Positions 1 through 64,000 of a DNA stretch of 64,000 nucleotides are shown piece after piece; positions within the stretch are counted from its first letter, which is position 1, and each line of letters opens with the position of its first letter. The translations under genes and the position numbers were made by a program. Source of the stretch: Bacillus sp. es.036 (GTDB lineage Bacteria; Bacillota; Bacilli; Bacillales; Guptibacillaceae); NCBI RefSeq assembly GCF_002563635.1, contig NZ_PDIZ01000001.1:2418001-2482000 (forward strand). The letters run 5' to 3'. Below the pieces are notes generated by a model, which did not search any database, was not told the origin of the DNA, and was given only the letters and a program-made list of their open reading frames with translations.

Positions 1-1341
1 GACCGGTAAATCTTCCTTAGGTACTGCACTCATTGAACCATCTTCCCAATGAATGATTGGAATTGGTTCGCCCCAGTAACGCTGACGGCTAAATAACCAA
101 TCGCGAAGACGATACGTTGTTTTTTTCTTCCCTTTACCGTTTTCCTCTAACCATTCAATGCTTTTCGTTATGGCTTCTTCTTTCTCAAGGCCGTTTAAGA
201 AATCAGAGTTTACATGCTTCCCATCTTCTGTAAAGGCTTCTTTCGACACATCTCCACCAGCCACAACTTCTTGGATTGGAAGGTTAAAGGCAGTCGCAAA
301 CTCATAATCACGCTCGTCATGAGCAGGAACAGCCATGATCGCACCAGTTCCATAACTCATAAGCACGTAATCTGCTACCCAAATCGGAAGCTTTTCATTG
401 TTTATTGGGTTAACTGCATAGGCGCCAGTAAATTCACCAGTCTTCTCTTTTGATAGCTCTGTTCGCTCAAGATCACTCTTTGTTTGAACTTTTGAACGAT
501 AGCTCTCAACTTTGGAAATTTGTTCACTCGTCGAAATTTTATCAACTAGAGGATGCTCAGGTGCCAGCACCATATAAGTTGCGCCAAACAGTGTATCTGG
601 ACGCGTCGTAAAGACATCAATTGACTCATCATAACCATCAATTGTAAAGGTCACTTCAGCGCCTTCGGACTTCCCAATCCAGTTTCGCTGCATTTCTTTA
701 ATGCTGTCAGACCAGTCAAGGTCTTCTAGATCTTCAAGCAAGCGATCCGCATATTCCGTAATTTTTAAGACCCATTGCTTCATTGGTTTACGAACAACAG
801 GATGACCGCCGCGCTCACTCTTACCGTCAATGACTTCCTCATTCGCAAGAACAGTTCCTAGCGCTTCACACCAGTTCACAGCTACTTCGTCTACGTAGGC
901 AAGACCTTTTTCATATAATTTCGTGAAAATCCACTGTGTCCATTTGTAATAATGCGGATCAGTTGTATTAATTTCTCGATCCCAATCGTATGAAAAACCA
1001 AGCTCTTTAATTTGTCGACGGAATGTATCGATGTTCTTTTGTGTAAAGTCACGTGGGTTGTTACCTGTATCAAGTGCATATTGTTCTGCTGGTAGTCCAA
1101 ATGCATCCCATCCAATTGGATGAAGGACATTGTATCCCTGCATTCTTTTCATACGAGATAAAATATCTGTTGCCGTATAGCCTTCAGGGTGTCCAACGTG
1201 CAGACCCGCTCCAGATGGATAAGGGAACATATCGAGTATATAAACTTTCTCACCTTGTGCGTCATTCTCTGTTTTAAATGTTTTGTTTGTTTCCCAGAAG
1301 TGCTGCCACTTCTTTTCAATTGATTTGTGATCAAATGCCAT
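1..1341 (-). CDS. leuS: Leucyl-tRNA synthetase, N-terminal 447 residues (cut by window edge)
   Basis: Class I aminoacyl-tRNA synthetase that charges tRNA-Leu in the cytoplasm. The reading frame is open from the ATG at 1341 to base 1, so about 55% of the usual ~805 residues are present and the KMSKS-bearing C-terminal part lies outside. Visible marks are the HIGH-type signature HVGH near residue 48 after YPSGAGL, and the CP1 editing domain with [12 protein letters not shown] and [15 protein letters not shown], the usual LeuRS editing-site blocks. The start follows an AGGAGAG ribosome binding site. It is preceded by a T-box leader with a CTC (Leu) specifier, so expression should respond to uncharged tRNA-Leu. 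Nothing unusual is seen in the visible part. Confidence 0.97.
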
Positions 1342-1370
1342 TGCTACTCTCTCCTTCCAGTCCTTACAGA

Positions 1371-1654
1371 AAAAATAAAAAACCTCCCATCCCCGTTGTT
1401 TATCAACAGGGACGAGAGGTTGAGAATCTACTATTCACAATCACCCGCGGTACCACCCGGCTTAGTGCTAAAAAAAGCACTCACTTAAGGCCTTTAACGC
1501 AGGCATACGGGTCACCTTACTCCATTCAGGTTCCGATTCAAAGGTGAGTTCGCAAAGGTTCTATGTTAACTTCCACCAACCGTTAACTCTCTAGCAATAG
1601 AATCCTTGGTACTATTCCTTATCATTATCTTTAACTTCACAAATTACGTATATA
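1371..1654 (-). ncRNA. T-box leader (tRNA-Leu sensing) of leuS
   Basis: On the minus strand the conserved T-box core GGGTGGTACCGCG lies at about 1446-1458. It is followed by a terminator-type hairpin (1381-1421) and a T-rich tail (1371-1380). Upstream, stem I carries the context GAACTCACC; the likely specifier is CTC (bases 1546-1548), a leucine codon followed by a purine, matching the downstream gene. Known mechanism: uncharged tRNA pairs with the specifier and the T-box bulge and favours the antiterminator. Limits are approximate. Confidence 0.95.
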
Positions 1655-1660
1655 ATTTGT

Positions 1661-1689
1661 ATTGTATGAAGACTTGTGATAAATGTCAA
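1661..1689 (-). promoter_or_regulatory. SigA-type promoter of the leuS T-box transcript
   Basis: Minus-strand TTGACA (1684-1689), a 17-bp spacer and TACAAT (1661-1666). Five of six -10 bases and all -35 bases match consensus. The predicted start near 1654 puts the whole T-box in the transcript. Confidence 0.85.
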
Positions 1690-1776
1690 GAACATTATCA
1701 GAATAGCCGCTTTTTTCGTGATCTATACATCTCCAGATACAATTTGTTTTTCATTAAGTATAGAAAATATAAAAAA

Positions 1777-1797
1777 ACGTACCCATACTGGGCACGT
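1777..1797 (-). terminator. Intrinsic terminator after the 70-residue small gene
   Basis: Arms ACGTGCCCA / TGGGTACGT around GTA, followed on the minus strand by seven T residues. The stem begins at the stop codon of the small gene. Confidence 0.8.
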
Positions 1798-2009
1798 TAT
1801 CCTTTGCGATGCTTTTTCTGACTCGCCGAATCGTCTTTTGAGTGCGGCTTATCTTTTTCTTCTCTCTGTTCTTCTTTTAAATCTTCTAATGGAATTGCAT
1901 CCACATTCATTTCTGAAGTATCCTCATCCAATTGATTCTTTTCTTTATCAGGTAATTGCTCAGGGTTATTGGTTTCACCTTGTTTGTGTGCCTTTTCGTT
2001 CTTTGCCAT
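1797..2009 (-). CDS. Small, highly charged hypothetical protein (70 aa)
   Basis: Function not recognised. The product is very hydrophilic, rich in Lys, Glu, Asp and Gln, with no hydrophobic segment and no Cys, so it is probably a soluble and partly disordered cytoplasmic protein. The start is supported by AGGTGATC seven bases before ATG. A terminator hairpin begins exactly at the stop codon, which supports a monocistronic gene. It lies between leuS and mnmM, transcribed away from mnmM. Small acid- and base-rich proteins of this type are common in Bacillaceae; no family can be assigned by eye. Confidence 0.7.
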   Translation of the reverse strand: MAKNEKAHKQGETNNPEQLPDKEKNQLDEDTSEMNVDAIPLEDLKEEQREEKDKPHSKDDSASQKKHRKG

Positions 2010-2224
2010 ATGATCACCTCATTTATTGTTTACTAGTTTGTACCACACTCCATATATTCCCAAACATTTATGAAAGTTAGTTGGAGAAAAAGATCGAACA
2101 TGGTAAAGTCATAATTAGTTAAAACATCGCTTTCTAGACGTCTGCATTCACGATAAGTTGTTCAAGTCAGGCAGCAGACAAATGAAGCAAAGAATATTTT
2201 TACTGACAGAAAGGAATAGACATC

Positions 2225-2797
2225 ATGACCCTTCAACGTATCTTACCTTTTACAAGAACGCTACTGGACTCAGTCTTAGCAGAAGGTGGCGTTGCTATTG
2301 ACGGTACTTGTGGAAATGGACACGACACTCTCTTTCTAGCCGAATCGGTTGGTAAGTCAGGCAAAGTGTATGGATTTGATATCCAATCTGAAGCAATAAA
2401 ATCGACCGAAAAAAGACTGCAAGAAGCTGACCAATATACCCAGGTCGCTCTATTCCAGGAGACTCACGCTTCCATTAATAACAACATTGAGAAGGAACAT
2501 ATAGGGAAAGTTTCTGCCGCAATCTTTAATCTTGGTTACCTGCCAGGAGGAGATAAATCCATTGTCACTAACGCTGAAGAAACAATTCAATCTGTAACAG
2601 ATATCTTACGTTTGCTTCATTCAGGAGGACTTCTCATTCTAGTTGTCTATCCAGGGCATCCAGAAGGAAAAATTGAAAGTGAAAAGGTCACAAATTTCGC
2701 TACCGATCTTAATCAGTCACATTTTCAGGTTCTAAAATATCAATTTATTAACCAAATCAATGATCCCCCCTATATTCTTGCGATCAGCAAAAAATAA
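2225..2797 (+). CDS. mnmM: SAM-dependent tRNA wobble-uridine methyltransferase (MnmM/YtqB family)
   Basis: YtqB-family Rossmann methyltransferase, 190 aa. Motif I is DGTCGNGHD at residues 26-34, followed by an acidic end of strand 2 (GFDIQ, about 50-54) and the NLGYLPGGD block at 102-110, characteristic of this family. In B. subtilis and S. aureus the family was shown to methylate nm5(s2)U34 of tRNA to mnm5(s2)U34 (established knowledge; assignment here is by family resemblance). The start follows AAAGGAATAG. The gene is alone on its strand, with a strong bidirectional terminator overlapping its stop codon. Confidence 0.85.
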   Translation: MTLQRILPFTRTLLDSVLAEGGVAIDGTCGNGHDTLFLAESVGKSGKVYGFDIQSEAIKSTEKRLQEADQYTQVALFQETHASINNNIEKEHIGKVSAAIFNLGYLPGGDKSIVTNAEETIQSVTDILRLLHSGGLLILVVYPGHPEGKIESEKVTNFATDLNQSHFQVLKYQFINQINDPPYILAISKK

Positions 2798-2828
2798 GGG
2801 CTGTGCTTCTGCACAGCCCTTATTTTTT
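2791..2828. terminator. Bidirectional terminator between mnmM and the convergent small gene
   Basis: Near-perfect inverted repeat, AAAATAAGGGCTGTGC with its complement around a 4-base loop, with A and T runs on either side. It overlaps the stop codons of both convergent genes. Confidence 0.9.
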
Positions 2829-3129
2829 ATAGAATTCCCATTGATTCAATATGATCCCTTGTTTTTTTATTCCCTAATTTGTGTATCAGGCTATATATCT
2901 CTTTCATATGGTTATCATAGTCATCATTGTTTTTATCTTCATGATAACTCATGGCAGGGACATGAGCACGGTATAAGGAAAGTCGACTATCCTTATCTGT
3001 TAGATCAAAAAGCTCACTAAGCTCGTAAATATCTTCCTCATCTGCATCAATTTCAAAATGATAACTTGATGCTCCTTGATCTTCCAAAATTTCACCTGAA
3101 CTAACCTCTACGTAATAACGCTTCTTCAT
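2827..3129 (-). CDS. Uncharacterised small protein, paralogue of the gene at 20644-20982
   Basis: 100-residue acidic cytoplasmic protein of unknown function. I chose the ATG at 3129 because AAAGGGG lies eight bases upstream; an in-frame ATG at 3171 has no such site. The C-terminal motif IYSLIHKLGNKKTRDHIESMG closely resembles the end of the protein at 20644-20982 (IYELYQMIYRLGTDKTK..IDQMG), and both begin with a short strand-like segment ending in a conserved Gly-Glu. They are therefore paralogues within one window. No catalytic motif is visible. It lies downstream of ytpB on the same strand, with a 66-base gap. Confidence 0.75.
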   Translation of the reverse strand: MKKRYYVEVSSGEILEDQGASSYHFEIDADEEDIYELSELFDLTDKDSRLSLYRAHVPAMSYHEDKNNDDYDNHMKEIYSLIHKLGNKKTRDHIESMGIL

Positions 3130-3195
3130 CTTAAGAGCCCCTTTCAAAATCCTATAGGCTTCTTTTCTCACGAATGAGTGTTTTTTATACGCGTT

Positions 3196-4266
3196 TTACT
3201 GAGAAGCTTTGTGAAGTCTTCTATAAACCCATCCATTAAAGTAAAAGAAAATGCTCGATCGTCCACCAATACGAATGATTTTACGAGCTAACGAACGAAC
3301 ATCTTTCTGTTCCATTACTTTGCGATCGGCAAGGTATATTCCAAGTAATCCCTTATTAATTAAACGGTGGAAAGAAGAATGGGGAAGTCCCTCTACGCTT
3401 TTATCTGCTTCCTTAATAAAGTGCGCAACACGCTTGGCGAGCTCATCATTGTCTTTATAATAAAAACAAAAATTCAAATCTCCACCAGCTCGATCCTCTT
3501 CCTGATCAATAAAGTAATCCAACATAATATGAAGCCCCTGTACCCACGGAAAGTACCCATCTTTAATCATCGCTGTTCCACCTTGTGGGATTTCTTCACC
3601 TAGTGAGTACGAGACAAGACAAAATATACCCAACGTTGATCCTGCACAAGCAGAAAATTCGTTCCAAGTCATTTCTGGCATTTGCTTCTTATGCTGGTCA
3701 AACCAGCTCTTCAATCTTGGCACGCGTTCTTCCTCTTTCACATGTTTATGTACCTGAAGATCACAATAGTAATGACAGAGTTCTAGTAAGGCCGGCTGCA
3801 CTTCGGATTGATTTGGCAACTCGCGAATTACCTTCTGACACGTCTGAACAAGTTCAACTAGATAACCGCCATCATCTTTTTCTTCCCGATACCGATAATA
3901 ATGATTAGATGCTTCAACCTCAGGCGAAAGAGCCTCAATCATTGCCTCATGTAGAGCACTGAAGTCTTTTGGATCAAGTGAAGTACTTCGGTCACATAAG
4001 TTATCCAGGTAGTCGCTAATTGTCTGATAAGCAGCGATAAATGAAATCGAACGATCAATCTGCTTTCCAGCAAGTAACCCATAGATCCCTCCACCTTCAC
4101 AGTGAAACGTTTTTGAATCAATGCTGTCTAGCGCCTGTTTTCTAAGTTCAGGATTTGGGATTTGTTCAGCCCGTCTCCTCCAATATTCTAATTCATGATG
4201 AACCCTCGGTAAGACGCGTCGATAGATACTATACATCAGCGTCCAGGGTTGACTCGGTACTTTCAA
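3196..4266 (-). CDS. ytpB: Tetraprenyl-beta-curcumene synthase (YtpB, DUF2600 family)
   Basis: 356-residue all-helical class I terpene synthase. In B. subtilis YtpB converts all-E-heptaprenyl (C35) diphosphate to tetraprenyl-beta-curcumene, the precursor of sesquarterpenes (established). The sequence has the acidic metal-binding segment DYLDN at residues 85-89, a variant of DDxxD, preceded by CEGGGIYGLLAG (56-67) and followed by CDRSTSLDP; a second acidic stretch, DYFIDQEEDRAGGDLNFCFYY, lies near residue 250. It is followed on the same strand by the small paralogue gene and preceded by ytpA (gap 17 bases), so ytpA-ytpB is probably one operon. The cyclase acting next appears to be encoded at 45465-47285. 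Confidence 0.92.
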   Translation of the reverse strand: MKVPSQPWTLMYSIYRRVLPRVHHELEYWRRRAEQIPNPELRKQALDSIDSKTFHCEGGGIYGLLAGKQIDRSISFIAAYQTISDYLDNLCDRSTSLDPKDFSALHEAMIEALSPEVEASNHYYRYREEKDDGGYLVELVQTCQKVIRELPNQSEVQPALLELCHYYCDLQVHKHVKEEERVPRLKSWFDQHKKQMPEMTWNEFSACAGSTLGIFCLVSYSLGEEIPQGGTAMIKDGYFPWVQGLHIMLDYFIDQEEDRAGGDLNFCFYYKDNDELAKRVAHFIKEADKSVEGLPHSSFHRLINKGLLGIYLADRKVMEQKDVRSLARKIIRIGGRSSIFFYFNGWVYRRLHKASQ

Positions 4267-4283
4267 GTGACCCCACTCCTGTA

Positions 4284-5096
4284 TTAATTATTTATCTTGT
4301 TTTCTTTGCGGTATAGTAATTCAAGTTTTAATTTAACAAACGATTTGGCTGTTTGAAATACATCTTCACGATCTGGTTCGTTGAACACCTCATGATAAAA
4401 TCCATCCCATTCTTTATAGGCCTTCTCTTTCAAGGGAATACGGTTAAACCATGAAATAACGGCTTGTTTATCAACAATACGATCATCGCCACCCTGTACA
4501 ACAAGCAATGGTAAATTGTGAAATGTTCTTGCACCTTCGTTTGCGATTTTCATTGCCTTAAGAAGTTCACGATACCATCTTACCGATACTTTTTGAACCA
4601 TTAGCGGATCTTCTTGATCGCGTTTGTGAAATTCCGGATTCCTTGTCCCGATATTCGGCTCTAGCTTGGAATTTAACCTTAACGAAGGAACGATTGGATT
4701 TAATACTTTAGAGAGAATATCAACGCCTTTATTTGGAGGATTCACTAGACCAATACAAGGAGACGATAAAATCACTCCCGTCAGAGACGGTCGCTTTTCC
4801 ATAATCGTTCGAATCGAAGCAAGACCTCCCATACTATGTCCTAATAAAAACACTGGTAGCTGAAATTCGTGAGCTCTTTTGATCCATTTGTCGATCGTTT
4901 CGATATATTGGTCAAACGAATCAATATGCCCTCGTCTTCTCGTACTCTCTCCTTGCCCTGGTAAATCACCAAGCACTACATGGTAACCTGCTTCAATCCA
5001 CTTTGAAACGAGCCAATCATATCTACGATGATGTTCGTTCGCTCCATGAACTAATACAATAACTCCTTTTGGATATTCGGTTTCTTTTATGCGCAT
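4284..5096 (-). CDS. ytpA: Alpha/beta-hydrolase, lysophospholipase (YtpA type)
   Basis: 270-residue alpha/beta-hydrolase of the monoacylglycerol lipase/lysophospholipase group. HG near residue 17 (VLVHGANEH) forms the oxyanion region, the nucleophile elbow is GHSMGG with Ser88, the acid is in GGDDRIVD near residue 219, and the catalytic His is in FYHEVFNE near 248. In B. subtilis YtpA is linked to production of the phospholipid antibiotic bacilysocin (established for that species only). The start ATG has AAGGGGGC upstream. It precedes ytpB by 17 bases in the same direction. No signal peptide is visible, so it is probably cytoplasmic or membrane-peripheral. Confidence 0.88.
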   Translation of the reverse strand: MRIKETEYPKGVIVLVHGANEHHRRYDWLVSKWIEAGYHVVLGDLPGQGESTRRRGHIDSFDQYIETIDKWIKRAHEFQLPVFLLGHSMGGLASIRTIMEKRPSLTGVILSSPCIGLVNPPNKGVDILSKVLNPIVPSLRLNSKLEPNIGTRNPEFHKRDQEDPLMVQKVSVRWYRELLKAMKIANEGARTFHNLPLLVVQGGDDRIVDKQAVISWFNRIPLKEKAYKEWDGFYHEVFNEPDREDVFQTAKSFVKLKLELLYRKENKINN

Positions 5097-5187
5097 GAAA
5101 AATCAGCCCCCTTATGTAGGTCCGTTCTTTTTGATACACTACTTTTGAAAAGGATTTCATCTATACTAAATGAAGGTTGGGATTGCA

Positions 5188-5703
5188 ATGCTGTATGCGT
5201 ATCATGACAAAAAACCTCAGATTCATGAAACAGTCTATATTGCGGATTATACTACCATTACAGGGGATGTGACAATCGAAGAACATAGTAGCGTTTGGTT
5301 TAACACGACGATTCGCGGAGATGTTGCACCAACAGAAATTGGTAAAAAAGTGAATATACAAGATAATTGTGTTCTCCATCAGAGTCCAAATAAAAAACTC
5401 ATTCTTGAAGATGGTGTGACGATCGGCCATCAGGTTATCCTCCATAGTAGTATTATTCGTAAGGACGCTCTTGTTGGAATGGGTTCCATCATTCTTGATG
5501 GAGCTGAGATTGGAGAAGGTTCTTTTATAGGTGCCGGAAGTCTTGTCCCACCCGGAAAGAAAATCCCGCCTCATTCCCTTGCATTCGGAAGGCCAGCTAA
5601 AGTGGTTAGAACATTAACAGAGGATGATCTGCAAGATATGAACCGCATTCGAAGAGAATACGTTGAAAAGGCAGCTTATTACAAAGAGCAAAAACCGCTC
5701 TAG
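5188..5703 (+). CDS. ytoA: Gamma-carbonic anhydrase-like hexapeptide-repeat protein (YtoA)
   Basis: Left-handed beta-helix protein of the gamma-carbonic anhydrase / PaaY family, 171 aa, the usual family length. Hexapeptide repeats run from ADYTTITGDVTI to GAGSLVPPGKK. The three putative metal-binding histidines are in VLHQ, IGHQ and ILHSS. The protein ends with the typical FGRPAKVVR helix. I placed the start at 5188 (MLYAYHDKKPQ), because it aligns with the family N-terminus and has AAGGTTGGG seven bases upstream; an in-frame ATG at 5170 would add six residues without a good site. Carbonic anhydrase activity is not proven for most members. Confidence 0.88.
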   Translation: MLYAYHDKKPQIHETVYIADYTTITGDVTIEEHSSVWFNTTIRGDVAPTEIGKKVNIQDNCVLHQSPNKKLILEDGVTIGHQVILHSSIIRKDALVGMGSIILDGAEIGEGSFIGAGSLVPPGKKIPPHSLAFGRPAKVVRTLTEDDLQDMNRIRREYVEKAAYYKEQKPL

Positions 5704-5774
5704 AAAACACGCATATTTGTCGTTCGTTTGAGGAAGGTTACCAATACAATCCTAAATGGATCGAGGTGGCTTCC

Positions 5775-5993
5775 GTGTACAAAATGACAATGGTCTTGAT
5801 CGTGCTCGTCGTCATCACCTTGCTAATAGGGGCTTTTATGACGTACAGGCTTGGACAAAATCAAAAAGGCGAATATGATAATCAAGGGAACGCCCGGGTC
5901 AAATCTTCTTTCTTTAGTAATCCGATTTTTCTTGTTTATATTATCGCAACAGCATTAGCCATTGGTTATGTAATCTATTTTACGTTAATTTGA
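5775..5993 (+). CDS. Small two-helix membrane protein, function unknown
   Basis: 72 residues with two clear transmembrane segments (roughly residues 4-24 and 51-70) separated by a polar loop containing GEYDNQGNARVK. I chose GTG at 5775 because GAGGTGG lies just upstream; ATG at 5784 is a possible alternative. The gene sits between ytoA and the PAP2 phosphatase gene, on the same strand, and is closed by an intrinsic terminator. I do not recognise the family with certainty. Confidence 0.7.
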   Translation: MYKMTMVLIVLVVITLLIGAFMTYRLGQNQKGEYDNQGNARVKSSFFSNPIFLVYIIATALAIGYVIYFTLI

Positions 5994-5995
5994 TG

Positions 5996-6029
5996 AAAAA
6001 GATCAGGAAGATCATTCCTGATCTTTTTT
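5996..6029. terminator. Intrinsic terminator after the small membrane protein gene
   Basis: Inverted repeat AAAAGATCAGGAA with its complement, followed by six T residues on the plus strand. Confidence 0.85.
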
Positions 6030-6124
6030 GTTTGGTCTTAACAATTCCTTAAGATTTCTTTAATAGTGGCATTAAAATTCTGCTATATGCTTGAGGTAAC
6101 ACATAGGTTGAAGGGGGATTCTTT

Positions 6125-6652
6125 TTGAGTAAAATGGTTGGATGGCTTTATGAGCGGGAGTGTACCGTATTTCGATTTGTGAATTTAACGTGTCATTCAA
6201 GATATCTCACATCTCTTTTTGGTTTTGTTACTCATGCAGGTGGTGCGAGAACAACGATTTTAAGCACACTTTTGTTACTGGCTTTGTTACCTGCTCCTAT
6301 AAAAATATGGGGGTTACAAGCCGCCTTTGCTCTTGCTGCAAGTCATATACCTGTTCATTTAATTAAAAAGCATTATCCAAGGCACCGGCCATACCTGGCA
6401 ATGCCAGAAACGAAGATGCTCGTCTACCCTCTTAAAGACCATTCTTTTCCTTCTGGACATACGACAGCTATATTTTCTGTTCTTACACCGTTTGTCTTTC
6501 ATCTTCCTTCACTAGCTCTTCCCCTTCTTGCTCTTGGGAGTCTAGTTGCCTTATCGCGGATCTACTTAGGTCATCATTATCCTTCTGATGTTCTCGTTGG
6601 TGTCTTACTTGGTGGTGGATCAGGCATTCTTTCAACACTCATATTAGGCTAG
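6125..6652 (+). CDS. PAP2-family membrane phosphatase (undecaprenyl-diphosphate phosphatase-like)
   Basis: 175-residue integral membrane phosphatase with the full type 2 phosphatidic-acid phosphatase signature: K81 with RP at 88-89, FPSGH at 108-112, and SRxxxxxHxxxD at 144-155 (SRIYLGHHYPSD). Four to six hydrophobic segments are visible. Such enzymes dephosphorylate lipid diphosphates such as undecaprenyl diphosphate or phosphatidylglycerophosphate at the outer membrane face. The start is TTG, with AAGGGGG eight bases upstream. It is followed by the glycosyltransferase gene after 16 bases, with a GAGGAGG site, so it is the first gene of a three-gene envelope operon. The substrate cannot be fixed from sequence. 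Confidence 0.88.
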   Translation: MSKMVGWLYERECTVFRFVNLTCHSRYLTSLFGFVTHAGGARTTILSTLLLLALLPAPIKIWGLQAAFALAASHIPVHLIKKHYPRHRPYLAMPETKMLVYPLKDHSFPSGHTTAIFSVLTPFVFHLPSLALPLLALGSLVALSRIYLGHHYPSDVLVGVLLGGGSGILSTLILG

Positions 6653-6668
6653 AAGAGGAGGACCAGCC

Positions 6669-7814
6669 ATGAAACTTGCACTCTTTACTGACACGTATTA
6701 TCCACAGGTCAATGGGGTTTCTCGCACACTCGGTAAGTTAACCACATATATGGATCGTCAGCATGTCGATTATATGCTTTTCGCACCCGACTGTCAGGCT
6801 GATGAAGACCTGTTCACAAGTAATGTTCATCGGTTTACAAGTATGAAGTTTTTCTTATACCCCGAATGCCGCATTGCCCTTCCTAAATTAAGTCTTATCC
6901 GCAATCAGCTCCAGGGGTTCAACCCGGACCTCCTTCATGTTGCAACACCGTTTAATATCGGAATGTGCGGGTTGCACTACGGAAAAAAGAATAATGTGCC
7001 CATGGTTGCTTCCTATCATACGAATTTTGATGACTATCTAAAACATTACTACCTTGAATGGTTTTCCCCTGTCATGTGGAAATATTTAACGTGGTTTCAT
7101 CAGCCATTCTCTAGCACCTTTGTTCCGTCTAACGAAACACGGCACCGGCTAAATGAAAAAGGTTTTGAGAACCTGAAACTTTGGAGAAGAGGCGTTAACT
7201 GTGAACACTTTTCTCCGCTAAAAAAAAATCAGTCACTACGAGAACGATACAATTTTCAGGAAAAGTATATTCTATTATTTGTTAGTCGACTAGCTCCAGA
7301 AAAAAATCTTGATACGTTACAAAAAATCATGTGGAAACTACCTGATGAATTAAAACGACAAACAAGATGGTTGGTAGTAGGAGACGGACCAGCCATGCCA
7401 CATTTCAAAGAAAATGTACCTAGAAATGTGACATTCACCGGATACAAAGAAGGAGAAGAATTAGCAGAGCTATACGCAACTTCGGATCTTTTCATATTCC
7501 CATCTGCTACTGAAACATTTGGAAATGTCGCATTGGAGTCTCTCGCCTCAGGAACCCCTGTTGTAGCTGCAAATGCTGGAGGCTTAACTGACGTTGTGTC
7601 AGAAGAACGAAATGGACTTTTCTGCTCCCCTAATAAGGAGGAGGAATACATTAGCGCGATCAGACGACTCTTATCAGATCATACTGAACGGAGAATGATG
7701 GGGTATGAGGGTCGACGCTATGCACTTTCTCAATCTTGGGATGCCATTTTTGGTCGATTATTAGAGGACTACGAAAAAACAATTGGAGTTAAGAAGATTG
7801 CTCAATACGCTTAG
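6669..7814 (+). CDS. GT4-family glycosyltransferase
   Basis: 381-residue GT-B glycosyltransferase of family 4, close to the lipid mannosyl/glucosyltransferases of the MgtA/PimB type. The N-terminus TDTYYPQVNGVSRT is the typical acceptor-side glycine loop, with ASYHTNFDDYLKHY near residue 115. The donor domain has LFVSRLAPEKNL, VGDGP and the EX7E motif ETFGNVALE, followed by SGTPVVAANAGG. No membrane segment is visible; the protein is probably peripheral at the inner face. Second gene of the PAP2-GT4-dehydrogenase-like operon. The context suggests glycolipid or cell-wall polymer synthesis; sugar and acceptor are unknown. Confidence 0.9.
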   Translation: MKLALFTDTYYPQVNGVSRTLGKLTTYMDRQHVDYMLFAPDCQADEDLFTSNVHRFTSMKFFLYPECRIALPKLSLIRNQLQGFNPDLLHVATPFNIGMCGLHYGKKNNVPMVASYHTNFDDYLKHYYLEWFSPVMWKYLTWFHQPFSSTFVPSNETRHRLNEKGFENLKLWRRGVNCEHFSPLKKNQSLRERYNFQEKYILLFVSRLAPEKNLDTLQKIMWKLPDELKRQTRWLVVGDGPAMPHFKENVPRNVTFTGYKEGEELAELYATSDLFIFPSATETFGNVALESLASGTPVVAANAGGLTDVVSEERNGLFCSPNKEEEYISAIRRLLSDHTERRMMGYEGRRYALSQSWDAIFGRLLEDYEKTIGVKKIAQYA

Positions 7815-7828
7815 AAAGGAGAAAAATA

Positions 7829-9157
7829 ATGAAGCTTGCTGTATTTGGCACCAATGAAATTGGTTTAACCGCATCCGCTATCTTCGCTTCACATGGTCAT
7901 CATGTCGTTTGTACCGATGAGGAACGAAGTCAAATTGTTGCACTCAATTCAGGCGAAGTTCCTGTGGATGAAGAAGGATTAACAGAAATGATGACAGAAG
8001 CGAAAAAGGCTGGTCAATTAAGCTTCTCTGTAAATCGATTAACAGCCGCTTCTGAAGCAGACATTCTTCTATTCACTGAACCGATTCCAGTTGACGAGAA
8101 TAAACATCCTGATCTTACTTGTTTCTTTCGTTTCATAAGAAAAATTGCTCTTACAATTAAACAACATAAAACCTTCATTATTAAAAGTAATGTTCCCCCA
8201 GGAACAGCATCAAAAGTAGAAGACATTCTCATAGAACAGGGTGTGTCTGATCGCTCCTTCGATGTTGTGAGTAATCCAGATTTTATTCGAAAAGGCTCAG
8301 CAGTAAAGGATTTTATGTATCCTTCTCAAATCATTATCGGCACTTCTTCGCTTCGAGCTTGTCGTGCGATGGAAACGTTCTACGAGCCTATTACGTCGTC
8401 TCTTCAATATATGGACCATACTAGTGCAGAATTAATGAGGTACGCTTATCATACGTATCAATCATTACAAGTCTCGTGTCTAACGATGATCGCTGGGGTT
8501 GCAGAAAAATACGGGGGTGACGTTGAATTAATTCAAGGTGCATTACCGAAGACACCAAAATTTAGTGACCACTCTCTTCATCCCGGTTCTTCTTTTCTAG
8601 GTACTGACACGTTAGACGAACTTGCTTCATTTCGTTCAATGATCAAAGCATCTTCTTCTGCAAATCAAATGTTTAAGGCACTAGATGAAATTGATCAATA
8701 TCAGCCTGAACTATTGATTCAGAAACTGAAAGATTTCCTTGGAACTCTCCTGGGAGCCAAAATTGCTATTTTCACTTCATCTACAGTAAAACCGATCCCA
8801 GCACTTCCACCTTATGAGTTAGTCATTAAGAAATTGAAAGAGGAAGGTGCTATTGTTCAACAGTTTGATACTGAAAAAACGAAAGGCAAAAAAGAAAACG
8901 AGATGAACGCGATTTACGAATCAGTGCAAGATTGCGATGCTCTTTTATTAATGAGTGAATTAATGTCTATTAAACAACTAAACTGGGGTAAAATCATTAA
9001 AGGACTCAATCTTCCATTAGTCGTAGACGGTCACAACTTATTCCCCCTGGATGAAATGCGAATCATTGCTAACACCTATGATTTAATTTACTGTTCAATT
9101 GGTCGACCAAACATCTATAAAGGATTAGGTTCCATTTCAGTACAATCAATTCAGTAA
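7829..9157 (+). CDS. UDP-glucose/GDP-mannose dehydrogenase-like protein with degenerate active site
   Basis: 442 residues over the whole length of the UDP-sugar dehydrogenase fold. The N-terminal Rossmann motif is GTNEIGL instead of GxGYVGL. Recognisable family blocks are KSNVPPGT (~119-126), SNPDFIRKGSA (~148-158), the central helix SAELMRYAYHTYQSL (~199-213) and HPGSSFLGTDTL (~251-262). At the last block the family has GGSCFPKDT; the catalytic Cys is Ser255 and the Lys of PKD is missing. In the central helix the usual Lys is Arg204 and the Asn is His208. The C-terminal UDP-binding domain seems present. The start has AGAAAGGAG upstream. Oxidation of a UDP-sugar by the known mechanism looks impossible, so it may act as a binding or regulatory protein or on another substrate. 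Confidence 0.85.
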   Translation: MKLAVFGTNEIGLTASAIFASHGHHVVCTDEERSQIVALNSGEVPVDEEGLTEMMTEAKKAGQLSFSVNRLTAASEADILLFTEPIPVDENKHPDLTCFFRFIRKIALTIKQHKTFIIKSNVPPGTASKVEDILIEQGVSDRSFDVVSNPDFIRKGSAVKDFMYPSQIIIGTSSLRACRAMETFYEPITSSLQYMDHTSAELMRYAYHTYQSLQVSCLTMIAGVAEKYGGDVELIQGALPKTPKFSDHSLHPGSSFLGTDTLDELASFRSMIKASSSANQMFKALDEIDQYQPELLIQKLKDFLGTLLGAKIAIFTSSTVKPIPALPPYELVIKKLKEEGAIVQQFDTEKTKGKKENEMNAIYESVQDCDALLLMSELMSIKQLNWGKIIKGLNLPLVVDGHNLFPLDEMRIIANTYDLIYCSIGRPNIYKGLGSISVQSIQ

Positions 9158-9771
9158 AGACGGTTTGTATAACTGTCCCTTAACGATTCCGCAACGTTTT
9201 CTTCCCCGATCTTCGTATGATCTGAAAGCATTCTAGTAGCCGGTGCGAGCCCTTCTATGTTTGGCCAACGCTCCGGTTCCCAGAGATGGGATCGTTTTAG
9301 TGCTTTTCCACAGTGAATGAAACATTCTTTTACTTCAACGCCAATTCCAAACAATGGCGTTTTCCCCTTGTACTCACATCGTGCAAGGAGGCTTTTATCT
9401 TTCACAATCGTCGCAAGCCCATTAATGCGCAACGTTTCATCTCGTCCTGGAATCATGAAAAGCAAACCAACCATTGGGTTTTCTACTATGTTCCTCATCG
9501 AGTCCATTCGTTTGTTTCCTAGTCTTTCTGGTATTAAAAGATGATAATCATCTAACGCTTGAATGAAGCCTGGCTTATCCCCTCTTGGAGAAACATCACT
9601 ACCCGTACTTGAATGGGTTGCTATCGTGATAAAAGGTGTAAAGCGAATAAACTCTCTACAATGTTCATCAAGAAAAGAAATAACCTTATGTACAGCAAGC
9701 TGACTCGGATTTCCGGCCATCTCTTCAAGTTCTTGCAGCGTTGTAATTTCTTCACCAAAAATTCCCTTCAT
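9151..9771 (-). CDS. FMN-binding PPOX (pyridoxamine 5'-phosphate oxidase-like) family protein
   Basis: About 206-residue split-barrel flavoprotein of the PPOX superfamily, subgroup with an N-terminal ITTLQELEEMAGNPSQLAVHKV extension. Family features are FITIATHSSTGSDVSPRGDKPGF (FMN phosphate side), IPERLGNKRMDSMRNIVENPMVGLLFMIPG, and LRINGLATIV. The enzyme class binds flavin or F420 and reduces diverse substrates, so no substrate is claimed. I chose ATG 9771 because GGGGGGAG lies seven bases upstream; ATG 9801 (AGGGTG upstream) is an alternative. Its 3' end overlaps the convergent dehydrogenase-like gene by 7 bases. Confidence 0.85.
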   Translation of the reverse strand: MKGIFGEEITTLQELEEMAGNPSQLAVHKVISFLDEHCREFIRFTPFITIATHSSTGSDVSPRGDKPGFIQALDDYHLLIPERLGNKRMDSMRNIVENPMVGLLFMIPGRDETLRINGLATIVKDKSLLARCEYKGKTPLFGIGVEVKECFIHCGKALKRSHLWEPERWPNIEGLAPATRMLSDHTKIGEENVAESLRDSYTNRLY

Positions 9772-9851
9772 TCCTTTTCTCCCCCCTACATTTTCTTCCA
9801 TTTTATCACACCCTATTTCTCATAAAGACTTTATATTCACTAAATAAAAAC

Positions 9852-9877
9852 AAAAAAAAGAGACCAACGGCCTCTTT
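9852..9877 (-). terminator. Terminator of metK
   Basis: AAGAGGCC / GGTCTCTT arms around a 3-base loop, then eight T residues on the minus strand, 11 bases after the metK stop. Confidence 0.75.
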
Positions 9878-9887
9878 TCATCATTTA

Positions 9888-11084
9888 TTAAATTCCTGCA
9901 CCCTGTTTAAGGGATTCTGAACGATCCGTTTGTTCCCAAGGAAGTTCAATGTCCGTACGTCCAAAATGACCATACGCAGCCGTTTGCTTATAAATAGGAC
10001 GGCGAAGATCAAGCATCTTAATAATGCCTGCAGGACGAAGGTCAAAGTTCTCTCTTACTAGCTCAACAAGTCGTTCCTCTGACACTTTTCCAGTACCAAA
10101 TGTATCAATCGCAATCGATACCGGCTGAGCAACACCAATCGCGTAGGCAAGCTGAACTTCACAACGATCGGCAAGACCTGCAGCGACGAGGTTCTTAGCT
10201 ACATAACGAGCAGCATATGCAGCAGAACGGTCGACTTTCGTAGCATCCTTACCAGAGAATGCACCACCACCGTGACGCGCATAACCACCATAAGTATCAA
10301 CAATGATTTTTCTTCCTGTTAAACCTGCATCACCTTGTGGCCCACCAATCACAAAACGGCCAGTTGGGTTAATGAAGTATTTTGTTTCATCATCAATCAA
10401 TTCAGCAGGAACAACTGGCTTCACAACATGTTCCTTAATGTTACGCTGAATTTGTTCAAGTGAAATTTCAGGGTGGTGTTGTGTTGAAACAACGATCGTA
10501 TCAACGCGAACTGGCTTTCCAGATTCATCATATTCAACCGTAACCTGAGTCTTTCCGTCAGGACGAAGATAAGGAAGAATTTCTTCTTTTCTTACTTCAC
10601 TCAATCGACGAGCTAGCTTATGCGCAAGAGAGATTGGTAGCGGCATTAATTCAGAAGTTTCATTACATGCGTAACCAAACATAAGACCCTGATCACCTGC
10701 ACCAATTGAATCAATTTCACTTTCTGACATTGTGCCTTCACGCGCTTCAAGAGCAACGTTTACACCTGCTGCTATATCGGCAGACTGCTCATCAATAGAT
10801 GAAAGCACCGCACATGTTTCAGCATCAAATCCGTATTTTGCACGTGTATAACCGATTGCTTGAATCGTTTCACGAACGACTTTTGGAATATCCACATAGT
10901 GCGAAGTTGTAATTTCACCGGAAACTAATACAAGCCCAGTTGTTACTGTAGTTTCACAGGCAACGCGCGCATTTGGGTCATGCGCAAGAATATCATCCAG
11001 AATGGCATCGGAAATCTGATCTGAAATTTTATCAGGATGCCCCTCTGTTACTGACTCAGAAGTAAACAAACGACGATTACTCAC
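9888..11084 (-). CDS. metK: S-adenosylmethionine synthetase
   Basis: 398-residue methionine adenosyltransferase: ATP + methionine + water give SAM, phosphate and diphosphate. Family signatures are [14 protein letters not shown] at residues 7-20, [12 protein letters not shown] near 125, and [19 protein letters not shown] near 270, the phosphate-binding loop. Length and termini match B. subtilis MetK. The start has AAGGAGG upstream. A SAM-I riboswitch in the leader makes synthesis subject to SAM feedback. SAM feeds MnmM and SpeH, both encoded in this window. Confidence 0.98.
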
Positions 11085-11239
11085 TCAAGTACCTCCTTAA
11101 GGATTGGATCCTATCTAGTTATAGTGTAATGGATACGGTACTCATTTCCCTATTATCCTGTGCCGAAACGAGAGAACGAATTCAGAATCTTATCGTCTTA
11201 CCTTTTTTTATAGTGTCATCAACTTCAACGACATTAAAA

Positions 11240-11403
11240 AAGCCCTTTCCTTCTATTTAGAGGGAAAAGGAGCTGGTATCTCATGCCTTTCGCCTCTTAT
11301 CTTCCAAGACTATTGTCTTGCAGGTTAGCACCTTAATCCTGTTGTATAGGAGTTGGTTGCTGAGCTTCATCGGGCCTGTCCCTCCGCCTGCTCGGGATAA
11401 GAG
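11240..11403 (-). ncRNA. SAM-I (S-box) riboswitch of metK with terminator
   Basis: Minus strand: P1 arms CTCTTATC (from 11403) and GATAAGAG (11294-11301) close an aptamer containing GAGGGAC, the kink-turn/pseudoknot segment GATGAAGCTCAGCAACC and GGTGCTAAC, the diagnostic S-box blocks. A terminator hairpin follows at 11240-11274, then six T residues. Binding of SAM should stabilise the aptamer and allow termination before metK. Confidence 0.97.
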
Positions 11404-11419
11404 TATCCATTCTCGACAT

Positions 11420-11448
11420 ATAATAACGTAGATAAAAGGAAGTGTCAA
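11420..11448 (-). promoter_or_regulatory. SigA-type promoter of the metK riboswitch transcript
   Basis: TTGACA (11443-11448), a 17-bp spacer and TATTAT (11420-11425) on the minus strand, just upstream of the SAM-I aptamer. The first repeat unit begins four bases beyond the -35 box. Confidence 0.85.
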
Positions 11449-11451
11449 TAA

Positions 11452-12055
11452 CGAAAAGCGGAAGCGCCCGTTTAGCCTCGACAAGCGCTGGAGCCCCATA
11501 AAAAGAACACGGTCTTTGTGTTCATTTTATGGGGTGAAGCGATCGAGAGGCTGGGCGCTGCAGCTAGACACGAAAAGCGGAAGCCTTCGGTTAGACCCGG
11601 CAGGCACTGGAGCCTTTCAATATGAACACGGTCTTTGTGTTCAGGTTGAAAGGTGAAGTGACCGAGGGTCTGGAGGCTGCAGCTGGACACGAAAAGCGGA
11701 AGTGGGCGTTTAGGGTCGACAAGTGCTGGAGCCCTACAAAAAGAACACGGTCTTTGTGTTCATTTTGTAGGGGGAAGCGATCGAGACCCTGCCCACTGCA
11801 GCTAGACATGAAAAGCGGAGTGGGCCTGCTTAAATCCGCAGGATGTTGGAACCCTTTCGACTGAGACGCTTTTTGTCTCAATCGAAAGGGTGAAACAGCC
11901 GGAGGATTTGGCCCGCGCAGCTAGACACGAAAAGCGGAGACGAGCGGTTAGAAACGGAGATATTGGAACTCCTGAACTGGAACACGCTTTTTGTGTTCCT
12001 GTGAAGGAGTGAAATATCGTAGTTTCTGCGAGTCGCAGCTAGACACGAAAAGCGG
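11452..12055. repeat. Array of five 118-119 bp modular hairpin repeats (units A-E)
   Basis: The conserved boundary (C/T)GAAAAGCGG occurs at 11452, 11571, 11690, 11809, 11928 and 12046: spacings 119, 119, 119, 119 and 118. Each unit ends in CAGCT(A/G)GACA(C/T). Inside, each unit is a nested inverted repeat: outer stem (AGCGCCC/GGGCGCT in A; AGTGGGC/GCCCACT in C), middle stem (AGCCTC/GAGGCT in A; AGACCC/GGGTCT in B; AAATCC/GGATTT in D), inner stem (AGCCCCATAAAA and complement in A) and an apical GAACAC/GTGTTC or TGAGAC/GTCTCA. Bases differ between units but pairing is kept. No protein-coding sense is evident. The array fills the metK-pckA interval. A second array lies at 35046-35411. Confidence 0.9.
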
Positions 12056-12102
12056 AACCCTGACTCGAAAGAACTGGATTATTTATTCATTACCTTCACA
12101 AT

Positions 12103-12131
12103 AAAAAAAGCCTTCTTATATTAAAGAAGGG
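12103..12131 (-). terminator. Minus-strand intrinsic terminator without an obvious upstream gene
   Basis: On the minus strand CCCTTCTT / AAGAAGG around a 6-base loop is followed by seven T residues. The only gene on that side, pckA, is on the plus strand, so the terminator would stop antisense or unrecognised short transcripts starting in or upstream of the pckA promoter. Confidence 0.65.
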
Positions 12132-12224
12132 ACCCCTCAAACCTAACCAAATCGTTATTCGCTCTTTTTTCACTCTTCAAGCAAAAAATACATAGATTAG
12201 TATAGAATAATCACGCAAATGTGT

Positions 12225-12230
12225 TATACT
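12225..12230 (+). promoter_or_regulatory. Possible -10 element of pckA
   Basis: TATACT 58 bases before the pckA start codon; no good -35 box at 16-18 bp. In B. subtilis pckA is controlled by CcpN, but a CcpN site cannot be claimed here. Confidence 0.4.
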
Positions 12231-12287
12231 ATTTTTGAGTTAAACGAGTCAGTCAACGAAATCTTTAATAAAGGATGGGTTTAACGT

Positions 12288-13871
12288 ATGAAAACAGCTT
12301 CCTTCTCCTCACCGTTATTGGATGCTATCTTAAATAAGAACAATCCACATGTAAATTTATCAGTTTCTGAACTGGTTGAACATTCCTTATTTAAAAATGA
12401 AGGGACACTTTCTTCAACGGGCGCTCTTCGAGTTGAAACCGGAAAATACACCGGTCGTTCTCCCGGGGACAAGTTTATTGTAAACGAAGACTCCGTAAAG
12501 AACAAAGTAAATTGGGAAACAAATCAACCAATTTCTGAAAAAAGTTTTGAAAACCTTTACACGAAAGTGCTGAACTATCTTGGTGAGAAAAAGGATCTTT
12601 ATGTATTTAAAGGATTTGCTGGTGCTGACCAGTCATCAAGACTACCCATCCAGGTTATTAACGAATATGCCTGGCATAACCTTTTTGCCCACCAACTTTT
12701 TATACGTCCAAATGAATCAGAGCTTCAAGATCATGAAGCAGGATTTACTGTTATTTCTGCTCCTGGTTTTCAAGCTGATCCTGACGTTGACGGGACAAAT
12801 TCCGAAACGTTCATTATTATTTCCTTTGAAAAGCGCACCGTTTTAATTGGCGGTACAGAATATGCTGGCGAAATCAAAAAGTCAATTTTCACCGTAATGA
12901 ACTACTTATTACCTGAGAGTAATATTCTTTCCATGCACTGCTCTGCAAACGTTGGTAAAGAAGGCGATGTAGCTCTATTTTTCGGTTTATCTGGAACAGG
13001 TAAAACGACGCTTTCTGCTGACGCTCACCGTTCGCTTATAGGTGATGATGAACATGGCTGGTCCATGAACGGCGTCTTTAATATTGAAGGCGGTTGCTAC
13101 GCTAAATGCATCAACTTATCGAGAGAAAAAGAACCTGAAATTTGGGATGCAATCCGTTTTGGAACAGTTCTTGAGAACGTCATAATGGATACCAATTCAC
13201 GTAAGCCTGATTACGATAACACGAGTCTAACTGAAAATACTCGAGCTGCTTATCCAATTGATGCCATCCCTAACATCGCTATTCCAAGCGTAGCCGGTCA
13301 TCCTAATACGATTATCTTCTTAACCGCTGATGCCTTTGGAGTCCTTCCACCGATCAGTAAGCTTACGAAAGAGCAAGCGATGTTCCATTTTCTATCTGGC
13401 TATACAAGTAAACTAGCCGGAACCGAAAGAGGCGTAACTTCACCTGAAGCTACTTTCTCTACTTGCTTCGGCGCCCCGTTCTTACCGTTACCTGCTCACC
13501 GCTATGCCGAAATGCTTGGTGAGAAAATCATGGAACACGATGTTCAAGTTTTCCTTGTGAACACAGGTTGGTCTGGTGGCGGATATGGTGTTGGAAAGCG
13601 GATGAAGCTATCCTATACAAGAGCGATGATTCAAGCTGCTTTGAACGGAGAGCTTGATCGTATTGAAACAATAACAGATCCCATTTTTGGATTGCATATC
13701 CCTTCTCACTGTCCTGGCGTACCGGCAGATGTGCTGCAACCAAAACAAACATGGGAAAACAAAGAAAACTATGACGTAAAAGCAAAAGAACTTGCTACTC
13801 AATTTGTTAAGAATTTTGATAAATTTTCAAACGTAGCTGAAGAGATCAAAAAAGCTGGACCTAACGTTTAA
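12288..13871 (+). CDS. pckA: Phosphoenolpyruvate carboxykinase (ATP)
   Basis: 527-residue gluconeogenic enzyme converting oxaloacetate + ATP to phosphoenolpyruvate + ADP + CO2. The kinase-1a P-loop is [11 protein letters not shown] near residue 235, with the kinase-2 acidic block IGDDEHGW near 250, the ATP-PEPCK signature EGGCYAKC near 265, and TGRSPGDKF near the N-terminus. Length matches the family. AAAGGATGGG precedes the ATG by nine bases. A terminator follows directly. The gene is alone on its strand between the repeat array and ytlA. Confidence 0.97.
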
Positions 13872-13880
13872 AACCTTTCA

Positions 13881-13908
13881 AAAAGCACCTAAATGGTGCT
13901 TTTTATTT
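13881..13908 (+). terminator. Terminator of pckA
   Basis: AAAAAGCACC / GGTGCTTTTT around a short loop, then a T-rich tail. Confidence 0.85.
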
Positions 13909-14104
13909 TGTAACACCGCTTCTTTTGGACTAACCGCCTCGAAATGAACAAATTCTAAAAAGCTCTTACCGCTAACCAACTAAAAGAAAACCTCCCCCTT
14001 AGCATCATCCTTTTTTATCTGCAAACACAAAATGTTACGAAATTCATAGGCTATAGTATCTTAAACATGAGCCTATCTCATGTGACAATGGTGGGGGCTA
14101 ACTA

Positions 14105-15100
14105 ATGAAAAAAAGTTGGGTATTTAAAAGCAGTCTTTTTATAGGTGTATTTCTTCTTATTCTTTCAGCATGTGGTACGAATAATGGAAATGACCAGGTG
14201 CGCGTAGCTGAGGTAACACGCTCTATTTTTTATGCACCACAATATGTGGCTCTCTCGGAAGGTATATTTGAAAAGCATGGAATTGATGTTGAGTTAACCA
14301 CCACTTGGGGTGGCGACAAAACAATGACCACGTTGCTTTCAAATGGAGCAGATATCGCCTTAGTCGGTTCTGAGACATCTATTTATGTTTATGCGCAAGG
14401 CACAGATGATCCCGTCATTAATTTCGCTCAGCTCACACAAACAGATGGAACATTTCTTGTATCAAGAGAAAAAGTCGATCATTTTGCATGGGAAGATTTG
14501 AAAGGAAGCACTTTTCTTGGTCAGCGTAAAGGCGGAATGCCACAAATGGCAGGGGAATATGTTCTGAAACAAAAAGGCATTGATCCACAAAATGATTTAA
14601 ACCTTATTCAAAATATTGATTTTGCAAACATCTCAAGTGCGTTTGCATCAGGTACTGGAGATTATGTTCAACTTTTCGAACCGACAGCAAGTGTTTTTGA
14701 AGAACAAGGTGTCGGATATATCGTGGCCTCGTTCGGTAAAGAATCAGGAAAGATACCATACACAAGCTATATGGCAAAAGACAGTTATTTAACTAAAAAT
14801 GCGGATGTAGCAGAACGATTTACAGCAGCACTTTATGAAGCACAATTATGGGTAGATACCCACTCTTCTGAAGAAATCGCTAAATCTATTGAGTCATTTT
14901 TTCAGGACACTGATCTGGAGCTGATTACTACGGTAGTTGATCGTTATAAGAGTCAACATTCATTCGCTACAAATCCTACTCTTGATCAGGAAGAATGGGA
15001 TAACCTACAAAATATTATGGATGAAGCTGGCGAACTTCCAAAACGTGTTGATTATAGCAAACTAGTGGATAACAGCTATGCAGAAGAAGCACAACAATAG
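14105..15100 (+). CDS. ytlA: ABC-transporter substrate-binding lipoprotein (NMT1/ThiY-like, YtlA)
   Basis: 331 residues. A lipoprotein signal peptide ends in LSAC with Cys at about residue 23, so the mature protein is anchored outside the membrane. The body is an NMT1/THI5-like solute-binding domain (FYAPQYVALSEGIFEKHGIDVELTT), the type that binds thiamine-pyrimidine precursors, taurine or alkanesulfonates. Together with the next two genes it forms a complete importer. The arrangement matches B. subtilis ytlA-ytlC-ytlD. The start ATG has GGTGGGGG upstream. The substrate is unproven; a pyrimidine moiety of thiamine is the usual suggestion, but no TPP riboswitch is visible upstream. Confidence 0.88.
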   Translation: MKKSWVFKSSLFIGVFLLILSACGTNNGNDQVRVAEVTRSIFYAPQYVALSEGIFEKHGIDVELTTTWGGDKTMTTLLSNGADIALVGSETSIYVYAQGTDDPVINFAQLTQTDGTFLVSREKVDHFAWEDLKGSTFLGQRKGGMPQMAGEYVLKQKGIDPQNDLNLIQNIDFANISSAFASGTGDYVQLFEPTASVFEEQGVGYIVASFGKESGKIPYTSYMAKDSYLTKNADVAERFTAALYEAQLWVDTHSSEEIAKSIESFFQDTDLELITTVVDRYKSQHSFATNPTLDQEEWDNLQNIMDEAGELPKRVDYSKLVDNSYAEEAQQ

Positions 15101-15111
15101 GAGGAAATAGA

Positions 15112-15888
15112 ATGTCTTTCCTTCAACTGAATGCCATCTCACATGTTTATTTAACAGAAAGTGCAGCAAAGGAAGCCCTATCTGACCTTTCGTTTTCCAT
15201 TGCGGAAGGTGAATTCGTATCGCTGCTTGGTCCAAGTGGTTGTGGAAAATCCACATTGTTATCAATTATATCAGGGCTCTTACAGCCAACTGAAGGAAGC
15301 GTCTCTCTTCAGAACAAGATGATCCAATCACCGGGTGAGCGAATGGGCTATATGCTTCAACAAGACTATTTATTCCCCTGGAAGACCATTGAAGACAATT
15401 GTTATATCGGGTTAAAGCTCTTAAACAAATTAACTCCGGAGAAAAAAGAAATCACACTTGCATTACTTGATAGTATGGGGCTTTCGGACGTTCGTCACGC
15501 CTATCCTGATCAGCTTTCAGGGGGTATGAGACAGCGAGTTGCGCTCGTTCGAACGCTTGCAACTGATCCTGATCTTCTTTTATTAGATGAACCTTTCTCA
15601 GCTCTTGATTATCAAACAAAACTAAAGCTTGAAGATCTTGTCTTCCAAACGTTAAAAGCACATCAGAAAACAGCGATACTCGTAACGCATGATATCGGAG
15701 AAGCGATAGCGATGTCAGACCGAATCATTCTTTTATCACCGCGACCAGGTAAAATCGCAAAGATTTTTCAAGTTCCATCTCAACTTCAAACATTACTGCC
15801 TTTTGAAGCTAGAAATGATCCAGTTTTTCCCGAAAACTTCCAAACGATATGGAAGGAGCTTGATTCTCTTGAACAATCTCCAACTTGA
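15112..15888 (+). CDS. ytlC: ABC-transporter ATPase (YtlC)
   Basis: 258-residue nucleotide-binding subunit. Walker A is [10 protein letters not shown] near residues 42-51, the Q-loop is in [10 protein letters not shown], the signature is [11 protein letters not shown], Walker B is [12 protein letters not shown] and the switch His is in VTHDIGEA. It belongs to the nitrate/sulfonate/thiamine-precursor group. The start lies 11 bases after ytlA, with a TAGGAGG site. Its 3' end overlaps the start of ytlD by 20 bases, indicating translational coupling. Confidence 0.93.
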
Positions 15889-16669
15889 TAAACAGCATCA
15901 GCAGTATGTAAAGAAGTTGAAAAGAGAAAAGTATGAGATCGTAACCTGGCAAATCTTTATTCTTTTAGCATTTCTCTCCCTATGGGAGCTTGCAGGGCGA
16001 CTTACGTGGATTGATCCTTTATTATTTAGTTACCCAACTAAGATCGCTTCGCTCTTTCTCACAAAACTTTATGACGGTTCTTTGTTGCTGCATACAAGCG
16101 TAACCCTACTTGAAACCATTGCAGGTTTTATGATCGGTACAATACTTGGCACAGCTTTCGCTGCGGTCCTTTGGTGGTCCCGAAAAGCGTCAAAAATTTC
16201 CGATCCTTATCTAGTCGTATTAAATTCAATGCCCAAAGTAGCGCTTGGCCCGATTATCATCGTGGCATTCGGACCAGGCTACCTTTCAATTATTACAATG
16301 GGAGCATCTATTTCGATCATCATCACAACACTTGTGATCTATCACGCTTTTCATACGGTAGAGCCAAATTATATTAAAGTAATTCGTTCCTTTGGCGGAA
16401 ATAAGAAGCAGGTTTTTCGTGAGGTTATCCTACCCGCTTCTTTTCCAGCTATCATCTCGACACTCAAAGTAAATGTAGGGTTGTCTTGGGTAGGGGTCAT
16501 TGTTGGAGAATTTCTTGTTTCGAAACAAGGTCTCGGTTACATGATCATTTATGGTTTTCAAGTATTTAATTTCACACTCGTTTTACTAAGCTTATTTATG
16601 ATTGCGATTTTTTCGTCCATTATGTATCTTGGCGTTGAATGGCTTGAGCGGAAATTAATCAAACATTAG
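15869..16669 (+). CDS. ytlD: ABC-transporter permease (YtlD)
   Basis: About 266 residues with six hydrophobic segments and the binding-protein-dependent permease loop around [24 protein letters not shown] chose the TTG at 15869, ten bases after GGAAGGAG, because it gives the usual family length. An in-frame ATG at 15803 would produce an 86-base overlap with ytlC and an atypical N-terminus. Third gene of the YtlACD importer; a terminator follows immediately. Confidence 0.88.
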
Positions 16670-16695
16670 CTCCTCTTTCAGGGGGGCTTTTTTTG
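16668..16695 (+). terminator. Terminator of the ytlACD operon
   Basis: AGCTCCTC and GGGGGGCT arms (one G-U pair and minor mismatch), followed by seven T residues; overlaps the ytlD stop. Confidence 0.75.
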
Positions 16696-16848
16696 TTGTA
16701 AGTGGGCAAACTAGTTAGCCAGAGGTTACAAACGTGATCGAACCCTACACGTCTTACCGCTGGCAAAATGATTGCTATAGACCCACCCAAATGCCATCTG
16801 CTAGCATATAGAAGAACATATTTCTAATTTAAAAGACAGGTGAAGAAA

Positions 16849-17703
16849 ATGAATGCTCTGAAAGGCGTATGGCTTAGCATTGCTGCATACCTAATACTTT
16901 CAATCATAAAATTAGGTGCTGGATACCTGTTAGGTTCCGAGGCTCTGTTAGCAGATGGTTGGAACAATGCATCGGACATTGTAGCATCAGTTGCCGTCTT
17001 AATTGGAATGAGGATTTCTCTCAAACCACCAGATCTTAATCATCCATACGGACATTCTCGAGCAGAAACGGTCTCTTCCTTATTTGCCTCTTTCGTGATG
17101 TTTGCAATTGGTATTCAGGTCCTCTTCCATACAGCGACCGTTTTAATAAACGGAACCGTTTCATCTCCTCCATTAACATCCGCATGGGTAGCTCTTCTAG
17201 GAATGCTTGTTATGGGGAGTGTCTATCTTTTTAATTCCAGACTCGCTAAAAAAACAGGCAGTCATGGACTAATGGCTGCAGCAAAAGACAACTTATCAGA
17301 CGCACTTGTAAGCCTTGGAGCCTTTGTTGGAATTATCGGCGCACAATTTAACATGCACTGGTTGGATCCTTTAACAGGATTTATCGTAGGCCTTATCATC
17401 TGTAAAACCGCTTACGATATTTTTAGGGATTCTTCTCTCATGCTTACTGATGGTTTTGACAAAGAGAAACTAAATGATATCGAAGCAACGATTCAAGAGA
17501 TTGACGGCGTTGAAACGCTTGTAGATATTAAAGCGAGGATGGCTGGAAATAAGATCATTGTTGATGCTGTCGTTGAAGTAGCGCCTTATTTAAACATTAA
17601 AGAAGGTCATAGTATTACAGATGAAATTGAAGCACAGCTCGAGAAAGAGCACGATATACGGAATGCAACCATTCATGTGGAGCCCGGAAAAGAAACCATC
17701 TAA
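16849..17703 (+). CDS. Cation diffusion facilitator, probably manganese exporter (MneP/MneS type)
   Basis: 284-residue CDF transporter with six transmembrane segments and a C-terminal cytoplasmic ferredoxin-like domain (from about residue 200, VETLVDIKARMAGN...). Helix 2 contains ADGWNNASD (N-x3-D) and helix 5 contains KDNLSD (D-x3-D). The zinc-type His in helix 5 is absent; an N/D quartet is typical of manganese CDF proteins, so Mn(II) efflux is the best guess. HPYGHSRAE is the conserved cytoplasmic loop. Start ATG 16849 has AGGTG six bases upstream; the GTG at 16840 has no site. A bidirectional terminator follows. Confidence 0.88.
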   Translation: MNALKGVWLSIAAYLILSIIKLGAGYLLGSEALLADGWNNASDIVASVAVLIGMRISLKPPDLNHPYGHSRAETVSSLFASFVMFAIGIQVLFHTATVLINGTVSSPPLTSAWVALLGMLVMGSVYLFNSRLAKKTGSHGLMAAAKDNLSDALVSLGAFVGIIGAQFNMHWLDPLTGFIVGLIICKTAYDIFRDSSLMLTDGFDKEKLNDIEATIQEIDGVETLVDIKARMAGNKIIVDAVVEVAPYLNIKEGHSITDEIEAQLEKEHDIRNATIHVEPGKETI

Positions 17704-17705
17704 CT

Positions 17706-17746
17706 AAAACAAAAAGTCCAGTTCAACGAACTGGACTTTTTGTTTT
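17706..17746. terminator. Bidirectional terminator between the CDF gene and ytkD
   Basis: Inverted repeat with 19-base arms, ACAAAAAGTCCAGTTC and complement, around a 3-base loop, with A and T runs at both ends, between convergent genes. Confidence 0.9.
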
Positions 17747-17769
17747 AGCTACTATCGTTAGATTCTTCC

Positions 17770-18240
17770 CTACAAATAATTAAGATGCTTTAAACTATAT
17801 GTAAGGACTTGATCCTTCATCATAAAACTATAATGCTCATTTAAGTGAAGGTCTTTCGGAAGTGTTTTTAGCTTGACGGGTCCTTTCGTTTCCATATAAT
17901 CATCTTTTTTCACGAGATGATCAATGTCAGCATAGTAGACGTTTTTAATGATTGTACCGCCTTTTCCTTCTACCCGATACTGCCCTACGTACTTAAGACG
18001 CTTTACAACGCCTCCTGTTTCTTCGTAAACTTCACGAACAGCAGCTTCTTCCGCATTTTCACCCTCTTCCACCTTGCCACCAGGAAACTCAATGCCTCTT
18101 CTTGAATGTTCCGTTAACAACCATTGATTTTCGAGGCGACAAATAACCCAAACATGCTTCGGATCTGAGGAGTACGGGTGGTCCTGGAAGGAAAATGTTA
18201 CCTGATTATGATAGTAATCTGTAAACATAAATTCGCTCAT
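17770..18240 (-). CDS. ytkD: Nudix hydrolase (YtkD type)
   Basis: 156 residues. The Nudix box begins with GGKVEEGENAEEAAVREVYE (about residues 54-73) and continues ETGG, matching Gx5Ex7REUxEExGU. In B. subtilis YtkD is a nucleoside-triphosphate/8-oxo-dGTP pyrophosphohydrolase with reported mRNA 5'-pyrophosphatase activity. Length and position (near ytlACD and the men cluster) match that orthologue. No targeting signal. It is convergent with the CDF gene. Confidence 0.88.
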   Translation of the reverse strand: MSEFMFTDYYHNQVTFSFQDHPYSSDPKHVWVICRLENQWLLTEHSRRGIEFPGGKVEEGENAEEAAVREVYEETGGVVKRLKYVGQYRVEGKGGTIIKNVYYADIDHLVKKDDYMETKGPVKLKTLPKDLHLNEHYSFMMKDQVLTYSLKHLNYL

Positions 18241-18354
18241 TTGATAACCTCGTCCTTTAGTTTCTTACTTTATTGTAAAAGAGTAGCCTGTCCTTGTCCA
18301 ATCCCCCTATATAAAAAGTGAAAACAAGATCCTCCATTTCTGAAATCAATAATA

Positions 18355-18381
18355 AAACGCACGGCATTTAACCGTGCGTTT
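18355..18381 (-). terminator. Terminator of the lipoprotein gene at 18385
   Basis: AAACGCACGG / CCGTGCGTTT arms, seven-base loop; on the minus strand a T-rich tail follows. Confidence 0.8.
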
Positions 18382-18384
18382 GTC

Positions 18385-18921
18385 TTATTTAATCTCAAAA
18401 TTTTTAATGATCCAGTGATTGTTTTCATAAATAAAATCAATATCAATTGTATAAGTACCATAAAGATCCGATTGGTTTGATTGGGTTAGCTTGTATTCAA
18501 ATTCACTTATTTGATCTAACTCATACGGCTTATCTGTATTTACCCATGGAAAGAGTTCAGTAGGAACAAGGTAAAGACCACCTTCTCGTTCCTCAAAGTA
18601 AACATCAGCGATTTGAGAAGAGAGCTCTTTTGACGCTATCTTCTGTAAATGCTGCTCAACTTCCTCGATTGACTGAAACTGTTTCACTTTATAATTAGCA
18701 TCAGTTTCTTGAACAATACGGTCAATAAGGTCAGTTGATAGTTGTTCAACATTAGGTTTTTCTACTGCCATTGTCTTTGCTTCAGCTTTGTTTTCAATGG
18801 AAGACATCACCATTTGTGAATGCTCTTCCGCAACTTTTGATATTTCCGCACCACAGCCTGAAGTGAATGTAAGGGCACCTACCAACATGGCTATACTTAT
18901 GTATTTTCTCAAGTTACTCAT
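18385..18921 (-). CDS. Predicted lipoprotein, function unknown
   Basis: 178 residues. A signal peptide with lipobox FTSGC (Cys at about residue 23) predicts an outer-face membrane lipoprotein. The mature part is charged and mostly helical up to residue ~100, then predicted beta-strands ending in YTIDIDFIYENNHWIIKNFEIK-like alternation (NTF2-like appearance, unproven). It is monocistronic: own terminator downstream, divergent EcsB-like gene upstream. The start has AAAGGATGAG upstream. No known family recognised. Confidence 0.75.
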   Translation of the reverse strand: MSNLRKYISIAMLVGALTFTSGCGAEISKVAEEHSQMVMSSIENKAEAKTMAVEKPNVEQLSTDLIDRIVQETDANYKVKQFQSIEEVEQHLQKIASKELSSQIADVYFEEREGGLYLVPTELFPWVNTDKPYELDQISEFEYKLTQSNQSDLYGTYTIDIDFIYENNHWIIKNFEIK

Positions 18922-19128
18922 CCTTTTAATTATTGTAGTATTTCATCGTTACTAATCACTTTCCTCATGAAGTCAAGTGTCAAACAAACTAGTCGATAAT
19001 TAAGTCTTTTTTACTATAATTTTTAGAAGAAAGATGCAAATTCAATAAAATCGATTACAATAATAATACGAATAAATAAACGAAATGTTTCGATTTTTTA
19101 GAATGCATTTCAGATAGGAGAACCTTCA

Positions 19129-20289
19129 TTGACAGAGCTATGGAAAAAAAGATTCGACCATTATATACGCCATCGCTTAAGCTATTTAAGTTATATTTTT
19201 CAAGGTGGATTTCTCATAGCAGTACTTCTTGCAGGTGGCTTCGGGGCTGTCTACTATCGACGCTTACTGGATGCGATTCCAGAAAATTTCCCAACACTAA
19301 TTGTCACGATCTTAATAATTAGTACTGTAATCAGTTCACTCAAAGTAAAGTTCTTTCTCTTGCCAGCTGACCGGGTTTTTCTATTAGCATATGAAGGGCG
19401 GATGGAGAAGTATATCCGATATAGCTCCTTTTATTCATACGTTCGCTCTCTTCCTATCATTATACTCACTGGTTTACTGACGACTCCTGTATTCATTCGA
19501 TTAGGCTTTGAAAAGAACGACCTTATTGTCGGATGCATTACGCTATTCACGCTTAATTTCCTATCTTTCTTAGTTATTATCCGTTCCTACATAGTAAAGA
19601 TAAAATGGTTTCGCTTTTATTTATTGGTTATGAATAGTGCGGTTCTTTACTTGACGATAAAAGGAACTGTTTGGATCGGCGTACTCCTTTCGATTGCGCT
19701 CATCACTCTTCCTTTTCTTTTGCGCAGGAAAAAAATGCTACAGTGGGAAAGATTGATCGAACTTGAAGCTTCACAAAAAAACCGCTTTGAGCAATTTGCT
19801 AACCTCTTCGTTGACGTTCCTTCATTACAAAATCAAGTACGGGCGCGAAGATACTTTGGATTTGTTCTTTCATTAATTCATGTTAATGATCCACGTCTTT
19901 ATCTTTCAGTTCGAACTTTTTTACGTAAAGGCTCATATGTTTGGATGTACCTCAGGTTACTTGTGTTAGGAGCACTCATTCTTTCCTATTCGTCTAGTGA
20001 GATCATCACTTTTCTATTCGTTCCTCTTTGTCTGTGGGTAACTTACCAACAACTTATTGCAATAATAAAAGAACAGTACCGGGATACATTTCTCGTCATT
20101 CTTCAAGACAACTTGACATGTCATTCGATCGTTAAGATGATTTTCGGTTTATTGATCCTGCAGTCTTTCATCTATAGTTTTATTCAGCTTCCTGGATTAC
20201 ATGAAGCTTTCATTGTTCTTTTGGAAGGTTTACTATTTTCTTATGTACTCACGATGAAAAAAGAGACGAACGATAAAAAGAGGAACTGA
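19129..20289 (+). CDS. EcsB/YthQ-family ABC exporter membrane subunit without adjacent ATPase
   Basis: 386 residues, mostly hydrophobic, with about eight to ten transmembrane segments. The motif PADRVFLLAYEGRMEKYIRYS near residue 80 is typical of EcsB-type proteins, as is the positively charged loop RRKKMLQWERLIELE near 195. EcsB works with the ATPase EcsA; in B. subtilis the paralogue YthQ pairs with YthP. No ATPase gene is next to this one: the neighbours are a lipoprotein gene on the other strand and a YjcZ-type small gene. The start is TTG with AGGAG eight bases upstream. A strong terminator follows. Its partner must be encoded elsewhere if it is functional. Confidence 0.8.
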   Translation: MTELWKKRFDHYIRHRLSYLSYIFQGGFLIAVLLAGGFGAVYYRRLLDAIPENFPTLIVTILIISTVISSLKVKFFLLPADRVFLLAYEGRMEKYIRYSSFYSYVRSLPIIILTGLLTTPVFIRLGFEKNDLIVGCITLFTLNFLSFLVIIRSYIVKIKWFRFYLLVMNSAVLYLTIKGTVWIGVLLSIALITLPFLLRRKKMLQWERLIELEASQKNRFEQFANLFVDVPSLQNQVRARRYFGFVLSLIHVNDPRLYLSVRTFLRKGSYVWMYLRLLVLGALILSYSSSEIITFLFVPLCLWVTYQQLIAIIKEQYRDTFLVILQDNLTCHSIVKMIFGLLILQSFIYSFIQLPGLHEAFIVLLEGLLFSYVLTMKKETNDKKRN

Positions 20290-20318
20290 CTTAAATGAGT
20301 CAGTTCCTCTTGCTTTTT
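20278..20318 (+). terminator. Terminator of the ecsB-like gene
   Basis: AAGAGGAACTGACT and complement around a 6-base loop, then GCTTTTTAA. Confidence 0.85.
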
Positions 20319-20320
20319 AA

Positions 20321-20461
20321 CTAACAATAAGGATTGTAGTTTGCTCCGCCAACGCCTGGTCCGTGACCATAGCCGCCGCCAAATGCGCCAGCTCCTACAA
20401 TAATTAATAAGATAAACAAGACAACAATTAACGCAAATCCTTTACCATATCCTCCGCTCAT
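20321..20461 (-). CDS. YjcZ-family small spore-associated membrane protein (46 aa)
   Basis: Begins [20 protein letters not shown] and ends in a glycine-rich tail with [12 protein letters not shown] and NPYC. This is the typical YjcZ/YosA-like pattern of tiny Bacillus proteins made during sporulation: Gly-rich N-terminus, one transmembrane helix, Gly/Tyr-rich tail. GAGGGGG lies seven bases before ATG. Small, but start, site and family pattern agree. It ends next to the ecsB-like terminator. Confidence 0.85.
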
Positions 20462-20626
20462 CTTTATCCCCCTCATTAAGATTCATTCACTACATTATTA
20501 CTTTATGTCACTGAGATCATTTAGGAAGGGCAGGAGCGGAGTTCTTATAAAAAAAACAATCTTATTCTTTATTACTCTTGATTGCAGAACGGTTTAGTAA
20601 CAAGCATTATGTATTGATAAACAAAA

Positions 20627-20648
20627 AAAAGAGGCATATGCCCCTAAT
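20627..20648 (-). terminator. Weak terminator after the 112-residue paralogue gene
   Basis: Short inverted repeat AGGGGCATATGCCTCT followed by eight T residues on the minus strand; overlaps the stop codon. Confidence 0.5.
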
Positions 20649-20982
20649 TTCTTGTGTTATGGTTAAGTGCAGATAAAACACCCATTTGATCAATTTGCGC
20701 TTTTGTCTTATCTGTTCCTAATCGATAAATCATTTGATAAAGCTCATAAATCGCTTCATCTGTCCAGTCACGATGGCTGTCTACTTCATCTTCATTAAAA
20801 TGGTTTAATGAAAAGAAATCATTTTGCTGCACATATTTCTGTGAGCGCAACTTCTCAATCGTGCGCTCGAGTTCCATTTTTTCTACTTTTGTGGCTCTAA
20901 TTTCAAATGCATTCATTTGCATACCAACATTTGTCTCATGAAGCTCGCCTTTTGGTGTTACAAAATACGTCTCACGTACCAT
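20644..20982 (-). CDS. Uncharacterised small protein, paralogue of 2827-3129
   Basis: 112 residues, charged, no membrane segment. The central part is rich in Lys/Glu with a coiled-coil-like stretch (KVEKMELERTIEKLRSQ) and a conserved C-terminal motif IYRLGTDKTKAQIDQMGVL shared with the protein at 2827-3129. The start ATG has GGAGGTGAG upstream. The upstream gene at 21005-21229 ends 22 bases before, so the two probably form an operon. Function unknown. Confidence 0.8.
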   Translation of the reverse strand: MVRETYFVTPKGELHETNVGMQMNAFEIRATKVEKMELERTIEKLRSQKYVQQNDFFSLNHFNEDEVDSHRDWTDEAIYELYQMIYRLGTDKTKAQIDQMGVLSALNHNTRN

Positions 20983-21004
20983 TGCTTCTCACCTCCATGA
21001 AGAT

Positions 21005-21229
21005 TTAAACAGGACTAACTTCTGAGTGGCTATATCCTTTATACTCATGCTGAGCTGCATCAATTGTTTTTTCAACAGTGTCAAGTCTTGAATGAAAAGA
21101 TCCAACGTCGCGCCCCTGTTTCTTCGCTTCCTCGACGCGCTCATCAAAATTTTTTTCCTTCGTTGCTTCTGCTTCAACATGAAATTGTTTCTTATCATGA
21201 TCGACGATAACTTGAATAAATTTCTCCAT
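21005..21229 (-). CDS. Small hypothetical protein (74 aa)
   Basis: Charged cytoplasmic protein beginning MEKFIQVIVDHDKKQFHVEAE, an alternating beta-strand-like start followed by a helical part with KNFDERVEEAKKQGRDV. GGAAAGAGC precedes the ATG. It is the first gene of a likely two-gene operon with 20644-20982. Family not recognised. Overlapping frames in this stretch lack a comparable site. Confidence 0.7.
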   Translation of the reverse strand: MEKFIQVIVDHDKKQFHVEAEATKEKNFDERVEEAKKQGRDVGSFHSRLDTVEKTIDAAQHEYKGYSHSEVSPV

Positions 21230-21368
21230 TGCTCTTTCCTCCTCTTTATCTTATCGTGTTTGTCACTTTACCCGTTTCAGATGAAGATTAATCTTTTCAT
21301 TAAAAACGAATACGCTCAAATTTGTGTTAAAATGAAGGGATGAATCCATAAGAACTCAGGTGATGATC

Positions 21369-23540
21369 ATGAATTTTACAACAACACCGCATCAAGCAGT
21401 GACTGAATTGGACCTTTCTGCTCCTTTAACACCCCATTCGTCTATTAGGCCATTGGAAGATGAAGCAGAACAGGCTTTTTTTCATGAATTAGAAAAAAAA
21501 GGCATTTACCTTAATGAACCCCAAACAAAAGCAGTCAAACATACAGAAGGTCCTCTTTTAACAATTGCAGGAGCTGGTAGTGGGAAAACATCCGTTTTAA
21601 CAACACGAACCGCGTTTCTAATTACAGTTAAGGAGAAAGACCCTTCTAGCATTCTACTTATTACTTTCACTAGAAAAGCATCTGAAGAAATGCGACAGCG
21701 TATTAGTCACTTACCAGGCGTTTCTCCACAAGACTCAGGGAGATTAACAGCAGGAACCTTTCACTCGATATTTCTGAAATTATTAAGAAGTCTCGGCTAT
21801 AATCAAAAAATATTGAATAGCGATCGTCACAAACAAATTATTATGAAAAACATTTTAAAAAAGATGAAAAGTCCAGAAGCTTCTTTACCAGAAATTATGC
21901 TTTCATCCATTTCGTCTTGTAAAGTAAAGATGATGGAACCTTGCGATGTTCCCGATCATAAAGAAACGGAAGAACTGAAAAAAGCTTACACAGAATACGA
22001 AGAGTGGAAAACAGCTAATCACTATATGGACTTTGATGACATTCTTGTGTTTATGTATCGAGAATTTAATCAAAACCCAGCCCTTCTTCAAAAAATGCAA
22101 AATCGGTTTCAGTACATCTTAGTTGATGAATTTCAAGATACAAACCCAATTCAATACGAGTTGATAAAACAAATTGCTGCCCCGCAAAACAATCTATTTG
22201 TCGTCGGGGATGATGATCAGGTAATCTATTCCTTTAACGGAGCAAATAGTTCGATTATTTTAGAATTCGATCGCACTTATCCAGATGCGGCAGTTGTTAC
22301 GCTCGACACAAATTATCGATCAGCACCTCCCATCGTAGGACTAGGTAATCACGTGATTAAACATAACACGTATCGAAGGGCGAAGACGATGAATGCAACA
22401 AACAAAGATGGAAAGCAACCTTTCTATCTTCGACCTGCAACAACAGAAGATGAAGCAGGATATGTTCTTCGTCATATTCGCGAGCAAAAAAGAGAATGGA
22501 AAGATATCGCCATTCTGACAAGAACTTATACAAATGCTCGAGCTCTTTTCGAACAATTGATTGAGCAGGATATCCCTTTTAATGCACAAGGAATGAAACA
22601 GGTCTTTTATGAACAATCCATCATCAAAGGTATGATGGAACATCTTCGTCTTGCGTATGAACATCAAAACCTTGACGCTACGGCCGCTATTCTTCCCTCT
22701 TTATTTATTAATCAAGAAGCTGGTATGCGTCATATCGAGATGGAAAATTTTGTTGACCCTGTTGATTTTCCTTTAGTTCATTTAAAATCATGGAAAACGC
22801 TTCGTGATTTCCAAAAGAAGTCGATTGATCGACGTATTCGTCTCATTCAGGAAGCAAAGCGTCACCAACCACAAAAGGCAATCCAATTATTGCGTGACGA
22901 TTATATGAAACACCTTGATAGTGCGAATGATGAAGCTTTAACGGTTCACAAAACTACCCTTAAAGAAATGATGGACGAGCTAGAGTTCTCAAGCTCACGC
23001 TTTGAAACAATTCCTGAATTTCTAGCTTATGTTGATCGCATCATCCAACGCTTTAATGAGCACAAAAAAAAGGCAAGCGCTGCGAACGGACTATCCCTGT
23101 TATCCATTCATCAGTCAAAAGGACTGGAGTTCCCTGTCGTTTACGTGATTGGCGCTTCAGAAACAATATTGCCACACGTCTCAGCACTTAACTCTATGAA
23201 AGATAAAGAAGCTTCTCAGAAGGAGTTATATATAAAAAACCCAACTGCTGACCTTGAAGAGGAACGTCGGCTTTGTTACGTTGCGATTACACGGGCAAAA
23301 GAAGAGCTTTATATTTGTTCACCTGAAAAGCACCTTGGAAAACAAACGCCAGTCTCCCGTTTTTTAACAGACGCTTTTAAAAAGAAAATAAAGCAAGAAG
23401 GAAAATCAGTGAAAGCCTGGGTTTGTAGCAGTGAATTCTGCAAAGGATGGATGAAGGTTGAAGGGAATGAGCAACCTGCTCAAAAGTCATGTCCTCTCTG
23501 TGAAAAGCCGATGGTTATATCACAAAAGTTCGTTAAATAA
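21369..23540 (+). CDS. UvrD/PcrA-superfamily 3'-5' DNA helicase with C-terminal zinc motif (YjcD-like)
   Basis: About 723 residues, SF1A helicase. Q-motif LNEPQTKAV near 50, Walker A AGAGSGKTS near 68, motif Ia LITFTRKASEEMRQRI, motif II LVDEFQDTNPIQ near 255, motif III VGDDDQVIYSFNGA, motif IV TLDTNYRS, motif V LLSIHQSKGLEFPVVYVIG, motif VI YVAITRAKEELYI. The tail has WVCSSEFCKGW and SCPLCEKP, a C-x4-C plus C-x2-C pattern that may bind zinc. It is similar in type to B. subtilis YjcD rather than PcrA. The start at 21369 has AGGTG six bases upstream. Probable role in DNA repair or recombination. Confidence 0.88.
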   Translation: MNFTTTPHQAVTELDLSAPLTPHSSIRPLEDEAEQAFFHELEKKGIYLNEPQTKAVKHTEGPLLTIAGAGSGKTSVLTTRTAFLITVKEKDPSSILLITFTRKASEEMRQRISHLPGVSPQDSGRLTAGTFHSIFLKLLRSLGYNQKILNSDRHKQIIMKNILKKMKSPEASLPEIMLSSISSCKVKMMEPCDVPDHKETEELKKAYTEYEEWKTANHYMDFDDILVFMYREFNQNPALLQKMQNRFQYILVDEFQDTNPIQYELIKQIAAPQNNLFVVGDDDQVIYSFNGANSSIILEFDRTYPDAAVVTLDTNYRSAPPIVGLGNHVIKHNTYRRAKTMNATNKDGKQPFYLRPATTEDEAGYVLRHIREQKREWKDIAILTRTYTNARALFEQLIEQDIPFNAQGMKQVFYEQSIIKGMMEHLRLAYEHQNLDATAAILPSLFINQEAGMRHIEMENFVDPVDFPLVHLKSWKTLRDFQKKSIDRRIRLIQEAKRHQPQKAIQLLRDDYMKHLDSANDEALTVHKTTLKEMMDELEFSSSRFETIPEFLAYVDRIIQRFNEHKKKASAANGLSLLSIHQSKGLEFPVVYVIGASETILPHVSALNSMKDKEASQKELYIKNPTADLEEERRLCYVAITRAKEELYICSPEKHLGKQTPVSRFLTDAFKKKIKQEGKSVKAWVCSSEFCKGWMKVEGNEQPAQKSCPLCEKPMVISQKFVK

Positions 23541-23669
23541 GTCGTAATGATGTCATGGTATTAAGCATTGTTGCGCTTTGATTACAAATTATTTAAGAGA
23601 CGTTTAACTTACGGATTTCCCCCTTCAAACGTGCTATAGTAGAAAAAAACGCGCAACAGGAGGGCTCCG

Positions 23670-23858
23670 ATGAGCAGCATTCGTTACGAAACCATCTTTC
23701 AGAAACAGCTTGGCAACGGTACGATTATCGGAATAATGGATTACCTTGAAGGCAAGCTGATCAGACTGAACTTAAATGATAAGGAGCCGGAGTACCTTAA
23801 CCCGGAGTTAAAGGAATTCTTTCAACAAGAGCGTATGAAAGTGAACCTTCATCAATAA
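23670..23858 (+). CDS. Small hypothetical protein (62 aa)
   Basis: Soluble protein beginning MSSIRYETIFQKQLGNGTIIG, with a beta-rich first half and a helical, charged end (LKEFFQQERMK). Unknown function. ACAGGAGGG lies seven bases before ATG and a strong terminator follows. It is independent of the helicase gene (gap 129 bases). Confidence 0.75.
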   Translation: MSSIRYETIFQKQLGNGTIIGIMDYLEGKLIRLNLNDKEPEYLNPELKEFFQQERMKVNLHQ

Positions 23859-23873
23859 TAGTTACAATAAATC

Positions 23874-23914
23874 AAACGGCCTCCCGTGAATTATTTTGGG
23901 AGGCCGTTTTTTTG
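23874..23914 (+). terminator. Terminator of the 62-residue gene
   Basis: AAACGGCCTCCC and complement around a 12-base loop, then seven T residues. Confidence 0.88.
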
Positions 23915-24085
23915 TATAGAGATGAAGGTGGATGACATCTTAATAACTAAGCTAACGTTTCATCACTTCCCTTTAAATACTAGTCTTTTTTACCTATTCT
24001 TCACAAAAAAAGGTTTGATATAAAAAGTGAAAAGGGTATACCAATAGTAGCAAAGAACATTGCTATATTGAAGGAGGAAGTCATA

Positions 24086-24157
24086 ATGTTAAAACAAGTT
24101 CTAGTTATTGTCGGTATTGTTGTAGTCGTTGCATTTGTTGTCAGTGCTTTATTCTAG
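24086..24157 (+). CDS. Tiny single-helix membrane peptide (23 aa)
   Basis: Begins MLKQ, followed by an uninterrupted hydrophobic run of Val, Ile, Ala and Leu to the end (VLVIVGIVVVVAFVVSALF). AAGGAGGA sits eight bases before ATG, a near-perfect ribosome binding site. A second peptide of the same design follows 59 bases later, and a terminator closes the pair. Function unknown; one transmembrane helix with a basic N-terminus is all that can be said. Confidence 0.6.
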   Translation: MLKQVLVIVGIVVVVAFVVSALF

Positions 24158-24216
24158 AAGACAACATAATTAAAGCTATGGATGAACTAAATTGACTTTA
24201 TCAAGGAGGAATAGCA

Positions 24217-24285
24217 ATGGTACGCACGATTCTTATGATTATTGGCGCAGTCGCTGTTATCGCAGCAATCATTTCATTTATTTAA
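24217..24285 (+). CDS. Tiny single-helix membrane peptide (22 aa), tandem paralogue
   Basis: Begins MVRT and continues as one hydrophobic helix (ILMIIGAVAVIAAIISFI). AAGGAGGA again lies at good distance from ATG. It shares design with the peptide at 24086-24157 (basic residue at position 3, hydrophobic rest, same size), which suggests duplication. Followed by a strong terminator. Too short for homology; the two matched ribosome binding sites are the main evidence. Confidence 0.6.
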   Translation: MVRTILMIIGAVAVIAAIISFI

Positions 24286-24341
24286 AACCTTACATTTTAT
24301 GATTCATTAAGCAATTGAAATTTTACTATTACTTATAATTT

Positions 24342-24378
24342 AAAGAAGTCGAGCCCACAAGAGGCTCGACTTCTTTTT
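24342..24378 (+). terminator. Terminator after the two tiny membrane peptides
   Basis: AAAGAAGTCGAGCC and complement around a 7-base loop, followed by five T residues. Confidence 0.88.
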
Positions 24379-24388
24379 AAGTTATCTA

Positions 24389-24475
24389 TTAATCATTCTT
24401 TTTCATGTTTTTTTTGGCTTCATCAACTTTGGACTTTGGAATGTATATAAAGATCGCTTTTTTATTATTATTCAT
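24389..24475 (-). CDS. Possible 28-residue basic protein
   Basis: Begins MNNNKKAIFIYIPKSKVDEA and ends in KKNMKKND; AAGGAGATTTAT precedes the ATG. Lys-rich with a short hydrophobic patch. The ribosome binding site is good, but the length gives little coding evidence. No promoter or terminator clearly belongs to it. Confidence 0.45.
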   Translation of the reverse strand: MNNNKKAIFIYIPKSKVDEAKKNMKKND

Positions 24476-24758
24476 ATAAATCTCCTTCAGAGTTGATTTA
24501 GTTTACCCTCATTCATTCTACTCGATAATGACGTCTATAAGCAATGATCCCTTCCAAAAGAAGTGAAAACACTGCGTTAGTACTAAATGTTCTGACAATC
24601 GTGATGCCTTTTATCGAAACTTGTGACTAAAACTGTCAAGAAATCGAGATAACTTCGACTTCTATTCTTGGACGAGGATTGATATACTGATTGTAAATTG
24701 TGTGATTCTGATCAATTAAAATGGGTCACAATAGCTTATTTAAAGGAGTGAACTCCAT

Positions 24759-25055
24759 TTGTTGAAACAACCATTAAAACTATTCAGAGGGGTCGGCTAT
24801 GCGGAAGGAATTTCGTTTCTATTGCTACTAGGAATTGCGATGCCTCTTAAATACTTGATGGACATTCCGATGGCCGTCACGATTGTTGGAGCCTTACACG
24901 GCGGATTATTCGTTCTCTATCTTGCCGTCATCCTTTACGTCACCATTGTTAAACGCTGGTCTTTTATTAAGGCGACGCTTGCCGTTGTCTCTTCCGTCAT
25001 TCCATTCGGACCGTTTATCTTTGATGCACGTATTGTGAAAGATTCAGAAGCGTAA
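24759..25055 (+). CDS. DUF3817-family membrane protein
   Basis: 98 residues with three hydrophobic segments, in the typical DUF3817 pattern: FRGVGYAEGISFLLLLGIAMPLKY, then GALHGGLFVLYLAVI with a conserved His-Gly, then AVVSSVIPFGPFIFDARI at the end. Integral membrane protein of unknown role; in actinobacteria and bacilli the domain also occurs fused to transporters. The start is TTG at 24759 with AAGGAG about ten bases upstream (a second TTG follows directly). A terminator follows. Confidence 0.85.
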   Translation: MLKQPLKLFRGVGYAEGISFLLLLGIAMPLKYLMDIPMAVTIVGALHGGLFVLYLAVILYVTIVKRWSFIKATLAVVSSVIPFGPFIFDARIVKDSEA

Positions 25056-25058
25056 ATG

Positions 25059-25092
25059 AAAGGCAGGACCTTTAACAGGCTCTGCCTTTTTG
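25059..25092 (+). terminator. Terminator of the DUF3817 gene
   Basis: AAAGGCAG / CTGCCTTT arms with a 15-base loop, then TTTTT; next to the convergent menC stop. Confidence 0.7.
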
Positions 25093-25099
25093 CATGCGC

Positions 25100-26200
25100 T
25101 CAATAAACTTCTTTCACGACTGTCACCCGTGATAGTTCTTTTCGGTTTAAGTCGTACCCAATACCATTACCTTCTGGTACGTTAATGTATCCTTTCTCTA
25201 CGATCACTTCAGGATGAATGATATCCCGCTCCCAATATCGTGTAGAAGCCGAAATATCTCCTGGGATGACAAAGTTAGATAAGCTAGAAAGAGCTATATT
25301 ATGCGCCCTTCCAATTCCTGATTCAAGCATACCACCGCACCAGACAGGGACACCGCGCTCATCGCATAAATCATGTATCATTTTACTAGCAGTTAACCCG
25401 CCTACGCGACCAGGCTTAATATTTATCACCTGGCAGCTATTTAAATCTAGCGCTCGGCGCGCATCATCGAAAGAAGCAATACTTTCATCCAAACAAATCG
25501 GTGTCTTTAATTCCCTTTGAAGTTTAGCATGGTCAACGATATCATCTGCCGCTAATGGTTGTTCAATCATCAGGAGATTAAAGCCATCCAACGCTTTCAA
25601 TTGATCGATATCTCGAAGCGTATAGGCGGAATTAGCATCTGCCATTAAAGATAAATTTGGATAGCGTTCTCTTATTGCTTTTAGAATGGAAACATCTTGA
25701 GACGGCTTTATCTTTACCTTAATCCGCTCATACCCTTCCAAAATTCTGTTGCTTATTTCTTCTAACATCGTCTCCTGATCAGAAGCACCAACCGCAACGC
25801 CTGCTTTAATTTTCTTTAAAGTTCCGCCTAATGCTTTTGATAAACTAATGCCTTCTTTTTTGGCGTATAAATCCCATATCGCCCCTTCTATCGCATACTT
25901 TGCCATTGGGTTTCTTCTAATTCCTGACAACATGCCATTAACCTCAAACGGGTGTGCAATGAAACGTTTTTTTACTAGGGGTATCATGATATCCCTTAAC
26001 ATATGCCAGGACGTTTGGAGCGTTTCTTCAGTGTACCACGGGGTTGTAAATGCCACCCCTTCTCCAAAACCACTATTACCCTCAGCATCGTTCACCTCTA
26101 CGATAATCAAATCTCGATCAGACACCGTTTCAAGGCTATTACCAAAAGGCGTTTTAAGGTTCATTTTAATATGATGGAGTGTTACCGACTCGATGATCAT
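25100..26200 (-). CDS. menC: o-Succinylbenzoate synthase (enolase superfamily)
   Basis: 366 residues. Dehydrates SHCHC to o-succinylbenzoate in menaquinone synthesis. It belongs to the OSBS/N-acylamino-acid racemase subgroup: KVKIKPSQD carries the K-x-K catalytic pair near residues 162-164, metal ligands are in LMADANSAY, MIEQPL and CLDESIAS, and the opposite Lys is in INIKPGRVGGL. Members of this subgroup can also racemise N-acylamino acids, but the operon makes the menaquinone role clear. The first four bases overlap the menE stop (ATGA type), indicating coupling. Confidence 0.95.
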   Translation of the reverse strand: MIIESVTLHHIKMNLKTPFGNSLETVSDRDLIIVEVNDAEGNSGFGEGVAFTTPWYTEETLQTSWHMLRDIMIPLVKKRFIAHPFEVNGMLSGIRRNPMAKYAIEGAIWDLYAKKEGISLSKALGGTLKKIKAGVAVGASDQETMLEEISNRILEGYERIKVKIKPSQDVSILKAIRERYPNLSLMADANSAYTLRDIDQLKALDGFNLLMIEQPLAADDIVDHAKLQRELKTPICLDESIASFDDARRALDLNSCQVINIKPGRVGGLTASKMIHDLCDERGVPVWCGGMLESGIGRAHNIALSSLSNFVIPGDISASTRYWERDIIHPEVIVEKGYINVPEGNGIGYDLNRKELSRVTVVKEVY

Positions 26201-27666
26201 TCTGCTTCACTCGCTAACAAATTTCGCTGAAGTTTATTGGCTCCATTCCTTGGAAGAGCCTTAACAAAGGTAATCGACTTGGGCAATTTATACCGAGCCA
26301 GTCGATCTGAAAGATAATCGAGTAACTGATGATCGGTTAACATTGGGTTTTTACTTACCACGAAAGCCGCCGGTACTTCTCCCCAATGTGGATCTTGGAC
26401 ACCTGTTACGCCTGCATCTTCAATATCTATATGTTCAAGGATGGCGGCTTCAATTTCTGCCGGATACACATTTTCTCCTCCAGAAAGAATCAGGTCTTTT
26501 CTTCGATCTAATACAAAGAGAAAACCATCTTCATCAACAAAACCGATATCACCCGTATGAAGCCATCCATCTTCAAATGCCTCACTCGTCGCGCCTTCAC
26601 GTTTCCAATATCCTTTCGTCACCGTGGGTCCTTTCACAAGAATTTCGCCATGCTCTCGTGGTGAAAGTTCTCTATGATTATGACTAATCTTTACTTCTGA
26701 AGGAAACAGAGCTTTCCCAGCAGAACCCTGTTTATTTAGCATATACTCAGGTGAAAGCGTCACAATTTGCGATGCTGTTTCCGTCATTCCAAATGTTTGG
26801 AAGACAGGAATTTGCTTTTCTTCACAAATCGTTAGGAGTGGATATGGAGCTGGGCCTCCGCCAAGCAGCATGCAGCGTAACGTAGCGGGATACTGATCGT
26901 CTCCAAGGTCATCAAGCATTTTCTTTAGCATAGCGCTTACTACCGATACAATTGTAATGTTTTCTTTTTGAATCGATTGATTAACGGCATGCGGATCGAA
27001 TCGTTTTTGTATAACCATCGTAATCCCATAGATAACACTGCGTAATAATATTGAAAGGCCACTCATATGAAATAGCGGTACGGCACATAACCAGCGATCA
27101 TGCATTTCTAAACCTATATTAAGGCTCGAGCTAATCGCACTCCACCAGTGGTTTCCATACGTTAACATCACGCCTTTCGGTTCCCCCGTCGTACCAGAAG
27201 TGTACATGATCGTATGAAGTTGGTTTAACTCAATTGAGGTTTGTAGATCCTCCAAACAATATGCTCCTGGACGAATATCCTCCCAAATAAAAAGGTCGAT
27301 ATATAGTAAACTTTCGCGAGCTTTATTCGCAAGAGATCGGTCCGTTATTACGTAAGAAAGCTCAGCATCATTTAATTGAAACGCTAATTCATGACCTGTC
27401 AATCGATGGTTCAGCGGTACAATAATAACCCCAATATACATGAGCGCATGCAAGCAGACTGCCGACTGTATTGCGTTCTCCATAAAAAAACCAACATGCT
27501 TCCCTTTAGCAATGCCCTTTGCTTTTAGAGCATTCGCCATTTCAACTGCCTGTTCTTGCAATTGCTTATAAGTTAACTGCTTATTCTTTTCAATCAGCGC
27601 CACTCGGTCAGGCGTCATGGAAGCGCGTTTGTGTAACCAATTTGGCATCGTGTCCATCTTTACCAT
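26197..27666 (-). CDS. menE: o-Succinylbenzoate-CoA ligase
   Basis: 489-residue adenylate-forming enzyme: OSB + CoA + ATP give OSB-CoA, AMP and PPi. AMP-binding signature is TIMYTSGTTGEPKGVML near residue 160, with FQTFGMTETAS, GWLHTGDIGFVDEDG and DRRKDLILSGGENVYPAEIE. The C-terminal catalytic Lys is in LPRNGANKLQR. It is separated from menB by a perfect-palindrome terminator, so menE-menC may have its own promoter or depend on read-through. Confidence 0.96.
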   Translation of the reverse strand: MVKMDTMPNWLHKRASMTPDRVALIEKNKQLTYKQLQEQAVEMANALKAKGIAKGKHVGFFMENAIQSAVCLHALMYIGVIIVPLNHRLTGHELAFQLNDAELSYVITDRSLANKARESLLYIDLFIWEDIRPGAYCLEDLQTSIELNQLHTIMYTSGTTGEPKGVMLTYGNHWWSAISSSLNIGLEMHDRWLCAVPLFHMSGLSILLRSVIYGITMVIQKRFDPHAVNQSIQKENITIVSVVSAMLKKMLDDLGDDQYPATLRCMLLGGGPAPYPLLTICEEKQIPVFQTFGMTETASQIVTLSPEYMLNKQGSAGKALFPSEVKISHNHRELSPREHGEILVKGPTVTKGYWKREGATSEAFEDGWLHTGDIGFVDEDGFLFVLDRRKDLILSGGENVYPAEIEAAILEHIDIEDAGVTGVQDPHWGEVPAAFVVSKNPMLTDHQLLDYLSDRLARYKLPKSITFVKALPRNGANKLQRNLLASEAE

Positions 27667-27683
27667 CCTTTCTTTAGCCTGAA

Positions 27684-27717
27684 AAAACAGCTTGATGGAT
27701 ATCCATCAAGCTGTTTT
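27684..27717 (-). terminator. Terminator-like palindrome between menB and menE
   Basis: Perfect 34-base palindrome (arms of 17, AAAACAGCTTGATGGAT and complement), followed by six T residues on the minus strand. It should attenuate transcription from menFDHB into menEC. Confidence 0.8.
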
Positions 27718-27729
27718 CGTGCAATCGAT

Positions 27730-28545
27730 TTATGGAAAACGTGGGAACTGTTTAAAGTCTGGTTTGCGTTTCTCTTTGAACGAATCGCGTCCTTCTTTCG
27801 CTTCTTCAGTTGTGTAATAAAGAAGCGTTGCATCTCCACCCATTTGTTGAAGTCCTGCAAGACCATCTGTATCAGCATTAAGTGAAGCTTTAAGGAAACG
27901 TAAAGCAGTTGGTGACTTATCAAGCATTTCCTGCGCCCACTGAACGGTTTCAGCTTCAAGCTGCTCAAGAGGGACAACCGTGTTAACTAGACCCATATCA
28001 AGGGCTTCTTGAGCGTTATATTGGCGGCAAAGGTACCAGATCTCACGGGCTTTCTTATGCCCTACGATTCGAGCAAGGTATCCAGCGCCGTATCCAGCAT
28101 CAAAACTCCCTACTTTAGGACCTGTTTGTCCAAAGATTGCATTATCAGCAGCAATTGTAAGGTCACATACAACGTGTAGAACATGTCCTCCGCCAATCGC
28201 ATAACCAGATACCATTGCAATAACCGGTTTAGGGATTACGCGAATAAGACGTTGAAGATCTAATACGTTGAGACGAGGAATTTCATCGTCGCCGACGTAT
28301 CCACCATGCCCACGAACACTTTGATCTCCGCCAGAACAAAATGCTTTGTCTCCAGCACCTGCAAGAACAATAACCCCAATATTAGAATCATCTCTCGCAA
28401 ATGAAAAAGCTGTAATTAATTCATTAACCGTTCTTGGTGTAAATGCATTGCGCACCTCTGGACGGTTAATTGTAATCTTAGCAATCCCATCATACGTTTC
28501 ATAAAGAATATCTTCAAATTCACGTTCAGTCTTCCATTGAATCAT
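27730..28545 (-). CDS. menB: 1,4-Dihydroxy-2-naphthoyl-CoA synthase
   Basis: 271-residue crotonase-fold enzyme that cyclises OSB-CoA to DHNA-CoA. Typical blocks are [30 protein letters not shown], and [22 protein letters not shown], with the oxyanion-hole glycines; [14 protein letters not shown] near residue 150 is a MenB-specific stretch with the catalytic Asp, and the C-terminus ends in [11 protein letters not shown] as in other MenB proteins. AAAGGAGAAT precedes the ATG. Confidence 0.97.
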
Positions 28546-28576
28546 TTAGAAATTCTCCTTTCCTATGTACCTAAAT

Positions 28577-29401
28577 TTACAGATTAGAATCTGCATGCTT
28601 TTTTAGAAAAGCTACTACCATTTTAACAAAGATTTCAGGTTGTTCTACATGAATTGTATGCCCTGCGTCATTTATTTGCACAAAATCAGCTTGAGGGAGT
28701 AAATTTTCCATCTTCTTCCCAATAGAAACGAACTTTTGATCATGCTCACCTACTAAAAGAAGGACTGGAATTGACAAGTCATCTAGCATTTCCCAATATG
28801 AACGCTGTGCCCCTGTCCCCATTCCAATAAGACTGTTAGCTAGTCCTTTTTCAGTATTGCTCAAACGCTGTTTTCTTATTTCCTCTTTCTTGCGTAAAGG
28901 AAGTTTTTTCTGAGTAGAAAACAAAGGAACGCTTTCCCAAAAATCTACAAAAGATGCCATGCCTTCCTGTTCAATCCGTCTAGCAAGCCGATGATCATTT
29001 TGTATTCGTTCATCTCTTTCCTCTTTCGTGATAAGTCCTGGTGAACTACTCTCGAGGATGAGTGTTTTAACACAATCAGGATATTGTACAGTAAACGATA
29101 AGGCAAAACGACCACCCATTGAATAACCAAGTAAATGGATGCTATCAATTCGAAGAATCTGTAAGAGCTTTTTTAAATAACTTCCCATTGCTTCCATCGT
29201 ATAGAGCGCAGAATCATCTGGTTTTCCACTTGCACCATGCCCTATTAAATCTATGGCGATTACTTTATAGAAATTTGATAGTTTTTTCATTAACGGCGTC
29301 CAACTTGCGCTTGCCCCTGTAAAGCCGTGCAATAAAAGAAGAGGTTCCCCCTCACCTTCTATTTTAACGTGAAACGGTTGTCCTTCAATTGTGTAAATCA
29401 T
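28577..29401 (-). CDS. menH: SHCHC synthase (MenH), alpha/beta-hydrolase fold
   Basis: 274 residues. Eliminates pyruvate from SEPHCHC to give SHCHC. LLLHGFTGASASW near residue 22 is the MenH-type oxyanion region; the nucleophile elbow is LLGYSMGGRFAL with Ser near 94; the acid is in LVGEHDQKF and the His in DAGHTIHVEQP. It overlaps menD by four bases (ATGA), so the two are translationally coupled. Confidence 0.95.
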   Translation of the reverse strand: MIYTIEGQPFHVKIEGEGEPLLLLHGFTGASASWTPLMKKLSNFYKVIAIDLIGHGASGKPDDSALYTMEAMGSYLKKLLQILRIDSIHLLGYSMGGRFALSFTVQYPDCVKTLILESSSPGLITKEERDERIQNDHRLARRIEQEGMASFVDFWESVPLFSTQKKLPLRKKEEIRKQRLSNTEKGLANSLIGMGTGAQRSYWEMLDDLSIPVLLLVGEHDQKFVSIGKKMENLLPQADFVQINDAGHTIHVEQPEIFVKMVVAFLKKHADSNL

Positions 29402-31131
29402 GATTTTAGAGCCTTCGCTGTTTCGTGTGAAATCTTTGAGAATAACTTCCGATGGAGCATAAGATTTTCATCACGATTGGTCGGGACTTCAATAATGCTA
29501 AGTCCTTTATGCTTCTTGCTTTTCTCAAAAGCTAAGCTAAACTCTTCCCAATTCCCTATGCGATCAAAACTTCCACCGTAGAGCGCTGCGGCATGCTCGT
29601 AATCTAGTCCAAGCGGTGTTCCAAACAGTTGCTCGAAATGTTTATCCTCCTGGCGCTGCGGTAAAAAGGAGAAAATCCCACCCCCATCATTGTTCACAAC
29701 AACAATGGTTAAATTGATTTCATATAACTTTGCTAGAAGGAGACCGTTCATATCATGATAAAAAGAGAGATCACCGATAACCAAAACGCCGGAAGAATAA
29801 TCAGTACTAGCACCAAGAGCAGTTGAAATAATCCCATCAATTCCGTTCGCCCCGCGATTTCCCATTATGGTCGGTCGAGCTCCTTCAGGTAAAAAGAAGT
29901 TTTCCAAATCGCGTATCGGCATACTATTGCCTACAAACAAAAGATCGTCCTTATCCATTAATTGACCCAATTCTCTAAACACATATCCTTCAAAGAGTCC
30001 CTCTACCTCCAAATCCTCACGAAGCAGGTTAAGAGTGACCTCGTTTAACTCTTTCCACGCTTCTAGCCACTTGTTCTCACAATGTTCAAGCTGCTGTAAA
30101 GCAGGAAGAAGGCTCTTCACAAACTCTACTGGTGAAACATTTGGCATATCAGAGCTTGAAAGAGTTGGATCTCTCCATCCATTCTCATCTATTACGAGAT
30201 GGAGAGGACTTTCGACTTTATTAACAAAAAGCGTATAAGCTTTTGATACAGGCATTGCCCCAAAACGAATAATCACATCAGGATACAGAGAGGAATCAAC
30301 TTCACCTCTTAAAAAAGCATCATATCCTTCAATTAAATTGGGAGAATTCACATGTCGACACATGGACAGAGAATCAGCAAGAACAGGATACCCTAGTGCT
30401 TCCGCAAGAGCATACAATGGCTCAGCTAATTCTTCATTTTCCTGTGGACCTACAACGATAATTCCCTTCTTATTAGCCAACTTTTCGACATAACGCTTTA
30501 CTGCTTTATCGTCTAAAATGCGTGCATAATCAGTAGATTGTACCCATGGCTCGTGATCATCTCTGCCGTCAGCAAAAAGACCTGAATATGAAAGATCAGG
30601 TGTTAAAGGATCTCTAAACGGAAAATTAAGATGAACAGGTCCAGCTGGTATACTCGAAGAAACAGCAACGGCTCTTGAAGCGACTGTCCTGATGTATCGC
30701 GTCAGAGAGGAGGATGGGAGCGCCATTTCCATAAACCACTTTGCATAGTCTCCATATAGCTTAATTTGGTCAATCGCCTGTGGCGCACCATTGTCACGAA
30801 GCTCATGAGGACGATCGGCCGTTAATACAATCAACGGAACATTGGATTGAGCAGCTTCGATGACTGCCGGATAGTAATTCGCTCCTGCTGTGCCTGATGA
30901 ACAAAGAAGTGCGACCGGTTCATGATGTGACTTGGCCATGCCAAGCGCAAAAAAACCAGCAGACCGCTCATCAATATGCATCCAGACTTTCATTAAAGGG
31001 TGTTCGGCCATCATCATAGCAAGCGGGGTAGACCGCGATCCTGGACTAACCACAGCATGGTTTACGCCTGATCGCACAAGTTCATCTACAAACGAACCAA
31101 CGTAGCTTGATAATATTTCTTGATCAGTCAT
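29398..31131 (-). CDS. menD: SEPHCHC synthase (ThDP-dependent)
   Basis: 577 residues. Condenses isochorismate and 2-oxoglutarate, with ThDP, to SEPHCHC. VSPGSRSTPLAMM near residue 30 is the MenD signature, with Glu in HIDERSAGFFALG (ThDP activation) and GDLSFYHDMNGLLLAKL near 440 as the Mg/ThDP motif (GD...N). ATG 31131 is the likely start: GGGGGT lies seven bases upstream. A TTG 15 bases earlier is unlikely. It overlaps the 3' end of menF by eight bases. Confidence 0.96.
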   Translation of the reverse strand: MTDQEILSSYVGSFVDELVRSGVNHAVVSPGSRSTPLAMMMAEHPLMKVWMHIDERSAGFFALGMAKSHHEPVALLCSSGTAGANYYPAVIEAAQSNVPLIVLTADRPHELRDNGAPQAIDQIKLYGDYAKWFMEMALPSSSLTRYIRTVASRAVAVSSSIPAGPVHLNFPFRDPLTPDLSYSGLFADGRDDHEPWVQSTDYARILDDKAVKRYVEKLANKKGIIVVGPQENEELAEPLYALAEALGYPVLADSLSMCRHVNSPNLIEGYDAFLRGEVDSSLYPDVIIRFGAMPVSKAYTLFVNKVESPLHLVIDENGWRDPTLSSSDMPNVSPVEFVKSLLPALQQLEHCENKWLEAWKELNEVTLNLLREDLEVEGLFEGYVFRELGQLMDKDDLLFVGNSMPIRDLENFFLPEGARPTIMGNRGANGIDGIISTALGASTDYSSGVLVIGDLSFYHDMNGLLLAKLYEINLTIVVVNNDGGGIFSFLPQRQEDKHFEQLFGTPLGLDYEHAAALYGGSFDRIGNWEEFSLAFEKSKKHKGLSIIEVPTNRDENLMLHRKLFSKISHETAKALKS

Positions 31132-32527
31132 ATTTTTTACCCCCAAGCGCCGTTAACATCGGTTTAAACTTCATTTTGGTTTCTTCGTATTCACTATCGG
31201 GATCTGAATCTCCTACAATCCCGCACCCTGCATAGAGCGTTGCTTGATCGCCATTTAATAAACCTGAGCGAATCGCAACCGCAAATTCTCCATTCCCCTG
31301 GTAATCAACCCAGCCAACAGGTCCAGCATACCAGCCGCGATCCAAGTTTTCGATTCGCTTAATCTCATTAACCGCCTCTACTTGAGGATACCCACCGAGC
31401 GCTGGGGTAGGGTGTAACCGCTCAACCATCCGTAAAAGACTTGTTCTTTTGCTAGCTCTCGCTACAACAGGTGTAAACAAATGTTGAATATGCGGCGTTT
31501 TTAAAATTTCAGGCGTAGAGGGTACCTGAACAAATTCACACTCTTTTTCCATAGCGGTTCGAATCATCTGAACAACCAAATCGTGTTCGATTCGATTTTT
31601 TTGATCGTAAAGCAGTTCTTGTCCAAGAGCTTCATCTTGTTCTTCCGATACCCCTCGCTGAATCGAGCCAGCAAGACACGTTGAATAAACCTGTTGCCCC
31701 TCCCTTTTCACTAACCGTTCAGGTGAGGCACCAAGAAAACATTTCCCCCCGTATTCGAACGCAAATACGTAGCTATCGCTCTGCAGTTCTTTTAGATTTG
31801 ATAGCGTTCGTGTAGAAGAGAAAGATTGAGTAGATTTGAGCTTGATTTCTCTAGCAAGAACAACTTTATCCAATTGCCCTTCTCGTATATTTTCGGCTGC
31901 ACTTCTGACTGTTTCTTTCCATTGATCAGGGTTGATTTCTTCTATAGAAAAAGCTTCAACATCCGATGAATATACAGTCGTTATTTTATTTAAGAGGTTG
32001 GCATGTTGCTTTAGAAGTGCTTCGGAAAGTTTCTCTGGATCATCTTCTACACTCACGACAGCATTAATTGTTAACCATGCCTGATCAAGAGCGGAGGTTA
32101 GCATAATTTCCGGAAGTACCATACCGCCTTCAGGAAATGAACCCCATTCTCCGCTTTCTGGCGCAGAAGGGTCAAAAGAAAAACCACCGAGCAGCACAGG
32201 TCCGACACCTGGACGAGATGGCGCCCCCTCTATAATGGCATCTTCAAGAAAACGCTGCCACTCTTCTTCTATTGTACGAAACCGATCGGAATTGGCTTGA
32301 AATTGGTTCATCCGTCCAAGCCCTACAATCGTCGTATCATTCTCTGGGTCAGACCAAAATGTTCGATCATTTTTATAAGTAGACGAACCTGCTGCATAAA
32401 AGGAGAGGGGATCGACAGCAGCTACTGATAGCACCTGACTAACAAGTACAGACGTTCCCCGCTTTTCTGCCTTACTAACACCTTGATGAAGCAGGCTAAA
32501 TAATTCTTGATGTTGTAATGTAGACAC
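31124..32527 (-). CDS. menF: Isochorismate synthase
   Basis: 467-residue chorismate-utilising enzyme; converts chorismate to isochorismate, the first committed step of the pathway. C-terminal MST-fold motifs: KVVLAREIKLK near 220, CFLGASPERLV, STCLAGSIQRG, ELLYDQKNRIEHDLVVQMI, HPTPALGGYP and GPVGWVDYQGNGEFAVAIRSG. The start is GTG with GGGGGAG six bases upstream. First gene of the minus-strand men operon. Confidence 0.96.
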   Translation of the reverse strand: MSTLQHQELFSLLHQGVSKAEKRGTSVLVSQVLSVAAVDPLSFYAAGSSTYKNDRTFWSDPENDTTIVGLGRMNQFQANSDRFRTIEEEWQRFLEDAIIEGAPSRPGVGPVLLGGFSFDPSAPESGEWGSFPEGGMVLPEIMLTSALDQAWLTINAVVSVEDDPEKLSEALLKQHANLLNKITTVYSSDVEAFSIEEINPDQWKETVRSAAENIREGQLDKVVLAREIKLKSTQSFSSTRTLSNLKELQSDSYVFAFEYGGKCFLGASPERLVKREGQQVYSTCLAGSIQRGVSEEQDEALGQELLYDQKNRIEHDLVVQMIRTAMEKECEFVQVPSTPEILKTPHIQHLFTPVVARASKRTSLLRMVERLHPTPALGGYPQVEAVNEIKRIENLDRGWYAGPVGWVDYQGNGEFAVAIRSGLLNGDQATLYAGCGIVGDSDPDSEYEETKMKFKPMLTALGGKKYD

Positions 32528-32595
32528 CGTCTTCTCCCCCCAACTTTCTGTCCATGCAAAAGCAGACCGAGTTAGCCTCGGCCACAGTTACTTAA

Positions 32596-32625
32596 AGGAT
32601 ACACCTGTGTAGCTAAGACTGTCAA
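32596..32625 (-). promoter_or_regulatory. Likely SigA promoter of the menF operon
   Basis: TTGACA (32620-32625), an 18-bp spacer and TATCCT (32596-32601) on the minus strand, 69 bases before the menF GTG. A small hairpin (CCGAGGCTAACTCGG, about 32567-32581) lies in the leader. Confidence 0.65.
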
Positions 32626-32801
32626 CGAAGCTGTTTTACCGTTTTTATCGCCTTCTTATGTATAGATTCCCTATCTCCTCAAAAAAAACCATTTTAATGC
32701 TCCGCAGATGCCCTTAGCAAAATAATTGATGAGCATACACTGATAAATGTAGACGACGGTGAACCGTTGTTTATACACTAAATGATAAGGGAGTGTCTCA
32801 C

Positions 32802-33080
32802 ATGTCCAGACACTATTATCATGGTGTTTGTCGTCAGCATATTGGACAATGTGTTGAAATCAAATGTCATGACGGTCAATTGCATAGAGGTCATATTGAA
32901 GATGTTGATGATGAGTTCGTCTACATTCGCCCTTTAAATCGCAATTGTGATGGACCACAACATCCCGAGGGACCAGGAATGTTTTTCTTCGGCGCTTTTG
33001 CAGGCGGCTTTCTTGGAGGACTATTAGGCGTAGGTTTGGGAAGTATCGCGTTTTTCAGGCCATATCCGTACTATTACTAA
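32802..33080 (+). CDS. Small protein with SH3/LSm-like N-terminus and glycine-rich hydrophobic tail
   Basis: 92 residues. The N-terminal part (HYYHGVCRQHIGQCVEIKCHDGQLHRGHIEDVDDEFVYIRPL) has the spacing of a small beta-barrel of LSm/SH3 type that recurs in Bacillus spore-related or cortex proteins. The tail (GAFAGGFLGGLLGVGLGSIAFF) is a glycine-zipper-like hydrophobic stretch, ending in PYPYYY. Start ATG 32802 has AAGGGAG eight bases upstream. Monocistronic with its own terminator, divergent from menF. Function unknown; a spore-surface role is only a guess. Confidence 0.75.
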   Translation: MSRHYYHGVCRQHIGQCVEIKCHDGQLHRGHIEDVDDEFVYIRPLNRNCDGPQHPEGPGMFFFGAFAGGFLGGLLGVGLGSIAFFRPYPYYY

Positions 33081-33091
33081 TCACACAAATG

Positions 33092-33117
33092 CGATCACTA
33101 AAAGGTGATCGTTTTTG
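33092..33117 (+). terminator. Terminator after the SH3-like small gene
   Basis: CGATCAC / GTGATCG arms, 6-base loop, then five T residues. Confidence 0.8.
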
Positions 33118-33313
33118 TTTTCACTACACTTTCTCTCTTCTTGAAAGAAATTAGGCGGATGTGATGCGAAAGCATGTAATTCGACTTTTTTCTATTGACA
33201 GAGACTTCTTGATATTGACAAAAGGATTGACACCCTTTATCCGTTTTTTTAAACTATAATGGTTACAAGCGGATTTTTAAGAAGTTTATTATTTAAGGGA
33301 GAGACACTATTCT

Positions 33314-34258
33314 ATGGAAGAGCGTATGAACAACAGCAAAGATAAGCTGAACAAAGTGACGCCTTCAAAACCAACATGGCAGGTGTGGTGGCGACTATTA
33401 AGACCCCACACATTAACAGCTTCCTTCGTCCCGGTTTTTCTGGGCACAATGCTTGCCCTTCAAAGTCATACATTACATTTTGGATTGTTTATGGCGATGA
33501 TGATCGCTTCTATCCTTATTCAATCAGCAACAAATATGTTTAATGAATACTATGATTTCAAAAGGGGTCTTGATCACGCAGGTAGCGTAGGAATTGGTGG
33601 CGCCATCGTAAGAGATGGAGTTAGTGCAAGAACAGTATTGAATCTTGCTTTTATTTTCTTTGGAATTGCCATTCTGTTAGGCGTTTACATCTGTATCCTG
33701 ACGACATGGTGGATTGCGGTCATTGGTTCAATCTGTATGGCTGCAGGGTATTTCTATACTGGTGGCCCACACCCAATTGCCTATACACCATTTGGCGAAA
33801 TTGCCGCTGGCGTCTTTATGGGACTCATTCTTGTCTTACTTTCTTTTTTCATTCAAACGGGCGTTATTACATTTGAAAGCATTCTCGTTTCGATCCCGAT
33901 TTCCATTCTAGTTGGCGGTATCCTTATGGCGAACAATATCCGCGACCTAGAAGGCGACAAAGAAAAAGGACGAAAAACACTCGCAATACTTCTTGGACAC
34001 GATAAAGCTGTGGCCCTTTTAGAGTGGATGTTTATCGTTTCTTACCTTTGGGTGGTGGCACTCATCATTACAATTGATTTATCACTTTGGTTGCTGTTAA
34101 TTATTCTAAGCATCCCTAAAGCATTCAAAGCCATTCGCTTGTTTGAAGGGAAAACGCAGGCTGCTCAAATGATGCCCGCTATGCAAGCAACGGCTCAAAT
34201 GCATACTCAGTTTGGACTGCTTATGGCCATTGGTTTATTGCTCGCGTATTTTATTTAA
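33314..34258 (+). CDS. menA: 1,4-Dihydroxy-2-naphthoate polyprenyltransferase
   Basis: 314-residue UbiA-family membrane prenyltransferase with eight or nine transmembrane helices. It transfers a polyprenyl chain to DHNA, giving demethylmenaquinone. First Asp-rich motif: NMFNEYYDFKRGLD near residue 75; second: NNIRDLEGDKEKGRKTLA near 208; the RPHTLTASFVPV start is MenA-like. AAGGGAGAG lies about 12 bases before ATG 33314; ATG 33326 is an alternative start. Divergent from the menF operon, with the small SH3-like gene between. Confidence 0.96.
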   Translation: MEERMNNSKDKLNKVTPSKPTWQVWWRLLRPHTLTASFVPVFLGTMLALQSHTLHFGLFMAMMIASILIQSATNMFNEYYDFKRGLDHAGSVGIGGAIVRDGVSARTVLNLAFIFFGIAILLGVYICILTTWWIAVIGSICMAAGYFYTGGPHPIAYTPFGEIAAGVFMGLILVLLSFFIQTGVITFESILVSIPISILVGGILMANNIRDLEGDKEKGRKTLAILLGHDKAVALLEWMFIVSYLWVVALIITIDLSLWLLLIILSIPKAFKAIRLFEGKTQAAQMMPAMQATAQMHTQFGLLMAIGLLLAYFI

Positions 34259-34263
34259 TCTAG

Positions 34264-34296
34264 AGTCAGAGACGAATATAGTCTCTGGCTTTTTTA
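34264..34296 (+). terminator. Terminator of menA
   Basis: AGTCAGAGAC / GTCTCTGGCT arms with one G-U pair, 7-base loop, six T residues. Confidence 0.85.
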
Positions 34297-34543
34297 CGTA
34301 GCTTTAGAGAGGAAAGCACTTTAGAGGGAAGCACTTCTTTTTAATCTAATTAGCGGAATTAATTAGATTTTCGAGGAATTATCTCTTAAGATCGCAGAAT
34401 TAATTGGTTTTTCGTGGAAATATTGAGAATTTCGCGGAAATATAGCAAGAACCAGACATAAAAGGAAAAAAAGCTAGCTTCTTCCCCGCTAATTTTCCCT
34501 TTTTATAGCCAATTGCTCGTGTATACTGTAAATAAGTACATAG

Positions 34544-34656
34544 AAAAAAGCGGAAGCGTCCGATTAACCTCAACAAAATCTTGAACCTAAAAAAATTGTC
34601 CGGTGTTCATTTTATTGATGAAGGAATGATAAGTTTTGGCGCGACAGCTAAATTGG
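34544..34656. repeat. Degenerate copy of the 119-bp modular repeat
   Basis: Starts with AAAAAAGCGGAAGCG and ends with GCGCGACAGCTAAA, the two conserved ends of the repeat (compare CGAAAAGCGG and GCGCAGCTAGAC). The inside, CGATTAACCTCAAC, GTGTTCATTTTAT and GATGAAG, still resembles unit A but pairing is partly lost. It lies directly in front of the thioesterase gene, whose ribosome binding site comes right after it. Confidence 0.7.
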
Positions 34657-34665
34657 AGGAATGAG

Positions 34666-35046
34666 ATGGAATTCGCAAATACAATGCTAGAGGCACTCGG
34701 AATCAAAGCCATTACACTAACACCTGAAAAAGTCGTTCTTGAAATGCCAGTTGGACCGAGCACTCATCAGCCACTCGGATATCTTCACGGAGGTGCATCC
34801 GTTGCACTTGCAGAGTCAGCCGCAAGTATCGGTGGCACACTTAACCTTAACTCAGAAAACGAAGCCACATTCGGAATGGAAATCAACGCTAATCATCTAC
34901 GTAGCAAAAAAGACGGCGTTGTCCGAGCCATCGCTGAGCCGATCCACATTGGACGAAGAACAATGGTCTGGGAAATCAACATCGTCGACGAACAAGAAGA
35001 ACTAATCTGCATATCCCGCTGCACCCTAGCCGTTAAAAGGTATTAA
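34666..35046 (+). CDS. Hotdog thioesterase, probable DHNA-CoA hydrolase (MenI/YuxO-like)
   Basis: 126-residue PaaI-type acyl-CoA thioesterase. HQPLGYLHGGASVALAES contains the HGG loop and the catalytic Glu; FGMEINANHLRSKKDGVV and GRRTMVWEINIVDEQ follow the pattern of E. coli YdiI (MenI), which hydrolyses DHNA-CoA. All other early men genes lie alongside, and a DHNA-CoA hydrolase is otherwise missing, so this role is likely (inference). Start ATG 34666 has TTGGAGG six bases upstream; a TTG at 34636 would take residues from the degenerate repeat and is rejected. The stop codon touches the next repeat unit, so the gene is enclosed by repeats. Confidence 0.85.
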   Translation: MEFANTMLEALGIKAITLTPEKVVLEMPVGPSTHQPLGYLHGGASVALAESAASIGGTLNLNSENEATFGMEINANHLRSKKDGVVRAIAEPIHIGRRTMVWEINIVDEQEELICISRCTLAVKRY

Positions 35047-35411
35047 GAAAAGCGGAGCGGGCCAGCCTAAATCCGCAGGAAGTTGGAGCCCATGAGATTG
35101 AGACGCTTTTTGTCTCATTCGATTGGGCGAAACAGCCGGAGGATTTGGCCCGCGTAGCTGGACATGAAAAGCGGAGACGATCTCTTACAAACGGAGATAT
35201 TGGAACTCTTGAACTAGAACACGCTTTTTGTGTTCTGGTGAAAGAGTGAAATATCGTAGTTTCTGCAAGTAACAGCTAGACACGAAAAGCGGAAGCGCCC
35301 GTTTAGCCTCGACAAGCGCTGGAGCCCCATAAAAAGAACACGGTCTTTGTGTTCATTTTATGGGGTGAAGCGATCGAGAGGCTGGGCGCTGCAGCTGGAC
35401 ACGAAAAGCGG
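35046..35411. repeat. Second modular repeat array (units D', E', A')
   Basis: GAAAAGCGG boundaries occur at 35046, 35165, 35283 and 35402: spacings 119, 118 and 119, the same lengths as the corresponding units D, E and A of the array at 11452-12055. Unit A' (from 35283) differs from unit A by a single base in the conserved tail (CTGGACAC for CTAGACAC). D' differs from D in the outer stem by GCGGGCC for GTGGGCC opposite GGCCCGC, replacing a G-U with a G-C pair. The array starts at the thioesterase stop codon. Confidence 0.9.
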
Positions 35412-35473
35412 AAGCGTACGAGTGTCTGACCACTTGCAGTTCAACATCACTACACTCATTTAAACCATAGAAT

Positions 35474-35505
35474 CCAAAAAGAATCCCGTCACTATTGACG
35501 GGATT
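35474..35505 (-). terminator. Terminator of the zinc-ribbon small gene
   Basis: AATCCCGTCA / TGACGGGATT arms, 4-base loop, TTCTTTTTGG tail on the minus strand; overlaps the stop codon at 35492. Confidence 0.75.
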
Positions 35506-35650
35506 TCTGTTCTATTTTTCGTTCACCAATTTCTCGATAATCTTCATGATACGTGTCTGAAATCGCATAGTGACATTCATCGCACACCATCCTTCTTCTT
35601 TCCCACGGGAAGAGCAATTCTTTCTCACAGTAAATACATCCGTGATTCAA
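35492..35650 (-). CDS. Small zinc-ribbon-like protein (52 aa)
   Basis: Begins MNHGCIYCEKELLFPWERRR and continues MVCDECHYAI, giving two C-x2-C knuckles 14 residues apart, typical of a zinc ribbon; the rest is charged and helical (DTYHEDYREIGERKIEQ). The start is TTG with AAAGGGGGGTGATC upstream, a strong site. A terminator overlaps the stop codon. The protein may bind nucleic acid or a protein partner; nothing more can be said. It is divergent from the nuclease gene at 35725. Confidence 0.75.
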   Translation of the reverse strand: MNHGCIYCEKELLFPWERRRMVCDECHYAISDTYHEDYREIGERKIEQKSRQ

Positions 35651-35724
35651 TTGGATCACCCCCCTTTTAGATTATGACGAATCAGTATGTCTAAGACCTA
35701 AAAGCCAGGAAAGGAGAACTTAAC

Positions 35725-36441
35725 TTGACACATAAACTAGTGCCTTACCTTTTTATATTACTCTTTTTATCTGCCTGTTCTTTCATCACTTCCAATAACG
35801 AAATTCCTGAAAACACAATTCCAGCAACAGTAGATCGGGTCGTAGATGGTGACACTCTAAAAATAACACTTGAAGAGCGAGAAGAAACAATCAGACTTCT
35901 ACTTGTCGATACACCTGAAACGAAGCATCCTAGTAAACCTGTCCAACCATTTGGACCTGAAGCGTCAGATTTTGCGAAGGACCGGCTTGAAGGAGAGAAG
36001 GTTGGAATCGAGATCGATGTTTCAGAACGTGATAAGTACGGCAGACTTCTTGCATACGTCTGGATCGGTGATCAAATGTTCAACGAAATGCTTCTTGAAG
36101 AAGGGCTCGCGAGGGTCGCATACATTTATCAGCCTAACGTAAAATATGTTGATCAATTTCAAAAAATACAGCGACAAGCTCAAGAAGAAGGGAAAGGGAT
36201 TTGGAGCATAGAAGACTATGTTCAAGAAGAAGGGTTTGACGAAGAAGCAGAAACAAATGATTCTCCTACTGAAGAAAAACTCGCTTCTGAGGAGTGCCAA
36301 ATAAAAGGGAATATAAATTCAAAAGGCGAAAAAATCTATCATGTTCCTGAAGGATCCTACTACGAAATGACCAAAGCAGAAGAAATGTTTTGTACGAAAA
36401 ACGAAGCAGAGGAAGCTGGTTTCCGTCCATCTTCCAGGTAA
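35725..36441 (+). CDS. Secreted thermonuclease-like lipoprotein (SNase domain)
   Basis: 238 residues. A signal peptide with lipobox LSAC (Cys at about 18) places it outside the membrane. The staphylococcal-nuclease domain spans about 35-155, with VDRVVDGDTLKI, the catalytic Arg in IRLLLVDTPETKHP, Glu in FGPEASDFAKDRL and second Arg in SERDKYGRLLAYVWI. An acidic linker follows, then a C-terminal Cys-containing domain (about 190-235: CQIKGNINSKGEKIYHVPEG...FCTKNEAEEAGFRPS) found behind many Bacillus nucleases. TTG start with AAAGGAGAAC upstream. Calcium-dependent DNA/RNA degradation outside the cell is the likely role. Confidence 0.9.
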   Translation: MTHKLVPYLFILLFLSACSFITSNNEIPENTIPATVDRVVDGDTLKITLEEREETIRLLLVDTPETKHPSKPVQPFGPEASDFAKDRLEGEKVGIEIDVSERDKYGRLLAYVWIGDQMFNEMLLEEGLARVAYIYQPNVKYVDQFQKIQRQAQEEGKGIWSIEDYVQEEGFDEEAETNDSPTEEKLASEECQIKGNINSKGEKIYHVPEGSYYEMTKAEEMFCTKNEAEEAGFRPSSR

Positions 36442-36528
36442 TCGTCTTGCATTACTCTTTCTCTTTAGACAAACACACATAATTTGTTACCTTCTGTACC
36501 ATCATAGGCTAGAGGAGGTAGCGAAACG

Positions 36529-37083
36529 ATGAAAACAATTTTAAAATCAATGCTTGGCATTCTCCAATCTCACACTGATGGTGAGCCTAAATCCCCGTTA
36601 CATGTCGGTGAAGTGATGAACTGTTGGACAGCTTTTGCGATTTTTAAAGAAGCTCAAGTTTTTTATCGAATGGCATTAAATACAACCGATGATGAACAAC
36701 TCAAGAAAAAAACACAGGAGATTTTTGATGCATCTGTTAAAGACCAAAATAAATTAAAACAATTTTTAATAAAAGAAGGCGTTCCTCTCCCACCAACATC
36801 TCAAGCAAAGCCTGATTCATCCTCAGAAACGATCCCTATGGGGGTAAAGCTAACGGACGATGAAATTGCCAACGGGATTTCACTGAAGCTTGCCTCAGTG
36901 AATGTCCTCTGTGCAACGACCGTTTCTCAGTCGATTCGAACCGATGTTGGGTTAATGTTTCTTGAGTTTCAAACCCACATCCTACTATTTGCTGCGGATT
37001 TTAAAACGTTAATGGAAAAGAGAGGATGGCTGAAATCTCCACCACCTTATCTTCCACCTGGCGCTCCAACTCAAAAGCCGTAG
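36529..37083 (+). CDS. DUF3231-family protein (single domain)
   Basis: 184-residue helical protein of the DUF3231 type, which occurs as one or two copies in Bacillaceae and resembles ferritin-like four-helix bundles. Visible pattern: PLHVGEVMNCWTAFAIFKEAQVFYRMALNTT near residue 25, then LKQFLIKEGVPLPP, and the second half with LASVNVLCATTVSQSIRTDVGLMFLEFQ. No signal peptide. Start ATG with AGAGGAGGTAG upstream. Terminator downstream. Function unknown. Confidence 0.85.
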   Translation: MKTILKSMLGILQSHTDGEPKSPLHVGEVMNCWTAFAIFKEAQVFYRMALNTTDDEQLKKKTQEIFDASVKDQNKLKQFLIKEGVPLPPTSQAKPDSSSETIPMGVKLTDDEIANGISLKLASVNVLCATTVSQSIRTDVGLMFLEFQTHILLFAADFKTLMEKRGWLKSPPPYLPPGAPTQKP

Positions 37084-37105
37084 CTGAAGAAGCTACGGCT
37101 TTTAT
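37076..37105 (+). terminator. Terminator of the DUF3231 gene
   Basis: AGCCGTAGCT / AGCTACGGCT arms, 5-base loop, TTTTATCTT tail. Confidence 0.8.
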
Positions 37106-37112
37106 CTTATTT

Positions 37113-39137
37113 CTACACGGCTTGCTCAATCTTTTTCCCTTGTTGAAGCTGATACATTTGAAAGTACCTTCCTTTTTTCTGCATCAATTGATCATGATCG
37201 CCTCGCTCAACGATTTCTCCCTGATGAAGAACGAGAATTTGATCTGCCTCTCTTATCGTTGAAAGTCTGTGGGCAATGATAAATGTGGTACGCCCCTTTT
37301 TCAAAATATCGAGAGCGTCTTGAATAATCATTTCCGTCTCAGTATCAACAGTTGAAGTCGCTTCATCAAGTATAAGGACAGCAGGATCAAACGCTAACGC
37401 TCTTGCAAATGAGATAAGCTGTCTTTGCCCGGAAGAAAGCGTGCTTCCTTTTTCTATAACTGGCTCATCATAACCGTTTGGAAGCGAACGGAGCAGCTGA
37501 TCTGCTCCAACATCGTTTAAAGCTTTTTCTACTTTTTCTCTTGAAATAGAGGGGTCGTCAAGACTAACATTTGATGCAATCGTGCCTGTGAATAGAAATG
37601 GATCCTGAAGTACAATTGCCATATGCTGTCTCAGTTCTTGCTTTTTAATATCCTGAATGTTTTTCCCATCAATGGATATTGTTCCTTTTTGATTATCATA
37701 AAATCGAAATAATAAATTCATAATGGAGCTTTTTCCTGAGCCCGTGTGTCCAACGAGCGCAATAGTTTGACCTTTTTTTGCTTCAAAAGAAAGATTCTTT
37801 AACACATATTCATCTTCTTTATAAGCAAAGGAAACATGATCGAAAGAAACATTCCCTTCATACCGCGGGAAAATTCCATCCGCTACATCTTCTCCTTCTT
37901 CATCAAGAAGCTCAAAAACGCGGTCTGCAGCAACCAGTGCCTGCTCTAGATTGGCAAGTTGATTGACCATGTTTGTAACGGGTTGAAACAATCGATTTAA
38001 ATAGTCGACGAAAGCATAGAGAACGCCAAGACTTATCACGGCACTTGATGTAAGAGAAGCTCCTCCGAAATACCAAATCAATGCTACAAATGAGATATTC
38101 CTTAAAATGTTAACCAGGTTATGAGACATTAAAGAATTTAAATGTAAAAGCTTGTTCTGATACGTAAAGTGGCTATCATTTAATTCTTCAAATTCTCGTT
38201 CTGTCATTTGCTGGCGTTTAAAAGCTCTTATGATTGACATTCCTTGAATGGACTCGTTAATCATAGCATTAATGTCACTCACTCTTGTCCGGATCACTTT
38301 ATTAAATTTGGAAGCATATTTGCGATAAACAATGATCCAAACAAACAGCAGTGGAACAATGGTTAATGTAATAAACGCAAGCTTTACATCCAATAAGAAC
38401 AAGGCAACAAAGATGCCTGTCATATAAAAGATGCTAGTGAAAAAAGTTGCGAGTACGGTTACATAAAGCTCACGTATCGCCTCTGTATCATTCGTAATTC
38501 TTGCCACTACTTTTCCAGCTGGCAAATTATCGAAGTAGTTGATGTGCAAACGCTGAATTTGCGCATAGACATCTGTTCTCATCTTTTGAATGATTCGGTT
38601 AGCTGAAGTTTGCAAAAGAAGTCCTTGCCCATATTCAAAAAATGAAGCGAAGACGAGAAGTCCGAAGTATAATGCAATGAGCCAGATCATCGGTTCAATC
38701 TGAGGTTGATAAAAGGCGAGCAGCTCTTCGTTGCTTATTTCTGATGCTCCGTAGGACTGTCGTTGCCCATCCTTTTCGATAGTGAGCGTATTTTCGTTAA
38801 TTGATCTTTCACCGTCGAAAGCGATCGGTTCGTCAATGAAGTAATAATCACGCCCGATTTGAAGAATTCTTGCCTCTTCTCCTTTTGCTTCATTATTTTC
38901 AAAATGATCGCTTCGCTTATACCATCCACCATCATATTGAACAACGTCTTCCCCCTGATCTGATTCATACCATGGATACTCAATTCCAAGAATATGAACG
39001 TCGATCATCCGTTTAGCAATGAAAGGACCAGATAGTTCCGCTGTCACGGCAACTGTTAAAAGTAGAAGTGCAATTAAAATATTTTTCTTAAATCCAAGTG
39101 CATACTTTACTAAACGCTTTCCTACATGTCGGTTCAT
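37113..39137 (-). CDS. bmrD: Heterodimeric ABC multidrug exporter subunit (BmrD/YheH type)
   Basis: 674-residue fused membrane/ATPase half-transporter. After the first helix there is an extended extracytoplasmic insert of about 100 residues (YPWYESDQGEDVV...), typical of YheH. Nucleotide-binding domain: Walker A GHTGSGKSSIM, Q-loop VLQDPFLF, signature LSSGQRQLIS, Walker B VLILDEATSTVD with the catalytic Glu intact, His in IIAHRLSTI. It starts directly after its partner gene (no gap), so the two are co-translated. In B. subtilis the BmrC/BmrD pair exports drugs and is induced by ribosome-targeting antibiotics. Confidence 0.92.
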   Translation of the reverse strand: MNRHVGKRLVKYALGFKKNILIALLLLTVAVTAELSGPFIAKRMIDVHILGIEYPWYESDQGEDVVQYDGGWYKRSDHFENNEAKGEEARILQIGRDYYFIDEPIAFDGERSINENTLTIEKDGQRQSYGASEISNEELLAFYQPQIEPMIWLIALYFGLLVFASFFEYGQGLLLQTSANRIIQKMRTDVYAQIQRLHINYFDNLPAGKVVARITNDTEAIRELYVTVLATFFTSIFYMTGIFVALFLLDVKLAFITLTIVPLLFVWIIVYRKYASKFNKVIRTRVSDINAMINESIQGMSIIRAFKRQQMTEREFEELNDSHFTYQNKLLHLNSLMSHNLVNILRNISFVALIWYFGGASLTSSAVISLGVLYAFVDYLNRLFQPVTNMVNQLANLEQALVAADRVFELLDEEGEDVADGIFPRYEGNVSFDHVSFAYKEDEYVLKNLSFEAKKGQTIALVGHTGSGKSSIMNLLFRFYDNQKGTISIDGKNIQDIKKQELRQHMAIVLQDPFLFTGTIASNVSLDDPSISREKVEKALNDVGADQLLRSLPNGYDEPVIEKGSTLSSGQRQLISFARALAFDPAVLILDEATSTVDTETEMIIQDALDILKKGRTTFIIAHRLSTIREADQILVLHQGEIVERGDHDQLMQKKGRYFQMYQLQQGKKIEQAV

Positions 39138-40889
39138 TTACAGCACCTCCTTTAGTGAATCTTCAAGTTGCTGTCTGTCATATTGCTCTCTGTACCATCC
39201 TTGTTGAGTAAGAAGCTCCTCATGTGTACCTTCTTCAATCACTTTGCCATCTTCTAGAACAAGAATACGATCAGCATGCTTTACACCTGAAAGCCGATGT
39301 GTGGCAATAAGCGTCGTTTTACCAGCACGTTCACTTCTTATATTTGCAAGAATTTGTGCCTCTGTTTTCCCATCCACTGCTGACATCGCATCATCAAGAA
39401 TAAGAATTTCCGGATCAATCATGAGAGCTCTAGCAATCGAAACCCGCTGCTTTTGCCCACCAGATAGTGCTACCCCCTTTTCTCCTACAAGTGTTTCAAG
39501 CCCTTGAGGAAGAAGATTGACATCTTTCTTAAAATCAGATAAACGGAGGACTTGATCGACATCTTGGTCAGTTCCATCTTTCTTACCAAAAAGCAGGTTT
39601 TCTCGCACTGATCGAGAAAATAGCATTTGATCTTGCGGAACATACCCAATCCAGCTTTGAAGCGTTCCAAGCGAAAACTCTTCGATCGGTACATCAGAGA
39701 TTTTTATTTTCCCTTCGCCTACTGGGTATTCTCTCAACAATTGCTTTAGCAAAGTGGTTTTTCCGCTACCAGTTCGCCCAACGATACCGAGCGTTTGACC
39801 TTTTTCAAGCGTAAATGAAACATCATTTAAATTTGTAACTGAAGAGGTTGGATACGTAAACTGAACATGTTCAAAGCAAATCGTACCAGGAGACTCGTGA
39901 TGTTTCGGAGCATGATGTTCCTTCACATCTTCTTCGTGAGATAACGTATCCAATACCCGATTTAGTGAGGCACTTCCGCGCTGCATGACATTAATTAGCT
40001 CACCAACCGCAATCATCGGCCAAATCAGCATACCGAGATACACGTTAAATGACACGAGTTCGCCTAGTGTAAGTACATTGTGAAAAACAAGATAAGCCCC
40101 ATATCCTAAACCAATTAAATAACTCATCCCTACGAGTACTTTAATCGTTGGTTCAAAAAGGACATCTATCTTTGCTACATCAATGTTCTTTCTGTAAACA
40201 TCTTCTGTTAAGTTTTTGAATTTTTGCTGATCCGCTCTCTCTTGTACATAAGCACGCGTAACGCGAACACCTGCAATCGATTCAAGTACTTGATCATTCA
40301 TATGACCGAAAGAATCCTGCGCAGCGGTAAAGCGCTTATGAATAACCTTTCCATAACGGTTCATGGCAAGAGCCATTAATGGAAGAGGCAGAATAGCCGC
40401 AAGAGTTAGTTTCCAGCTAATCAAAACACCCATCGTAACCAATATAAGTAACATAAAGATCGTTGAATCAACCAAAGTTAAAATACCGAAACCCGCTGTA
40501 AGCGACACGGCTTTTAAGTCGTTTGTTGCTCTTGCCATCAAGTCCCCAGTCCGATTTTTCTCGTAAAAAGACGGCGTCATTTTCAGAAGATGTTTCATGA
40601 ATCTAGACCGAAGCATTCTCTCAACTAGAAATGCACCACCAAATAGTTGATACATCCATACATATGTGACGAGATAAACGACAATCAATAACGCACCATA
40701 AAAAAATAGATAATTCCGTAAGCTATCCCACGTTAAACTTCCTACATTGATCTCATCAATTGCCATCCCAATTAGCTTCGGCGGAATAACCTCAAGGATC
40801 CCACCTAAAATTAACAAACCGATGGCAATACTGTAGCGCTTCCAATGCTGCTTAAAAAACCAGCTTAACTTGTGTAAAATCGAGAACAT
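39138..40889 (-). CDS. bmrC: Heterodimeric ABC multidrug exporter subunit (BmrC/YheI type)
   Basis: 583-residue half-transporter with six membrane helices and an ATPase domain: Walker A GRTGSGKTTLL, Q-loop VPQDQMLF, signature LSGGQKQRVS, Walker B ILILDDAMSAVD, His in IATHRLSGV. The catalytic Glu after Walker B is Asp, so the site formed by this Walker B and the partner's LSSGQ signature is the degenerate site, as known for BmrCD-type heterodimers. First structural gene of the operon, behind a leader-peptide attenuator at 40996-41236. Confidence 0.93.
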   Translation of the reverse strand: MFSILHKLSWFFKQHWKRYSIAIGLLILGGILEVIPPKLIGMAIDEINVGSLTWDSLRNYLFFYGALLIVVYLVTYVWMYQLFGGAFLVERMLRSRFMKHLLKMTPSFYEKNRTGDLMARATNDLKAVSLTAGFGILTLVDSTIFMLLILVTMGVLISWKLTLAAILPLPLMALAMNRYGKVIHKRFTAAQDSFGHMNDQVLESIAGVRVTRAYVQERADQQKFKNLTEDVYRKNIDVAKIDVLFEPTIKVLVGMSYLIGLGYGAYLVFHNVLTLGELVSFNVYLGMLIWPMIAVGELINVMQRGSASLNRVLDTLSHEEDVKEHHAPKHHESPGTICFEHVQFTYPTSSVTNLNDVSFTLEKGQTLGIVGRTGSGKTTLLKQLLREYPVGEGKIKISDVPIEEFSLGTLQSWIGYVPQDQMLFSRSVRENLLFGKKDGTDQDVDQVLRLSDFKKDVNLLPQGLETLVGEKGVALSGGQKQRVSIARALMIDPEILILDDAMSAVDGKTEAQILANIRSERAGKTTLIATHRLSGVKHADRILVLEDGKVIEEGTHEELLTQQGWYREQYDRQQLEDSLKEVL

Positions 40890-40995
40890 TCTTTTCCCTC
40901 CAATCTTTTTCCGACCATTGTTTCATTAATTAAAAGCAACCATCACTTCCACCACCCTCAATAGGTTAACTCCTTTTTACCATATTTAGAAATCC

Positions 40996-41073
40996 AAAAA
41001 GACATAGCCGTATGCGGCTATGTCTCATCCAATCATTGGACATAAAAAAGGGCACACGTCTAAGACGCGTGCC
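40996..41073 (-). promoter_or_regulatory. Tandem terminator/attenuator hairpins upstream of bmrCD
   Basis: Minus strand: hairpin 1 (41051-41073, GGCACGCGTCT / AGACGTGTGCC) followed by six T residues, then hairpin 2 (41000-41025, AGACATAGCCG / CGGCTATGTCT, 11 perfect pairs) followed by five T residues. Between them, ATGTCCAATGATTGGATGAGACAT can pair ATGTC with GACAT, the 5' arm of hairpin 2, an alternative fold expected for an attenuator. A 23-codon leader gene lies just upstream. Confidence 0.75.
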
Positions 41074-41096
41074 GATTCCTTTTTGTGACAAAGGGG

Positions 41097-41168
41097 TTAC
41101 TTCCCAGGCAAAGTGCGTCTATGAGTACATGAAATTGGTTGGATTATACCTGTTAAAACATGTCTCAT
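41097..41168 (-). CDS. 23-residue leader peptide of the bmrCD operon
   Basis: Sequence MRHVLTGIIQPISCTHRRTL plus PGK and TAA. AAAGGAGAG lies eight bases before ATG, a strong site for so short a frame. A SigA promoter is 40-70 bases upstream and two terminator hairpins lie between it and bmrC. In B. subtilis the leader gene bmrB plays this part (ribosome stalling by antibiotics relieves termination); the sequence here is different and much shorter than BmrB, so equivalence is inferred from position only. Confidence 0.65.
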   Translation of the reverse strand: MRHVLTGIIQPISCTHRRTLPGK

Positions 41169-41206
41169 CACACACACTCTCCTTTACCGTTATTTTTCAC
41201 TTTGTC

Positions 41207-41236
41207 ATCGTAGCATAATTGTCACAATTTTGTCAA
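41207..41236 (-). promoter_or_regulatory. SigA-type promoter of the bmr leader transcript
   Basis: TTGACA (41231-41236), an 18-bp spacer and TACGAT (41207-41212) on the minus strand. The -35 box begins six bases after the stop codon of the upstream peptidase gene. Confidence 0.75.
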
Positions 41237-41241
41237 TATTA

Positions 41242-42288
41242 TTATTTACTTAATGGATTTACACTTTCTTCACCAGTTAATTCCGCAATCATTTCAACTA
41301 ACAAATCAATTTCTTCCTGCATGTCTTTTAGACTAACCGTTTCAACTGGCGCATGCATATAGCGAAGCGGCAAAGATACGAGCGAGATCGGCACGCCGTA
41401 TCCTGTTAAGCGGAGCTTATCAGCATCGGTTCCTGTCATTCTTGGTGTTAATTCATATTGAAGTTTTAGATCAAGCTTTTTTGCAGCCTTTTCGAGTAGT
41501 TGATTAATTTTAATATTAATTGGAGCACCTTTCGCAAGAACAGGTCCGTCCCCGAGATTAACCTCCGTGTGTTTTCTTGCATCAATGCCAGGATAATCAG
41601 AAGAAAATGTCACATCACAGGCAATGGCCATCGTTGGCTGAATTCCTGCACCAGCAAAGTATGCTCCACCCATATTTGTTTCTTCGTTCACTGTACTAAC
41701 CGCATATACACCTACTTTAGGATTTCGCTTAGCGAGCTTTCGTAGAACCTCTGCAACAATAAACGATCCCGTACGATTATCTAGGCCTCTGCCACTAATT
41801 CTGTCATTCAATAAGTGCTCAACTTCGCGTTTATAGACAGCTAGATCTCCGATTTGAACATACTTTTCAATCTCTTCTTTTGAAGTTGCACCACAGTCTA
41901 TGTAAAGATCTTCGAAATTGAATTCTTTTGCTCCACCATGATGTTCAGCATTCACGCCAAATACTCCAGTTAAATTTCCATGCGTGCCAAGAATCGTTAC
42001 TTTCATACCGATAGCAGGTTTATGACTAATACCGCCTAACTTTTCCACACGAATGAAGCCGTCTTGATCAATTTTCTTTACCATAAATCCAATTTCATCA
42101 CAGTGGCCAGCAAGAAGAACTTTAAATTCTGCATTGGGATTAAGAACGCCAATTGCGTTTCCTGCATTGTCTGTTTTCATTTCGTCAGCAAATTCCTTCA
42201 CATAGTCCATCCATTTATGCTGAATCTCCATTTCAGCTCCTGATGGTGAAGCAGTTGATAACAATTCAAGTAAAAATTCCTGATTCAT
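41242..42288 (-). CDS. M42-family metalloaminopeptidase (glutamyl aminopeptidase type)
   Basis: About 348 residues. Dizinc aminopeptidase of the M42 group (YsdC/PepA-Lactococcus/FrvX type). Metal ligands and catalytic residues are visible: LLAGHCDEIGFMV (His), GRGLDNRTGSFIV (bridging Asp), STVNEETNMGGAYFAGAG (catalytic Glu pair), AIACDVTFSSD (Asp), PLRYMHAPVE (His). Start ATG 42288 has GGAGGTG six to seven bases upstream; an upstream in-frame ATG at 42327 lacks a site. Cytoplasmic, likely forms large tetrahedral oligomers as in the family. Trims peptides from the N-terminus. Confidence 0.92.
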   Translation of the reverse strand: MNQEFLLELLSTASPSGAEMEIQHKWMDYVKEFADEMKTDNAGNAIGVLNPNAEFKVLLAGHCDEIGFMVKKIDQDGFIRVEKLGGISHKPAIGMKVTILGTHGNLTGVFGVNAEHHGGAKEFNFEDLYIDCGATSKEEIEKYVQIGDLAVYKREVEHLLNDRISGRGLDNRTGSFIVAEVLRKLAKRNPKVGVYAVSTVNEETNMGGAYFAGAGIQPTMAIACDVTFSSDYPGIDARKHTEVNLGDGPVLAKGAPINIKINQLLEKAAKKLDLKLQYELTPRMTGTDADKLRLTGYGVPISLVSLPLRYMHAPVETVSLKDMQEEIDLLVEMIAELTGEESVNPLSK

Positions 42289-42384
42289 ACGAAGCACCTC
42301 CGAATAGTTGATTAGTTCCTTTTTCATTGTATCTTACAGCTAGTCTTCATTCTAGTTTTGGATGCTATGGATTCAGTTCAACAC

Positions 42385-42414
42385 AAAAAAGCACCCCGCA
42401 TTTAGACGGGGCAC
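42385..42414 (-). terminator. Terminator of the sugar-kinase gene
   Basis: GTGCCCCG / CGGGGTGC arms, 8-base loop, six T residues on the minus strand. Confidence 0.85.
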
Positions 42415-42418
42415 CTCA

Positions 42419-43375
42419 CTATTTCGATTCTTTTAATAAAATTTCTTCCACTTCTTCTTTCGTTGGCAGGGCCGTCATAGCGCCTTTTGTTGCAGCTGCT
42501 AAAGCACCAGAAACGCTAGCAAATTGCGTCATTCGCTCGAGCTCTTCGCGCGATAGTTCGGTGAGAGAGCCAACGTATTCGTTAAAACCATGAAGAATGC
42601 CTGATACAAATGCATCGCCAGCACCTGTCGTATCAACCGCCTTTACTTTCATAGCAGGAACTCTGAGTGAATAGTTAGGAGTAAAAACAAGACTACCTTC
42701 TCCACCCATCGTAATGAAAATAACTGGTATACGATAGTGAGCCAATCTTTTAATTCCAGCTTCAACAGTTTCTTCACCAGTAATAAAAGTTAGTTCTTCT
42801 TCAGAAAGCTTAAGAATGTCTGCCTCAGATAGCATGGAAACAATCGTTTCTCTTGCTCGATCTTCACTCTCCCATAAACCAAGTCGTAAGTTCGGATCAT
42901 AGGAAATGAGCAGTCCGTTCTCTTTTGCCTTTTCAACAGCTTTTTTAGTAGCTGTTCTAGAAGGTTCACTAATCATAGAAATGGATCCGAAGTGGAGAAT
43001 GCGATGACGCTCAAATAACTGATCGCTTATTTCTTCCTCACTTAAGAAACGATCTGCACTTGGATTTATGTAAAAATCAAAGCTACGTTCACCATTTTCG
43101 GCATTGGTTACAAATACAACGCCGGTGCGTGCAGATTCAGTTAGAATCATCGTCGAAACATCTACACCATAGTTCTTTAACGTTTCTTGAAGAAAACGTC
43201 CAAGCACATCATCGCCTACTTTTCCAAGAAAAGTGGAATTTACGCCTAGACGGGCAAGTCCAACTGCTACATTTGCCGGAGCTCCACCAGGGCTTTTTTG
43301 ATACGTTAAATTGTCTTTGTCAAGAGGTATAAAATCAATTAATGCCTCCCCTAAACTAATGACACCTTTACTCAT
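42419..43375 (-). CDS. PfkB-family sugar kinase, fructokinase-like
   Basis: 318-residue ribokinase-fold kinase. GEALIDFIPLD at the N-terminus, substrate-binding loop SPGGAPANVAVGLARLG near 28-44, FGKVGDD-type LGKVGDDVLGRFL, and the PfkB signature 2, VDTTGAGDAFVSGIL, near residue 250 with the catalytic Asp. This pattern is usual for bacterial fructokinases that make fructose 6-phosphate; 2-keto-3-deoxygluconate or other sugars cannot be excluded. No transporter or glycosidase gene lies nearby to identify the sugar. GGAGGATG precedes ATG. Confidence 0.85.
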   Translation of the reverse strand: MSKGVISLGEALIDFIPLDKDNLTYQKSPGGAPANVAVGLARLGVNSTFLGKVGDDVLGRFLQETLKNYGVDVSTMILTESARTGVVFVTNAENGERSFDFYINPSADRFLSEEEISDQLFERHRILHFGSISMISEPSRTATKKAVEKAKENGLLISYDPNLRLGLWESEDRARETIVSMLSEADILKLSEEELTFITGEETVEAGIKRLAHYRIPVIFITMGGEGSLVFTPNYSLRVPAMKVKAVDTTGAGDAFVSGILHGFNEYVGSLTELSREELERMTQFASVSGALAAATKGAMTALPTKEEVEEILLKESK

Positions 43376-43477
43376 ATCTACATCCTCCTATGTCTACCAA
43401 TTGTAGAGCTGCACCAAGGGTACAGCTTTTCCGTAATCATACCATGGCAAGGTAAAACACTAAAGAAGAAAACGACA

Positions 43478-44848
43478 TTACCCCATAAGCTTCTTGATGA
43501 TTTTCAGCCCATTTTTGGCTGAGGGGTATCGGAAGGCGAAATCAAACTTCGTTGTTTGTTTCACAATGCTCTTCTCATGCGAGAAGGCTTCAAAGCTTGC
43601 TTTCCCATGATAACTCCCCGTACCACTAGACCCAACGCCACCAAAAGGCAAGTAAGGAGAGACGATATGCATAAATGTGTCGTTCATACACCCTCCCCCA
43701 AATGAAATGGATAACGTTATTTCTTCTTGTTTTTCTTCGGATTCAGAGAAAAAGTAAAGTGCGAGCGGTTTTGGACGGCGACGTACTTCGTTAATAACCG
43801 TTTCAAGTTCTGTAAATTCAAGCACAGGTAAAATAGGACCAAAGATCTCCTCTTGCATCACTGGATCTTCCCATGAAACATTGTCCATAATCGTTGGAGC
43901 AATTACCCGATCACTTGCTTTATGCTGTCCACCAATTAATACGTCTCCATCGGCTAAAAACCTTTTTAATCGATCAAAGTGACGATCACTTACAATATGA
44001 CCGTATTTTTCATCTGATAGTGGATCTTCTCCGTAGAATTCAATCAGCACATTGTTCATTTGTTCGATCAATGCCATTTTTACGTCACTGTGGACATACA
44101 AATAGTCAGGTGCGATACATGTTTGACCAGCGTTCGTGAATTTCCCCCACATAATTCGTTTTGCAGCTAGAGCTAAATTAGCGTCTTTGTCAACAATCGC
44201 TGGACTCTTCCCTCCCAATTCAAGCGTAACAGGGATAAGTTGCTTTGCAGCCGCCTCCATCACAATCTTTCCTACAGCAACACTTCCTGTGAAAAAGATG
44301 TGATCAACCGGTTGTTTCAAAAGTTCAGTACTCGTTTCAACGCCACCTTCAATAACCACAATGTACTTTTCAGGAAAAACTTCTCGAATCATTTTACTAA
44401 TAAGAGTTGAGACAGCAGGTGTTAATTCTGATGGTTTTAAAACGGCACAGTTCCCCGATGCGATTGCTCCAATAAGTGGAGCTAACTGAAGTTGAAATGG
44501 ATAGTTCCACGGCGCTATAATTAACGTTACCCCGAACGGCTCACGGTGAATGACGCTTTTAGAGCCAAAGTGAGTAACTGGTGACTTTACTTTCTCCGGT
44601 GTCATCCACTCTTTTAGGTGCTTAAGTGTGAACTTAATTTCCTCTAAAAGGAAACCAATTTCAGTTGTATAAGCTTCCCATTCTGATTTATGCAAATCAT
44701 CTTTAAGCGCTTGTAAGATCTCAGGTTCATACTCTTTAATCACGTCTCTTAACGTTTCAAGCTGTTTTTTCCTAAACGAATAGGATTTTGTTTCCCCTGT
44801 ATAAAAATATTCTTTTTGCAGGCTTACTTTATCAGCAATATGCTCCAT
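43478..44848 (-). CDS. NAD(P)-dependent aldehyde dehydrogenase (class 3-like, YwdH type)
   Basis: 456-residue ALDH of the short class-3 type. PWNYPFQLQLAPLIGAIASGNCAVLKPSE near 105-130 (cofactor site), catalytic Glu in LELGGKSPAIV near 210, catalytic Cys in NAGQTCIAPDYLYV near 245, and PFGGVGSSGTGSYHGKASFEAFSH near the C-terminus. Oxidises medium- or long-chain aldehydes to acids; substrate uncertain. GAGGAGAG precedes ATG. A GTTTAA-N4-TTAAAC inverted repeat 37 bases upstream may be an operator. Confidence 0.9.
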   Translation of the reverse strand: MEHIADKVSLQKEYFYTGETKSYSFRKKQLETLRDVIKEYEPEILQALKDDLHKSEWEAYTTEIGFLLEEIKFTLKHLKEWMTPEKVKSPVTHFGSKSVIHREPFGVTLIIAPWNYPFQLQLAPLIGAIASGNCAVLKPSELTPAVSTLISKMIREVFPEKYIVVIEGGVETSTELLKQPVDHIFFTGSVAVGKIVMEAAAKQLIPVTLELGGKSPAIVDKDANLALAAKRIMWGKFTNAGQTCIAPDYLYVHSDVKMALIEQMNNVLIEFYGEDPLSDEKYGHIVSDRHFDRLKRFLADGDVLIGGQHKASDRVIAPTIMDNVSWEDPVMQEEIFGPILPVLEFTELETVINEVRRRPKPLALYFFSESEEKQEEITLSISFGGGCMNDTFMHIVSPYLPFGGVGSSGTGSYHGKASFEAFSHEKSIVKQTTKFDFAFRYPSAKNGLKIIKKLMG

Positions 44849-44884
44849 CTTATACTCTCCTCTTAACGACTTTATTGTTCTTTA

Positions 44885-44900
44885 GTTTAAACATTTAAAC
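44885..44900. promoter_or_regulatory. Possible operator (GTTTAA-N4-TTAAAC)
   Basis: Perfect 6+6 inverted repeat, GTTTAA ACAT TTAAAC, between the aldehyde dehydrogenase start and the speH promoter region. Symmetry suggests a dimeric repressor site; the regulator is unknown. Confidence 0.35.
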
Positions 44901-45026
44901 GTAATATGTCAATCTTAAAACTCTTATATAGGTTTATTTCTTCCTGTTTGAGGGGAAAACCTGCATAAAAGCAATTCCTGTAATCAACACTATACAAGGA
45001 TGTAGTTAAGAAGGAGGCAATTTACT

Positions 45027-45419
45027 ATCGAAACGCTTGGTCATCATATCATCGCAGAGATGTGGAATTGTAACAAAGAAAAACTAAACGATTTAGTGTA
45101 TATAGAAGAAACATTCGCTAGTGCGGCTCTTGAAGCTGGAGCAGAAATAAGAGATGTTGTTTTTCATCCATTTGAACCTCAAGGTATAAGTGGTGCGGTT
45201 ATTATCGCTGAATCTCATCTAACCATCCACAGTTTCCCTGAACATGGCTATGCTTCTGTTGATGTCTATACATGCGGAGATAAAATTGATCCTTCCGAAG
45301 CAGCGAATGCAATCGCAAGGTCATTAGAAGCAAAAACCATTCACACAGTGAAAATCCCACGTGGCGCAGGAGAAATTACCGTAAAAGAAATTGAAAAAAG
45401 TGGTGTGGAATCACAATAA
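45027..45419 (+). CDS. speH: S-adenosylmethionine decarboxylase proenzyme, apparent ATC start
   Basis: Pyruvoyl enzyme of spermidine synthesis, 131 codons. The N-terminus reads [22 protein letters not shown], which aligns with B. subtilis SpeH (METMGRHVISELW...), but the codon at the Met position is ATC (45027-45029). AAGGAGG lies nine bases upstream of it, exactly where it should be for this start. The only ATG (45060) lies within the conserved region and has no site. The processing site with the pyruvoyl Ser is [20 protein letters not shown]. Either ATC is used as a weak start or the base is an error or mutation. A hairpin follows the stop. Confidence 0.88.
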
Positions 45420-45427
45420 TTGACTGT

Positions 45428-45454
45428 AGAGAGGTGGTTCCATACCGCCTCTCT
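45428..45454. terminator. Hairpin between speH and the convergent sqhC-type gene
   Basis: AGAGAGGTGG / CCGCCTCTCT, ten pairs including one G-U, 7-base loop; T-rich sequence follows only at some distance on the plus strand, so termination strength is uncertain. Confidence 0.6.
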
Positions 45455-45464
45455 ATTATCGTTT

Positions 45465-47285
45465 TTATTGTTGCATTTGTAACTTTTTATAGTGTGAAAG
45501 CGCAAGTAGTGGCCATATCACTTCATAACTATGATATCTGATATAAAATCCTCCTGGTAATCCCGCCCCTGTTGGATAAGTGCGTTCTTCCATATCATAT
45601 GATTTTTTGAGAAGGTAATCCACACCTCTATTTAATGATTCACCTGTTTCTTTACAAACGGATAAAGCATCAACGCCCCATGCTGTTTGTGATGGCGTGC
45701 TAACGTGTAAAGGAACGAATTTCTGTTGAATATCACTTTGACACGACTCTCCCCATCCCCCATCATATCTCTGTATTTTCTTAAGAAACTGTATTCCTTT
45801 TCGAACAGGAGTAAAATCAGATGGATAGCCAGCTGCCTTTAAAGCCGTTAGCGCCGCCCATGTACCATAAATGTAACAAATCCCCCATCTCCCTCTCCAA
45901 GAACCATCGCTCTCTTGATTCCGAATCAACCAGTTTGTTCCCTTTCTAATGGAAGGATGATTACGGTTTAGTTCAGCATAGTTACATAAAAACTCAACTG
46001 TTCTACCAGTTAAGTCCGCCGATGAATCATCTGGAAAAGATGACCTTGCCCCGTCAATGGGTAAGTCTTTTAATAGAAAAGCCTGACGATCCGGTTCGAA
46101 AGCTGGCCAACCTCCATCCTGATTTTGCATAGCTAGAAGCCAACTGACTCCGTCATGCCAACGACTTGACTCATTTTTCATATCCTTCAACGCTCTTAAC
46201 GCAACAGTTGTATCGTCTACATCTGGATGAGTTGTATTCCCTTCAGAAAACCCCCATCCACCAGGGGCAATACCCTCTCTTGTAATCGCCCAATCCCCAT
46301 ACTTTGTCTGCTGATGTCTAACTAAATAATGGTTAGCCGCTCTAGTTGAAGGTACTGCATGAACTAAGCCAGCTTCTTGTATCGTATAGGACAGAAGGGC
46401 AGTATCCCAAATTGTTGAAGGCGAATTTTGAAGATGGGAATTAGAATCACAGAGCATTCCTTTCAGTCCATTAAAGGCACGTATAATAGAAGGAGCGTGT
46501 TTTTCATATCCTAGGGCCAACATCGCATAGATCATAAAAAATGTAGCCGTTGCATAGTTCATCAATGTCCCGTCTGATTCAATTCTTTGAAGCATGTATT
46601 GTTCCGCTCTCTTTCTTGCTTTATATAGCTGGTTTGATGGAAATTGACTCATAGCAGTCCATGCTTGTTTAATATCTTCTTTCATGGATCGATCTTCCAT
46701 AATTAAATGTGTGAGATCTGGCGTCCATCTTGTTTTAATGGAATAACGAAGGTCCTGGCACAGAAGAATTGGTGCAAAATGCGCTCTTGCATAAGAACTT
46801 AAATCATTGAAAGAAACTGGTGAAGCCTTCGGAATAAGTAGAAAAAGCATTGGAATATGGAATAAGTGAGGCCAATTTAGATGACCGTTTAAAGCGAGAA
46901 AAATGGACGTCATCGAATCAACCCTTTCGATCCCACCCCATTTTTTAATATAGTGCTCTGCTTTTTTCATCTCACTATGTTTACAAGTCATCCTTCCTGA
47001 ATACAGGAGACTATGGTAAGCCTGAACGGTAGCGGAAAGATTCCCTCGATCGTCTTCATATAATTTCCAGTATCCTTCTTTAGATTGTTTAAATAGAAGT
47101 CGTTTCACAAGAGCATCAAGCAATGATTTATCTGGAAGTTTAAGCATGCGTATTAATACAATCATCATCGCATCCGTTAATAAACTATTCTCAAAACAAA
47201 AGTTAAAGGCACCATTCCCATGTTGATGCCTTAATGCCTCACTTAATAGGTCTTCTATTTTTTCATCCACTTTCTTTTCTAGCAT
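45465..47285 (-). CDS. sqhC: Class II terpene cyclase of the squalene-hopene/tetraprenyl-beta-curcumene cyclase family
   Basis: 606 residues, alpha6-alpha6 double barrel. The protonating motif DVDDT (DXDD) is near residue 312, and QW-type repeats are visible (QNQDGGWPAFEP, QESDGSWRGRWG, QRYDGGWGESC). The length and the absence of some squalene-cyclase blocks fit the Bacillus SqhC (tetraprenyl-beta-curcumene cyclase), which makes sporulenol/baciterpenol-type C35 terpenes in spores. The matching synthase YtpB is encoded at 3196-4266. GGAGGGAGC precedes ATG. It is convergent with speH and divergent from the membrane-protein gene at 47417. Confidence 0.9.
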   Translation of the reverse strand: MLEKKVDEKIEDLLSEALRHQHGNGAFNFCFENSLLTDAMMIVLIRMLKLPDKSLLDALVKRLLFKQSKEGYWKLYEDDRGNLSATVQAYHSLLYSGRMTCKHSEMKKAEHYIKKWGGIERVDSMTSIFLALNGHLNWPHLFHIPMLFLLIPKASPVSFNDLSSYARAHFAPILLCQDLRYSIKTRWTPDLTHLIMEDRSMKEDIKQAWTAMSQFPSNQLYKARKRAEQYMLQRIESDGTLMNYATATFFMIYAMLALGYEKHAPSIIRAFNGLKGMLCDSNSHLQNSPSTIWDTALLSYTIQEAGLVHAVPSTRAANHYLVRHQQTKYGDWAITREGIAPGGWGFSEGNTTHPDVDDTTVALRALKDMKNESSRWHDGVSWLLAMQNQDGGWPAFEPDRQAFLLKDLPIDGARSSFPDDSSADLTGRTVEFLCNYAELNRNHPSIRKGTNWLIRNQESDGSWRGRWGICYIYGTWAALTALKAAGYPSDFTPVRKGIQFLKKIQRYDGGWGESCQSDIQQKFVPLHVSTPSQTAWGVDALSVCKETGESLNRGVDYLLKKSYDMEERTYPTGAGLPGGFYIRYHSYEVIWPLLALSHYKKLQMQQ

Positions 47286-47416
47286 GGCGCTCCCTCCTCA
47301 AGTAGGCTACCGTATTGTATTCACTCTACCTTTCGGAGATTCTCACTAATAACTATTGTAAATTTTTTGAAACTTGTGTAAAATTCAAACGTATGTAAGG
47401 AACAAGGAGGAATAGA

Positions 47417-48919
47417 ATGAAAAAAATAGGATTTCCCATTCTCACTGGTTTTATCATTTTACTTTTAGTTTATCTTCATCAGCTCTCCATTCTTCAAGAA
47501 AAACCGGCAACGGATTGGAGCAGGTCAGTCAATCTTGACGTAGCTGCAGAAGATAGCGAGATGTTTGTTCAACGTGAGGAAGATAGGAGCACTCTCTTTT
47601 TTAGCGGTGATCCCGTTCGAAAAGTGGTCGTGAATGAAAAGTTGGATACAACGACAGAAGAACTCAGCTACTCCATTCCAGACGGATATTCGTTTTATGT
47701 TGATGATCAACAAGCGATTTACAAGAAGAAGGATGAATTAATTTACGCAACAGACGAGAAAGAAACAAGCATTTTAAAGGAAATTGAAGGAATGAACGTA
47801 TCAGAAAATGGCGTAATTGCGTGGTCACGGCACACCGCATACACCATTTCACCAGTAGGAAAAGTTAAGTCAGAAATCGAACTACCTCAATACATAAAAA
47901 GCGGTACTTTAACAGAAGAAGGTTTGGCATTTCTTTATGTTCAAACGGATGATGTGAACCAGTTTCTAACACTTGATGCAGGTAAAGACCCAGTTGTTCT
48001 ATACGAGACTCCACTTACATCAGGAGAAATTTACAGCAATCTTCAAATGATTGAACTCGATAACAAACTTACGTTCACCTATACCATTAGTGCAACGAGA
48101 CAGGGTACACGAGTTGTCAGTACGTACTTTGGAGAAAGTGTTGCTGGTAAGGAAGCTGACGTTCAGCTTTTGAAAATCCAAAATGCGGAAACTGGTGACA
48201 GGTTTGAGAAGCCAAACTACTTTTCATTAATTGAAAAAGACGGTGCGGCTCATCTTTTATTTAGTTCGAATGGAGAAATTTCACCAAAACGTTCCGTCAT
48301 TAGTATCTATGAAGCTTCGCAACAGGATGGCGAGTGGGTTGCCTCTCGCCGGAGTACGACAGAAGAGTTATCTATCCGCCCCATTGCAATTACCGATCAG
48401 TCTTTAGTCTGGATGGATAAAGAGAAAAACGAACTCGTCTTGCACGGCGCATCAACAGATCCTACCGTTGTGAAAAGCAGTAGCTCCATCTCGAGCGATG
48501 ACTTAACGTATGCCCTTTACTATACGTTCACAGCAATTGTCGGTATGTTTGCGATGTTAGCCTTCTCATTTGGTTTTCTCATCCTTCCTGCCGTTGCATT
48601 AATGTACTTCTATTTCGCCAATACAACAGCAATTGAACAAGACAAAAAATGGGTTGAATGGACGATCATTCTTTTATGTGTCGCCTCTCAAATTATTTTC
48701 CTTCCATCTATTCTTGATGGACCATTTCAATATCTCGCTCCATCTTACCTAACCTTTTCAGGAGCTGCATACGTTTGGCCGCTAATTATCTTTGTTGTAT
48801 CTTATATGATTAGCCGCGTTGCTCAAGATCAAGAATGGACCATCATGCAGCGAACCTCCTATCAGCTTGGATTAAATCTCGGCATGCTAATCTTCCTATT
48901 AGGACCTTATATCCTCTAA
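47417..48919 (+). CDS. Membrane protein with large extracytoplasmic domain, function unknown
   Basis: 500 residues. One N-terminal transmembrane helix (about 5-25) is followed by about 350 mostly beta-predicted residues with repeated short strands (IPDGYSFYVDDQQAIYKKKDELIYATDE...), reminiscent of a beta-propeller, then four hydrophobic segments from about residue 375 to the end. The order suggests a sensor-like extracytoplasmic domain anchored at both ends. AAGGAGGAATAG precedes ATG. Monocistronic with a terminator. No known family recognised. Confidence 0.8.
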   Translation: MKKIGFPILTGFIILLLVYLHQLSILQEKPATDWSRSVNLDVAAEDSEMFVQREEDRSTLFFSGDPVRKVVVNEKLDTTTEELSYSIPDGYSFYVDDQQAIYKKKDELIYATDEKETSILKEIEGMNVSENGVIAWSRHTAYTISPVGKVKSEIELPQYIKSGTLTEEGLAFLYVQTDDVNQFLTLDAGKDPVVLYETPLTSGEIYSNLQMIELDNKLTFTYTISATRQGTRVVSTYFGESVAGKEADVQLLKIQNAETGDRFEKPNYFSLIEKDGAAHLLFSSNGEISPKRSVISIYEASQQDGEWVASRRSTTEELSIRPIAITDQSLVWMDKEKNELVLHGASTDPTVVKSSSSISSDDLTYALYYTFTAIVGMFAMLAFSFGFLILPAVALMYFYFANTTAIEQDKKWVEWTIILLCVASQIIFLPSILDGPFQYLAPSYLTFSGAAYVWPLIIFVVSYMISRVAQDQEWTIMQRTSYQLGLNLGMLIFLLGPYIL

Positions 48920-48925
48920 CAAATG

Positions 48926-48962
48926 AAAAAGCATGTCCTCTGGTGAGAGGACATGCTTTTTT
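48926..48962. terminator. Bidirectional terminator between the membrane-protein gene and the P5C reductase gene
   Basis: AAAAAGCATGTCCTCT and complement around a 4-base loop, A and T runs at both ends. Confidence 0.9.
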
Positions 48963-49758
48963 ACTTTGCTTGTTCTGAAGCTTTATGATTTACAGCTAGT
49001 ACCGCCTTGTGTAAAAGTTGACTAAATTCAGCATTTTCTAGAACGTCAAGTCCTGCAGCTGTCGCGCCGCCTGGCGTTGTGACTTGATCCCGAAGTTCTC
49101 CTGCCTTCCGCCCATCTTTAAGCATCGAAGCTGAACCAAAGATCATTTGCATCACGAGCTTTCTCGCTACTTCCGATGATAAACCATAGGATTGCGCCGT
49201 CTTTTCTAACGCCTCAGCGAATTGGTAAACAAAAGCAGGTGCACTTCCCGTAACCGCTGTTAAGTCATGAATCTGTTCTTCTGATAGCTCTTCGGATTCA
49301 CCAATAGCATCTAAAATTGTTTGTAGCACTTCTCGATGTTCTTCCTTTACCTCACTCCCGCAAGCAAACAGTGACATTGACTCGCCAATATCAGCTGCAG
49401 TGTTCGGCATAATCCACGCTGTTGGAACACCTGGCAAGGAAGCTTCTAAAATAGAAGGCCCAATCCCTGCAGCTACCGTAATCACAAATTGCTCGGTTAC
49501 TTTACTGGAAAGTTCCTTGAGAACATTAGGATGAGCTGCAGGAGGCATTGCTAATATCACAACATCATGCGTCGAAATAACCTCTTGCCATATACCTGTT
49601 TCCACGTTATACGTTTCTTTCAAATGAGTCAATCTCGTTTGATCAGACTGATTTGAAATCGTAATTTTACCAATCGTATCTGACTGCTTAAGTCCAGAAA
49701 AAATAGCCTCAGCCATTCGTCCTGCACCAATAAACAAGATATTCGGTTTTTTCAACAT
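48961..49758 (-). CDS. Pyrroline-5-carboxylate reductase
   Basis: 265 residues. Last step of proline synthesis: P5C + NAD(P)H to proline. N-terminal Rossmann motif FIGAGRMAEAIFSGL; PNTAADIGESM near 130; and the P5CR signature around DQVTTPGGATAAGLDVLE near 225. Bacilli carry several paralogues (ProI, ProG, ProH, ComER); by eye it is a true reductase, but which paralogue is not certain. GGAGGGAT precedes ATG. No other proline gene adjoins. Confidence 0.9.
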   Translation of the reverse strand: MLKKPNILFIGAGRMAEAIFSGLKQSDTIGKITISNQSDQTRLTHLKETYNVETGIWQEVISTHDVVILAMPPAAHPNVLKELSSKVTEQFVITVAAGIGPSILEASLPGVPTAWIMPNTAADIGESMSLFACGSEVKEEHREVLQTILDAIGESEELSEEQIHDLTAVTGSAPAFVYQFAEALEKTAQSYGLSSEVARKLVMQMIFGSASMLKDGRKAGELRDQVTTPGGATAAGLDVLENAEFSQLLHKAVLAVNHKASEQAK

Positions 49759-49809
49759 AATCCCTCCTCAATTTCCTTCTTAACTATATCAAAAGGTGTC
49801 TAAATAGAA

Positions 49810-49834
49810 AAACGCCGGCTGATCGCCGGCGTTT
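49810..49834 (-). terminator. Terminator of the ba3 oxidase operon
   Basis: AAACGCCGGC / GCCGGCGTTT arms, 5-base loop, TTTTTCTATTT on the minus strand; overlaps the subunit I stop. Confidence 0.88.
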
Positions 49835-51479
49835 ACCAGAACTTATATCCAGGAGAACCTGGGGGAGCGTGTTCAATCATATGAATGACTGGTACGGTAT
49901 AAGCGACAAGGATAAGCACAGTTGCGATGCCAAGCCACAGCCGCCAATTTTCTAAAATGACTGGTGTTTTCTCGGCCGCCTCCGCCACCTCTCCGATCGG
50001 AAAGTCTTCTTTGCCTTTTGGAGCGAAAAAAGCAAGATCAGTAATAATATACATTAAGAGTAAAATAGCAATAAAGAGAATGGAACCACCAACGGCCATT
50101 GTTACTTCATAAGGAATCCACCCTAGTGCATCAGGATGATCCTGGTATGTCGTATAAGCTGTTCGTCTCGGTGCACCAAGCAAGCCAACTGTATGCATAG
50201 CCCCCGACATAAAGAACATGCCAATCGCCCATAGGATCGTTTGTAGATTTGCAATTTGATGCATTCTTCCTGTTAGTACGCGACCGGTAAGATGCGGGAT
50301 AAGCCAATAGGCTATTCCAAAAAACGTAAGCGCCACACTCGAAGCAACAGTAAGATGGAAATGCCCTGTAACCCACAATGTATTATGAACAATCTGGTTC
50401 ATTTGGTTACTAGCATTAATGATTCCTCCTGCACCTGCAGGAATGAAGATGAGCATACCAACCATCGGTGCAAAGAATCTTGCATCCTTCCATGGTAATG
50501 CACGAAACCAACCAAATAATCCTTTTGCTCCTTTTTTCCGTCCTGCTATTTCAAAAGTAGCAAACAGTGAGAAGGCAGTCATCAGAGAAGGAACGATAAC
50601 CATGAACGTTAACACAACCTGCAAATACTTCCAAAATGGAGAGATTCCTGATTCAAGTAACTGATGATGAAAACCAACAGGAATAGAAAACAGTAAGAAG
50701 AGCACGAAAGATAAACGAGCTAAAGAGTCACTGAAAATTTTCCCACCAATAATTTCTGGAATAATGACATACCAGCACACGTAGGCAGGTAAGAGCCAGA
50801 AGTACACGAGTGGGTGGCCAAAATACCAGAAAAGCGTTCGACTTAGTAGAATATTAATTTCATCAACCCATCCAAATGACCAAGGAATGAATTGAAAGAT
50901 GACAGAAACGGCGACACCAATCGTAGCTACAAACCACAAAACCATTGTCATAACAGCCATAAAGCTAAACAAAGGAGAAATCTTTTTATGAGTTACCTTT
51001 TTCCAAATGTAATATTGATGACACATCGCGCCGCCCGCTAACCAGGTACCAACAATAAATAACGTAAGGCCAATATAGAACCACGGGGAAGCTTTTAAAG
51101 GTGCGTAAAAGGTATAAAGAACCGTACCTTCATTTAAAAGAACCATCACTGTTGTAAGCGCCGTTCCAATTGTCATTACAATGTAACCAAGCCATCCCAT
51201 CCGATAAGGTTGGTCATAGAATTTCCCCATTGTTCTGCTCATGCCGGCATAGAAAAAACCAATAATAAAATAAGTTGTAAATACAAGTGCAAGTAAAATA
51301 CCATGAGCGGTCAACAGCTGATAATAGCCTATCCCTGCAGGAAGTTGAATCGTTCCACTTCTAACAAGTGTTTGTAAAAGTCCTGCAATCCCACCTAATA
51401 GGACGGCTGCAAAAGCGATATACAAATGTGCCATACTAAGCTTTGCATCATTTCGATCGACTACTAATTCGTTTTTCAT
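49833..51479 (-). CDS. cbaA: ba3-type cytochrome c oxidase subunit I
   Basis: 548 residues with 12-13 transmembrane helices; haem-copper oxidase of the B (ba3/b(o/a)3) class. Haem and CuB ligands: TAHGILLAL (low-spin haem His, helix II), GHPLVYFWLLPAYVCWY (CuB His and Tyr), IPVGFHHQL (two CuB His), VTGHFHLTV (haem a3/b and low-spin His). Start ATG 51479 has GGAGGTG five to six bases upstream; longer in-frame starts lack this. Overlaps subunit II by four bases. Reduces O2 to water and pumps protons; this class keeps working at low O2. Confidence 0.95.
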   Translation of the reverse strand: MKNELVVDRNDAKLSMAHLYIAFAAVLLGGIAGLLQTLVRSGTIQLPAGIGYYQLLTAHGILLALVFTTYFIIGFFYAGMSRTMGKFYDQPYRMGWLGYIVMTIGTALTTVMVLLNEGTVLYTFYAPLKASPWFYIGLTLFIVGTWLAGGAMCHQYYIWKKVTHKKISPLFSFMAVMTMVLWFVATIGVAVSVIFQFIPWSFGWVDEINILLSRTLFWYFGHPLVYFWLLPAYVCWYVIIPEIIGGKIFSDSLARLSFVLFLLFSIPVGFHHQLLESGISPFWKYLQVVLTFMVIVPSLMTAFSLFATFEIAGRKKGAKGLFGWFRALPWKDARFFAPMVGMLIFIPAGAGGIINASNQMNQIVHNTLWVTGHFHLTVASSVALTFFGIAYWLIPHLTGRVLTGRMHQIANLQTILWAIGMFFMSGAMHTVGLLGAPRRTAYTTYQDHPDALGWIPYEVTMAVGGSILFIAILLLMYIITDLAFFAPKGKEDFPIGEVAEAAEKTPVILENWRLWLGIATVLILVAYTVPVIHMIEHAPPGSPGYKFW

Positions 51480-51949
51480 TTTATCACCTCCAGTGGCACA
51501 CCCATGGCCTGGTGACCAACTCCACAATATTCATTACATAAAATGAGAAACTGTCCCGCTTCATCAAACGTATGAGTAATGGTATTGATATGACCTGGTG
51601 TAATCATCATATTCACATTCGTTTTCGGAATTTGAAATCCATGTACCACATCTTTACTCGTTACTTTAAAATGAACAGTTGCCCCTTCAGGTATTTTTAT
51701 TTCATCGTTCGATTGAAATGTGAATGCTTGAGCAACTAGAACCAATTCATATTCATTCTCACCTATCTTTTTTAAGCCTGGATCATCGAAAGGTGCCGTT
51801 AAATCGACTTGAGTTGGATCAAGAATCTCACTATCACTTGGCGGTGTATGACCCATTGCGAAAGCGTTCACACCAATTACCAATAAAAAAAGAATCAGTG
51901 CTCCACTTCCAATCATGAGCCATAGCCTTTCTAATTTATGCATATGCAT
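51476..51949 (-). CDS. cbaB: ba3-type cytochrome c oxidase subunit II (CuA)
   Basis: 157 residues: one N-terminal membrane helix (about 8-30) and an external cupredoxin domain. CuA ligands are visible: His in DVVHGFQIP, and ILCNEYCGVGHQAMG near residues 135-150, with two Cys, His and Met. The short length with a single helix is typical of class B oxidases. AGGGGGAAG precedes ATG. Middle gene of the three-gene operon; four-base overlap with subunit I. Confidence 0.93.
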   Translation of the reverse strand: MHMHKLERLWLMIGSGALILFLLVIGVNAFAMGHTPPSDSEILDPTQVDLTAPFDDPGLKKIGENEYELVLVAQAFTFQSNDEIKIPEGATVHFKVTSKDVVHGFQIPKTNVNMMITPGHINTITHTFDEAGQFLILCNEYCGVGHQAMGVPLEVIK

Positions 51950-51970
51950 GCTACTTCCCCCTCTCTCTCT

Positions 51971-52129
51971 CTAAAGACGAACCATATACAACCAGTAGAC
52001 GCTAAACCAGGACAGGACAATAAATCCCCCAAGCAACATGACAGCAATCATCGTTCCTTTCAGGTTTGGTCCTTCCTTTGTCGTAACGACTTTTCGCACC
52101 GTTTCCTTTTTCTCCTCAAGAACCCCCAT
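51971..52129 (-). CDS. Cytochrome c oxidase subunit IIa-like small protein (52 aa)
   Basis: Begins MGVLEEKKETVRKVV, with a single helix AVMLLGGFIVLSWFSVYWLYM at the end. This is the size, topology and position of the ba3 oxidase subunit IIa, which fills the place of a missing second helix of subunit II. AGGAGGAAC precedes ATG. It lies 21 bases before subunit II, so it is the first gene of the operon. Confidence 0.85.
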   Translation of the reverse strand: MGVLEEKKETVRKVVTTKEGPNLKGTMIAVMLLGGFIVLSWFSVYWLYMVRL

Positions 52130-52190
52130 TGTTCCTCCTCCTTTGTATGCTCGGTATAGGTTTAGTTTAGGAGAATAAAAGGGTTTATTC

Positions 52191-52206
52191 TGTGACTTTA
52201 CTCACA
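52191..52206. promoter_or_regulatory. Perfect Fnr box upstream of the ba3 oxidase operon
   Basis: TGTGA CTTTAC TCACA matches the Bacillus Fnr/Crp-type consensus TGTGA-N6-TCACA at all ten positions. It lies 62-77 bases upstream of the subunit IIa start. An fnr gene is the next gene on this side. The promoter is not certain, so activation or repression cannot be decided. Confidence 0.75.
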
Positions 52207-52286
52207 AAACAACGGGCGGTTTTTGGTTTCACCAATAAAATTTAAAATTGGATAATATAGGTTTTTTTAGCCAATAAACCTCAAAA

Positions 52287-52317
52287 AAAAGTTCAGGACA
52301 ACTGCTCCTGAACTTTT
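52287..52317 (-). terminator. Terminator of fnr
   Basis: AAAAGTTCAGGA and complement around a 7-base loop, then eight T residues on the minus strand. Confidence 0.85.
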
Positions 52318-53041
52318 ATAACCGACATATGTTTTTAGGACAGCCTTCACAATGACAAATTGCTTTTAGCTGTTCAAGATCTTTAATCATGATGGTGCCA
52401 TTTTCGTAAGCAATGATGTTATCCTTCTTTAACTGATTTAACATGCGATTGACCGTTTCGCGCGTGGCGCCAATTAAATCAGCAATTTCCGTATTCGTGA
52501 ACTTTGTAGTCATTCGAATGGTATTCCCTTCTTCAATACCGTAAGTGTTTGCGATTCGAATCAATGTTGAGGCAAGAGCTCCGTGCTTTCCAAAAAACAT
52601 TAAATCACGAAGTTTCGTTTGCGTAAAACGCTGCATATACCCCATCCATTTCATAAATTCAACCGCCAGATCACCGTTTTGCCAGAGGATTGTTTCAAGG
52701 TCTTTTTGTTGAATGACGCCAAGACTGCAATCCGTCATGGCTTCTGCACTAAAGCTATTAAGAACGTGACTATCATCTCCAATTTCCCCAAAAAGATCGC
52801 CTGCCTGAAAGTGGTAGAGAACGAGGTCCTTCCCCTCATCTGAACTTTTCGTAAGTTTCACTGCTCCGCTTTTTAAATAATATAGATGATTGCAGTCGTT
52901 TCCTTCCCAGTAGATCTTTTCACCACGTTTCACCTGCTGTTCATACATTAACTCTTCTAATTTCACAAAATTTTGATTAGAAAAAGACTGTGTATTGTAA
53001 CTCCCTTTATTCATCATCGCAACTGGACATGTAACCTTCAT
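52316..53041 (-). CDS. fnr: Crp/Fnr-family oxygen-responsive regulator Fnr
   Basis: 241 residues. N-terminal cyclic-nucleotide-binding-like beta-roll (FVKLEELMYEQQVKRGEKIYWEG... GDLFGEIG) and C-terminal winged helix with the recognition segment EIADLIGATRETVNRMLNQLKK. The extreme C-terminus, CHCEGCPKNIC, contains C-x2-C-x4-C, the cluster ligands of B. subtilis-type Fnr (there three Cys plus an Asp bind a 4Fe-4S cluster). Start ATG 53041 has AGGAGGG upstream; a longer frame reaches 53116. The upstream region carries a perfect Fnr box, which suggests autoregulation. Confidence 0.92.
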   Translation of the reverse strand: MKVTCPVAMMNKGSYNTQSFSNQNFVKLEELMYEQQVKRGEKIYWEGNDCNHLYYLKSGAVKLTKSSDEGKDLVLYHFQAGDLFGEIGDDSHVLNSFSAEAMTDCSLGVIQQKDLETILWQNGDLAVEFMKWMGYMQRFTQTKLRDLMFFGKHGALASTLIRIANTYGIEEGNTIRMTTKFTNTEIADLIGATRETVNRMLNQLKKDNIIAYENGTIMIKDLEQLKAICHCEGCPKNICRL

Positions 53042-53101
53042 CGATTTCCCTCCTAGAACCCTTCTGTTGCTTTCATTATAAGAGTTCACTTCTAATTCAG
53101 G

Positions 53102-53117
53102 TGTGATAAACATCACA
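53102..53117. promoter_or_regulatory. Perfect Fnr box between fnr and the MobA-like gene
   Basis: TGTGA TAAACA TCACA, a full match to TGTGA-N6-TCACA, 61 bases upstream of the fnr start and 100 bases upstream of the divergent gene. Confidence 0.8.
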
Positions 53118-53141
53118 TATCGCCCATTTTATTAAAAAAGA

Positions 53142-53157
53142 TGTGACATTCCTTACA
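53142..53157. promoter_or_regulatory. Imperfect second Fnr box
   Basis: TGTGA CATTCC TTACA, one mismatch in the right half, 40 bases centre to centre from the perfect box and nearer the divergent MobA-like gene. Confidence 0.5.
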
Positions 53158-53216
53158 GTCTACTTTTCAAATACCGGTTACATTTAAACTAACAAACGAA
53201 TTGGAAGGTGAAGAAC

Positions 53217-53750
53217 ATGCTAACAGGAGTTATTTTAGCCGGGGGACCAAATGATTATGTCTACGGTCGCCACAGATCCCTTCTACCACATCATGGTGAA
53301 CCGCTTATTCAGTTTCAGATTAAAGAAATGCGTAAAATTGTTGATGAAATGATTGTCGTAACGAATACACCTAGAGACTTACTGCCCTTCGTACCACCAG
53401 ATACACGCATCATTACAGATTTTTTTCAAAACAAAGGTCCTCTAGGTGGTTTACATGCCGGGATTTCACTCGCTAGGACGGATGTCGTATGGGTCATCGA
53501 ATCAGATAATCTTGCCCCGTCTACTCGCATCGCAAGTAGATTGATAAAGAACTTGTTGAAATTTGATGTGGATGGTGCTCTTCCTGTTTTTAATGGAGTT
53601 CTAAAACCATTTGAAGGAGTTTACAGGACAAGCACAAAAACATGCCTAACAGGTTTACTTCAAGCGGGAGATACCACCACTTCCACTTTTCTAAAAAGCA
53701 TTAATACTTCTTCAGTAGTCATTCAACCTGATATGCTCTCCCTCAAATAG
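53217..53750 (+). CDS. NTP-transferase (MobA-like) domain protein
   Basis: 177 residues, MobA-like nucleotidyltransferase fold: GVILAGGPNDYVYGRHRSLLPHHGEPLI at the start, then VTNTPRDLLPF, TRIITDFFQNKGPLGGLHAGISLA, and WVIESDNLAPSTRIASRLIK. True MobA has LAGGxSxRMGxxK; here the RMG is absent and the Lys is Arg (GRHRSLL), and the acidic metal motif is ESDN rather than ACDMP. It could be a molybdenum-cofactor guanylyltransferase variant or another sugar/cofactor nucleotidyltransferase. Divergent from fnr with Fnr boxes between, which would fit a role in anaerobic metabolism. Start ATG 53217 has GGAAGGTG upstream. Confidence 0.8.
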   Translation: MLTGVILAGGPNDYVYGRHRSLLPHHGEPLIQFQIKEMRKIVDEMIVVTNTPRDLLPFVPPDTRIITDFFQNKGPLGGLHAGISLARTDVVWVIESDNLAPSTRIASRLIKNLLKFDVDGALPVFNGVLKPFEGVYRTSTKTCLTGLLQAGDTTTSTFLKSINTSSVVIQPDMLSLK

Positions 53751-53777
53751 ACATGGTGAATTCACCATGTCTATTTG
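53744..53777. terminator. Perfect 34-base palindrome after the MobA-like gene
   Basis: CAAATAGACATGGTGAA followed at once by its complement, no spacer. There is no T run of five or more, so it could be a weak terminator, an mRNA 3' stabiliser or a binding site. Confidence 0.55.
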
Positions 53778-53919
53778 AATAGATCCTCTCTTTTTCAATG
53801 ACCCCTTTACACAAAGCGAATGGTCCTTTTTTTCATCCACATGCTTTTCTTATAAAAAGGTGGTACGATAGCGATGATAACGCTTTAAGATAACTTACAA
53901 ATGGATATAGGTGAAAACA

Positions 53920-55047
53920 ATGAAAAGAAGGTCGCTATTACTCATCATTCTTTTGATTTTTGTTGGAGGTTTCGTCTTTTGGCTATCCAGTCAAAAGGAA
54001 GATCCAAAGAACACATCAGATCTCCTTGCTTATCGAAACGTAACACAACACTCTAATGATAGTACACTTGAAACTTCTTCTTTAACACTTGCAGCAATTG
54101 GAGATATTTTAATCCACGATCGCGTCTACGAAAAAGCAGTTGAAGCGGGGAAGTATAATTTTAATCCGATGCTTCAAAACGTACAAAACCAATTGCAAGA
54201 TGCAGACATAACCATTGCCAATCAAGAAACAGTAATAGGCGGAACCTCAATTGGCCTTTCTTCCTATCCTTCTTTTAACAGTCCAACTGAAGTAGGCGAT
54301 GCCCTAAAAATGTCCGGAGTCGATATCGTCTCAATGGCGAACAATCATACATTAGACCGAGGAGAAAAGGCCATCCAAAATGCGATTCAACATTGGAAAA
54401 AAATCGGTATACTTTATACAGGAAGCTACTTATCCAAAGAAGATAGGAATCAAATTCGAACGATCGAACATAATGGCATTTCGTTAGCTTTTCTTTCTTA
54501 TACTTATGGAACGAACGGTATACGTCCTCCGGCTAATAAGCCGCACCTCGTTAACTACATTGATAAAAACGTGATGAGACAAGATATACAAAATGCCAAA
54601 AAGCAAGCAGATGGTGTCGTTGTAAGCGTACATTTTGGAACTGAATATGAACGCTACCCAAATAAAACACAATTGGAGCTAAGTTCATTTCTAGCTGAGG
54701 CAGGAGCTGACCTTATTTTGGGCCACCACCCTCACGTACTTCAACCACTTGAATGGATTGAAACAAAAGACAAGCGAAACGTACTCGTCGCTTATTCACT
54801 TGGTAACTTTTGGTCTGGCCAGAAGGATGATTACAAAGATATCGGTGGCATTTTGAAAGTGGAGTTTGCCAAAGAGCAATTTAGAGGAAAAACGACGTTT
54901 TCAGTCACCTCTCCCTCCTTCACACCAACGTTTGTTGATCAGAACTATCACGTTCATCCTCTTATAGAAGCCAAGCCTGAGCGACTAGAGGAAATAAACA
55001 ATCATATGAAAAAATGGATCCCAAATCTAAAAGTCCCTAAACTCTAA
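53920..55047 (+). CDS. CapA/PgsA-type metallophosphoesterase-fold protein, membrane-anchored
   Basis: 375 residues. One N-terminal membrane helix (LLLIILLIFVGGFVFWL), then a PGA_cap domain: LAAIGDILIHDRV (metal site), DITIANQETVIGG, VSMANNHTLDRGEKAI, VVSVHFGTEYERYPNKTQ and GADLILGHHPHVLQPLE. Relatives take part in poly-gamma-glutamate synthesis or anchoring (CapA/PgsA) or act as predicted phosphatases; no capB/C genes adjoin, so a capsule role is not shown. Start ATG 53920 has AGGTG six bases upstream. Followed by a long bidirectional terminator. Confidence 0.85.
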   Translation: MKRRSLLLIILLIFVGGFVFWLSSQKEDPKNTSDLLAYRNVTQHSNDSTLETSSLTLAAIGDILIHDRVYEKAVEAGKYNFNPMLQNVQNQLQDADITIANQETVIGGTSIGLSSYPSFNSPTEVGDALKMSGVDIVSMANNHTLDRGEKAIQNAIQHWKKIGILYTGSYLSKEDRNQIRTIEHNGISLAFLSYTYGTNGIRPPANKPHLVNYIDKNVMRQDIQNAKKQADGVVVSVHFGTEYERYPNKTQLELSSFLAEAGADLILGHHPHVLQPLEWIETKDKRNVLVAYSLGNFWSGQKDDYKDIGGILKVEFAKEQFRGKTTFSVTSPSFTPTFVDQNYHVHPLIEAKPERLEEINNHMKKWIPNLKVPKL

Positions 55048-55048
55048 A

Positions 55049-55107
55049 AATAATAGGACTACTCTCGTTAGAATAATGATTTAATGAGAGTAGTCCTATT
55101 ATTGTTT
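55049..55107. terminator. Bidirectional terminator between capA-like gene and SDR remnant
   Basis: 18-base perfect arms, AATAATAGGACTACTCTC and complement, 19-base loop, then GTTTTTA on the plus strand. Confidence 0.85.
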
Positions 55108-55851
55108 TTACGAAAGCGTGTACCCACCGTCTACGACGAGATTGTGCCCATTAATATAACTTGCATCCTCGCTAGATAAAAAGTATACGGCTTTGGCGAT
55201 TTCAAGTGGTGATCCAAATGAACCCCTTGGATGCTGTTTGAAAGCTCTCTGAAATACTTCTTCCGAACCATATAACTTTCTTGCAAGAGGAGTATCAATG
55301 GGGCCAGGAGAAATGACATTCACACGAATTTTTCGCTTCGCATAACGACTTGCCATTGATTTTGATAATGCTACTACCCCAGCTTTCGCAGCACTATATG
55401 CCGGAAGAGCTGAAGGGTATTTGAATGTTCCCACAATAGCAGCATTGTTTACAATCGCTGAATTTTTATTAAAAAGTCTTTCGCAATGATTCACCATATA
55501 ATAGATTGACTTTAAGTTGGTCTGAAAAAGACGGTCCCATTCATCATCTGAAACACGACTCAGAGGTCCGATCGCGACATCTGCTACACCAGCATTATTA
55601 AAGAGAACGTCTACTTTCTCATAGGTTGTCTTAAATTCTTCAACGAATTTTTTTACTTCGTTTTCTTTCCCAACATCGACTTGATAGAAGGTAATGGAGC
55701 CCAATAGCTCTTAGCTACTTCGTTCTAGGCTTTCACCGCGTTCTTTTGAGCGTCCAAGCCCAAGAACACTAGCTCCTTTTTCTGCAAAATAGCGCGCTGT
55801 TTCTTGCCCAATTCCTGACGTTGCACCAGTAACAATCACAACTTTATCCAT
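55108..55851 (-). pseudogene. Short-chain dehydrogenase/reductase interrupted by an in-frame TAA
   Basis: Reads as a full-length 247-residue SDR from ATG 55851 except for a stop at 55711-55713. Before it: MDKVVIVTGATSGIGQETAR and on to GRSKERGESLERSS. After it in the same frame: ELLGSITFYQVDVG, then LFNNAGVAD, NNAAIVGTF, YSAAKAGVVALSKSM (catalytic Tyr and Lys), and ISPGPIDTPLA. The stretch around the stop reads better (EEVAKEL) if one C is removed and one A added, so it could be a pair of compensating indels rather than a simple nonsense change. The downstream part could start at TTG 55704, but would lack the NAD-binding loop. Confidence 0.85.
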
Positions 55852-55929
55852 ATGAACCAACCACCCCTTCTTTCTTTCCTACATTAAGCGTAATGGAAGA
55901 ATGGGCACGGTCCTAATTTGAATCGGTTT

Positions 55930-56160
55930 TTAATGTGCATGGTACCAACCATAACGATCGTACGCTTCCATAAAATTAATCTTTCCAACCCAACAAAGTT
56001 CAACACCGATAGCTTTATCATTTGCATCACTGTTATAAAGGATATTATCAATTTCGGTGACATACCGAACGTGTCACGCTTTTTCGTTAATGGAATGATT
56101 TCCAGAGTGACCGAATGATCAATAAACGTATGAGCAAACAAGCACCAACTGGCTATTTTC
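55930..56160 (-). pseudogene. Remnant of an N-acetylmuramoyl-L-alanine amidase (Amidase_2 type)
   Basis: Minus strand: one frame reads KIASWCLFAHTFIDHSVTLE then IIPLT; after a one-base slip a second frame reads HVRYVTEIDNILYNSDANDK then AIGVELCWVGKINFMEAYDRYG and ends WYHAH at TAA (55930-55932). Joined, with TGA at 56080-56082 standing where the family has Trp (AWHV), it matches the middle of cell-wall amidases of phage/Bacillus type. At least one frameshift and two stops are present, and N- and C-terminal parts are gone. An open 85-codon frame (55884-56141) crosses it but makes no sense after the slip. Confidence 0.75.
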
Positions 56161-56171
56161 TTTTTCCCCTC

Positions 56172-56210
56172 AAAAAAATTAGTCAGAAGCTGAAAACTTC
56201 TGACTAATTA
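56172..56210 (-). terminator. Terminator of the 61-residue gene
   Basis: AATTAGTCAGAAG and complement around a 7-base loop, then seven T residues on the minus strand. Confidence 0.85.
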
Positions 56211-56389
56211 GGAGTTTCACTACTATCTTTGAAGCCATTCATAAATCCGTCTAAATCACACAACTGATTCACAGACGGAGAAAGGGCCAATTTCTCTAAT
56301 ACTCCCGCATAATACTCCTGGTTTGAATCATCGATTAATGTCGCTAACGCGGAACGGATCACTTCAGCTTCTCGGTGCGTAATGTTCAC
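56204..56389 (-). CDS. Small hypothetical protein (61 aa)
   Basis: Begins MNITHREAEVIRSALATLID and is mostly helical and acidic, ending FMNGFKDSSETPN. The start is GTG at 56389, seven bases after AGGAGG; an ATG just after the AGGAGG is too close, and earlier in-frame starts lack a site. It has its own terminator and is divergent from yuiD. Unknown function. Confidence 0.7.
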   Translation of the reverse strand: MNITHREAEVIRSALATLIDDSNQEYYAGVLEKLALSPSVNQLCDLDGFMNGFKDSSETPN

Positions 56390-56480
56390 AGACATTCCTC
56401 CTCTCATTGTTTTTCTTATTTTCTCCTTCAATCATCATAATCATGTGGTTTTTTGCCAGAATAACAATGAGGTGAAGAAA

Positions 56481-56936
56481 ATGAATAAAGGTATGAACCT
56501 GGCACTTTCAGCAATTGTCCTTGCACAAGGACTAAAAATACTGACACACAAAGCAACATCAGGCAAGTGGGATTGGCGACCTCTCCTTCAAACAGGAGGA
56601 ATGCCTAGTTCTCATTCTGCAGGTGTGTCAGCACTAGCTACTTACACAGCTTTAAAAACCGGAAAAGACTCGATCGAGACCGCTCTTGCGGTTGTTTTTG
56701 GAGTCATTGTTATGTACGATGCTCAAGGAATTAGACGACACACAGGTGAGATCGCTCGTCTTGTTAATGACCTTGATGAAGATTTTGAGCTCTTATCAGG
56801 TCAATACCCCGATCTGTTTCATGCAAGGCGCGATGTAGAACTGAATGAATTACTTGGTCATCAGCCCGCTGAGGTAGGCGGGGGTGCCTTACTCGGCATA
56901 GGACTTGGATTTTTCGGGTATTTTTCAAAAAAATAA
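56481..56936 (+). CDS. yuiD: YuiD-family (DUF212, acid phosphatase/VPO-related) membrane protein
   Basis: 151 residues. Hydrophobic N-terminus LALSAIVLAQGLKIL, then LLQTGGMPSSHSAGVSALAT near residue 37, the DUF212 signature resembling the PAP2 PSxxH motif, then VIVMYDAQGIRRHTGEIARLVN near 80, ending in a hydrophobic tail (GGGALLGIGLGFFGYF). Related to vanadium-dependent haloperoxidases/acid phosphatases; enzymatic role unproven. Start ATG 56481 has GAGGTG six bases upstream; the frame extends upstream without a site. Confidence 0.9.
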   Translation: MNKGMNLALSAIVLAQGLKILTHKATSGKWDWRPLLQTGGMPSSHSAGVSALATYTALKTGKDSIETALAVVFGVIVMYDAQGIRRHTGEIARLVNDLDEDFELLSGQYPDLFHARRDVELNELLGHQPAEVGGGALLGIGLGFFGYFSKK

Positions 56937-56947
56937 CAAAGTTGCAT

Positions 56948-56975
56948 TTGACATATGTAATCTAGCGTGTATAAT
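56948..56975 (+). promoter_or_regulatory. Strong SigA-type promoter of the candidate RNA
   Basis: TTGACA (56948-56953), a 16-bp spacer and TATAAT (56970-56975). Both hexamers are perfect; predicted start near 56982. Confidence 0.8.
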
Positions 56976-56981
56976 GTGTAG

Positions 56982-57302
56982 TTGGGGTATCAATAAACCC
57001 GATATTAACAACTAGCTCCTTTAAAATAAGGAGAACTAAAATTCATAACTGGAAAGGTATGAACAGCATGATTCTAATTGGCTTGTATCAAGTTAATGGC
57101 CATACTACAATTGCTGTTGATCCTCCTCACTCACACTGGCGCGGCTTCGGAGCCGTAAGGATGGAAGAGAGGTAGGGCTTTCGTTGTTTGAGAGATCAAC
57201 AGATCTCTATGGTATGTTTACCGCGGCAATGAAGGAGTTACTGTTAATAAATAACGATCGTTATATATAATGAAAGAGCGCATCAAAGCGATGCGCTCTT
57301 TG
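56982..57302 (+). ncRNA. Candidate structured non-coding RNA (about 320 nt), family unknown
   Basis: A consensus promoter, about 290 bases with no long reading frame, and a strong terminator (57273-57301). Several local hairpins are visible: GGGGTATCAATAAACCC, CTCCTTTAAAATAAGGAG, TTCATA...TATGAA, CGGCTTCGGAGCCG (57153 area) and AGAGATC AACA GATCTCT (57212 area). A 35-codon frame (57068-57175, MILIGLYQVNGHTTIAVDPP...) lies inside with a weak site (GGAAAGG), so a short peptide is possible. I could not match it to T-box, S-box, TPP, FMN, M-box, yybP, glmS, 6S, tmRNA, SRP or RNase P patterns. No plus-strand gene follows, so it is not a leader. Confidence 0.5.
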
Positions 57303-57304
57303 TC
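57273..57304. terminator. Bidirectional terminator of the candidate RNA and convergent small gene
   Basis: AAAGAGCGCATC and complement around a 5-base loop, ending in CTCTTTGTC; no long T run on the plus strand, but 12 perfect pairs. Confidence 0.75.
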
Positions 57305-57308
57305 AATT

Positions 57309-57557
57309 TCATGGAGAAATTTTTTCGTTTTTTTGTGCGATGATATCCGCTATAACACCACCTGTATAAAGAATAGATGAAATGATGCCACTGATTCCAA
57401 ATGCTCCGATTCCAATCAGCCAACGCATTGGATAAGGCTCTTCAATCGTAGCGTAATTCGGTAAGTTTTCTCCAAGCGTAATGCCAATAAAGAGCGCGGC
57501 GATGATTCCTGTAAGTAATGTATACACTGCCATTCTTCTAAGTAAGTATCCATTCAT
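57309..57557 (-). CDS. Small membrane protein with two helices (82 aa)
   Basis: Transmembrane segments at about 10-28 (VYTLLTGIIAALFIGITLG) and 45-68 (WLIGIGAFGISGIISSILYTGGVI), with a short charged tail. GGGAGGAATC precedes ATG. Monocistronic, convergent with the candidate RNA. Function unknown. Confidence 0.75.
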   Translation of the reverse strand: MNGYLLRRMAVYTLLTGIIAALFIGITLGENLPNYATIEEPYPMRWLIGIGAFGISGIISSILYTGGVIADIIAQKNEKISP

Positions 57558-57771
57558 GTCCGATTCCTCCCTCTTGCTTGCTTATTCCCTTTCATGACCC
57601 AATAAAACATAAAGAGACGCAAGGAAAGAAGCAAACGAAAAAGAGATGGTTAGCGTCCTGAGAAAATGACGACTATGTTAAAATAAAGATAACTTGATGA
57701 AATAGGCGTAGAAACCGAATATTTATCCTGCCTTGCAGGTTGAACGTATATGATAATAAAGGAGTAACAAT

Positions 57772-58893
57772 ATGACAATGTTTAATCAACACCCATTTCT
57801 TTCGGAAAACTGGCAAGCTGCCGGCTTTACAAATTTCTCAGATGTCCAAGAACAGGCAATTCCTCGTATCTTGAACGGTGAGGATTTACTTGTAGAAGCA
57901 CCCACTGGTACCGGAAAGACGCTAGCTTACCTTTTACCTATTATGCAAAAGCTTGATCCAACCAAGAAAAATACACAGGCGATCGTACTTGCGCCAACTC
58001 GGGAACTTGCCATGCAAGTTTTTGAAGTCGCTCAAAAGTTTTTAAAAGGTAGTGAAATGACAGCTGCTTCGATGATCGGGGGAGCTGCGATTAAACGCCA
58101 ATTAGAGAAACTCAAAAAACACCCGCAACTCATTGTTGGGACGCCAAACCGAGTGGCTGAATTGATCGATATGAAGAAACTTAAGATGAATGAAGTTACC
58201 AGCATCGTAGCCGATGAAGCCGATCAGGTGCTACACCCTTCTACAATGGAAGATGTTTCTTACATCTGTCAATCTGCCCTTAGAGACTGTCAGCTTCTTT
58301 TCTTCTCAGCTACTCTTAGCGATAAAGTACTCATGCAAGCGAAAAAGCTGTCTGATAATCCATCAGTATTAAGCATCAAAGCAACTGCTGAAGAGAAGAA
58401 AGCCATTGATCACAGTTATTACGTAACCAACCGTCGCGAAAAACCAGAACTACTTCGAAAGCTAGCACGTAAAGATGGTGTTAAAGCTCTAGCCTTTGTT
58501 AACAATAGCAACTATCTTTCGCGTTTAAAGGACATTCTTGCAACTAAAAAAATTTCATTCGATGTATTGGATAGTTCCACAAACAAGACTGAAAGAAAGA
58601 ATGTTCTAAATCGTTTTCGAAACGATCAGATTCAACTTTTGTTAACGACTGACCTTGCTGCAAGAGGTTTGGATATTGATAACATTACCCATGTCTTCCA
58701 CTACGATTTATCCGAGGACGCAAGAACTTATCTTCATCGTTCAGGACGAACAGGCCGAATGGGGAAAGAAGGATCGGTTGTCACTCTACTACTTCCTGGT
58801 GAAGAGAAATACCTCGAGAAAATCACCCAAAAACTAGATCTTGAATTAACAAGAAAGAATGCGCCAGCTCCTAAATCTCGCAAGCGTAAGTAA
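57772..58893 (+). CDS. yfmL: DEAD-box RNA helicase (YfmL-like)
   Basis: 373 residues, compact DEAD-box protein without C-terminal RNA-binding extension. Q motif FSDVQEQAIP, Walker A APTGTGKT near residue 44, PTRELA, IVGTPNR, DEAD in VADEADQVL near 145, SAT, and HRSGRTGRMG near 325. Size and short basic tail (KNAPAPKSRKRK) resemble B. subtilis YfmL, which has a role in 50S ribosomal subunit assembly and cold growth. AAAGGAGTAAC precedes ATG. A 210-base leader could carry cold-regulated structure (not demonstrated). Confidence 0.88.
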   Translation: MTMFNQHPFLSENWQAAGFTNFSDVQEQAIPRILNGEDLLVEAPTGTGKTLAYLLPIMQKLDPTKKNTQAIVLAPTRELAMQVFEVAQKFLKGSEMTAASMIGGAAIKRQLEKLKKHPQLIVGTPNRVAELIDMKKLKMNEVTSIVADEADQVLHPSTMEDVSYICQSALRDCQLLFFSATLSDKVLMQAKKLSDNPSVLSIKATAEEKKAIDHSYYVTNRREKPELLRKLARKDGVKALAFVNNSNYLSRLKDILATKKISFDVLDSSTNKTERKNVLNRFRNDQIQLLLTTDLAARGLDIDNITHVFHYDLSEDARTYLHRSGRTGRMGKEGSVVTLLLPGEEKYLEKITQKLDLELTRKNAPAPKSRKRK

Positions 58894-58912
58894 CGCTTTA
58901 CTACGCAATCTA

Positions 58913-58957
58913 AAAAAGCTGCTCTTCATCAATTAATTGATGAAGAGCAGCTTTTTA
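58913..58957. terminator. Bidirectional terminator between the helicase and AIM24 genes
   Basis: About 20-base arms, AAAAAGCTGCTCTTCATCAA and complement, with A and T runs at both ends. Confidence 0.9.
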
Positions 58958-58970
58958 AATACAAAGTTTC

Positions 58971-59762
58971 TCAATCTCCATTGAACATATCAAAGAGTCC
59001 TTTTGCCATACTACCTTCCCCTTTACTACCACCTGGCGTTTGTGGCATTGCAGCAAACACGCGACTTGCTAAGCGACTAAACGGTAGCGATTGAACCCAA
59101 ACCGTTCCTGGACCTCTAAGCGTTGCAAAAAACAAGCCTTCTCCACCAAACAAAGCCGTTTTCACCCCTTTTACAAATTCGATGTTATAATCCACATCGC
59201 CTGTCATGGCTACTAAACACCCTGTATCAAGACGGAGCGTTTCACCTGGTTGAAGTACTTTTTTATGTATCGTCCCCCCAGCATGAACGAATGCTAAACC
59301 GTCTCCTTCAAGCTTCTGCATAATAAACCCTTCTCCGCCAAAGAAACCTGTACCTAACTTCCTTTGAAGTTCAATTCCTACTGATACCCCTTTAGCTGCA
59401 GCAAGAAAAGCATCTTTTTGGCAAATGATTTTTCCTTCCCATTCACTTAAATCCATTGGAATGATCTTGCCCGGATAAGGCGACGCAAAGGCTACGTGTT
59501 TTTTCACTTTTCCTTCATTCGTAAAAGCGGTCATAAAGAGACTCTCGCCTGTAAGTACTCGTTTTCCTGCACTAAACAACTTACCTACTAAGCCACTTTG
59601 TCGTTCACTTCCATCCCCAAAAATCGTTTCCATTTCAATATGATCTTCCATCATCATCAGACTTCCCGCTTCGGCTACAACCGTCTCTCCTGGATCTAAT
59701 TCTACTTCTACAAACTGCATATCATCCCCGTATAATTTAAAGTCAATTTCGTGATTATTCAT
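58971..59762 (-). CDS. AIM24/TIGR00266-family protein
   Basis: 263-residue beta-rich protein of the AIM24 family, a tryptophan-RNA-binding attenuator (TRAP)-like fold whose bacterial role is unknown. Typical blocks: [20 protein letters not shown] near 20-40, [70 protein letters not shown] and [23 protein letters not shown]. Start ATG 59762 has AAGGAGG eight bases upstream; an ATG at 59786 overlaps that site. Cytoplasmic, likely multimeric. Monocistronic. Confidence 0.88.
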
Positions 59763-59831
59763 TTCATAATCCTCCTTTTTAATCATTGATTATGATACGG
59801 ATTGCTGCTAAATAGGTTTCAAAATTGATAG

Positions 59832-59860
59832 AAAAAAACCTGCTTTCTGAAGAAAGCAGG
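59832..59860 (-). terminator. Terminator of spo0F
   Basis: CCTGCTTTCT / AGAAAGCAGG arms, 2-base loop, seven T residues on the minus strand. Confidence 0.88.
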
Positions 59861-59868
59861 GGAAACAA

Positions 59869-60255
59869 TTATTTGGTGCGTACCATTTCTTTTGTATCAA
59901 GTGGAACGACACGTTTAACGGTTCGACATACTTCTTCTATGTCAAACGGTTTTGCAAAATGAGTGATCGCACCAAGCTTCATAAACTCTTGTACAAGCTG
60001 TAACTCACCATAAGCCGTCATAAAGATAACTTGAACACCTTCATTAAGCTTTTTCAGGTTTTTAAATACTTCCAATCCGTCCATACCGGGCATTTTTAAA
60101 TCGAGGATTACAAGGTCGGGACATTCTTGTTTCACAAGCTCAATGGCTGTCATACCGTTCGCAGCTTGGAGCGTTTGGTACCCTTCTTTCTTAAATAGTT
60201 CACTTAACAACACGCGAATGCCATACTGGTCGTCCACAATTAATATTTTCTTCAT
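59869..60255 (-). CDS. spo0F: Sporulation phosphorelay response regulator Spo0F
   Basis: 128-residue stand-alone receiver domain. Acidic pair in [14 protein letters not shown] (Asp8, Asp9), phosphoacceptor Asp52 in [12 protein letters not shown], Thr80 in MTAYGEL and Lys102 in FAKPFD. The segments [16 protein letters not shown] and [11 protein letters not shown] are characteristic of Spo0F rather than CheY. It takes phosphate from Kin histidine kinases and passes it through Spo0B to Spo0A. Start ATG 60255 has AGGTGGG upstream; longer frames to 60321 lack a site. CGTCGAA at 60347-60353 differs from the 0A box TGTCGAA at one base, so Spo0A control is possible. Confidence 0.95.
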
Positions 60256-60537
60256 CGTATGCCCACCTTTTTTGCGATATAGTCTCATATCATGCGACTT
60301 CTTATCATTATTGTGCATCATCTAATCCCGAAAGAAAATAACTTCGTCGAAACTAGTCATGAGATTACAAATCTCGCACATTTTCGCCTCTCAAACTGTT
60401 CATTATTAAGAAATGTAAGCGTTTAATCAAAAACACAGGTTCTTTTTTACCATTTTATAACTTTTTTACCTTTAAGCTGTTTTATCTTTTAAAAGTGGGG
60501 AAAAGATAACTAGATTAAAATTAGGAGGGTTTAAAAA

Positions 60538-60666
60538 ATGACTGGTCCCACGATACAGACCATAAAAGAAATCGAGAACAAAGCGAAGAAAGAACAACTT
60601 GAAGCGTCCAAAGCTAGAAGCGTTGTCCGAGAAGCTACAAAAGTAAACTCGATACACCCGTCCTAA
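60538..60666 (+). CDS. Small hypothetical protein (42 aa)
   Basis: Sequence starts MTGPTIQTIKEIENKAKKEQ and is basic and strongly helical (amphipathic, coiled-coil-like), ending VNSIHPS. TTAGGAGGG lies eight bases before ATG and a clear terminator follows 14 bases after the stop, a compact gene layout. Function unknown. Confidence 0.7.
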   Translation: MTGPTIQTIKEIENKAKKEQLEASKARSVVREATKVNSIHPS

Positions 60667-60680
60667 TTTCATTTTAGCGT

Positions 60681-60711
60681 AAAGCAGAGAGATCTTCTCT
60701 CTGCTTTTTCT
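60681..60711 (+). terminator. Terminator of the 42-residue gene
   Basis: AAAGCAGAGAGA / TCTCTCTGCTTT arms, short loop, five T residues. Confidence 0.88.
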
Positions 60712-60763
60712 ATGGCTAAAAAAAAACCGCCAAGGTAGTGACCCCTAAAAGTTAGAGTTTTTA

Positions 60764-61582
60764 TTATGCAGCTGTTTGGCTGGTTTGAGTTCGATATTGT
60801 ATCGGGCTTAAACCAGCCAATTTTGCTTTTACGCGTTCATGGTTATAATAGTCCACGTATACCTCAAGTTTTCTTTTCAGTTCTTCATAAGAGACAAGCT
60901 CTTCTCCATAATACATTTCTTGTTTGAGAATCCCGAAGAAGTTCTCCATGGCCGCATTATCGGCACAGGTTGCTTTTCTGGACATACTCTGGAAGATTCG
61001 ATTCTTCTTTAATGTCTTCACCCACGTGTTGTGCTGATAATGCCAGCCTTGATCTGAGTGGATGGTGGTCCGATATTTGGCTTCCGTTCGAATGGTTTCT
61101 AACGCTTCAGTCAAAGGCTTTAAAACAAGATTGAGTGCGGGTCGGTTGGAAATCCCAAAAGAAACAATTTCTCCATTAAATAAGTCCATCATCGGGCTCA
61201 AATAAAGCTTTTCATTTCCTCTACATTTAAATTCAGTCACATCTGTGACAATTTTTTGGAGACGGACGGACGTATTGAATCTGCGTTTCAATCGGTTTTG
61301 AGCCACTTTTCCAACCGTACCTTTGTACGATTTATACCGGGATTTCCGAGTGAATTTTTCACACTTCAATCCCAACTCACTCATCATTCGTTGCACTTTT
61401 TTGTGGTTGATGACATATCCCTGGTTTCGAAGCGCTAAGTAAATGCGGCGATATCCGTATTTTCCCTCGTGCTTATGGAAGAGTTCCTTGATCACTTCTT
61501 TCCACTCTTTATTTGGATCTTCGTTCTTTAATTGCGTTACCTGGTAATGATAGGTGGCCTCGGGAATGGCTACTCTCCGCAA
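60764..61582 (-). CDS. IS3-family transposase OrfB (catalytic)
   Basis: 272-residue rve/DDE integrase-type domain. HKKVQRMMSELGLKC is the IS3 HTH_21 region; catalytic Asp in IVTDVTEFKC, Asp in IHSDQGWHYQH, and Glu in NAAMENFFGILKQEMYY, with about 35 residues between the last two; YVDYYNHERVKAKLAGLSPIQYR is the typical C-terminus. It is normally made as an OrfAB fusion by -1 frameshifting: AAAAAAG lies at 61606-61612 in the end of orfA, and the orfB frame is open upstream to that point (ELKKEGFKLKDALRR). Initiation at TTG 61582 is an alternative. Confidence 0.93.
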   Translation of the reverse strand: MRRVAIPEATYHYQVTQLKNEDPNKEWKEVIKELFHKHEGKYGYRRIYLALRNQGYVINHKKVQRMMSELGLKCEKFTRKSRYKSYKGTVGKVAQNRLKRRFNTSVRLQKIVTDVTEFKCRGNEKLYLSPMMDLFNGEIVSFGISNRPALNLVLKPLTEALETIRTEAKYRTTIHSDQGWHYQHNTWVKTLKKNRIFQSMSRKATCADNAAMENFFGILKQEMYYGEELVSYEELKRKLEVYVDYYNHERVKAKLAGLSPIQYRTQTSQTAA

Positions 61583-61590
61583 AGCGTCCT

Positions 61591-62154
61591 TTAATTTGAA
61601 TCCTTCTTTTTTGAGTTCGAATACCAGCGCTGCTTGTGCTTTTCGAGATAGGCATTCGGGTTCTCCTGAAAAGCTTTTAACTTTTTTAGATAGGAAATCT
61701 CTAATCGCAGAAGCTCATTTTCGCGTTCTAGTTGTTCTTCACGCGTTAACTCTTTTTCTGATTTCGATGATTGTTGTTTGTGATTTTTTGGCATAGGTGG
61801 CCGTCCTTTCGCTTTTTCTTGGAGGCCTCCGATTCCTTCCTTCCGTAATGTACTAGACCAATTCGCAATTAACGAAGGATTGTTCATTTTAAAGGCAATC
61901 GCAGTCTCCCGATAAGAAGCGCCTGTCTGTTTCATAAAGTTTAATACATTTAACTTAAATTGGACAGGGAAGACTTGTCTTGAACGCTTTCTCTTCAATC
62001 CCTCTTCTCCAAAGGTTTGATAAGCACGAACCCAACCAATGATGGGAGATTTATGAGGCATTCCATACTTTTTGGCTAATAAAGTGTATCCCAGAGATCC
62101 TTGGAGATACTCCATTACCACTTCTAATTTAAATTTTTCACTATACTTTGCCAT
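61591..62154 (-). CDS. IS3-family transposase OrfA (DNA-binding)
   Basis: 187 residues with two helix-turn-helix domains (about 1-55 and 60-115), as in IS150-group OrfA, and a leucine-zipper-like coiled coil (LERENELLRLEISYLKKLKA) near 140-160 for multimerisation. It binds the terminal repeats. ATG 62154 is close to the inner edge of the right-end hairpin. The slippery A6G precedes the stop by about 20 bases. Confidence 0.92.
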   Translation of the reverse strand: MAKYSEKFKLEVVMEYLQGSLGYTLLAKKYGMPHKSPIIGWVRAYQTFGEEGLKRKRSRQVFPVQFKLNVLNFMKQTGASYRETAIAFKMNNPSLIANWSSTLRKEGIGGLQEKAKGRPPMPKNHKQQSSKSEKELTREEQLERENELLRLEISYLKKLKAFQENPNAYLEKHKQRWYSNSKKKDSN

Positions 62155-62160
62155 ACAAAA

Positions 62161-62202
62161 ACACCCCGAAAGTTAGTTTTTAACTCTAACTTTCGGGGTG
62201 CA
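62161..62202 (-). repeat. Perfect subterminal hairpin at the right end of the IS
   Basis: CACCCCGAAAGTTAG and its exact complement are separated by about nine bases. The outer arm is part of the terminal repeat. It lies between the IS end and orfA. Confidence 0.8.
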
Positions 62203-62221
62203 CCACCCAAACGGCGGTTTT

Positions 62222-62863
62222 TTATTTTGAATCTTTATTATATGTTCTCTTTAGCTCCAATTCAGCAGCTTCGTCAAGGGTTTCAGGATGATCTGGATCT
62301 CTTTCAAGCGTACGTTCAACATCACGTTGAATCACATCGTTAAATGTTTCTGCACCTTCTGTTTCGACAATAATCTTTTCGATATCCTTATTCACCACTG
62401 TTGAAGTTGGGACTTCTGTCTCGTCAAGCTCAGCTGCTCGTTTGATCGAATATCCACTTACAAGTGCTTCTTCTTCTGGTTGTTCTGGTTGATTTGAATC
62501 ACTTTTACGATTCTTTACTTTGCTCACAATATCATTCGACTTTGTTTTGACCGATTGTGCAAAAGCAGTGGACTTGTATTTCACATTACTAGACACTTCA
62601 ACACTTTTGTCTTTCGCTTTGGTAACGCCGCCGCTAATATCATTTCTTAAGTCTTTCCCTGCTTTAGGAGCTAGCAATACGCCTGCAGCTGCACCTACGA
62701 CACTACCAGCTAAGGCAGCAATCGCTGGACCTTTAAACTGACTTTCTGACTTGATCGGATCGGAAGAATCAATGCGAATCACTTCTCTTGTTGAGGATGA
62801 ATACCCTTCTGGCGCTGGTTCGTGTTCAACCTTTACATCATGGCTTGATTTAGACTCTTTCAT
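62222..62863 (-). CDS. ytxH: YtxH-type general stress protein
   Basis: 213 residues. YtxH domain near 45-110: a hydrophobic Gly/Ala helix IAALAGSVVGAAAGVLLAPKAGKDLRNDI followed by a Lys/Ser-rich helical stretch (TKAKDKSVEVSSNVKYK...). The acidic C-terminal third (EEEALVSGYSIKRAAELDETEVP...) is longer than in B. subtilis YtxH. In B. subtilis ytxGHJ is induced by SigB and SigH; no promoter can be assigned here. AAGGAGGAAGG precedes ATG, inside the end of ytxG (14-base overlap). Confidence 0.85.
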   Translation of the reverse strand: MKESKSSHDVKVEHEPAPEGYSSSTREVIRIDSSDPIKSESQFKGPAIAALAGSVVGAAAGVLLAPKAGKDLRNDISGGVTKAKDKSVEVSSNVKYKSTAFAQSVKTKSNDIVSKVKNRKSDSNQPEQPEEEALVSGYSIKRAAELDETEVPTSTVVNKDIEKIIVETEGAETFNDVIQRDVERTLERDPDHPETLDEAAELELKRTYNKDSK

Positions 62864-63305
62864 ATTTACCTTCCTCCTTAACAGCTTGTATGTTTGATTT
62901 TTTGATGCGATACTTCTCCCACATACTCAAAGCAGTACTTCCCCAATTCGCCGCTTCAGCTGCTTTTCCCTGCCTAGCATCGACGCCTTTCTCAACTGAT
63001 TTGCTTAATTTGGAAAAAGAACGGGATAGGTTTTGTAGAGATGCACCTGTTTCTTGAACAGATTTGAAAACGGGTGAGAATTGACCAACTTTCAATTGAA
63101 CTTCATCTGCAAGTACATTTGTTTTGTGCAACATCATTGTTGTTTCTTTTGATAACCCATCAATCTGTCCCTGCAGAGAATCAATCATTTCTGCTGTGTT
63201 AGAAAGTGTTTTTTCGGTTGACTTTAACACTTTAATTAAAAAGATACTAAGTACTGCGAATACAATCGCGATAAGAGCCACTGCTAAATAAAGAATAAGT
63301 TCCAT
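62850..63305 (-). CDS. ytxG: YtxG-type DUF948 protein
   Basis: 151 residues. N-terminal membrane helix (LILYLAVALIAIVFAVLSIFLIKV) followed by a long coiled-coil region (STEKTLSNTAEMIDSLQGQ...), the DUF948 pattern. General-stress operon partner of YtxH, with which it overlaps by 14 bases. GGAGGTATAG precedes ATG. Membrane-anchored, function unknown. Confidence 0.88.
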   Translation of the reverse strand: MELILYLAVALIAIVFAVLSIFLIKVLKSTEKTLSNTAEMIDSLQGQIDGLSKETTMMLHKTNVLADEVQLKVGQFSPVFKSVQETGASLQNLSRSFSKLSKSVEKGVDARQGKAAEAANWGSTALSMWEKYRIKKSNIQAVKEEGKYERV

Positions 63306-63393
63306 TACTATACCTCCTACTTCTATTCGAATATAATTACTAATACCCCCAAGTAGGAAATGTAATCATGAAATTCATATGACAAACGTTTCA

Positions 63394-63948
63394 CTAATCC
63401 CCAAAAACCATTTCAATCATTTCATTTAACTTTAAAAACAAAGGAAATTCCGCTTCTTTTGCTGTAAGACCAGCTAACAAACTTAGATAGATCGATTCAT
63501 AATACCAGCGCTGCATTTCTTTTCCACGATTAAATCGCTCCCAAATTCGTTCACCTTCTGTCTCGTAATCATAATTGATCGTCGTTAAGTTATGGAGTTT
63601 ATCTGCACAAGCAATTTGTTTCACTTTAAACGAAGCTGTTCTTAACGTATCTATCGTATGACTTTTTCTTTTTTCCCAACTAAGACTTTTATCAGGCTCT
63701 GAGCACCCTTCAACTAGATCTGCAATGATTTTACCGAACTCTTCTTTAACGATGTCATAAGTCATGGCGGTATCTTCCACTACATCATGGAGTATTCCCG
63801 CTGCAATGACTTGTTCTGACGCTCCTGCCTCTATTAAATAGAACCCTACTGTTACAGGGTGAGAAAAGTATGGCAACGTTGAGCCTTTTCTATATTGCCC
63901 ATCATGAGCGACTGCAGAAAATTCAACAGCTTTTTCAATTATTTTCAT
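63394..63948 (-). CDS. HD-domain phosphohydrolase (SpoT/MESH1-like hydrolase fold)
   Basis: 184 residues. AHDGQYRKGSTLPYFSHPVTVGFYLIEAG is the RelA/SpoT hydrolase N-terminus; the metal motif is AGILHDVVEDTAMTYD (HDxxED); the second metal Asp is in QIACADKLHNLTTI. This matches small (p)ppGpp or nucleotide pyrophosphohydrolases of the HD_4 group. No synthetase domain. Whether it degrades (p)ppGpp or another nucleotide is not decidable by eye. AGGAGG precedes ATG. Confidence 0.85.
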   Translation of the reverse strand: MKIIEKAVEFSAVAHDGQYRKGSTLPYFSHPVTVGFYLIEAGASEQVIAAGILHDVVEDTAMTYDIVKEEFGKIIADLVEGCSEPDKSLSWEKRKSHTIDTLRTASFKVKQIACADKLHNLTTINYDYETEGERIWERFNRGKEMQRWYYESIYLSLLAGLTAKEAEFPLFLKLNEMIEMVFGD

Positions 63949-64000
63949 ATAAAACCTCCTTTTCTTGATTTCTTTTTAATAAAAAACGACGTCTATATGT

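Follow-up and report, generated by a model that had tools for sequence, protein, structure and literature searches.

The window, a stretch of 64,000 nucleotides of the Bacillus sp. es.036 genome, carries two arrays of a tandemly repeated element. The first comprises five units of about 119 bp (11451-12045), with the start of a sixth at its right edge, and lies between a SAM riboswitch upstream of metK and pckA, gene names assigned from the ORF translations. The riboswitch (Rfam match 11294-11403, minus strand) precedes the metK ORF (9888-11084); elsewhere in the window, Rfam matches mark a T-box leader (1405-1634, minus strand) and the small RNA BsrC (57111-57197, minus strand; 80.3 bits, E 1.8e-12). 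The unit-start motif CGAAAAGCGGA occurs at 11452, 11571, 11690, 11809 (one mismatch), 11928 and 12046, at spacings of 119, 119, 119, 119 and 118. Allowing up to one mismatch, the motif occurs 10 times in the window, where 1.38 occurrences are expected, and none of 100 shuffles reached that number. The spacings and the shuffle test confirm the five-unit array with a 118-119 bp period that had been proposed in the initial annotation.

All units of both arrays lie on the plus strand. In the first array they are a1 (11451-11570; outer stem AGCGCCC/GGGCGCT, second stem AGCCTC/GAGGCT; best model score 138.9 bits), a2 (11570-11689; second stem AGACCC/GGGTCT; 132.9 bits), a3 (11689-11808; outer stem AGTGGGC/GCCCACT, second stem AGGGTC/GACCCT; 135.8 bits), a4 (11808-11927; second stem AAATCC/GGATTT, a third-stem variant; 100.8 bits) and a5 (11927-12045; GACGAGC class, G.A mismatches in the outer stem, second stem AGAAAC/GTTTCT; 120.1 bits). 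The truncated sixth unit is a left end only (12046-12061), whose first 16 nt align to unit positions 1-17. The second array (35045-35401) holds three units: b1 (35045-35164; AAATCC class), which begins at the stop codon of a thioesterase-like ORF (34636-35046), b2 (35164-35282; a5-like class) and b3 (35282-35401; the class of a1; 138.2 bits). Together with the five at 11451-12045, these make up the eight units mentioned in the initial annotation. To the right of b3, the left foot of a unit is followed directly by a right foot (35402-35440, plus strand), the flank aligning to unit positions 77-113; we read this remnant as an internally deleted unit, of which a fuller version is present in some orthologous genomes. 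An intrinsic-terminator-like hairpin (35482-35505, plus strand) faces the right end of the second array. An AT-rich segment just upstream of the thioesterase-like ORF (34543-34654, plus strand) matches the model weakly (30.3 bits, E 1.2e-4) and is possibly a decayed unit.

Each of the units a1 to a5 folds on the plus strand into one long imperfect hairpin, with z of -5.1 to -6.6 as RNA and -4.7 to -6.7 as DNA, and none of 200 shuffles was as stable; the minus strand of the fifth, the sole unit for which it was tried, folded more weakly (z -3.0, 2/200 shuffles). The differing but still-pairing stem sequences originally listed were all found in the units. The three nested stems into which they had been arranged exist as well, but understate the structure, as the consensus comprises seven helix segments with 34 pairs in all. 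In an alignment of 66 distinct es.036 rows, which was fitted to the model and so leans towards structure, 94.0% of the pair cells hold standard pairs, compared with 34-48% when the partner is slid; double-change cells number 439 against 132 in shuffles (0/500), and 25 of the 34 pairs show double changes. We also aligned by sequence only, with MAFFT, 26 units from 26 genomes of 15 genera (one from the window, two from other genomes of the same genus and 23 from other genera). Here, double changes that keep pairing occur in 29 of 33 predicted pairs, the independence from the model being partial, as the units were picked by model score. Covariation, the proposed test of the fold, is very strong in both the es.036 rows and the sequence-only cross-genus alignment.

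What is mostly kept across genera in the 26-unit alignment is GAAAAGCG at the left, TGGA and GAA around the third stem, a T-rich loop and AGCTRGA at the right, whereas most stem bases, unlike these unpaired motifs, are variable. The argument that covariation implies selection on the fold holds to this extent: the fold is better conserved than the sequence, the covariation is strong, and both unpaired motifs and G.A mismatches are retained between genera. It needs caution, however, for mosaic units with halves from different classes exist, and exchange between units must therefore also shape the stems. Among es.036 units, stem classes appear in varied pairings, one outer stem being found with different second stems. 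Template-switch correction of quasi-palindromes could contribute further to the covariation. Taken to its extreme, such correction, together with duplication, would restore pairing mechanically in neutral tandem repeats, with no selection on structure. Identical tandem copies, alternating dimers and mosaic half-exchanges would fit such a process, but palindrome correction should erase mismatches, whereas many genera retain similar asymmetric bulges, G.A mismatches and end motifs; nor would it account for how the units reached 33 sites or for their replication-strand bias, described below. This reading is already disfavoured, and we regard it as very unlikely.

Two observations bear on which strand folds. 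Summed over four alignments with partly shared rows, stem mismatches are G.A/A.G in 203 cases against C.T/T.C in 10, and G.T/T.G in 77 against A.C/C.A in 24. In two of the four alignments, the GA:CT counts were 56:8 and 17:0, where column shuffles gave ratios of 1.7 and 1.4, and the GT:AC ratios were 2.4 and 3.0, where column shuffles gave 1.0. In addition, the plus strand is predicted to be the more stable one in 84 of 86 units by RNA parameters and in 85 of 86 by DNA parameters. Given these mismatch types and folding energies, the plus strand is the folding strand, either as RNA or as single-stranded DNA.

Trained on the eight window units, the covariance model R1 revealed that the family extends genome-wide and across the order. 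In the es.036 genome it found at least 86 full units in 33 arrays, with 150 of 517 candidates scored; 13 other genomes of the same genus hold 45-101 units each, and the one genome from another genus of the family holds 11. With 18 candidates scored per genome, matches were found in at least 150 of the 199 genomes sampled from the order and at least 76 of 97 genera. The es.036 and order-wide counts are lower bounds, since only part of the candidates was scored. A further model search of the window and the es.036 loci gave 69 matches only, a low count because abutting matches overlap. The suggestion that other Bacillaceae may have similar repeats thus proved right by the model search and by a pattern scan of named genomes, which gave 75 stretches, in records titled Bacillus, Neobacillus, Mesobacillus, Metabacillus, Planococcus, Planomicrobium, Pseudalkalibacillus, Alkalihalobacillus and, twice, Chryseobacterium. 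The Chryseobacterium sp. ISL-80 record (L348, L353) that holds this Bacillales repeat is probably mislabelled. No Rfam family reached its gathering score over the first array, the best sub-threshold match in 11400-12100 being Flavo-1 (24.1 bits against a gathering score of 42), and unit a1 alone, used as query, had no match at E<=1e-5 in plasmid and phage collections. We found no description of the repeat among the titles listed in our searches of the open-licence literature. The ~120-nt hairpin thus apparently represents a large repeat family of many Bacillus-like bacteria, unnamed in that literature. The initial annotation was right, as far as it went, about structural selection and missed a mobile-looking, orientation-biased and turning-over family, recognition of which needed other sequences.

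We compared the occupancy of the same sites in related genomes. The second-array site is occupied, by units or a fragment of one, in nine of 14 genomes of the genus and empty in five; one genome (G005) holds a half unit only, and four (G000, G008, G009 and G010), whose adjoining gene is 96-98% identical, have differing units. At the site of the first array, 12 of the 14 hold units or parts of them, in varied types, numbers and mosaics, and no unit was detected at this site in the other two (G013 and G002). A site in another genus, that of genome G126, was compared in 20 genomes: three are filled (G126, G219 and G218), with two different right-hand tails, two contain remnants (G223 and G207), 13 have a short spacer and no unit, and two have other sequence (G220 and G222). 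Between G218 and the empty G208, the difference is a whole element of ~190 bp, with a stop codon on one side and a terminator A-tract on the other. We infer from this comparison of genomes at least two insertions at this site. More generally, such between-species comparisons suggest that units insert, and hence that they may be actively mobilised. No clear target-site duplication was established at the sites compared, one of which is compatible with, and does not prove, duplication of an A-tract; a check for terminal inverted repeats of the type found in MITEs found, outside the variable stem, only the pairs of the 3-bp AGC/GCT foot.

Growth within sites is also apparent. The es.036 array C1:125269 consists of alternating unit dimers. 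In genome G114, one locus (L107) has three identical abutting 120-bp units, and four abutting units at C1:3581695-3582170 have identical scores; such identity suggests very recent tandem duplication. In G126, at least 16 of 40 sites contain a unit within a unit, in the same orientation and at a fixed point after GGACCGAA. A conserved AT-rich tail, of two types, comes after the hairpin there, the second type being counted by script at 12 of the 40 sites. An exact TTATCCACA, the DnaA-box consensus, is present in the AT-rich tail to the right of the unit at 6/40 sites (L273, L286, L292, L293, L302 and L304). The tail with this motif looks origin-like, and is known from the G126 genus, where it was looked for. 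A different hairpin repeat, similar to CGCCACGTCCTGTGGC, is inserted into the unit at L278 near the TGG of the third stem, and at L122 the motif CACGTCCTGTGG, which resembles the CGCCACGTCCTGTGGC-like repeat, flanks a unit. Short degenerate direct repeats resembling TTTTGGCCAATAAATC and TTCGCGGAATTAATCC lie in the right flanks of the es.036 arrays C1:125269, C1:701467, C1:788955 and C1:3628882.

The arrays are oriented relative to replication. With the leading strand assigned by GC skew, they oppose it at 25 of 33 es.036 sites (p 0.005) and, among the matches listed, at 67 of 78 sites in G126 (p 6e-11) and 27 of 31 in G114 (p 3e-5), the strand counts coming from those matches that were listed, 84 of 118 and 46 of 76, respectively; G023 and G139, for which no skew was sampled, were left out. 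Gene direction could underlie such a bias, and we considered gene-neutral sites, that is, those between convergent or divergent genes or inside tandem genes on the lagging strand. Of these, 26 of 30 oppose the leading strand (p 6e-5; 15/16 in G126, where context was taken from 40 stretches covering about every second listed site and giving 41 sites in the context table, and 11/14 in es.036). The convergent-gene sites of es.036 were less one-sided (7/10). As the bias persists where gene direction is neutral, it follows replication; it may reflect insertion, or the loss or better survival of one orientation. By strand bookkeeping, the folding plus strand lies mostly on the leading-strand template, and transposition of the IS608 type predicts the reverse.

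This orientation also bears on whether the units are cis-acting 3' untranslated RNA elements, stabilising, attenuating or otherwise regulating mRNAs and kept for the benefit of the host. Among 17 arrays with an upstream ORF on the same strand, 11 start -6 to +2 nt from the end of that ORF, as such a role would predict, although ORFs in the context tables were called mechanically, without a gene caller, and some of the upstream ones may be spurious. Between 23S and 5S rRNA in two genera lies a unit whose first base is the third past the 23S 3' end; the better folding of the plus strand likewise fits an RNA function. However, of the 33 arrays, 16 have their upstream gene on the opposite strand and 14 run antisense to both neighbours, as do 20 of 41 G126 sites, and orientation tracks replication at the gene-neutral sites. 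Unit content differs between close relatives, with some sites empty, and Rfam gave no gathering-level match. A cis-acting RNA role is less likely than a mobile element, and we consider it quite unlikely.

The arrays are polar as well. The left half-hairpin of another unit lies at the right end of 27 of the 33 es.036 arrays, breaking off between unit positions 14 and 67, no further than the apical loop; the mirror case at the left end was found in one of 33. When 100 random windows were put to this test as a control, 29 attained the score, and in one of the 100 the match was also anchored at a unit start. Halves on the left side were seen in array C1:2670391 (a left half) and array C1:679307 (a right half). 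A terminator-like hairpin occurs within 200 nt to the right of 15 of the 33 arrays and to the left of none, compared with 22 of 310 random windows, by a strict finder that missed some terminators visible by eye.

One way to produce such ends would be retro-like copying from a structured RNA or a single-stranded template: synthesis would start precisely at the left end on a minus-sense template, a stall in the first arm would leave a half-hairpin, and the T-tract of a terminator would mark or prime the site. All 27 right-end halves stop before or at the apical loop, insertion occurs beside the A/T tracts of terminators and the replication-strand bias is present, as would be expected; a bias of this kind is known for some group II introns. 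But the half-units could be deletions, and the remnant of the second array keeps both feet. Moreover, no group II maturase match was found in 102 of 150 unit-bearing genomes, compared with 23 of 49 unit-free ones, nor in six of the seven genomes sampled from the same genus: es.036 has one GIIM frame, of 167 aa, and the six others have none. Group IIC introns, which lie beside terminator hairpins and have a link to replication and the lagging strand (PMC7923331), share both features with the family, but the element here is ~120-190 nt long, has no coding capacity, and lacks an accompanying maturase in those 102 genomes. Altogether we hold retro-like copying to be unlikely.

An alternative to copying would be the shuffling of attC-type hairpin sites by a tyrosine recombinase, as in integrons. 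A folded single strand with conserved unpaired bases, a free stem sequence and an array-like shuffling of unit types recall such sites. The boxes of attC sites have a GTT/AAC-type consensus, however, and no conserved boxes of this type were found at the unit ends; nor are there cassette genes between es.036 units, where the gaps of -1 to 2 nt leave no room for genes. We consider this explanation extremely unlikely.

Returning to a mobile hairpin element, we looked for an enzyme that could move it. The es.036 genome has five genes for REP-type tyrosine transposases and one of the IS200 type. The four REP-type proteins scanned scored 58-77 bits, below the curated cut-off of 80. All five REP-type genes lie within ~0.22 Mb (C1 3.09-3.31 Mb) on one strand. 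A REP transposase was found at E<=1e-12 in 100 of 150 unit-bearing and 20 of 49 unit-free genomes (p 0.002), and at E<=1e-3 in 106/150 and 27/49 (p 0.055), both uncorrected for descent. For any Y1 transposase, the figures were 128/150 and 31/49 (p 0.0017), which mixes in IS200; the association specific to REP is weaker. At the stricter cut, 18 of 58 high-copy genomes are without a clear REP transposase. No unit was detected near 30 Y1 loci of 16 genomes (25 REP-like and 5 IS200-like) with flanks of ~1.5 kb, where one match had an E of 0.48, nor near all six es.036 Y1 loci with wider flanks. At L201, two different palindromes of the GGGTCAGG type, unrelated to the units, lie 5' of a REP-type transposase ORF (2787-3404, minus strand) and may be that transposase's own repeats. 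A REP-associated tyrosine (HUH/Y1) transposase is the leading, if tentative, candidate for the mobiliser, which would be an enzyme acting in trans on folded single-stranded DNA. Group II maturase was rejected in this role, its association with the units being in the wrong direction (GIIM match in 48/150 unit-bearing and 26/49 unit-free genomes).

Among known repeats, REP and BIME elements with their RAYTs offer a likeness in being hairpin repeats at many intergenic sites, in genomes encoding REP-type tyrosine transposases; REPs measure 20-40 bp (PMC3733652), in contrast to ~120 nt here. The present family also has no invariant GTAG tag and no units beside the transposase genes examined: GTAG occurs in the right foot of 12 of 86 es.036 units and 5 of 26 cross-genome units, GCAG being the commonest (64/86). 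BOX elements of Streptococcus pneumoniae are likewise interspersed, modular, stem-loop-forming, intergenic and thought to be mobile, and PMC3049150 describes tandem inner modules that vary in number between strains, with 60.8% of elements on the leading strand, mirroring coding bias. Here, in contrast, the units lie mostly against the leading strand (the 67 of 78 G126 sites among the matches listed), the order is a different one, and each tandem module is a full ~120-nt hairpin; the comparison is by description. In BOX, boxA and boxC ends surround tandem boxB modules. The es.036 arrays consist of one repeated hairpin unit with no separate left-end module, a conserved right tail occurring in one other genus. 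Bhal-1 of Bacillus halodurans, also an intergenic stem-loop repeat family of a member of the Bacillaceae, has a reported size of 74 and 36 copies and was first described in PMC2267715; the comparison is by reported size and copy number, not sequence, so that identity is neither shown nor excluded.

The above results are probably best explained by a family of non-autonomous, mobile hairpin elements, analogous to REP and BOX, that are oriented by replication and recognised as the folded plus strand. Its fold, spread, empty and filled sites, turnover, polarity and orientation are features read from genome sequences. The recognised form would be the folded plus strand, an imperfect hairpin of ~120 nt with conserved unpaired purine motifs. 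Units would enter at gene ends, often by intrinsic terminators, with the right end towards the terminator and mostly in one orientation to the fork. As orientation is mostly fixed relative to the replication fork, insertion or survival would be coupled to replication. After entry, local duplication may build up head-to-tail arrays, whose units may swap halves close to the apical loop and whose hairpins may be lost through deletion. A bolder version, which we think rather unlikely, is that these repeats are a self-standing class of fork-directed mobile hairpin, whose ~120-nt folded plus strand would be copied or pasted beside intrinsic terminators by host machinery. The element would gain hairpins at its left end, and a half-hairpin would mark the point at which copying broke off. 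If this were true, arrays would record failed read-through of hairpins, and the nested units of the G126 genus would make the element a self-targeting, branching one.

The finding adds to the Bacillales a very widespread and structurally conserved repeat family, with no Rfam match in the window. The one-sided polarity towards terminators, the one-sided half-hairpin ends and the strong replication-strand bias are clear clues to its mechanism. Since close relatives hold empty, half-filled and reshuffled versions of one site, the origin and growth of structured repeats become directly testable in these bacteria.
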